Shown here: positions 1-34,638 of the stretch, piece by piece
Position numbering within the stretch: the first letter of the stretch is position 1
Layout: every line of letters begins with the position of its first letter
Origin: Fibrobacter succinogenes
Lineage (GTDB): Bacteria; Fibrobacterota; Chitinivibrionia; Chitinivibrionales; Chitinivibrionaceae
NCBI GenBank assembly: GCA_020726425.1
Contig: DYSA01000003.1
Span: 1-34,638 of the forward strand
Direction of reading: 5' to 3'
DNA: 34,638 nucleotides
Notes under the pieces: model-generated
Told to the model about the DNA's origin: nothing
Seen by the model: only the letters and a program-made list of their open reading frames with translations
Database searches by the model: none
Made by a program: the position numbers and the translations under genes

Positions 1-395
1 TTGAAGGGTACAACCTTTTGTGCAAGCTTGTTTCAGATGCTCATGCTCGTGGCGCCACTGTACTCATTAGTTCCCATCGACTCGATACAATATCTGAACT
101 TTGCAGTTCCGTCGCATTTTTATCATCCCTGGGAATACGGAAAGTTTCACTGATAGATCGCGCTAATACCCATTGGGTCCTTCGCGGTCGGAATCTTTCT
201 CTTGCTGTTGGTGCAATTTCTAATTGTGGTGGAACAGTGTTAAAAAGTGATACATCAGAACTGCATTTTAATGATATTTCAAAAGATCAAATGGAACAAC
301 TACTTCCAAAATGTATCAGTGAAGGTGCCATTATTTGGGAACTTTTTCTTTGCGATCCGGTGATGTCAGCCATGGAGCATCTAGATGTTCTTTGA
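1..395 (+). CDS. ABC transporter ATP-binding protein, C-terminal fragment (5' truncated by window edge)
   Basis: Reading frame is open to the window start (..EGYNLLCKLVSDAHARGATVLISSHRLDTISELC..), matching the H-loop region (ISSHRL) of ABC ATPases. Stop overlaps the start of a permease-like ORF. Confidence 0.8.
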   Translation, partial: EGYNLLCKLVSDAHARGATVLISSHRLDTISELCSSVAFLSSLGIRKVSLIDRANTHWVLRGRNLSLAVGAISNCGGTVLKSDTSELHFNDISKDQMEQLLPKCISEGAIIWELFLCDPVMSAMEHLDVL

Positions 396-1056
396 AATAC
401 AGGAAATTTTCAAATTTGAACTTCGTGCCTTTTTAAAAAGTGGCGTATCATCATTGCTGTTACTGGTGATTACCTCGCTAATCTGGGGCGGTGTTATTGC
501 AGGAAAAGTTGAAACAATTCAGTTTGCTGATTCGTGGCTTTGGGTGATTTTCTTTGCTCTAGTGGCGGGAGCGGCATTTAGTACTACGGTTTTTGTCCGC
601 GAACGCCTCTCATCAACAATGGAAATCCTTCTTATTTCCGGAGTTGAACGCGCTTCGATATTGTGGGGAAAACTCATTTTTACAACAACATTTACGATTT
701 TTACGGGCTTACTGGCATTTGCAATGGCGTGGATCTGTCGATCACTTATCTTACAACTGCCATTTTTTCTTCCTCGTGAACTTTTGCAAACTCTCACTCT
801 ATTTATTGCGTCTTCTTTTTGTGTAAGTAGTTCTTCAGCAATGCTTTCTTTGTCACTCGCGAATCCTCGGCTCGTTCAGTTTCTCAACTTTTTGATACTT
901 ACTGTTCTTTCAACCATTTTCGCTTTGATCTCTTCATTTTTCGATGTATCACTCTATCTTTTTGCACTCATTGAAATTATCTTTGGAATCCTTTTTAGCA
1001 TTATTTCACAGTTCCAATTTTCACGGGAAACGATTATTCAGCCATTGGTATATTAA
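385..1056 (+). CDS. ABC transporter permease-like integral membrane protein
   Basis: Highly hydrophobic 223 aa with about 6 TM segments and an FVRERLSSTMEILLISGVERASILWGKL motif typical of ABC-2 type permeases. Overlaps the ATPase gene. Confidence 0.7.
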   Translation: MFFEIQEIFKFELRAFLKSGVSSLLLLVITSLIWGGVIAGKVETIQFADSWLWVIFFALVAGAAFSTTVFVRERLSSTMEILLISGVERASILWGKLIFTTTFTIFTGLLAFAMAWICRSLILQLPFFLPRELLQTLTLFIASSFCVSSSSAMLSLSLANPRLVQFLNFLILTVLSTIFALISSFFDVSLYLFALIEIIFGILFSIISQFQFSRETIIQPLVY

Positions 1057-1628
1057 TGAAATACGCGATTTTTATCTTACTTATTGCAATTGCACTATTT
1101 GCGGAAACTGCAGACCGCATTGTACCAACGTATGCGTTCAAAAAAAACGTGGCAGAAATGACCTATCTGATTGAAGTTAAAAATGATGATTCGACAATTC
1201 TGGATGTCCTTTTCGAGCCAAAGCACATACTGAAATATGCCGGAAGAACTAATCTTGTAATTAAACCTATTTCGGAAAAAAACAATCGAAATATTCTCGA
1301 ATACAACTACAACTACCTCGTAGCCAAGCTTCTTGTGGAAATGAAACGCGAACGTTTTCCCGAGTTAAATAAGATCACATTTTCTATGATTCGATATAAC
1401 AAAACGAGCCCCGTTATTCCACAAGTGCTCTCTATCGAAGGTTCATATCAGATTATTGAAAAAAATGGGCAAAAATTCATCAAGTATCATCAGCAGACTG
1501 TAATGAAAGAAGATATAAATAAAGTATATCAGATGTTAATGAAACGTGATGTGCGAAGATTCATCCGTGAAACCATCGCCTATCTCGATGCAACTTCAAA
1601 GAGTTCGCTGGCGGAACGTCAGAAATGA
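1056..1628 (+). CDS. hypothetical exported protein
   Basis: N-terminal signal-like hydrophobic segment (MKYAIFILLIAIALFAETADR). Abuts the upstream permease ORF and overlaps sbcD (1625). Confidence 0.6.
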   Translation: MKYAIFILLIAIALFAETADRIVPTYAFKKNVAEMTYLIEVKNDDSTILDVLFEPKHILKYAGRTNLVIKPISEKNNRNILEYNYNYLVAKLLVEMKRERFPELNKITFSMIRYNKTSPVIPQVLSIEGSYQIIEKNGQKFIKYHQQTVMKEDINKVYQMLMKRDVRRFIRETIAYLDATSKSSLAERQK

Positions 1629-2839
1629 GATTTATTCATTGTAGTGATATACATTTGGGAAGACGCCCGAACAGCCGGCTTGGAATCTATTCGGACAAGC
1701 GGTATGATGATTATTTCAAAGTTTTTACGGAAATAATCAATACTGTTCTGAAAGAAAATGTCGATGCACTTTTAATTGCCGGTGATTTTTTTGATCGCAA
1801 AGAACTCTCTCCTGAAATCCTTGCACGCACAGAAGTAGAACTTCTTCGCCTTTTTAACGCCGATATTCCCGTAGTGGCAATCGAAGGTAATCACGACAAT
1901 ATCACACCGGGACGAGAACACGAAAGTTGGTTGCTCTATCTTCAACGTAAAGGATTGCTTCAAAGGCCATTCTGCACAGTCCGTCACAATGAAATCACTG
2001 ATACAATTGCCTATGAATTCACCCCCGTGCGAGTATGTGGTGTTGATATTTTTGGTCTTGGATATCCAGGGGGAATGATTAAAGATACGGTGCAAGCATT
2101 TACTAACTATCTCGAAGAATCTGATCTAACTAATGTTATAGCGCTTGTTCACACTGCTCCTGCTGGCGGTGACTTTCTTCCTGGCGTTATTGCTCATGCA
2201 GACCTTCTCCCTTTGAAAGAGCGGGTTTCCTATCTTGCCTGTGGTCATTTTCATGGCTATTCTGTCTATCCCAAAGAAAATCCGTTTGTTTTCATTCCCG
2301 GTTCATCAGAATATTGGGATCTCGCTGAAAAAAATGGAACCAAAGGGATGATTCTTTTTGACACGGAGAGTTCAATACATCAATTTCTTCCTACCACACC
2401 ACGTCGTAAACTCTTGATTTCACTTGAAGAACAAAAAGATTCAACACTCATCGAACAGCTCGACATGGCACTGAGTTCACATCAGATTACTGCCGGCGAA
2501 GATATCATCATGATTTCAATCAAAGCCAAACGTGGTTCGGGAATCGACTCAACAGAAATTCAACGGTATGTTGAAGAAAAATTTTCACCACTTCGCACGG
2601 AAATCCAAGTACACTATCTCGGTGCTTCATCGGCGACAAAACGGCGCGAAGAGGGTGAGAGTTTGGAAAGTGTGGAGCGTAGAATAATTGAGAATTGGGA
2701 AGGATTCGGGAGCGATACCGATGCGGTGCACCGAGCAATGAACGGAATGAAAGATCATTTGAGAACAGGCGATCGTGATCTCTTTCGATCCACCTTTGAT
2801 GAACTTCTTAACTACATGATTTCTCAGGAGGAATCATGA
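1625..2839 (+). CDS. sbcD: DNA repair exonuclease SbcD/Mre11-like calcineurin-type phosphoesterase
   Basis: Phosphoesterase motifs CSDIHLG, GDFFDRK, EGNHD, HTAPAGG, CGHFHGY. Overlaps the downstream SbcC by ATGA. Confidence 0.9.
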   Translation: MRFIHCSDIHLGRRPNSRLGIYSDKRYDDYFKVFTEIINTVLKENVDALLIAGDFFDRKELSPEILARTEVELLRLFNADIPVVAIEGNHDNITPGREHESWLLYLQRKGLLQRPFCTVRHNEITDTIAYEFTPVRVCGVDIFGLGYPGGMIKDTVQAFTNYLEESDLTNVIALVHTAPAGGDFLPGVIAHADLLPLKERVSYLACGHFHGYSVYPKENPFVFIPGSSEYWDLAEKNGTKGMILFDTESSIHQFLPTTPRRKLLISLEEQKDSTLIEQLDMALSSHQITAGEDIIMISIKAKRGSGIDSTEIQRYVEEKFSPLRTEIQVHYLGASSATKRREEGESLESVERRIIENWEGFGSDTDAVHRAMNGMKDHLRTGDRDLFRSTFDELLNYMISQEES

Positions 2840-5700
2840 TCATCACTACTGTTGAATTGAAAAATTATCGCGTTCACGAATCTCGTGTCGTCGAGTTTGA
2901 TCAAGGGATAAATCTTCTCATTGGACAAAATGGGGCAGGAAAATCTTCAATTCTCGAAGCAATTGGTTTTGCACTATTTGACAGTGATTTACGATCAAAA
3001 GGGAGTGATCGAGCAATCCGGTATGGTGCAAAAACTGCGACCATTATTGTGTGGTTTACCGCAAATGATGGCAATGAGTATCGCGTTGAACGACGAATCG
3101 GCACTTCTCCGCGATGGCATCTCTTTTTTGGTGATGAAAAAGCACCGCGGTATGATAGAAAGGATCAAATCCTCCCATTGATGCGCACTCTTAGTGGTAT
3201 TCATCAGAATGAAAATCAGATTTTTACAACCGTCATCTGTGCGGTTCAAAATCGCTTTGTCGATATGTTTAACCTCACTGGACAACCTCGTTCAGACCTC
3301 TTCGACAAACTATTTGATACTGATATATATCGGAAATTGAACAACAGTTTTACTGGTGGCGATGATTCAATTGTCTCATTTTATAAGGAGCAACGAGATC
3401 GCTTAGAAGGACAGATCAGTTCATTGGAAGAGTTGGGAATCGATGAGAATGCGTTGCAGAATGAGATTTTCATGCAAAATGAAGAACTTATCGCTAAAAA
3501 GAACGAACGGATTGTAAAAGAAACAAATAAGAAAGAGATAGAAGAAAAGTATACTGCAGTTACTGAATCCTTGCGTCACTTGTCAACATTAGAACAAGAG
3601 GTACAGTATCTTCAAAAAGAGTTGACCAATCACTCTGCCACCTTAGAATTAACAAAATTGAAAATTGGCGAAGCTGAACTTTCTGCTAAAATTATTGTTG
3701 AAAATAGTCATAACTTTCAACTATATCAGGAACTTGCTCAAAAGCGAACCGCACTGGAAACGACACTCGCCGAAGAATCAAAGATACGCAAGAGTTTTGA
3801 TGAAGCAACCAAAACCATCAGTTTGTGTGCTCTTGAAATTGAAAAATTTCGGGGGGAAATGAGCACGATCCAAGCACGGCGTGAAATCTCTTCAGATCAA
3901 AGGCTTCAGGCAGAACGGGATCTAGCACTTGTATCAGCCCAACTTATGGAAAAAGAAAATGATCTTGTGAGTATTCTGGAATTGGGTCGCCAGTCTGCAC
4001 AGTTTGCAAAACAATACGATGAATTACTAGCATTGCTGACTAACTGTGAAGATTCGCAGACACAATATCGGAATAAAATAGAAGAACTTTCAATTGAAAT
4101 ATCTTCTGCAAAAGGCCTCGATGATAATCGTAAGGTATTGTTGCTTGAGATGGAAGATCTCGAAATACAAGAAAAACAGTTAAAACTGATTGAAGATCAG
4201 ATTCGTCATAAGGAGATCTCGCTTTCAACATTACTGGATGCACAAAAAAGTATCGGAAATGGCCTATGTCCAATACTGAATGAAAGCTGTAAAAATGTTG
4301 TTGGAACAAATGGTACTTATGACTACTTTTTACGTAAGTCTGATGAAATACAGTCTTCTAAAGATATTCTAAAAAATCAACGAGATCAATATTTTGATTT
4401 AGTGAACAATATTCAACAGAACCGCACAAAGTTGGCAGAATTAAATGTGAAAATTCAATCAGCTAAAGATGCGGAAAATCAGGTCATGCTCCTTCAATCG
4501 AAAGTTGAACTGGAACTTGAAAGATTCGCTCACTATATTGCTTCAATGAAATTGATAGAACCGAATATCTCTGTTGAAAACAATCACAAACTCCATTTTA
4601 ACAACCGGTTAACGGTATACCAGGAGGAGCGCGTCAGGCTTCTACAGGTGCACAAAGAATCCGAATCGGCACGAAATGAGTTGCGGAACAAGAAGCAATC
4701 ACTTGAACAGACTATTCAAGCACTTACTGATTCTATCTCAAATTTTACTTTAAACTATGACAATTTGTCTCAACAAATACCACTTACTCTTGAAAAACAG
4801 CAACAAACTGAACTCCACCACCATCAGTTTGCTATGCTGTTAGCTCAGTTTGAACAAACTCATAATGAAATCGCAATAATAAGTGAATCTATGAGTTATG
4901 CTGAAGTAGGATATCAACTAGTATTGGAAAATCGCGAACTTGCCGGTCGAATTGAAGAGTTGCGCGCCAGTGAGCAGCATATAATGAAACTGCAGAGCGA
5001 GACGCAACAGCGTCACACTTTCATCTTAGGAGAACTTGGACGATATTCAAAAGAAATCCTTGTGAATGATCAGAAGAATATCGCGATTGATCAACAGATT
5101 GTTCGCTCTGCTATTACAGAGCTTAGTGAACGAATCACGCTTTTATCAGAGAGAATTCGTTACAATAATGAGACCATTCAAAAAGCTTATGCTCAAAGAA
5201 ATAGAATTAAATTTCTTCAAAAAGATCTTGCAGTTTTCATTCGGAAACAAGAACTTACGGAGTTATTCCGAAAAAATGTAAACGATATGGGACGGTTTGT
5301 TGTCGCAGGCATTGTTGAAACCATTGCTTACGAAGCGACAGAACATTTCCGTCAATTCACCGGTCGCCCAGAAAAAATCAGTTGGATTGTTGAAGAACTT
5401 GATAAGTACGCCGTTTACCTTACTTTAGGTGAAGGAGAAAATCAATTTCGTCGAGATTTCTCAGTCCTTTCTGGGGGCGAACAAGTAGCGGTTGCGCTTT
5501 CGCTTCGTTCCGCGCTTGCACGAGAATTGTCCTCCGCCGATTTCGCGATATTTGATGAGCCTACTGTAAATCTCGATAGTGAAAGAAAAGTTGCTCTTGC
5601 AGAATCTCTGAAATCGATGGTCGGCATGCTTGGCCAAACAATTATTGTGACTCACGATGATTTGTTCCGTGAAATGGCGCAGAAAGTTATTGAATTATAA
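2836..5700 (+). CDS. sbcC: SbcC/Rad50-like ATPase
   Basis: Walker A GQNGAGKSS, long coiled coils with a central Cys pair, signature LSGGEQVAVALSLRSAL, Walker B FAIFDEPTVNLD, H-loop VTHDD. Confidence 0.92.
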   Translation: MIITTVELKNYRVHESRVVEFDQGINLLIGQNGAGKSSILEAIGFALFDSDLRSKGSDRAIRYGAKTATIIVWFTANDGNEYRVERRIGTSPRWHLFFGDEKAPRYDRKDQILPLMRTLSGIHQNENQIFTTVICAVQNRFVDMFNLTGQPRSDLFDKLFDTDIYRKLNNSFTGGDDSIVSFYKEQRDRLEGQISSLEELGIDENALQNEIFMQNEELIAKKNERIVKETNKKEIEEKYTAVTESLRHLSTLEQEVQYLQKELTNHSATLELTKLKIGEAELSAKIIVENSHNFQLYQELAQKRTALETTLAEESKIRKSFDEATKTISLCALEIEKFRGEMSTIQARREISSDQRLQAERDLALVSAQLMEKENDLVSILELGRQSAQFAKQYDELLALLTNCEDSQTQYRNKIEELSIEISSAKGLDDNRKVLLLEMEDLEIQEKQLKLIEDQIRHKEISLSTLLDAQKSIGNGLCPILNESCKNVVGTNGTYDYFLRKSDEIQSSKDILKNQRDQYFDLVNNIQQNRTKLAELNVKIQSAKDAENQVMLLQSKVELELERFAHYIASMKLIEPNISVENNHKLHFNNRLTVYQEERVRLLQVHKESESARNELRNKKQSLEQTIQALTDSISNFTLNYDNLSQQIPLTLEKQQQTELHHHQFAMLLAQFEQTHNEIAIISESMSYAEVGYQLVLENRELAGRIEELRASEQHIMKLQSETQQRHTFILGELGRYSKEILVNDQKNIAIDQQIVRSAITELSERITLLSERIRYNNETIQKAYAQRNRIKFLQKDLAVFIRKQELTELFRKNVNDMGRFVVAGIVETIAYEATEHFRQFTGRPEKISWIVEELDKYAVYLTLGEGENQFRRDFSVLSGGEQVAVALSLRSALARELSSADFAIFDEPTVNLDSERKVALAESLKSMVGMLGQTIIVTHDDLFREMAQKVIEL

Positions 5701-5747
5701 TAAGAAGTTCTCAATACTCAGTATTCAGAAATTTTTACACGAATTGC

Positions 5748-6095
5748 TTATTGAATAAATCGTATTGATATCGGGTACACATAAGACTTTCCATCGCGAG
5801 CACTCATTGCTGCAATTATACACATTGCAATGTTATAGACAGTAATAAGAGGGACTAAGATAAAACCTGTCGGTAGAAAACTCAACGCCCCTGCAATAGA
5901 AAATCCTATCAGGATTGTTATTTGAAAGTTAAGAGCTTCACGACTTTGTTCTTCCACGAATGGCGATTTTCCTTTACTCCAATACCAGATGATTAATGCT
6001 CCAACAAATGTTGTGAAAATACCCAGTAAATGGCTCACCAAAGCATTGATTTTCTCTGAATTTGAAATGTCAGTCGGAACTATTTCATTGTTCAT
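5748..6095 (-). CDS. DUF4870-like (Tic20-like) small membrane protein
   Basis: 115 aa with three hydrophobic segments and EEQSREALNFQITILIGF, characteristic of DUF4870. Confidence 0.7.
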   Translation of the reverse strand: MNNEIVPTDISNSEKINALVSHLLGIFTTFVGALIIWYWSKGKSPFVEEQSREALNFQITILIGFSIAGALSFLPTGFILVPLITVYNIAMCIIAAMSARDGKSYVYPISIRFIQ

Positions 6096-6116
6096 AATCG
6101 TATATCCTTTTTGAAA

Positions 6117-6869
6117 CTAATCTCTTATGAAATTGAATTGCGTAGGTGATGATAGTTTTTCTGAAAAATAATATCCGTTCGCAGTGAATTTTTTAAGTTC
6201 TTCAATGCCAGAAAGCTTATGTATAATAATCCATCGCGCCATCAAGCCCCGCGCTTGCTTTGCAAACGACGATACTGATTTGGGCACTCCATTTTTCATT
6301 TCGCGGAAATCACACGTGATCACGGGAATAGAAAGTTGAGAAAAATCGATAGTCTTGGCGTATTCTCCTGATGCACAGTTAATTATGGCATTTAACTCAC
6401 TGCGTTTACAATACATTTCGAGATATATCGTGATGCGATTTTTCCAAAATGTATACAAGTTTTTAGCTTCATAGGTCAGAACAGATAATCCCATTTCCAG
6501 TCGATATGGTGAAATCAATGAATTACAGTGAAGTACCCCATACATTCCTGAGAGAATTACGAGGTGGTTCTGGGCATATTCCAAATCACAAAATGATAGA
6601 GACATAGGATCAAGAGAAGTAAATGCGGGACCATTGTACACCGTTAATGCCTCTGATTGAACCGTATGTGTGCTAAAATTATGAAATTGTTACAATGTTT
6701 CTTTAGCCAATGAGTTCGATATTTTCATGGCAGAACCGATCTCATTTTCGGTTAATTTTGAAAAATGTGAAGACAAAGCGACTGCTTCATAAAAAAATGG
6801 TGGCTGCTGAGGTGTTAATAGTTTTCTTCCAAAGAACTGTTTTTTTGCAGGAGAGAGGAGCGCTAACAT
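6117..6869 (-). pseudogene. yaaA: YaaA (UPF0246/DUF328) family protein interrupted by an in-frame TAA
   Basis: N-terminal part (MLALLSPAKKQFF..MKISNSLAKETL) and C-terminal part (YNGPAFTSLDPMSLSFCDLEYAQNHLVILSGMYGVL..SPYRLEMG..FAKQARGLMARW) are in the same frame, separated by a single TAA at 6690-6692. The 16 codons after the stop are also open. Confidence 0.85.
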
Positions 6870-7978
6870 TTCTCTTTGCCTTTCGGAAGTATCGATATTC
6901 CTTTCCATTTTGGTGAAACAAAGAATAGAGCGGGAAGTAAAATCAGTGATTCCACGAGAAATAGAATGAAAAATAGCGGAATGAACACACCCCTATGGAT
7001 TGGTATAATTCTTTTAAATTCAAGTATGTAAAGTAACCATGTCAAAATTCCACCGGCAATCGCTGTAATCGAAAGAAGAGTGTTCGCGTTATATGTGAGC
7101 GTAAAGAGCATTGCAACACCTTCAAAACCAAGAAGAAACACGATTGCTAAAATTTGTTTTGATTCCGATGCTCCACCTCTAAGCCAGCGAATCATTTGGT
7201 GAAGATACACCTTGGGAGAATCAACGGCATAGGTAAAGGCATGAGAATAAAAAGGTTCAACAGGTATTGGGATAACTTTAAATTTTTTAACAGCAGTCAA
7301 AAGTTTTTTATCTTCAACGATAGAATAACCCAAACCTTTTTGTCCACCGATTTGATCGTAGAGTGTTCGAGAAATTGCAATGTTATTCCCCATGCAGGAA
7401 CTATCAAGTCCCGAACGAATAAAAATATGTGCCGTAGCAAAAAGAAAATCCAATTGCATCGATTGAATTTTTGCAAGTAAGCTCGAAGTAGAAATAATTG
7501 AAGTTCTTCCGAATACAAAGGGAGATTTTTCAACATCAAAATGATCGACCAACGATTGTAACCACAAAGGGGAAAAACTCATATCTGCGTCTGTGAAAAC
7601 GATCATTTCATACTTCGAAGTCATAACACCCGTATCGATAGCGTTTTGTTTTGAAGTTAGACAAACTTTCCCAATGAAATTATTCACAACTCTACAGGAA
7701 AGATGAGGATACAAAGAGATTTCCGAATCAAGAATTTCCTGAAAATCATCGGTAGATCCATCATTAACTAGGATTATTTCATAAGGAATGTGTATTGATT
7801 GCCGTGCCAAAGAGGTGATTAGTTGTTTTAGATTGTGCGCTTCGTTGCGAAAGGGAATGACTACGGAAATGCCATTGGGTGCTTTCTTCGGTGAAATATT
7901 GACACTGGAAGAACGAAATCCCCGTACCATAAGCGCGAGGATAAAAATGAGATAGAGAGTTGCTGCAAGTAGTAACAT
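6863..7978 (-). CDS. family 2 glycosyltransferase with C-terminal TM segments
   Basis: VVIPFRNEAHNLKQL, LVNDGSTDD, TDADMSF, ED and QMIRWLRGG motifs. Hydrophobic N- and C-terminal segments. Confidence 0.88.
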   Translation of the reverse strand: MLLLAATLYLIFILALMVRGFRSSSVNISPKKAPNGISVVIPFRNEAHNLKQLITSLARQSIHIPYEIILVNDGSTDDFQEILDSEISLYPHLSCRVVNNFIGKVCLTSKQNAIDTGVMTSKYEMIVFTDADMSFSPLWLQSLVDHFDVEKSPFVFGRTSIISTSSLLAKIQSMQLDFLFATAHIFIRSGLDSSCMGNNIAISRTLYDQIGGQKGLGYSIVEDKKLLTAVKKFKVIPIPVEPFYSHAFTYAVDSPKVYLHQMIRWLRGGASESKQILAIVFLLGFEGVAMLFTLTYNANTLLSITAIAGGILTWLLYILEFKRIIPIHRGVFIPLFFILFLVESLILLPALFFVSPKWKGISILPKGKEKC

Positions 7979-10900
7979 TACTGTTTCAAGTAGGCTGGTT
8001 TAAATCGATCTTGAAGACCATCAGGTGAAGCGACAATTGCCCAACTGTCAAACTCAAAACCAAGACCAAGCGTTAATCGATTTCCACCCACGGGAGAGTT
8101 TCGATTTAATCCATTGTCCCATCGAAACTTAACAGCAAGTGGGTAGCTGTTAAATGCAATTGTTGAGAGACGCACTTCCGCACCGGCGTGGAACAACCAA
8201 TCGTCAACAGATTTTTCTTTCAGAGCCGATCCGCTATTGGCTACACAAACGCCACCACCATTGACTGCTCCAAACAGTTTATCAAGGTAAATAAACCCAA
8301 TTTTTTTGTCGATTTCACCTTTGAAAAGAGGAAACCGATAGGATCCATTAATTCCAATTATTGCCTTTCCCCCTGCGATAATCGAATCATTTGCAATGTA
8401 AACCGTATCGACCTTATCAAAATCAGACTTGTCTGAGTGTAGTAAATAGCGTGTTGAATCTGCTTGATAGTAGTAAGCATATCCCGGAACTTGAACAGCG
8501 GGAAGATACAAACCGGGGAATTTTGCACTATTTAAAACAGATTCAATCAGATACGAACCAGAAATACCCCACTCAAAATCAATCTTAGGATTGAGATATG
8601 ATGATCGGGCATTTTTTATGATACCCTTGATCAGATGATATTTGAAATTATCATAGTTTTCTTTGATACGTCCATCTTCGACAACAATTGGTTCATCCGG
8701 ATTGACAAATTTCGCAATATCATATTCATATTGTGCCTTAGCAACAAAACGATGAGGTGAGATTGCATGGTTGCGAGTAAAGTCTTCTTTAGAATGAGAT
8801 GCCACCAAACCATTTCTGTACGATACGGATGGATCATAGTTGAGATAGAGTTCATTTCCAGAACCAATATTGATCTGAACTTTGTACCGAAAAAGTGATG
8901 TATAGTAATCAAGGTCTATTGGTCCAATCGGATAGCTGATTTGCAGGTCAGCCATAGTTGGTTGAATTGAATAGTTTGTAAACTCTAGTGTGTCATAACC
9001 ATAGGAGTTATGAACAAATTTGCTCGTCGAAGGAATATTGCGAGTGAACCATGAAAGTTGCAAATCAAACGGAAAAACTTGCGTTGCTCCTAATACACCC
9101 ATGTCAGTGGCGAATCGCTTAGAAGCCGATTTGTCTTTTCGTATTTCACTGAACTGATTAAAATATGATTCAGTTAAAAAGAAAAATAGCAACTGATTTC
9201 CGCGTTCTGTCCAAAATAATGGATCCATAACTCCAGCAATTGCTCCATATTTAGTACTTCGGACCCCTTCGAATGCATTGTCATCTTTTGAAAGCAACTC
9301 TTCAGAAATTATAGTGGGGATAATCATTGCTTTGCGTGGAAATCGGCTATACTTTGATGGAATTCCACCAACCAGTTCTGTTTTGGGGGAGTATCCAGAA
9401 CGAATACTAATTTTGGCTATTTCACTGGAGAGTGGATAGACTGAATCTTGTAATTCAATAGCATAGCCATCTGCGGTATATGCAGAGTAGAGCAATCGTG
9501 ATTCGTCATTAGAAATGTCCGGAGTAAATGCTCCTCCAACGACATTAGTAACTTTTTCAACGGTGTTAGTAGCAAAATTAAGTCTGAAAATATTGAACAC
9601 ATAATGTTCTTTATTCGATGAATAATAGAGATTTTTTGAATCAGAAGAAAAACGAGGATCGCGAGAGTCGGCGATGGTATCCTCGATTGTGTACATGGTT
9701 GAATCTGTAAGATCATACCAGCCAATTTTTCGGTTATTTCTGTCGAGATATCCCAGAGCTATTTTTGAGCCATCATTAGACCAATCAAGAGAATAGATTG
9801 AGTGAATCGCCAACGTATCATTCAATGGATTTGGGTAAATTGGTTTCAAATCGCTTCCATCGGCATTTGAAAAATAGAGCGAAGCGCGATCCTGTTCTTG
9901 ATGCACCGACGCAATTTGTTTGCCATCAGGAGAGTAGACCGCATAAAGAAGGTTTGCCATTTCAGAAAGGCGAGTCCGCTCACTTTTTCGATATTTTACT
10001 TTTTCAACAGTATCGGATGGAAGGGGATAGGTGTACATATCCCACTTCTTTTTACCATTTCGGTTAAAATATTTCCCATTGATAGGTGCGCTTGGAATTG
10101 TGTAGAGAACTTCCGCGCTGTCGGGGTTAAGAGCATAAAAACCATGGATAGCAGATACTTCTTCGCGGAAAGAGAGAGAGTCTGCTACCGTGTCTAAAAG
10201 ATTGTAACTGTAGAGAAACATCCGAGGATGTTCTTTTTCTTCATTTGAAAGAAAGAATATTTTCTTCTCATTATTACTAAATTTTGGCCAAAAATTGTTG
10301 TATCCATTTTTGTTAATCACTTGTGAAACAGTGGTATCACCAAGTTGAGAAAGTTGTGTAGTATATTCTCTTTTAAGGTGTTGTGACCATTCGGTATAAA
10401 GTTCTCTCCCAGAAATGCCAAGAACTCGTTTAATAGCATTATCAAATACGAGTCTTCCAAACCGAGAAGATTCTTTACAAATCGCAATGACTTTGTCGTA
10501 TCCATAGGTTTCAGAAATGTATTTAACTAATGAAAAACCATGATTATAGGTCTTTTCGTAATTATCGAATCGACCATTAAATACAGAAATCTGATCCCAT
10601 GTCTGCAACTTATCGTTGAGAACTAGCTGGCGGAATATCATATCGCGATGAGAATCCCACGAGTCTCCGTGTTGCATAGTACTTTCATACTGAGCAATTC
10701 CTTCAAAAAACCACGGAGGAAGTATTTCTGACGGATATATATAGAGAAGTTCGGTCTTTTTCTGAGTGTTTGCGTGTTGAAACGATCCCGCTTGAATATA
10801 GGGCATCCAAGAAGGCATTTTAAAACTAGTCGATATCGAAACAATATGTGCGTATTCATGGGCAACTACATTTTCTAACCAATTGGGGCTTCCGCGAAGA

Positions 10901-11250
10901 TTCCAGTCAAAATCGTGAACCCAAATTCCAATTGTATTCTGAATCGCTAAAGCCCAACCGTTACTGATGTACTCATCTGATACAATAACCTCTGTTTTAT
11001 TAGGAAGAGTTAGTCCATACTTGTAGCGATAGTTAGAGTAAAGATTTTCACATATAGTAGCAATTTCTCGAGCCTGCCGTTCAAGATTTTCTTCATAATG
11101 AACCTGAAAGTGATCTGTTTCAATGGTTTTATTTTTTTCAACGAAAATTCGTTTAAATTTTTGAGCGACTAATGCTTCAGACTCTTTTGCTTCTAAAGTA
11201 GAAAACAGTAAAGTGAGAAACACGAGTATCAATGTATGCAATTTGCTCAT
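7978..11250 (-). CDS. peptidase MA-like metallopeptidase with TolB-like WD40 propeller and C-terminal outer-membrane barrel-like region
   Basis: Signal peptide; HEYAH (10846-10860) followed by PPWFFEGIAQYES; repeated YSPDGKQIASV / WSNDGSKIALGY / FSSDSKNLYYSS blades; beta-rich C terminus. Confidence 0.78.
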   Translation of the reverse strand: MSKLHTLILVFLTLLFSTLEAKESEALVAQKFKRIFVEKNKTIETDHFQVHYEENLERQAREIATICENLYSNYRYKYGLTLPNKTEVIVSDEYISNGWALAIQNTIGIWVHDFDWNLRGSPNWLENVVAHEYAHIVSISTSFKMPSWMPYIQAGSFQHANTQKKTELLYIYPSEILPPWFFEGIAQYESTMQHGDSWDSHRDMIFRQLVLNDKLQTWDQISVFNGRFDNYEKTYNHGFSLVKYISETYGYDKVIAICKESSRFGRLVFDNAIKRVLGISGRELYTEWSQHLKREYTTQLSQLGDTTVSQVINKNGYNNFWPKFSNNEKKIFFLSNEEKEHPRMFLYSYNLLDTVADSLSFREEVSAIHGFYALNPDSAEVLYTIPSAPINGKYFNRNGKKKWDMYTYPLPSDTVEKVKYRKSERTRLSEMANLLYAVYSPDGKQIASVHQEQDRASLYFSNADGSDLKPIYPNPLNDTLAIHSIYSLDWSNDGSKIALGYLDRNNRKIGWYDLTDSTMYTIEDTIADSRDPRFSSDSKNLYYSSNKEHYVFNIFRLNFATNTVEKVTNVVGGAFTPDISNDESRLLYSAYTADGYAIELQDSVYPLSSEIAKISIRSGYSPKTELVGGIPSKYSRFPRKAMIIPTIISEELLSKDDNAFEGVRSTKYGAIAGVMDPLFWTERGNQLLFFFLTESYFNQFSEIRKDKSASKRFATDMGVLGATQVFPFDLQLSWFTRNIPSTSKFVHNSYGYDTLEFTNYSIQPTMADLQISYPIGPIDLDYYTSLFRYKVQINIGSGNELYLNYDPSVSYRNGLVASHSKEDFTRNHAISPHRFVAKAQYEYDIAKFVNPDEPIVVEDGRIKENYDNFKYHLIKGIIKNARSSYLNPKIDFEWGISGSYLIESVLNSAKFPGLYLPAVQVPGYAYYYQADSTRYLLHSDKSDFDKVDTVYIANDSIIAGGKAIIGINGSYRFPLFKGEIDKKIGFIYLDKLFGAVNGGGVCVANSGSALKEKSVDDWLFHAGAEVRLSTIAFNSYPLAVKFRWDNGLNRNSPVGGNRLTLGLGFEFDSWAIVASPDGLQDRFKPAYLKQ

Positions 11251-14200
11251 TTAATTTGCCCCCGCAGAACGGCCATTTTCCAGAATTTAATGTCGGTTGA
11301 CGACGGGAACGTAACTTCGAGTCGACAGGTATAAGGTGCTGATCCCATGAGTGATAAATCTTTGAAGAGATACTCATTAATGCCTCTCTCAGACGGAACA
11401 GCTTCTTCAAAAATGAGGCGTCCTTCCGCTGTATAAATCGACAATCGTGAAGAAGTTGCTTTTTGTCCGAGTTTATATCTGAAAGAGAGTCGAGCGCTGT
11501 TGTCCGTGATCCGAAGTGGATTAGGATAGGTATAGAAATTTGAGATAGAAGCGGAACCTTCACCTGAAACAGGAACACCTGTCAGTGAGAATGTTCTTGC
11601 GGGGTTTCCTCCTGCCATACTCCAGATCGTCTTTTTTATCAGTGACGTACCGATTTTCCACGAGTGGAGATAGCCGTTATCAGAAAATGCGAACAATGAG
11701 GTTTCACCAGTTTCCGAAGTTATTGCAACAGGAGACGTATATACGGGGCTACCCATTGTCAAAGGCCAAGGAGAGAATGATTTCTTTCCTGCAGAAAATG
11801 TTTGCAAAAGAGTATCTGGTCTTTTTCCATCACTGCCACGTGCATCAATCATCCCACCTGGCATTATATATGGAACAATCATTGAATCATTCTGTTTGAG
11901 AATAGTGTCGTAGAGATTTAAAGAGTCTAATTCATTAAGACTATCTGAATATCCATCGGAAGTATTGAAATATGCAACATATTTACCGGGATGTTTCTTA
12001 TCCACACCCGTTGAAATAACCTTTGATATTTCATAGGTAAGTCTATTTCCTGTTGGAGTAGCAAACAGTGTCAGTACTTGTCCTTTAGAATCAGTGCATG
12101 TGATAGGAGATGTAACAACAGATCGACGCATACGCCAATTGTTGCGATCCATCAGCGCGGGCCATCCGGGAATCATAATCCCTCGGTGATTGAACACGTA
12201 GATCCCATTGCTTCCTGGTATAATAATTTCAATTGTTCCATCTCCATCGATATCAGATAGTGATGGAAATGCACCATTTTTCGGAAGTTTATCACGACCT
12301 GTACCTTCGTGAAATATCCCGGACCAATCATTAGCAAAAAGAGTAAAGGCTGTTTGTGGGTGCGGTTTCAGTGTCCCATTTTGAGGATCATATTGACAAA
12401 GAAAGAGTCCTTGGCGCGAATCGGTAACCGCAATCTCAACAGTTCCATCTCCATTGAGATCACCGGAAACAATTGAAAATGGAGGATAGAGTTGAACATT
12501 AGATTCTTTTGAAAGTGAAAGAGGAACTGATGGCTTTTTGCCATTGAACACATAGAGATTTCCAGTAAAAGTGACTGCACTGAGGACACTTCCGGTAAAT
12601 GAAAATGCTTGCACAGATCCGCTATCTGAAAGCAACACAACGGTATCGATGGTTGATTTTGAGCCAAAGAGTATCGAGCCATTACTGCCACCGACAACCC
12701 AGTTGGCCCCTGTTAATCCGCAGATTGGTGATGTTAGCGTGTGTTTTGTATCAATTTCAATTTTTGAAATACCAGTTCCCGCTGCAATTGAATTGTACCG
12801 GTAAATAATCCCTGTTTTTGTAGGAATAAATAAAGATTTATCACAATAAGTAGGGAACGTGTACACGGTACTCAAAGAGTCAGAAAAATAGAGAGTGTCA
12901 AAAAGCGTATCTGAAATCCCCTTAACAACTGTTGGACGCATGGTTGGAACAATTGAATATTTAGATGAATCAGGGAAGATTACACCATCTTGACTCATAA
13001 TGGTAAGCCTACCAAGAGAGTCGAGTACTATGAGCTGAGGTTCATTTACTCCAGCTATATCACCCATCAAGAGATCAAATGGGGCTGCTACGGAAACTCT
13101 TCGAGGTCCGTTTCCTGAAATTTCAACAGAGTATGCTGATGTTGGTTTTACCGAAAAGGAAAGTGATGTATCTACATAATTATAAATAAAGTAGTCATGA
13201 AATTTATTTGTTTCATCGTTGCTTCGTTGAAGTCGATATTTTTCGCGAGTTGGTGAAGAACTAGAATCAAAGAACATTTCAAGAAAACTGTTCCCGCCAT
13301 CATTTGCAAGAGTGGATGGAGAGTTGACTGGAGTCATTTCATTGTGAACAGCTCGATCCGCGGTTTTGCGAGATTCCGTGCGATGTGGAAACAGATCATC
13401 GGCTGTTCCATTTCCGTACGAAGTTCCTAATACGGATTGATATTTTGCACCAATATCAACCACGCCATCAGCTTCTTCAAGAGAAACACCGCGCATATTT
13501 GGATCACTATTGAGGAAATTATAGCGCAATCGATTTGAAATCAGTGATTCATCGATATGCCATACCGCAAATCCTGATCCCGCAATACCAATATCTTGAG
13601 ATTTTACTTGTTGAACGACTTTTCTTCGGTCCGTAGGAGTAATAACGGCCTTTGACAGATTTACCGAATTATCATTCTGGATATAGACAATCCCATCGGT
13701 TGTGTCATAGTTAAATAGCAATGAATCTTTAGTGAGATTTCTTTGGCGATTTTCAACTAACCAATATTCGTGGCTGTTGATGGGAACTAACGCCATGGTA
13801 GAACCACTCAATTGACCAACCGCATTTAAGGCAATCGGTGCATCATTCTGAGCGATAATTGGAGTGTCCCATCCCATGAATAATCGCGTCCATGCTGAAG
13901 GATTTGGAGGTATAAATCCGCTGGCCGCAGAATAACCTTCAAAATCCATTATCCCAAACCGACCAATTCCAGTAACTCCTTCGACCCGTGAATAAAGATC
14001 AGGTATTCCGATCTGTCGAGCGAATTGATTAACCAAAATACCGTGCGTTCCGTAATTCAGTGAGTCCTGATTAGAAGTTTCTGAAATCATCATTACTTCA
14101 GAAATGACCCCTTTTTTCCCTCCATAGCCAATGAAAGACATGCCAATCCGGCCATTGATAGAATCGAGTTTTTCGCCAAAGATATTGTTTCCAGGACGAC

Positions 14201-15026
14201 TAAAGTATGAAAACTGATCTTCGGTTATAAAGTTATCCGTCAAATCAGATGGTGAGTCACCATTGCGATCGGTGAGTTTTGATGCACCGGCATGAATCAA
14301 AAGGATAACCGCTTTTGTTACGGGATTTCCTGTAGAATCAACTTCCCAAAGTGTTCCTGTTGAATCCATTGAAATTTTCCCAAATGGATGCCCCAGTGTG
14401 CTATTAGCAGAAGTATCCGCATTTGAATATGATAATGCATCTCGAATAAACTCCATCATCAGGCGATTAACACGGAGATTGTAATCGGTGTACGTCTCTT
14501 TATCCCCTTTATTACCAGGAGAATAGAGAGCCATTTTGCGCGGTAGAACATACGCACTATTTTCCGAAGAGCCATAGGGGAAAATTTCATAAGGAACTGA
14601 TAGATTACCTTTTGAAACGGTATTATAATACGAGATAAGATAATCTAACTGATGGGAAAAATAAACCGAGTCATGTGGAAGGAGGTCGAAAGAATATCCA
14701 CCCTTGGTATACCATTCACGCTCTTTTTGATCTTTAAATGTGTAATTTGTGTCATTGGTTTGCCAGATCCCAAAACGCCCATTCCCTGTTGTATTCTGAT
14801 CCTTATCAGCTTGAAAGGCAACGCGAATGGCGATAACTTTAACCGTATCCTTTTGAGCTTGACGTCCAACATACAGATACGAATAAGGTGTAGATCCTAA
14901 TGATCGAGTCGCCCGCAATAGATCAAATCGCGAGTGGCCATGATTTGTTACTTGTGTGGGATCTGATGCAAAAATCAGGACTGAACTACAAATGGCAGTA
15001 ACTGGAACCAAGCGATTCAGTTTCAT
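11247..15026 (-). CDS. M6-family (immune inhibitor A-like) metallopeptidase homologue, probably inactive, with FG-GAP-like repeats and C-terminal sorting-like domain
   Basis: ILLIHAGASKLTDRNGD, IGIPDLYSRV...IGRFGIMDFEGY...PSAWTRLFMGW match the M6 core. DLNGDGTVEIAVTD and DIDGDGTIEIIIPG repeats. C-terminal YPNPLRI..LSIYTAEGRLIFEE resembles T9SS/FlgD-Ig-like domains. No HExxH found. Confidence 0.78.
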   Translation of the reverse strand: MKLNRLVPVTAICSSVLIFASDPTQVTNHGHSRFDLLRATRSLGSTPYSYLYVGRQAQKDTVKVIAIRVAFQADKDQNTTGNGRFGIWQTNDTNYTFKDQKEREWYTKGGYSFDLLPHDSVYFSHQLDYLISYYNTVSKGNLSVPYEIFPYGSSENSAYVLPRKMALYSPGNKGDKETYTDYNLRVNRLMMEFIRDALSYSNADTSANSTLGHPFGKISMDSTGTLWEVDSTGNPVTKAVILLIHAGASKLTDRNGDSPSDLTDNFITEDQFSYFSRPGNNIFGEKLDSINGRIGMSFIGYGGKKGVISEVMMISETSNQDSLNYGTHGILVNQFARQIGIPDLYSRVEGVTGIGRFGIMDFEGYSAASGFIPPNPSAWTRLFMGWDTPIIAQNDAPIALNAVGQLSGSTMALVPINSHEYWLVENRQRNLTKDSLLFNYDTTDGIVYIQNDNSVNLSKAVITPTDRRKVVQQVKSQDIGIAGSGFAVWHIDESLISNRLRYNFLNSDPNMRGVSLEEADGVVDIGAKYQSVLGTSYGNGTADDLFPHRTESRKTADRAVHNEMTPVNSPSTLANDGGNSFLEMFFDSSSSPTREKYRLQRSNDETNKFHDYFIYNYVDTSLSFSVKPTSAYSVEISGNGPRRVSVAAPFDLLMGDIAGVNEPQLIVLDSLGRLTIMSQDGVIFPDSSKYSIVPTMRPTVVKGISDTLFDTLYFSDSLSTVYTFPTYCDKSLFIPTKTGIIYRYNSIAAGTGISKIEIDTKHTLTSPICGLTGANWVVGGSNGSILFGSKSTIDTVVLLSDSGSVQAFSFTGSVLSAVTFTGNLYVFNGKKPSVPLSLSKESNVQLYPPFSIVSGDLNGDGTVEIAVTDSRQGLFLCQYDPQNGTLKPHPQTAFTLFANDWSGIFHEGTGRDKLPKNGAFPSLSDIDGDGTIEIIIPGSNGIYVFNHRGIMIPGWPALMDRNNWRMRRSVVTSPITCTDSKGQVLTLFATPTGNRLTYEISKVISTGVDKKHPGKYVAYFNTSDGYSDSLNELDSLNLYDTILKQNDSMIVPYIMPGGMIDARGSDGKRPDTLLQTFSAGKKSFSPWPLTMGSPVYTSPVAITSETGETSLFAFSDNGYLHSWKIGTSLIKKTIWSMAGGNPARTFSLTGVPVSGEGSASISNFYTYPNPLRITDNSARLSFRYKLGQKATSSRLSIYTAEGRLIFEEAVPSERGINEYLFKDLSLMGSAPYTCRLEVTFPSSTDIKFWKMAVLRGQIK

Positions 15027-15035
15027 CGCGACCTC

Positions 15036-17327
15036 TTATCGAGCATAAGTAATGGAGAATCTGATCTGGTTATTTCGAATGTCATTTTCACCGAGGGCGA
15101 AAATCATACCAAAATCAACTTTTACAACACTTGCTTTTACCCCCATGCCGAAGGTCATTTCCTTGCGCGACCCAGCTTCATCGTGCATATAACCAAGTCG
15201 TGCAGAAAGAAGTTGAGCATACGTAAATTCAAGTCCCGTATGAACAAGAACTTTTTGGAATTCGTCTTTAACTGATTCGTCTGGATCATTAAAAAGATCT
15301 TTACCGATCGCGGTATAGAAAGGAACAGGAGTCCCATCTTTTTCAACAAACACAATTTCGCGATCGAGATCTAAGGCGAGCAAAAGTTCGACAGCAGGTG
15401 TTTTAATTGGGGTGTACGAAGTACCTAATCTCACTGTAAATGGGATAGGATCAGAAGATTGCTGTTCTCCATAATTTACTCCCGGTCCCATATTGAGCAT
15501 TGAGAACCCAAGTGATAGATTTTTTACAAAGAGATTTGTCTTCAAAAGTCCCGCATCAACAGCAACTGATGTTGCCTTTGAGTCTTCAGATAGACGACTA
15601 TACGCATATTTTAAGCTCAGTCCTAAAGAAAATGTTGGTTTAATCGCAAGACCATAAGAAAGTCCACCGACAAATTCAAATGAACTTTTGTTATCATCAC
15701 TCAAAACACCATTGAAATCATAATCAGGGACTTCACCAAAGTATAAATAGTTTGTTTGAACACCAATCGTCCCAAACTCACCGAGAGGAATGACACCAGC
15801 TACAGCGGCGTGCCAAATGTCGTCAATTCCGAGACTCGGAAGAAGTTGTTCAAAGAAACCTGTCGCTTGAATTTCACCACTTTTATATTGACTTACACCT
15901 TCATTAGTAGCTAACCACATATCTTTTCCGAATGAAATAGCCTGATTGATCTCTGAGCTAGGCAGCCCATTTTTCGCGTGATACACTTTCCATTCCGGTG
16001 ATTGACCATCGCGTTCTATCATTTCAACAGCACCTTTATCAGTAGCAATCCAGTAAGATCCGCCTTTTGATTCTGATATGCTGTTGATTTTACTTCCTTT
16101 AAACTGGTATTTTGCCCATTTTTTCCCATCAAAGACGGCTACGTTTGCTTCTGAACCGACCCAGAGGCGATCTTTTGTATCGGTGAAAAGAGATGTTATT
16201 GTTCCCGAAACAGCGAGTTCATCAAACGCTATAGAACTAAATGAGCCGCCACTTTTTCCTTTAAAAAGGCCTGATTTAGTGGCAAGAAAAATTGAACCGT
16301 CACTTTTTTGAGTAACTGCAGTCACTGATTCTTTGAAATCTTTATCAACAATTTTGAAAATACCATTAGAATATTCTGTTAAACCTTGTGATGTACCGAT
16401 TAACAGAGAGTTTTCATTTGGAGCGATAACTGAAAGTATTGTGTCGGAACTTAAACCATCTTGAGTAGAGTACTGCTTCCATGCTCCATCATATTTCCAA
16501 AGTCCTTGACCCTTGGTCGTTGCCCACACTCTTCCGGAGAAATCAGCAAATAATGATGTTGCATTAGTTCCAATTCCCAGATTAAAAGGAATTTTAAGTT
16601 CAAGCATCTCTTTGAATTCTGATGGTTTATCAACGATTTCAAGGATTTTTGCAGCGAGTTCGCTATTGGATTTAGAGTCACTATACTCGAAAATATGACC
16701 GAGAATATCGGTTTCATTGCGTTGACTAACAGGTATAAACGCGAGTAATGTAGAAAGAGAATCGAGTTTATCAGCCGGCGTTCCACCATTTTTAAGTAGT
16801 TCGCGAATTTCTGATTTAGTTTTTGTTCCAATTCCATTATACCGCTGTAAAGAATTTTGAGATGCTTCTACTTCCTCATATTTTTTTAGATCGAGATATT
16901 TTTCAGAAATATCGCGAATCGTTTCACTCGTGTCGATCAAATGAATTGAATATGGAACCCAAGTAGATCCATTGAATTTGTAAATTTCACCGTTGTCGCG
17001 GAGAGCCCAGACAAACTCTTTATCTGAAAGTGCTCTGTTTGGCTTAGCGGTAATGGAAATAAAGTGGTAGGTTTCAGACTCTTTGTTCATCATGTGAATC
17101 CATGATTTAGCCAGAGGTGATTGACCGAGACCTGCAGGGTTATAGAATAGCGCTTCGGCATTGTTTGCAATACCCGTAAAAGTTTCACCCATTCCCAATG
17201 AACGAGCTCCCCACGGAAAGACATACGTTGGAATAGCTGACTGTCCAATTTTTGGTTTTGCAGAGAGTGACATCGCGGCTAGTAATACCAAAGATGTGCT
17301 CATTATTAGTGCTTTTCTACGCTGCAT
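15036..17327 (-). CDS. PorV/PorQ-like outer-membrane protein with an internal two-component-regulator-type beta-propeller
   Basis: N-terminal PWGARSLGMGETFTGIANNAEALFYNPAGLGQ and C-terminal GLSLKYAYSRL..RLGYMHD..ITYAR are typical of PorV/UPF0164-like barrels. Internal repeats such as GRVWATTKGQGLWKYDGAWKQYSTQDGLSSD and DRLWVGSEANVAVFDGKKW. Confidence 0.78.
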   Translation of the reverse strand: MQRRKALIMSTSLVLLAAMSLSAKPKIGQSAIPTYVFPWGARSLGMGETFTGIANNAEALFYNPAGLGQSPLAKSWIHMMNKESETYHFISITAKPNRALSDKEFVWALRDNGEIYKFNGSTWVPYSIHLIDTSETIRDISEKYLDLKKYEEVEASQNSLQRYNGIGTKTKSEIRELLKNGGTPADKLDSLSTLLAFIPVSQRNETDILGHIFEYSDSKSNSELAAKILEIVDKPSEFKEMLELKIPFNLGIGTNATSLFADFSGRVWATTKGQGLWKYDGAWKQYSTQDGLSSDTILSVIAPNENSLLIGTSQGLTEYSNGIFKIVDKDFKESVTAVTQKSDGSIFLATKSGLFKGKSGGSFSSIAFDELAVSGTITSLFTDTKDRLWVGSEANVAVFDGKKWAKYQFKGSKINSISESKGGSYWIATDKGAVEMIERDGQSPEWKVYHAKNGLPSSEINQAISFGKDMWLATNEGVSQYKSGEIQATGFFEQLLPSLGIDDIWHAAVAGVIPLGEFGTIGVQTNYLYFGEVPDYDFNGVLSDDNKSSFEFVGGLSYGLAIKPTFSLGLSLKYAYSRLSEDSKATSVAVDAGLLKTNLFVKNLSLGFSMLNMGPGVNYGEQQSSDPIPFTVRLGTSYTPIKTPAVELLLALDLDREIVFVEKDGTPVPFYTAIGKDLFNDPDESVKDEFQKVLVHTGLEFTYAQLLSARLGYMHDEAGSRKEMTFGMGVKASVVKVDFGMIFALGENDIRNNQIRFSITYAR

Positions 17328-17329
17328 TA

Positions 17330-17338
17330 GAATCCTCC
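17330..17338 (-). promoter_or_regulatory. strong Shine-Dalgarno of the PorV-like cluster
   Basis: Minus strand reads CCAGGAGGATTCTAATG immediately before the 17327 start codon. Confidence 0.6.
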
Positions 17339-17401
17339 TGGTACGATATACAATCGTTCAAAAATAGATATGTGCAATCAAAAAAGGTGTTTTGCCTTGA
17401 G

Positions 17402-18760
17402 TTACGGGGTCATGAACATGGGAATACGAATAACATCATAAAATGATATAAAAATAAATAGTAAAAGAAATAATGCCGTAAATGTACTAGCTAAAACTTG
17501 ATGTACTTTTTCAGGGACAGGTTTTCTAATGATAAATTCAACCAGAAGAAGCGCAAGAATCCCTCCATCAGTGATTACCAAAGGCATAAGGTTTAGAACA
17601 CCAAGATTCACACTTATTAATGCCATAAAGTTCAAAAGTGCAGCAATTCCTGCCTGAGCGGCGGTGCCGGAAATCATAATAATTGATATCGGGCCTGAAA
17701 GATGGCCAACTTGAACTTCACCAGAAAACAACTTTCCGAAGACATCGAAAATCATGAAGAAGTACTTTTTCCATGTATCTACAGATTTTTCAATAGAATC
17801 GGAGAATGGTAATTTTCGTATATACTGTTCTGTACGAGGTCCGATGCCTGCGATATAACGACCTTTGGGAAGCGAATCATTTTCAGATTCCTTTTTTCCC
17901 CATTTTTTCTTAGGAGTTTCTAATGGTGTAAATTTTGGAGAAACGACAACTGATTTTTCCGTTCCATTTTTAATTATCATTGTCACAGAATTTGATTCTG
18001 GTGTACATAATTTTTCAATTGAAGGAGAAATGTCGTACCAACTGACTATAGGTAATCCACTGATAGAAATGATGGTATCACCTTCGACAAGACCTGCATT
18101 TTTCGCAGGAGAATCAGGCCCGATCGAACCGATCACCGCAGGAAGCAGCGGGAGGAGTCCATGATCAAATTCGTCGATCTTATTGGGATCGGGAATGGAT
18201 ATTTTAAATGTTACACTATCCTTTTTTCCATTTCTGACAAAGAGTATAGCATGAGAACTGCTCAAATCTTTTAACGCAAGATCAAGATCTTGCCAATTGG
18301 AAACCACTTCTCCATTAATAGATATGACCGAGTCGCCAGCCTGCAGGTAACCGTCAGCTGCAGAGTGTGGTGTGATAAATCCAATATTCGTATGATCCAA
18401 ATATGTCGCATTGGGAACACCGTGTAAATACATGATTACAAGAAAAATAAATGCCGTTACGAGATTCACCAGAGGTCCCGAAACAGCAACAAAAGCACGT
18501 TGCCAAATGGGACGACTATTAAAACCATCTGCGGTGGTTTTTCCCGGCTCATCACCTTCCATTTGTACAAATCCACCAAAGAGAATCGGAGCTATTTGGT
18601 ATTCTGTTTCACCAATTTTTTTTGAGATAATTGGTTTACCGAATCCAATAGAAAACTTGAGAACTGGAATTTTGACCAGTTTTGCTGCAATAAAATGCCC
18701 TAATTCATGTAGCAGCACGAGAAAACTTAGAACTAAAATACCAAGCAAAACCTGAATCAT
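17402..18760 (-). CDS. rseP: RIP metalloprotease RseP (site-2 protease family)
   Basis: HELGH near the N terminus, two PDZ-like regions (AGDSVISINGEVV, EGDTIISISGLPI), and the NxxPxxxxDG motif NLMPLVITDGG. Confidence 0.9.
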   Translation of the reverse strand: MIQVLLGILVLSFLVLLHELGHFIAAKLVKIPVLKFSIGFGKPIISKKIGETEYQIAPILFGGFVQMEGDEPGKTTADGFNSRPIWQRAFVAVSGPLVNLVTAFIFLVIMYLHGVPNATYLDHTNIGFITPHSAADGYLQAGDSVISINGEVVSNWQDLDLALKDLSSSHAILFVRNGKKDSVTFKISIPDPNKIDEFDHGLLPLLPAVIGSIGPDSPAKNAGLVEGDTIISISGLPIVSWYDISPSIEKLCTPESNSVTMIIKNGTEKSVVVSPKFTPLETPKKKWGKKESENDSLPKGRYIAGIGPRTEQYIRKLPFSDSIEKSVDTWKKYFFMIFDVFGKLFSGEVQVGHLSGPISIIMISGTAAQAGIAALLNFMALISVNLGVLNLMPLVITDGGILALLLVEFIIRKPVPEKVHQVLASTFTALFLLLFIFISFYDVIRIPMFMTP

Positions 18761-18778
18761 AAAAAGTCCTTTATTGTG

Positions 18779-19927
18779 TTAACGACCATATTTTTCACGT
18801 ACTAATGAACGTGTTTCGCGATCGACAGAAATAATTTGTTCAAGAGAGAGTGCATCCTGGCGAGTGTGAAGTTCACAAGCCTCGGAAACAATTTTAGCAA
18901 TATCAACATAGGCAATTTTTCTATTTAAAAATAGTTCCACGGCGATTTCATTTGAAGCATTCAGCACTGCAGGAACTGTTCCACCTGCTCTTCCTGCTTC
19001 GATGCAGAGGTTCAAACAAGGAAAACGGTTGTAATCAGGTTCGAAAAATGTGAGTGAACCCAAAGTGGCTAGGTCAAGTCGTGGCGAAGTTATAGGAAGT
19101 CTTTTTGGATAGGTAAGTGCATACTGAATCGGAAGTTCCATGTCAGGAAGTCCGCACTGAGCCATTACCGCACCATCTGTAAACGTAACCATTGAGTGGA
19201 TTATTGATTGTGGATGCACAACAACCTTGAGCTGATCAAAACTGATATCAAAAAGATGATGAGCTTCAATAAGTTCAAATCCTTTGTTCATAAGCGTTGA
19301 AGAATCAATCGTGATTTTGGGTCCCATTGCCCATGTTGGGTGCTTAAGAGCAGTTTCTACAGAGATTTTGGAAAACTGATCCGAAGGAAGTTCGCGGAAT
19401 GGCCCACCAGAAGCGGTAACGGTCATAGATTCAATTGTTTTTGATTCTTCGCCATTAAGGCACTGTAATATTGCACTGTGTTCACTGTCGATCGGAAGAA
19501 GTGTACCACCAAACTCTTTCATAACTCGAGCGATAACTTCGCCACCAACTACCAAACTCTCTTTATTCGCAAGTGCTACTTTTTTTCCGCGTTTAAGAGC
19601 CGCCACGGTTGGGGCGAATCCAACTGAACCAACCAACGCATTAACGAGAACATCGTAGTCCAACTCTTCTGCCATCTGGAGAAGTCCTTCATCACCTTTA
19701 TACAAGGTAACAGATGAATATTGGTCTCGTGGAAACTGATTGTAAGCATCGTCAGTACCAACGGATATATGGGAAACGCTGAACTCATTAATTTGATTCA
19801 GCGCTGATTCTATTCGACGATTTACTGAAATTCCTACAAGTGAAAACTGATCTCTATATCGACGAATACAATTTTCAGTGCTTGTGCCAATTGATCCTGT
19901 AGAACCTAAAAGAAGAATTTTAATCAT
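18779..19927 (-). CDS. dxr: 1-deoxy-D-xylulose 5-phosphate reductoisomerase
   Basis: LLGSTGSIGTST, ALANKESLVVGGE, PIDSEHSAILQCL, TASGGPFRELP, HPTWAMGPKITIDSSTLMNKGFELIEAHHLF. Confidence 0.96.
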   Translation of the reverse strand: MIKILLLGSTGSIGTSTENCIRRYRDQFSLVGISVNRRIESALNQINEFSVSHISVGTDDAYNQFPRDQYSSVTLYKGDEGLLQMAEELDYDVLVNALVGSVGFAPTVAALKRGKKVALANKESLVVGGEVIARVMKEFGGTLLPIDSEHSAILQCLNGEESKTIESMTVTASGGPFRELPSDQFSKISVETALKHPTWAMGPKITIDSSTLMNKGFELIEAHHLFDISFDQLKVVVHPQSIIHSMVTFTDGAVMAQCGLPDMELPIQYALTYPKRLPITSPRLDLATLGSLTFFEPDYNRFPCLNLCIEAGRAGGTVPAVLNASNEIAVELFLNRKIAYVDIAKIVSEACELHTRQDALSLEQIISVDRETRSLVREKYGR

Positions 19928-19929
19928 TT

Positions 19930-20829
19930 TTATTTAACCTGATTGAAAAGTAAAACAACAATCTGAACAACTGGAACTGCAAAGAATACTGAATCAAATC
20001 GATCAAGTATTCCTCCATGGCCAGGAATCAACTGTGAAGCATCTTTAACATTGAAATATCGTTTCATTGATGATACCAGAAGGTCGCCAACTTGTGCTGC
20101 TATTCCGATCATAAGTCCAAGGATAACACCGAAAAAGATGGGAACCCCATCTTTTCCAAATACAGCAATACCGATTGTCATTGTAAGAACCGAAGCTATT
20201 AAACCACCAAGCGATCCTTCGACGGTTTTCTTTGGCGACAACGTACTAAAATGATGTTTTCCAAATAAAGATCCTGTGAAGTATGCCATGGTATCGCTCA
20301 TAAACACCGAAGCGAACACAAAAACATACCCAATATTTGACAACCATCCACCGTCTGGAAAAGACCATTTCCAAAGTGAAGTAAACGATGGTTCGGTTAT
20401 TTCAAAAAGTCCCGTTCCCGCGAGATATAAAAAAATCGTTCCGCTAAACATGAGACTAGCCCTTTTCCACCTTCCAGTTCCTTTACCTACGAAAAATGCT
20501 TCTGCAGCGACAAGAACTAACAGTAAAAAAAGCAAGGCTTTAAAAGGAAGGATTTTACCCGGAATAAGAGATGAGATAAGTGCTGGAATAATCCAAAGAA
20601 ATGATAAATTAAATCGATTCTTTTCATACTCATGTGAAAGCATATTGTTATACTCTTTAAGCGCCAAGAGAATCAACGAAACATTAAGAATATGTACGGG
20701 GTAAAAGGGGAGTACGCCGTCAATATGAAGCAGCGAAGCTATGTTGAACGTTGAATTAACAACAACCCAACTCAATGGAATTGACCAAAGTGCAAAGAGT
20801 GCTCTAATACCAAGATCTTTTAATTTCAT
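19930..20829 (-). CDS. cdsA: phosphatidate cytidylyltransferase
   Basis: Multi-TM protein with DTMAYFTGSLFGKHHFSTLSPKKTVEGSLGG and C-terminal SMKRYFNVKDASQLIPGHGGILDRFDS. Confidence 0.94.
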   Translation of the reverse strand: MKLKDLGIRALFALWSIPLSWVVVNSTFNIASLLHIDGVLPFYPVHILNVSLILLALKEYNNMLSHEYEKNRFNLSFLWIIPALISSLIPGKILPFKALLFLLLVLVAAEAFFVGKGTGRWKRASLMFSGTIFLYLAGTGLFEITEPSFTSLWKWSFPDGGWLSNIGYVFVFASVFMSDTMAYFTGSLFGKHHFSTLSPKKTVEGSLGGLIASVLTMTIGIAVFGKDGVPIFFGVILGLMIGIAAQVGDLLVSSMKRYFNVKDASQLIPGHGGILDRFDSVFFAVPVVQIVVLLFNQVK

Positions 20830-21543
20830 CTACTCTGTTAGCACTTTCCCGAAACGACGTTCGCGATTGTAGTAATCATCCAAGGCTTTAACTAGCTCAG
20901 CCTCATTAAAATCGGGCCAAAGTGTTTCAGTGAAATAAAATTCAGAATATGCTGATTGCCATAAGAGGAAATTGCTAAGTCGCTGTTCACCACCGGTGCG
21001 AATAATCAGTTCAGGTTCATGGGCTTGAGGATTATAGAGTAAACCAGCAAACATTTTTTCTGTCAACATATCAGGAGTACATAGACCTTTTGCACACTGA
21101 TCGGCAAATTTACGAGCTGCCACAAGTATTTCTTCTCTGCCACTATAGCTGAGGGCCAATTGTAAAACCATCCCAGTATTGTTCGCGGTATCATTCATTG
21201 CATTATCAACGACTGTTCTTACTTTTTCAGGAAGTAAAGAAAGATCCCCAAGAGCAAGAACTCTCACATTTCTTTCATTAAGCGTTCGTATCTCTTTCTT
21301 TATGAATTCAACAAGAAGCTTCATCAGAAGAGACACTTCCGTTTTTGGTCGGTTCCAGTTTTCTAAAGAGAATACATAGAGAGTCAAAGTAGAGATGTGG
21401 TGTTTGATTGCAGCATCTATTATCTGTCGACTGGTGGTTGCACCATGAGTATGTCCAACAGGTCGCAAAAAACCTTTATTCCGGGCCCATCGACCATTGC
21501 CATCCATGATTATTCCGACATGTTTAAGCGGAGTTCGGCTCAT
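20830..21543 (-). CDS. uppS: isoprenyl transferase (undecaprenyl diphosphate synthase)
   Basis: HVGIIMDGNGRWA, YVFSLENWNRP, ELIIRTGGEQRLSNFLLWQSAYSEFYF. Confidence 0.96.
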   Translation of the reverse strand: MSRTPLKHVGIIMDGNGRWARNKGFLRPVGHTHGATTSRQIIDAAIKHHISTLTLYVFSLENWNRPKTEVSLLMKLLVEFIKKEIRTLNERNVRVLALGDLSLLPEKVRTVVDNAMNDTANNTGMVLQLALSYSGREEILVAARKFADQCAKGLCTPDMLTEKMFAGLLYNPQAHEPELIIRTGGEQRLSNFLLWQSAYSEFYFTETLWPDFNEAELVKALDDYYNRERRFGKVLTE

Positions 21544-21893
21544 AAGTGGCTCACAATTTTGTTTTTGTGGTCTACAAGTACGACTTGTGCATCGATTGTT
21601 TGTTCTGCCAGTTCGTACCCCATTATAATAACTTCCTCACCTTTTTTGATGAGATGAGCTGCGGCACCGTTCATGCAAACAGTACCACTTCCCGGTTCAC
21701 CAGCAATAACATAGGTTTCAAGACGTGAACCGGAAGTATTACTTACTACGGTGACTTTTTCACCGGGAAGTAAACCGACAGCATCAATAAGTGTAGAGTC
21801 AATCGTTATACTTCCGATGTACTCAAGATCAGATTGGGTCACAGTAGCTTTATGAATTTTCGATCTCAAAAACCAACGCATCTCTATTAACAC
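21540..21893 (-). CDS. panD: aspartate 1-decarboxylase
   Basis: SKIHKATVTQSDLEYIGSITID (Gly-Ser self-cleavage site intact), SRLETYVIAGEPGSGTVCMNGAAAHLIKKGEEVIIM. The real start may be the internal Met at 21881. Confidence 0.93.
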   Translation of the reverse strand: MLIEMRWFLRSKIHKATVTQSDLEYIGSITIDSTLIDAVGLLPGEKVTVVSNTSGSRLETYVIAGEPGSGTVCMNGAAAHLIKKGEEVIIMGYELAEQTIDAQVVLVDHKNKIVSHL

Positions 21894-21956
21894 TTCCTTG
21901 TTAGGGCAAACAGAGCGGTAATATATATAGAGACACGAACTTTAGAGCTGAATTTA

Positions 21957-22733
21957 TCAGGCTGTGTGTATGGCTTGACGGAATTGATAAACGGGTAAGC
22001 TTGTTCTAAATTGATCGGCAATATCGGTATCCAGATCTTTAGAAAGAATCATTTCTTGGTTTTCTGATCCCTCCGCAAGAATTTCACCATAGGGCGAAAT
22101 TATCAATGAACATCCTCCAAAATGAATTGAATCATCGCAACCAACTCGGTTTGAGGCTATCACAAAACACTGATTTTCAATCGCCCGAGCAACAAGAAGT
22201 TGTTTCCACTGTACAATCCTTGAAAGTGGCCAAGCAGCAGCGACTAATTGGATTGTAGGTGAAAGCGTGGGGTAGAAAAAAAGTTCTGGAAATCGGAGGT
22301 CAAAGCAGATATGCACTCCAATAGCGCAATTATCCAAGTAGATCAAAGAATTTTCAGAACCTGAAGAGAAAAAGTTGGCTTCGGCACCAAAAAGAATACG
22401 CTTTCTATATGCAGATTTGAACAGGCCATTTGGTTGGACGACAAAGAGTGAGTTATACTTCTCTTGGGGTGAATCAACTTCACATCCTCCCAAAACGAGT
22501 ACAATATTAAGATTTGATGAGATCTCCTGCAACTCATCACAAAATTGATTCCACGGAGATTCCTTTATATCTTCATATTCCGATAGTCTGTATCCCAAAT
22601 CGACTAACTCGGGGAATACAATAAGCTTACAACCATTTTCGTGTGCGATTTTAGCAAACTTAGATATTATGTCAAGATTAAGTGCCGTTGTTTTTTCGGC
22701 ATTAATCTGAGCAACTGCAATGGTTTGTATCAT
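21957..22733 (-). CDS. carbon-nitrogen hydrolase (nitrilase superfamily)
   Basis: Glu (FPELVDLGY), Lys (RKRILFGAE) and Cys (IGVHICFDLRFPELF) motifs of the nitrilase fold. Confidence 0.88.
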   Translation of the reverse strand: MIQTIAVAQINAEKTTALNLDIISKFAKIAHENGCKLIVFPELVDLGYRLSEYEDIKESPWNQFCDELQEISSNLNIVLVLGGCEVDSPQEKYNSLFVVQPNGLFKSAYRKRILFGAEANFFSSGSENSLIYLDNCAIGVHICFDLRFPELFFYPTLSPTIQLVAAAWPLSRIVQWKQLLVARAIENQCFVIASNRVGCDDSIHFGGCSLIISPYGEILAEGSENQEMILSKDLDTDIADQFRTSLPVYQFRQAIHTA

Positions 22734-24475
22734 TCAGACTCGCTATTTTCTGAAATAATTTCTTGTATTGTTATGAGTATTAAACGCAAATCAATTTTAT
22801 TTTCAAAATCATATCGCTTTGGTATTTTTGTACTGGATATGGAATCACTAACCACAATTGAAGTAATAGGATTTCGATCAACATCTCTTAACGTTGAAAG
22901 TTCAGAAATTAAACCTTCATCAGTCGAGTTTTGAAACCAGTGCACTACAAAGGTGTACTGTTCTGAATGATCCGATATTTCAGTTGAAGGCAAATACTTA
23001 ATAACCTCAAAACCGATGCGTTTTAAATAGAGTTCCAATGGGCATAAAAAGGGGAGAGGTGGAACTACTAGCAACACTTTTTTCCCAAAAAACTCGGGCT
23101 CACTTTCAACTTCATCTTCAATTTTTAAGAACTTTCTAAATATTTCAACTTCGTGATTAACTGCATCTATAAATGATTTTGTGATCCCATTTTTCAAGCG
23201 AAGTAATGAAAATATCTCTTCGTCTACGTGTGTAACAACCATATCACATTCATTTCCAAACGATTGGGATTTTGCAATGATATCAGCTACATAAAGTATA
23301 AGGCCTGTAAGCTCGGTTGAAGATACATTTTTTGCTTCTTTGACCATTGTATCTGAAACTTTTTCCGAAAAACGAATGGAATCAACAATTTCATGAGGAA
23401 TTTTCCAAGCCTCAAAAAGCCTAAATGTTAAGTCTAAATGTGAGACTACCATCATCTCTTGCTCTGCTTCGATGAATGTACAACCACGGTCGGTGGTTCG
23501 TATGAGAAATTTTTCAAAAATCTCGGGGAAAAATTCGTCAAGAAGTATGATTCCAAATGAGTGCAATAATCCAGCTAGATACATTTCTGAGCTATTAATA
23601 CCGCATATATCTTTGGATATGTGTTGACATATAACAGCTACCGCTAAACTGTGATGCCAAAACTGAAGTCGATCAAAACCGATATTCGCAGTACTGACAT
23701 CGAGTGTATTCATTACACTCATGGTCATAGTAAGATGTTTTGTTTCTGTAAAACCAATGCGAACGATTGAGTCGTGGATTGTTGTGATACGTCGATTACG
23801 ACTTGCGAAAAAAACAGTATTCGCCATTTTTAGAATATTGGCAGAAATTACAGGGTCTGCAGTGATCACTTTCGCTAAATCATTGGCACCACTTTTAGAG
23901 TCTTCTGTCAACTGTAAAACGCGCAATACGGTGAACGGGAAGGCTAGAAGTGCTTGTATGCGTTCTGATAAAATTTCAAGTTTAACTGTTGGTAATATAT
24001 CCAAATTTAGTAGTGTCTCAATATATCCAAGATCATCAGGAGCATTGTTCTTTTTTTTCCACACAATATGTTCTGGAGCAAAAACACCAAGATGATCTTC
24101 TATATATTTCATCATTAATGAAAATTTCAAAGGACGCAACATATAGTACTTAATTCCACTTGCTTTAATCGCACGTTCTTCAGCTGATACAATTTCTTGT
24201 CCATATCCAAGCATAAGGAGCTTTTTCTTTTTGGACACCGCAGCAAAGATGTTTTTAGAGAAATTAAGTTGTTCTGTATATTGCGGTGGAAACTCCATAA
24301 TGACAAAGTCCGGGCTATACTGAAGCGCTTTGATGTAACTGGCCCGATCGGGCATAGCTTCAATTACTTTTATCTGATGCTGTTCAAACGCCATTTGTAA
24401 AATGCGTTTTTCACGAGCATTAGGACTAATTAGCATTAATGTTAACATAATTACTTTAGGCTGCTTTGCTATCAA
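22730..24475 (-). CDS. HDOD-domain protein with degenerate N- and C-terminal receiver-like domains
   Basis: Central HDOD (LPTVKLEILSERIQALLAFPFTVLRVLQL..SKSGANDLAKVITADPVISANILKMANTVFFASRNRRITTIHDSIVRIG). N-terminal alpha/beta region resembles REC with Asp replaced by Glu (PDFVIMEFP). Confidence 0.82.
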   Translation of the reverse strand: MIAKQPKVIMLTLMLISPNAREKRILQMAFEQHQIKVIEAMPDRASYIKALQYSPDFVIMEFPPQYTEQLNFSKNIFAAVSKKKKLLMLGYGQEIVSAEERAIKASGIKYYMLRPLKFSLMMKYIEDHLGVFAPEHIVWKKKNNAPDDLGYIETLLNLDILPTVKLEILSERIQALLAFPFTVLRVLQLTEDSKSGANDLAKVITADPVISANILKMANTVFFASRNRRITTIHDSIVRIGFTETKHLTMTMSVMNTLDVSTANIGFDRLQFWHHSLAVAVICQHISKDICGINSSEMYLAGLLHSFGIILLDEFFPEIFEKFLIRTTDRGCTFIEAEQEMMVVSHLDLTFRLFEAWKIPHEIVDSIRFSEKVSDTMVKEAKNVSSTELTGLILYVADIIAKSQSFGNECDMVVTHVDEEIFSLLRLKNGITKSFIDAVNHEVEIFRKFLKIEDEVESEPEFFGKKVLLVVPPLPFLCPLELYLKRIGFEVIKYLPSTEISDHSEQYTFVVHWFQNSTDEGLISELSTLRDVDRNPITSIVVSDSISSTKIPKRYDFENKIDLRLILITIQEIISENSESE

Positions 24476-24499
24476 AGTTTACATAACATTTATTATACG

Positions 24500-25513
24500 T
24501 CAATCTCCGCAAGCTTGATTCCGTCCCGCATTTTTTGCTTTGTAGAGATTTGTGTCAGCTCTACTAAACAATTGAGCAAAATCTTCACCTTGAACATGCT
24601 CACTTATACCTGCACTAATTTCGATAAAAATATCAGGACCCTCGATCGGTACACGTTTTTTACAAAGCATGGAAGAAATGCGCTCAACCAATTTAAATGC
24701 ACCAACTATTGGAGATTCTTCAAGAAGAATTATGAATTCATCACCACCGTAGCGGATTGGAATATCAGTATCACGGACATTTGCTACAACACAATTCGCA
24801 ATGTGCTGAAGCGCTGCATCGCCACAACTGTGGCCATACGTGTCATTAATATCCTTAAACTTATCGACATCGAAAATAATTAAGCTTAATGGGCGCTTAT
24901 GTCCAAATAGTTTTGCCTTGAAATATTCAAAATAGGCTCTGTTGTAAATATCCGTAAGTGCATCTTTGTAGGAAATGCTTTGCTGTTTGCGAAGATTTTT
25001 CATAGTGGCTAAAAGCTTGTCTGTGATTTCGAGATTAGCCATGTTGATTGCAAAATTAACGAGTACATTTCCATGTTCCGAATCTAGATGCATTGTACAG
25101 TTGCGATAATTTGGAAAGCGAATTTTACCATGAGAAATTACCGGAGAATTAAACGTTAGAAAACCATACTGAACTTTCAAAAGTTCGATGACTCTACCAG
25201 TAGCGACATTGACAACTTCTTCAAAAAGCCCACATGCGAATCCGTCGAAATCACTGCTATCCTTGGGAATATTAAGAATCGAAGCAGCAGTAGAAGCATC
25301 CATATTGATAGCGTAATTTCCCTGGACAGTTCCAGTAAAATTAGTAAATACGGTTATTTCATTAAGTGTTAGCTCTTTTGGGAAATACGCTGAATGATCA
25401 GATTGCACAAATCCAATTCCAGAGAGATCTGCTATGGCCGATGCTACAGCACTGGCGAAGTTATGTGTGTGAGCAATAATTTCATGCTCTTTCATTGGTG
25501 TTATATTGATCAT
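24500..25513 (-). CDS. diguanylate cyclase (GGDEF) with N-terminal CheX-like domain
   Basis: YGGDEFIILLEESP with upstream RDTD (I-site RxxD), DALTDIYNRAYFE, IIFDVDKFKDINDTYGH. The N-terminal region contains an ExxN motif (FEEVVNVATGR) as in CheC/CheX phosphatases. Confidence 0.87.
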   Translation of the reverse strand: MINITPMKEHEIIAHTHNFASAVASAIADLSGIGFVQSDHSAYFPKELTLNEITVFTNFTGTVQGNYAINMDASTAASILNIPKDSSDFDGFACGLFEEVVNVATGRVIELLKVQYGFLTFNSPVISHGKIRFPNYRNCTMHLDSEHGNVLVNFAINMANLEITDKLLATMKNLRKQQSISYKDALTDIYNRAYFEYFKAKLFGHKRPLSLIIFDVDKFKDINDTYGHSCGDAALQHIANCVVANVRDTDIPIRYGGDEFIILLEESPIVGAFKLVERISSMLCKKRVPIEGPDIFIEISAGISEHVQGEDFAQLFSRADTNLYKAKNAGRNQACGD

Positions 25514-25517
25514 CGAA

Positions 25518-25934
25518 TTACCCCCAAATTGACACTACTCCACTTCGAAGAACATCACAATACAAAATCAATTCAACGGTCGATTCGAAAATTACTAACC
25601 GTTTATGACGAATAAATTTGTTCCGAAAAACAATGCTAATGCAAGCTAAAATAACCATTATAAAACAGTACAAGCCTCCACGAGGCAAGTCAGAAAACGC
25701 AAGCAATGGTGCCAAGAGCAATGGCGTCATTGATAAAAACAGATATGATTTTTCTGCTTTCCCAAGAGTGTCCAAAAACTCTTCTGGCGAAATATCGTTT
25801 TTAATATTTAGCATGTTTTGAATCTTATGCGGAGCAGTAATAGCATACGCAGAAGCAAACATGGCAGGAACAAGTGTCAATATTATCAAATAAATCATAG
25901 AAAATGATACCATTACTTTTGTTACAATGTCCAT
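25518..25934 (-). CDS. hypothetical small membrane protein
   Basis: 138 aa with about four hydrophobic segments. It lies directly upstream of, and on the same strand as, the GGDEF gene. Confidence 0.55.
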   Translation of the reverse strand: MDIVTKVMVSFSMIYLIILTLVPAMFASAYAITAPHKIQNMLNIKNDISPEEFLDTLGKAEKSYLFLSMTPLLLAPLLAFSDLPRGGLYCFIMVILACISIVFRNKFIRHKRLVIFESTVELILYCDVLRSGVVSIWG

Positions 25935-25945
25935 ATAAGAATATT

Positions 25946-25980
25946 AAAAAAATCGGAAAAGTATGTTTCTCCCGATTTTT
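25946..25980 (-). terminator. Rho-independent terminator downstream of purD
   Basis: Minus strand: AAAAATCGG-GAGAAACATACTTTT-CCGATTTTTTT, a 9-bp perfect stem followed by a T tract. Confidence 0.75.
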
Positions 25981-26004
25981 CCACCATTTAATTACGAGAT
26001 AGTA

Positions 26005-27294
26005 TCAGTTTACTCTTGCGAGCCCTTTTTTCCCAATATCTTTTCTATACTGCATACCCTCAAATGATATATGAGAAACAGCTAAATATGCTCGATTTAT
26101 AGAATCGGACAATGTATTTCCATACGCCGTTACTGCTAGTACTCTCCCACCATTGGTTACTAGCTCACCAGATGCATTAAGAACTGTACCTGCGTGATAT
26201 ACATCGACATTTTCAAGCGCATTTGCTTCATCTACACCTGTAATAACCTGACCTTTTGAAGATGTTGCAGGATAGCCCGCCGATGCGAGAATTACAGTGG
26301 AAGTAAAACCCGTGCGGACATTCCAAGAAACATTCTCAACCCCGCCAATTGCAGTGCAACGGAACAGTTCAAACCAATCGCATTCGACCATTGGCAGTAC
26401 CGATTCAGTTTCGGGATCACCAAAGCGACAATTATATTCAACAACACGAGGACCTTTTTCTGTGAGCATTATACCAACAAAAAGAAGTCCCTTGAATGGT
26501 ATGCCTTCGGTTACCATTGCTGAAAGAGTAGGTTTTACAATCTCTCGCTCAATAGTTGTAAGAATTTCAGTCGTAACAACTGGTGCTGGTGCGTATGCCC
26601 CCATGCCTCCGGTGTTTGGGCCTTTATCATTGTCGAATATCCGCTTATGATCTTGTGCAACTGGAAGGATTTTGTATCCTTCACCATCTGACACAACAAA
26701 AACAGAGGCTTCTTCACCATACATCATCTCTTCTATGACTACTTGATTTGCGGCTTCACCAAATGAACCTTTGCCGTAGATTTCTTCAATTGCAGCATCG
26801 ATATCGGCTTGAGTTTCACAAACAATTGCACCTTTTCCACCGGCAAGACCACTCACTTTGATAACGATTGGAGCACCAACTTTTGCAAGATATGCTTCTG
26901 CTGATGCCCGGTCAGTGACCGTTTCGTATGAAGCAGTGGGAATTCCATATTTTTTCATTATCTCTTTTGAGAAGTGCTTACTTCCTTCAAGTTGCGCGGC
27001 AAGTTTTGATGGTCCAAATGAGGGAATACCTGCATCTGCAAAGATATCTACAATACCTTCCGTAAGTGGAAGTTCTGGGCCGATAATTGCGAGTTCAACA
27101 TTATGCGAAGTAGCCCAAGAGGCGAGATCATTCCAGTTTTTAATATCAGATTTCACAGAAACACATCCGTCACGTTCCATGCCGCAACTTCCTGGATATG
27201 CGTATGCGGTAATATCTCTTCCTGAACGAAGAACCGCTTTCAGAAGAGCATGTTCACGGCCACCATTTCCAACGATAAGTACGGTATTACTCAC
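26005..27294 (-). CDS. purD: phosphoribosylamine-glycine ligase
   Basis: VLIVGNGGREHALLKAV, FGPSKLAAQLEGSKHFSKEIMKKYGIPTA, IVIKVSGLAGGKGA, GPNTGGMGAYAPAP, VVEYNCRFGDPETE. Confidence 0.96.
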   Translation of the reverse strand: MSNTVLIVGNGGREHALLKAVLRSGRDITAYAYPGSCGMERDGCVSVKSDIKNWNDLASWATSHNVELAIIGPELPLTEGIVDIFADAGIPSFGPSKLAAQLEGSKHFSKEIMKKYGIPTASYETVTDRASAEAYLAKVGAPIVIKVSGLAGGKGAIVCETQADIDAAIEEIYGKGSFGEAANQVVIEEMMYGEEASVFVVSDGEGYKILPVAQDHKRIFDNDKGPNTGGMGAYAPAPVVTTEILTTIEREIVKPTLSAMVTEGIPFKGLLFVGIMLTEKGPRVVEYNCRFGDPETESVLPMVECDWFELFRCTAIGGVENVSWNVRTGFTSTVILASAGYPATSSKGQVITGVDEANALENVDVYHAGTVLNASGELVTNGGRVLAVTAYGNTLSDSINRAYLAVSHISFEGMQYRKDIGKKGLARVN

Positions 27295-29534
27295 TTCTCA
27301 TCCTTTCCGCTGTCCCGATTTTTCAGGACATGTTTTTTCAATAACATTTTCATGATTCTTTCAAAACTTGTTGTACGATGAACCATGTCGACTGCCACGG
27401 CGGTGATAATATACTCTCCGGCACCGGGAATTGCACGGAACCGCTCACGAAGCGCAGTGAGCCCTTTGCTATCAGTCATGGGGAGTATAATAAGAGGGGT
27501 TGTTTTCCCTTTTATTGTTACTTGACCGACCAAGTCTAGCGTACGGAATGTATCATTGATAAAGAGTGAAACCTGATCGAGAAATTGAATATCTTCATCA
27601 AAATTTGAGTGAGACGAAAGCAATACTACAGAAAATGGGTGTCCATACCGCGTAAATTCAGCAAGATACCGTTTAGTAAAATGAATTGTACTACGTGCAG
27701 AAAGAACGTGAAGCTCCGATCGTTTTTCTCGAACTTCTTCTTGCTGTTTCGCACGCAACAGGATCTGCTCCACTTCAGATTCTGAATACCCAAACTTGGC
27801 TCCCAGATTTTCTGCTTTTTGCTTAAAATGCTCAACTTCGGATGAATCTCGTGAGACTTGTATAATTGCTTGTAACAATCCGTCACTGCTGTGATCTGTA
27901 GTATTTCCAATTCGATTGACGAGCCATTCACTTTTGATCCGTTCAACTGTTTCTGGGAATTTTTCTTTGAGACGAGTGGCAAGATCTTCAACAAAAGATT
28001 GGTCTTCAGAAGAGGATCGAAGCTTTTGCAATACAGTGTTTTCAAAAGAGGTTACAATATTCAAGAGTGCAGTGTGAATATTTTCATCATCGCCATTATT
28101 CCGCACCTGATCAATAACGGCGGCACTGGTCATATCCTCAATAATTTTTTCAACATAGGTTGAAACTGTATTTCCTTTTCCCAGACGTTTCTGTACTTCC
28201 GCAGCGAGGAGAAGCAGTCGAGAACTCTCGCCCGGATTTTCCATAATTGCTGAGATAAGTTCATCTCGTTCAACACCGAAATCAGAAGCTTCGCGAAAGA
28301 GTCCTTCTAAGGCGTTGTCGGTACTTAATTCGCGCTCTAGTTCAACGGTAAGTTCAAGGAAGTCAGAAACGGTGTATCCATCTTCGATGATTTGATTTTT
28401 CAACCGGGGCAGAAGCTTTCTCAACTCACTTGCTGATGGCGTCATTCGCTTCAGCATATTCGCCATTTTTTTGACTGAAGGTTTTCCCTTTTCGAATTCT
28501 CGGCGAACAACTTGCACCATTGTGGTAAAAGTTAGTTGTTCAACTTCGGAGTACACTGTTTCACGTTCTTCGATCGTTTTAAATCGTGAAGCAATGGATT
28601 CATTCTGCTTTAATGACCCTGTGAGTGCCGTAAGAGAGTCAAAAAGTCGATCGTAGTCAATTTTATCACCAGATTGCAGTTTCCCCTGCTCAATTTCAAT
28701 CCCAACAGCTTTAAATTGTTCTTTGAGATTGGGCAATCCCCAAGTTCCGGTAGCGGACTCGGTACTTTTATCTCTAAATCGTTCAATAACTTGTTGTTCA
28801 CCTGCGAGAATATCTTCAACAGACATGAGTGCCGAGTGTTCTGATGTATCTTTTTTGCCTATTAAATCACCGAAAAGTGAAGTGAGTTCAAATGCTTCGT
28901 GGTGTTCACTACGAAAAGTGGGAACTATCGGGCGACTGTCGAACTCTTTGCGATTTGAATTGTCAATTTTAACAAAAAGATCATCGAATCCACTGCTTCT
29001 TGCATTCGATTGAGGGATGTTAAAGTTTGAGGATGGCATATCTGAAGCATCAACCATGATTAGTTCTGCATCAACAATTTTCTCATCTCTCGTAACTTTT
29101 TGGAATGTTATATAGTTGACAAGAACTTTTGAGATATTCTTTTCGCGAAGATGATCGGTAATTGTTGAAAGTGATGCTGTTGTAGTAACTGCTTCCATGT
29201 AAACGAGAATAAACTCCTGGAGATCTTCAGCAGTAACACCTCTTCGGACAGTGATTGATTCAACGCCAGTTTTGAGAAATTGCGCATTCGTTCTTTGGAG
29301 ATTTAATCGATTGTCAACAACCCATTTTTCGAGATAGATTGAGTTACCATTTTTAAGAAGAGTCACTTCATCAACGGGAAGTGCATTCATTTTTTCGGCA
29401 AAATTTGCAGCGGCTTTGATTGTAGACGGGTGAGCAGCTCCAAAAAAGACCGCATTATTTAAAATGAGATTCAGTGACGTTGCGGTCTGTTCCGCATCTA
29501 ATTTAGTCAAACTAATTTCTTCGGGATTTGACAT
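27291..29534 (-). CDS. large hypothetical cytoplasmic protein with C-terminal degenerate GGDEF-like domain
   Basis: 747 aa ORF overlapping purD and following a Ser/Thr kinase gene. C-terminal ARSTIHFTKRYLAEFTRYGHPFSVVLLSS..TFRTLDLVGQVTIKGKTTPLIILPM resembles a nucleotide-cyclase fold without GGDEF. Confidence 0.6.
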   Translation of the reverse strand: MSNPEEISLTKLDAEQTATSLNLILNNAVFFGAAHPSTIKAAANFAEKMNALPVDEVTLLKNGNSIYLEKWVVDNRLNLQRTNAQFLKTGVESITVRRGVTAEDLQEFILVYMEAVTTTASLSTITDHLREKNISKVLVNYITFQKVTRDEKIVDAELIMVDASDMPSSNFNIPQSNARSSGFDDLFVKIDNSNRKEFDSRPIVPTFRSEHHEAFELTSLFGDLIGKKDTSEHSALMSVEDILAGEQQVIERFRDKSTESATGTWGLPNLKEQFKAVGIEIEQGKLQSGDKIDYDRLFDSLTALTGSLKQNESIASRFKTIEERETVYSEVEQLTFTTMVQVVRREFEKGKPSVKKMANMLKRMTPSASELRKLLPRLKNQIIEDGYTVSDFLELTVELERELSTDNALEGLFREASDFGVERDELISAIMENPGESSRLLLLAAEVQKRLGKGNTVSTYVEKIIEDMTSAAVIDQVRNNGDDENIHTALLNIVTSFENTVLQKLRSSSEDQSFVEDLATRLKEKFPETVERIKSEWLVNRIGNTTDHSSDGLLQAIIQVSRDSSEVEHFKQKAENLGAKFGYSESEVEQILLRAKQQEEVREKRSELHVLSARSTIHFTKRYLAEFTRYGHPFSVVLLSSHSNFDEDIQFLDQVSLFINDTFRTLDLVGQVTIKGKTTPLIILPMTDSKGLTALRERFRAIPGAGEYIITAVAVDMVHRTTSFERIMKMLLKKHVLKNRDSGKDEK

Positions 29535-29543
29535 CTTTCACCC

Positions 29544-30464
29544 CTATTCTTCTTCGAATTTTCTTCGATTCATGCGTTGATAGCGTTGAAGTGCATTTTT
29601 AAATTGTTCCGCAGTTTGAAAGCGAATTTCAATATCTGCAGCTGTAGATTTTAAAATGATTTGATCAAGTTCTTCATCAATTTTTTCACTGAATCGACAG
29701 AGCGATGGAGGAAGAAAACTGGAAGGATCTGTTATTTTTCTGCGAATAATCTCTTCGGGAGACTCTCGGCGCCGCGGAACTTCGCCAATGATCATCTTAA
29801 TTAGTGTCATACCAGTAGCATACACATCAGCTCGGCCATCAACTACTTCTCCCCTAGCCTGTTCAGGTGCCAGATATACGGGACTTCCGACGACAAACCC
29901 TTTACAGTGATCAGCTTCTGCTTGAGCGGTCTGTGCAATCCCAAAGTCGGCAACATAGGGCCGTGAAGTTCGCTGTTCCATAAGAATATTTGCAGGCTTA
30001 ATATCTCGATGAACAACTCGATCTTCGTGGGCATAGTCAAGAGCGTCGAGAACTTGGATGACAATGGTAAAAGACTCAAAAAGAGATAGCCCGCGTTTTG
30101 ATGGCACCGGATGTTTTAAGCGTTTTTTAATAAGTGAATCGAGATCGTTTCCTGCAATTAGCGGCATGATTTGATAATAAAACTCATCAGTTTCGCCGAT
30201 TTCGAAGATTGGAATAATGCAGGGGTGAGAGAGCGAAGCTACAATTTCTGCTTCTGTTTGAAACATCGACTCTTCATTTTTTCCGCGAATAGATACTTTG
30301 GGCAATAATTTCACTGCAACATTTCGTTTCAGTGTTTCTTGAAAACCAATAAATACGACACCTTTATTTCCGCGACCTAATTCACGTAAAAGTGTTACAC
30401 TGCCTATGCGTGTACCTATAAATGAATTGTAATCTAATCGGACAAAATCTAAAAGTGAAGCCAC
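29544..30464 (-). CDS. Hanks-type serine/threonine protein kinase
   Basis: G-loop LGRGNKGVVF, AVKLL Lys, VVHRDIKPANIL, VADFGIAQ, GSPVYLAPEQARGE, DVYATGMTL. Catalytic residues intact. Confidence 0.93.
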   Translation of the reverse strand: MASLLDFVRLDYNSFIGTRIGSVTLLRELGRGNKGVVFIGFQETLKRNVAVKLLPKVSIRGKNEESMFQTEAEIVASLSHPCIIPIFEIGETDEFYYQIMPLIAGNDLDSLIKKRLKHPVPSKRGLSLFESFTIVIQVLDALDYAHEDRVVHRDIKPANILMEQRTSRPYVADFGIAQTAQAEADHCKGFVVGSPVYLAPEQARGEVVDGRADVYATGMTLIKMIIGEVPRRRESPEEIIRRKITDPSSFLPPSLCRFSEKIDEELDQIILKSTAADIEIRFQTAEQFKNALQRYQRMNRRKFEEE

Positions 30465-30564
30465 AAAACCCTCGCTGTCAAATTATCTTTTAATAAGAAG
30501 ATACATTTCTTCACTCAAAAAAAATAGGCAAAGGTGAGGTAAATAGTACACAAGTTCAGTGGTA

Positions 30565-31818
30565 TTAATTGACTTTTTCAAATTGAACATTTGAATAGTA
30601 CGCATTGAGAATTGTTCGGTACGATTGTCCCGCCCTTGCTCGACCGATTGCTCCCATTTGACACATGCCAATTCCGTGGCCATATCCTTTGCCTTGAGCA
30701 ATTACTTCATTGCCAAATCTGCAGATAGAAAAATTTGCGCTATAGAGAATTGGATTGCCCGATACAGGGCGACGAAAGACAAAGCGTATCTTGTCACCTC
30801 CATAGCGTTCACTTTCTGAATATCCATTTACAGTGCATTCTTTGATTCGCCCTGATTCCGTTTTTCCTGTAACGATAACGGAACTAACTGCGCCGGTAAA
30901 GGTATTCTGACCGACAGTTTCTTTGCTGTACTGCTTAATAATTTGGTTAAATTCGGGAAGTTTCCACGTTTCTTTCCATTCAAATCGCGGTGAGTTTGCG
31001 CAATACGGAACTCCGGTGTCACTAACATCACTTCGGCTGATCAGATAAGGAACAATTTTTCCGCCCCAAACTTCGTGTTTTCCGGCTGTCGAACCACCAC
31101 ATGTTGAATGGTAATACGCCTCAATCAATTCGCCATTATAGGTCATAACGATTGATCTGGTTGCCCGAATCGCTTGGTCTGAACCTTTAAATTCCGCAGA
31201 AGCACCTCCGTAAACCTGATCTGCGACTGTTGGAAGCAGATCATAGTGTAATAATTTACGTTGAGACATTTTTTTGTACGTGAATGTTCTGGCTGCTACA
31301 GCCTGAGCCTGAACAGCGGCGCTGTCCTTTGGACTTTTTGGACCAATTTCAAGGGGGACAACTCCACGAAGGTACTCTTCTACAGGAAGTTCATTGAGTA
31401 GAAGCAACTTACCATTTAAAATTTTAACGCGCATATCTCCACGATAATTGATTCCGTTAAAGGTAAATTGATTTGAATCTTTTGAAATAAGTGATAATTC
31501 AGAACCAAAGCCAGCAGTTTTGCCGTGAGCTGAACAGGTTATTCCTTCAGAACCAAGGGATATTGAAATAGTTCCGGGACGAACAGATATTGTTCGTTCA
31601 CCATTCTTTAATAGAATTTTTTTCGAGGTTATGAGAGAAATTGAATTTCTATTTTCACAGAGTAGAATTCTCACTGTTTTGGAACTTGCGGTGCATGTTT
31701 TGTCTTCATTATTGCGAACGGTAACATGAACAGGTACAATTTCAGAAGAAAAAAGAACGGGGCACTTCACTAAGTACCCCAAAATCAGAATGATTATCAA
31801 TTGAAACGGTTTGATCAC
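30565..31818 (-). CDS. SpoIID/LytB domain protein (amidase enhancer/lytic transglycosylase-like)
   Basis: LPVEEYLRGVVPLEIG..AAVQAQAVAARTFTYKKM, EAYYHSTCGGSTAGKHEVWGG, GYGHGIGMCQMGAIGRARAGQSYRTILNAYYSNV. Confidence 0.9.
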   Translation of the reverse strand: MIKPFQLIIILILGYLVKCPVLFSSEIVPVHVTVRNNEDKTCTASSKTVRILLCENRNSISLITSKKILLKNGERTISVRPGTISISLGSEGITCSAHGKTAGFGSELSLISKDSNQFTFNGINYRGDMRVKILNGKLLLLNELPVEEYLRGVVPLEIGPKSPKDSAAVQAQAVAARTFTYKKMSQRKLLHYDLLPTVADQVYGGASAEFKGSDQAIRATRSIVMTYNGELIEAYYHSTCGGSTAGKHEVWGGKIVPYLISRSDVSDTGVPYCANSPRFEWKETWKLPEFNQIIKQYSKETVGQNTFTGAVSSVIVTGKTESGRIKECTVNGYSESERYGGDKIRFVFRRPVSGNPILYSANFSICRFGNEVIAQGKGYGHGIGMCQMGAIGRARAGQSYRTILNAYYSNVQFEKVN

Positions 31819-32321
31819 CCTTTGTTCTCTTTAGCCATTTTTTTTAAACGATTTGAAATCAACTGTTTTTTTGATGGAGAGAGATGATCAACAAACATAA
31901 CACCATCTAAATGATCAATTTCATGTTGAAGTGCTCGTGCAAAAAGTCCTGTTGCATTTTCAACTACAAACTCTTTTCCATCAACATCTTGAGCTTTAAT
32001 ACTCACAGACATAGGACGTTCAACCATTCCGCGGATTCCCGGTATGCTTATACATCCTTCATTGTCTGATTCAAGTTCGGTTGATTTCCATGTAAATTCC
32101 GGATTTACAAAGAGAACTGGCTTGTCACCATCCGGAGAGACATCGATAACTGCAAATCGTTGAGAAATGCCAATCTGAGGAGCAGCCAAGCCGACACCGT
32201 CATATTCATACATAAGATAGGTCAACCGATCGCACGTCTTGCGAAATTCGTTATCAAATTCCGTTACCGCTATCGCCTTTTGGCGAAGAACCGCCGAACC
32301 GTAGTACGAAATATCACTCAT
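31815..32321 (-). CDS. def: peptide deformylase
   Basis: GVGLAAPQIG, EGCISIPG and HEIDHLDG motifs. Confidence 0.96.
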   Translation of the reverse strand: MSDISYYGSAVLRQKAIAVTEFDNEFRKTCDRLTYLMYEYDGVGLAAPQIGISQRFAVIDVSPDGDKPVLFVNPEFTWKSTELESDNEGCISIPGIRGMVERPMSVSIKAQDVDGKEFVVENATGLFARALQHEIDHLDGVMFVDHLSPSKKQLISNRLKKMAKENKG

Positions 32322-32704
32322 TTCTGAGTCTCCCGTTCACCAGCGATTTCCTCTTCTGTCATATCTTTACGATCAATCGCAGCTTTGAGAATGGTAACTG
32401 AAGACTCTTTTGTAGTCTGAATTACAAAACGGTCGTCAAACTCTTTGGTGATTGTTCCACAGATACCACCGATTGTAATAACTTTATCACCTTTGGTGAT
32501 AGCTTTGCGCATTGCTTCTTTAGCTTTCTGTTTTTTCTGTTCTGGACGAATCATAAAAAACCAAAGAATTGCGAACATAACAACCATCATAATCATCATC
32601 TGAGCACCAGCATCCGCTTTTGGTTGAGCTGCAGGCGCGGCCATAAGAATTGCATTGGTGAGAAGAACGGCGATCGAAATCTTTTTCATGGTAAACCCTT
32701 TCAA
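32318..32704 (-). CDS. yajC: preprotein translocase subunit YajC
   Basis: Single TM followed by FFMIRPEQKKQKAKEAMRKAITKGDKVITIGGICGTI. Confidence 0.94.
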   Translation of the reverse strand: MKGFTMKKISIAVLLTNAILMAAPAAQPKADAGAQMMIMMVVMFAILWFFMIRPEQKKQKAKEAMRKAITKGDKVITIGGICGTITKEFDDRFVIQTTKESSVTILKAAIDRKDMTEEEIAGERETQK

Positions 32705-32752
32705 AATTTGTTTGTTAAAATAGTTTTCGCATCTTTTTACTTCTACCCTTTT

Positions 32753-32793
32753 GTCGAGTCATTTCGCATTGTATACTTCTACTACTAGGAGAT
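32753..32793 (+). promoter_or_regulatory. putative promoter and Shine-Dalgarno for the amidohydrolase-like gene
   Basis: TTGTCG-15 nt-TATACT followed by CTAGGAGATT upstream of ATG at 32802. Spacing is short, so the -35 is doubtful. Confidence 0.35.
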
Positions 32794-32801
32794 TCAAAAA
32801 A

Positions 32802-34034
32802 ATGAGTATCAATCAAACCGGAACACCGCCAACTGTTTATTTTGCCCGTAAAATTGTTGCAGGAAAAGATATCATTGAAAACGGCGCAATTCGTGTTGAA
32901 AATGGTTATATAACACATTTGGGCCCGAAAACCGGAATTCGCCAACAAGGTGACCGCATTCTCAGCCTTGGCGATCTAATATTAGTACCCGGATTCATAA
33001 ATATTCATGCAAATCTTGAAGAGTCAGCACTTCGCGGATTGGTCGATGACGAGCTTCGATCGCCATTTAGTTGTCGTTGCAGTCTGGAACAAAAAGCCAA
33101 AGATTTGGACAACGAAACACAAACGAGAGAACTTCGAGCAACACTTACTTCAAACGAGTGTATTGCAAATGGAATCACAACATTAGTAACTCCACAAAGT
33201 TACCTGAGTGGCGACTTTCTTAAAACACTTAAAATAAATATTCGGTCACTTATCGACAGTAGAACGGTAACAGGAACAACTCAATTTGCCTTCGCCCGAC
33301 ACTTGGCTTCAAAAATTGAGTCGGAATCAACAGCATGTGGATTTTCAACGCCATTTCTCTATTCACATCATCCCGCCTACCTCAAAGAGGCTCAGCGGAT
33401 ACTTCAGCGAAATCGCTACCATTTTCAGATGATTCTTGGCGAAAGTAATGATGAAATCGCAGCTTTTCATGAACAGCAAGGTGAACTCTTTGATAATTTG
33501 ACAAATAATGCATCCTGGGGATTCGGTTCTGAATTGCAATCTCCTGCGCGGACGGCAATTACACGCAATCTTATACCTCGACACTCAACCGTGATTACTC
33601 CAAATTATAGTGGCACAGATGAACTCATTGCATTTCAATCGCTAAGCAGTACCGTTGCGATTGCACCACGGTATAGCCAACTGTTTGATCTACGGCCATT
33701 TCCTGTTGGAGTAGCTCTTGACAATAGGCTTAACATAGCCGTGTGTACAGGAACACCAGCACTTAACACTATGAATCTTTTGGATGAATTATACGAAATT
33801 AGATTGCAATATCCGACAATTCAAGCGGAGCTCTTATTTGATATGATTACCATGAACCCCGCACGAGCCCTTCGCGTTCACCATGAACTCGGGTCGTTAG
33901 AAGTGGGAAAACGTGCACATATTATTGGTATACGTTCAAATACATACAGTAGTTCTCCCTTGGAAGATCTTATTCAAGGTGAAGTTTCGGTTGAGTTTGT
34001 CGTTATTGATGGCGAAGAACTTATTGTTCCTTAA
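32802..34034 (+). CDS. amidohydrolase-superfamily fold protein, probably catalytically inactive
   Basis: Overall architecture as in chlorohydrolase/SsnA-like amidohydrolases (ARKIVAGKDIIENGAIRVENGYITHLGP, VPGFINIHANLEESALRG, MITMNPARALRVHHELGSLEVGKRAHIIGI), but expected metal ligands are substituted. Start chosen at internal Met with SD rather than ORF start 32751. Confidence 0.75.
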   Translation: MSINQTGTPPTVYFARKIVAGKDIIENGAIRVENGYITHLGPKTGIRQQGDRILSLGDLILVPGFINIHANLEESALRGLVDDELRSPFSCRCSLEQKAKDLDNETQTRELRATLTSNECIANGITTLVTPQSYLSGDFLKTLKINIRSLIDSRTVTGTTQFAFARHLASKIESESTACGFSTPFLYSHHPAYLKEAQRILQRNRYHFQMILGESNDEIAAFHEQQGELFDNLTNNASWGFGSELQSPARTAITRNLIPRHSTVITPNYSGTDELIAFQSLSSTVAIAPRYSQLFDLRPFPVGVALDNRLNIAVCTGTPALNTMNLLDELYEIRLQYPTIQAELLFDMITMNPARALRVHHELGSLEVGKRAHIIGIRSNTYSSSPLEDLIQGEVSVEFVVIDGEELIVP

Positions 34035-34097
34035 TAGTCAAAAGAGTACGTGACTTTTAGCGTGGAACTTTGTATATTCATTTAGATACTAATAATC

Positions 34098-34453
34098 GGG
34101 GGTGTACTGGCTTTCGACGGTTTGTATGATATTTGAACAGCATGTCGGGGATGATGGTTGGCCCCGCAAAAATTCCATCAAAATAATAACTGCAGAAGAT
34201 TTTTCTTACTCAGTAGCAGCTTAATATAGCTGCGTGTCTTGTAAACGGTTAGCGTTCGCTGTTTGCCGGACATAAAAATTATGAACGATCGGTTAGAATA
34301 GGGCAACGGATTCTAATTTAAAAATCGATGCTGGTTCCAAGATTAGCCTGTCTGTCGGCGGGTTTTGGAATGAGATTAAATGACGGAATAAGCATGTAGC
34401 GGTTCACTTTGATTGCCTATCGGACAGGGGTTCAACTCCCCTCACCTCCACCA
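34098..34453 (+). ncRNA. ssrA: transfer-messenger RNA (tmRNA)
   Basis: 5' GGGGGTGTACTGGCTTTCGACGG and 3' GGGGTTCAACTCCCCTCACCTCCACCA pair as acceptor stem/T-arm (GGGGGTG with CACCTCC). TGGTTGGCCCCGCAAAAA region. Tag ORF GCA GAA GAT TTT TCT TAC TCA GTA GCA GCT TAA. Confidence 0.96.
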
Positions 34454-34459
34454 GTTCAT

Positions 34460-34505
34460 AGAGGCTTTAATTTGTTTTCAATAAACGAGTTAAGGCCTCT
34501 TTTTG
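34460..34505 (+). terminator. Rho-independent terminator of ssrA
   Basis: AGAGGCTTTAA...TTAAGGCCTCT (11-bp stem including one G-U) followed by TTTT. Confidence 0.8.
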
Positions 34506-34638
34506 TTTGGGGTGTTTTTGGAAATCTTTCAATTTTCTTTCAAAAAACGGTGAAAGAAAAGTTTTATATGCGGAAATATTTCGTAGATTTCGTAAAGGAT
34601 AGATACCAGATAAATAGATAGTAACACTCAATTCTCAA

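Follow-up and report, generated by a model that had tools for sequence, protein, structure and literature searches.

M6i, a homologue of M6 proteases encoded in the window (the whole 34,638-nucleotide stretch of DNA analysed here), has lost its zinc site, but this loss is not decay: the fold is conserved, and equally conserved is an Asn-Gln-x-Ala-Arg sequence that replaces the zinc motif. After a Sec-type signal come the M6 domain, now inactive, a propeller and, at the C-terminus, a putative sorting domain (Table 1). Because its relatives are found beside sortase genes of the type IX secretion system (T9SS) in many phyla, M6i is probably a non-enzymatic part of the secretion machine, and we favour, with a probability of roughly 0.55, a role at or close to the attachment complex, as a T9SS-secreted pseudoprotease subunit that is retained on the surface and acts together with a PorV-family barrel.

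Table 1. Positions of M6i, its parts and its neighbouring genes in the window.
Feature	Position	Strand	Basis
M6i gene (1259 aa): M6-type pseudoprotease, inactivated, followed by propeller and putative T9SS-type sorting domain	11247..15026	-	profile, model and structure searches
M6 metalloprotease-like domain, aa 57-586	13269..14858	-	hhalign; model pLDDT; Foldseek (4yu6)
NQFAR, aa 333-337, in place of HExxH	14016..14030	-	alignments, profile-profile comparison, orthologue conservation
FGIMD, aa 357-361, retained Met-turn position	13944..13958	-	orthologue and catalytic paralogue alignments
Beta-propeller-type region, about aa 640-1150, with FG-GAP repeat	11577..13109	-	FG-GAP_3; model; PorZ match
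Putative T9SS type A-like sorting domain at the C-terminus, aa 1162-1259 (YPNP ... KMAVLRGQIK)	11250..11543	-	NF052323 C-terminal positions; model; TIGR04183 (weak)
PorV/PorQ-family outer-membrane barrel with inserted propeller, 763 aa, upstream	15036..17327	-	NF033709 PorV_fam, E 4.3e-54; Reg_prop, E 7e-10
MApep, Peptidase_MA-like domain (HEYAH intact) with TolB-like propeller, 1090 aa, downstream	7978..11250	-	profile searches

The sequence-only reading had placed NQFAR where M6 peptidases have HExxH, and profile-profile, structural and PDB comparisons all put it there. In a MAFFT alignment, residues 329-345 of the window protein, GILVNQFARQIGIPDLY, lie without gaps over the stretch GTFAHEFSHVLGLPDMY of catalytic M6 paralogues found within Fibrobacterota, the phylum of the window genome, with NQFAR (nt 14030-14016) over HEFSH and IPDLY over LPDMY. 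An hhalign comparison in which the dead and the catalytic sequences were held in separate alignments (Fibrobacterota only and catalytic M6 only) gave the identical register with a probability of 99.7 and an E-value of 3.6e-26. The family profile matched a single PDB sequence, InhA2 (4yu5/4yu6; E 3.7e-12), whose zinc helix, which reads HAFGHDLGLPDEYD in the deposited chain, aligns to the NQFAR helix. AlphaFold modelling, which had been proposed as a check, predicts aa 50-640 well (mean pLDDT 90.2, pTM 0.92) and places a helix with confidence at aa 328-338; InhA2 zymogen entries were its only significant PDB matches in Foldseek (4yu6, E 1.9e-12).

Most of the details of the sequence-only reading hold as well. 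Its codons for the motif, 14013-14030, are correct, though one codon longer than NQFAR itself; the ORF is uninterrupted over its 1259 aa; the IPDLY, FGIMDFEGY and PSAW..LFMGW elements are all present; both zinc-binding His residues and the catalytic Glu are lost; and a search across the whole ORF found no HExxH elsewhere. With peptidase family M6 (InhA, PF05547/TIGR03296) the window protein shares the fold and the Met-turn, PDLY, ENRQ and HAG elements, whereas its HExxH is replaced and the curated M6 models are not reached, TIGR03296 remaining below threshold (E 2.5e-7; 30.9 bits against a cut-off of 110.8). The register was confirmed through catalytic paralogues and hhalign; PF05547 itself, which had been suggested for the alignment, gave no match in a Pfam profile search.

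The C-terminal half (model of aa 625-1259, pLDDT 84.9) is predicted to form a propeller and then a terminal beta-sandwich, with a Pfam FG-GAP_3 match in the propeller-type region (E 5e-7). In Foldseek the best PDB match is PorZ (5m11; E 4.2e-12), but the global TM-score is only 0.12 and a long series of other, unrelated propellers comes next, so we regard the resemblance as architectural. PorZ has in common with M6i a propeller combined with a C-terminal domain (CTD), putative in M6i, and the association with the T9SS; unlike M6i, it is without an M6 domain. Identity of the two is unsupported, as M6i has no match to NF052228 at E-values up to 1 and PorZ-like proteins occur separately in Fibrobacterota. 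The C-terminus matches TIGR04183 weakly (E 0.051; 13.6 bits against a cut-off of 23), and positions 864-1043 of NF052323, its sorting-domain part, match nt 11262-11807 (E 7.4e-10).

In the window, the PorV-family gene ends 9 bp ahead of the M6i start, and the start of MApep shares 4 bp (ATGA) with the M6i stop. Close to its N-terminus, the barrel protein of the window has an inserted propeller of about 400 aa. Full-length fusions of this kind are also encoded at the Zixibacteria loci L157, L161, L168, L174 and L181 and at L115; the PorV of other phyla is plain, with 330-400 aa. MApep, the C-terminal part of which may by eye be an outer-membrane barrel, is a conserved partner gene across FCB phyla; a homologue is present in 61/61 Fibrobacterota genomes.

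Linkage to porU and porV extends across lineages. The upstream gene of approximately 1300 aa encodes the T9SS sortase PorU (best match to NF033707, 989 bits) and is found in 33 of the M6 loci. The order is PorU-PorV-M6-MApep in Ignavibacteria, Rhodothermales and Gemmatimonadota/Latescibacterota, PorU-PorV-M6 without MApep in Zixibacteria and Aegiribacteria, and PorV-M6-MApep without PorU in KSB1 and most Fibrobacterota. In Fibrobacter proper, the gene after M6i encodes a PorK/GldK-type lipoprotein, and PorV and MApep are not adjacent. Fibrobacterota PorU, matched in 61/61 genomes, is located elsewhere in the genome, and the SprA translocon model is matched in all 61 (above cut-off in 58). Within these T9SS-bearing genomes M6i is near-universal, being found in 59/61, usually as a single copy, with the window protein as query, and in 60/61 when searched with NF052323, a broader profile that catches unrelated sorting domains as well. 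PorU, a C25 sortase, resembles M6i as proposed here in being a CTD-bearing surface protein whose gene lies beside porV and is syntenic with M6 in many phyla, but it has a cysteine sortase fold; the window genome has a separate, intact PorU with catalytic His and Cys retained, which rules out that M6i replaces it. At three Gemmatimonadota/Latescibacterota loci with a dead KFFGH M6 (L169:4440-8597, L175:4898-8668 and L176:4924-8676), the catalytic Cys of the adjacent PorU has become Ser (AASQVG); Cys is kept in the 30 remaining syntenic PorU proteins and in that of the window genome.

As a subunit of this machinery, the M6-fold pseudoprotease would itself be a T9SS substrate, exported through the SprA/Sov translocon, and would then stay on the cell surface, non-catalytic and bound to the PorV-family barrel encoded upstream. 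The model for such retention would be PorU and PorZ in the Porphyromonas PorU-PorV-PorQ-PorZ complex; PorA, PorU and PorZ are secreted components that retain their CTD (PMC11285876), and PorV has been proposed as the shuttle that brings cargo to PorU, PorZ and PorQ (PMC8754138). The old substrate cleft, with its NQx[AG]R helix, and the propeller may then provide surfaces on which cargo, the PorU sortase or MApep, the metalloprotease encoded with M6i, can dock. The fold, the lost zinc site, the conserved replacement and the linkage to T9SS genes are results of this analysis, and from them secretion, surface retention, the partnership with PorV and docking are inferred. Against this model stand the facts that gene linkage is not interaction, that PorV and MApep are not adjacent in Fibrobacter proper and PorU is encoded elsewhere in Fibrobacterota, that the window sorting domain is under the TIGR04183 cut-off, and that the TM-score to PorZ is low. 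The available portions of the well-studied T9SS interactomes, which come from P. gingivalis, report no M6i, so that the component, if real, would be dispensable there.

Adhesin and inhibitor had been named earlier as specific roles, for which we found no direct evidence; the genome context favours a link to the T9SS sortase and shuttle genes. Alternatively, M6i might be one more T9SS cargo protein that acts on its own at the surface, for instance as an adhesin or as a scaffold that binds polymers, its gene staying with porV only incidentally. We consider this unlikely, although it is the most serious of the alternatives: the C-terminal domain is of the cargo type, FG-GAP/propeller repeats are typical of surface binding proteins, and in Fibrobacter M6i is not beside porV, but near-universal presence in the phylum, and a position beside porU-porV in many phyla of differing lifestyles, would be unusual for a lifestyle-dependent adhesin.

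Search patterns that leave out the zinc site, run over 84,980 species genomes, returned relatives distributed across the FCB superphylum. HEFxH (e.g. HEFGH) is kept in Zixibacteria, WOR-3 and Aegiribacteria/Fermentibacteria, whereas the same site reads LxxGx in KSB1/Calditrichota, KFFGH in Gemmatimonadota/Latescibacterota, mostly SxxxS-like residues in Ignavibacteria/Rhodothermales/Chlorobi, and NQx[AG]R in Fibrobacterota. In a tree computed without the motif columns, the NQxxR, LxxGx and xxxxS signatures each form one side of a branch, KxFGH falls at two places, and parsimony requires at least three changes between the active and dead states. A single loss shared by all dead lineages is less parsimonious, yet a tree that forces them together, 9.5 log units worse, is not rejected (AU p 0.108); we therefore grade repeated loss of catalysis in the M6 family as likely, short of demonstrated.

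Inactivated M6 proteins in T9SS bacteria are not new as such, since NCBIfam already names NF052323 (T9SSA_dep_M6i) an 'M6-like inactivated metalloprotease, T9SS-dependent'. The window protein shares with that family an M6-like domain without zinc motif, a T9SS link and a similar length, and its match is strong but sub-cut-off (E 4e-95; 319.7 bits against 600), which makes it a divergent branch of a named family. By comparison, an Ignavibacteria relative (L163) scores 966 bits, while the cut-off is reached in 0/61 Fibrobacterota genomes, whose proteins carry a distinct NQxxR signature. Among open-licence papers, none dealing with the M6i family was found, and family M6 is absent from a recent review of pseudopeptidases; neither the FCB-wide range nor the operon position shared by active and dead orthologues was described in any open-licence paper retrieved.

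Gene order also differs with the state of M6. Among loci with room for it, MApep lies directly downstream in 33 inactive-M6 loci versus 0/10 active ones; by dead signature the counts are 15/18, 6/7, 3/4 and 9/26, with all 17 misses of the fourth signature at Fibrobacter-type loci. A strict rule that a dead M6 has an adjacent MApep is thus broken by Fibrobacter, and confinement of MApep to dead-M6 genomes is contradicted by one active-M6 genome (L133) with a strong unlinked homologue (E 2e-52), the other genomes with active M6 having mostly weak matches only. Because the lineages are few and this exception stands, we treat the association as a lead. It would fit a scheme in which M6i regulates MApep, or presents substrates to it, MApep having taken over proteolysis once M6 lost it; the 4-bp overlap in the window, and HExxH kept in every MApep homologue listed and absent from M6i, point the same way, but with few independent lineages behind the association, the genes apart in Fibrobacter and the L133 homologue unlinked, we think this quite improbable. 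On a broader scale, we tentatively suggest, at somewhat less than even odds, that the T9SS sortase module outside classical Bacteroidota has a further conserved M6 subunit, active in the ancestor, which lost catalysis independently in several phyla while beside porU-porV, with MApep adjacent mainly where M6 is dead.

The residues that replaced the zinc site are themselves conserved. Across 67 non-redundant Fibrobacterota orthologues (<90% identity to one another), Q334 and R337 are invariant (67/67) and position 333 is Asn in 63, so that the loss, which the sequence-only reading had proposed to follow through orthologues, is conserved phylum-wide. The Asp of HExxHxxGxxD, invariant across 21 catalytic paralogues, is retained in the window protein and drifts among the orthologues (D39/N24/Y3/T1); the whole zinc site is thus free to go, and the replacement residues are held tighter than the leftover ligand. 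M360 and D361 of the Met-turn position are invariant in the 67 orthologues, the Met also in the catalytic paralogues. Between Fibrobacter species pairs dN/dS is 0.08-0.15 (about 0.1), an estimate that rests on these pairs, the window-L105 pair being too diverged for dS. Motif conservation and dN/dS together rule out relaxed selection, and no sister genome was found that keeps HExxH and shows it, HEFGH occurring only in other phyla. One Fibrobacteraceae orthologue (L138:9860-13303, +) has a HESEH string at about aa 175, far upstream of the motif and off the zinc helix, probably by chance.

Strict conservation of N, Q and R is what catalytic or ligand-binding residues would show, and M6i could in principle still be an enzyme with a different, metal-free or relocated catalytic site; this seems very improbable, as there is no recognisable alternative catalytic motif and other inactivated lineages have unrelated residues (LxxGx, SxxxS, KFFGH) at the same place. 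A protease gene that is decaying and about to disappear would account for the lost catalytic residues, but this reading is scarcely credible given ORFs intact throughout, invariant Q and R, low dN/dS and near-universal retention. The same evidence bears out the earlier view that the protein has kept a non-proteolytic role.

The T9SS has been dissected almost solely in Bacteroidota, and a near-universal, sortase-linked pseudoprotease in other FCB phyla would be a candidate for a missing component. With active and dead orthologues at the same operon position, the M6 family offers a natural series for the passage from protease to structural part. A host in which the role of M6i can be tested is Fibrobacter, a rumen genus that degrades cellulose and is believed to present its cellulases via the T9SS (PMC6851124).
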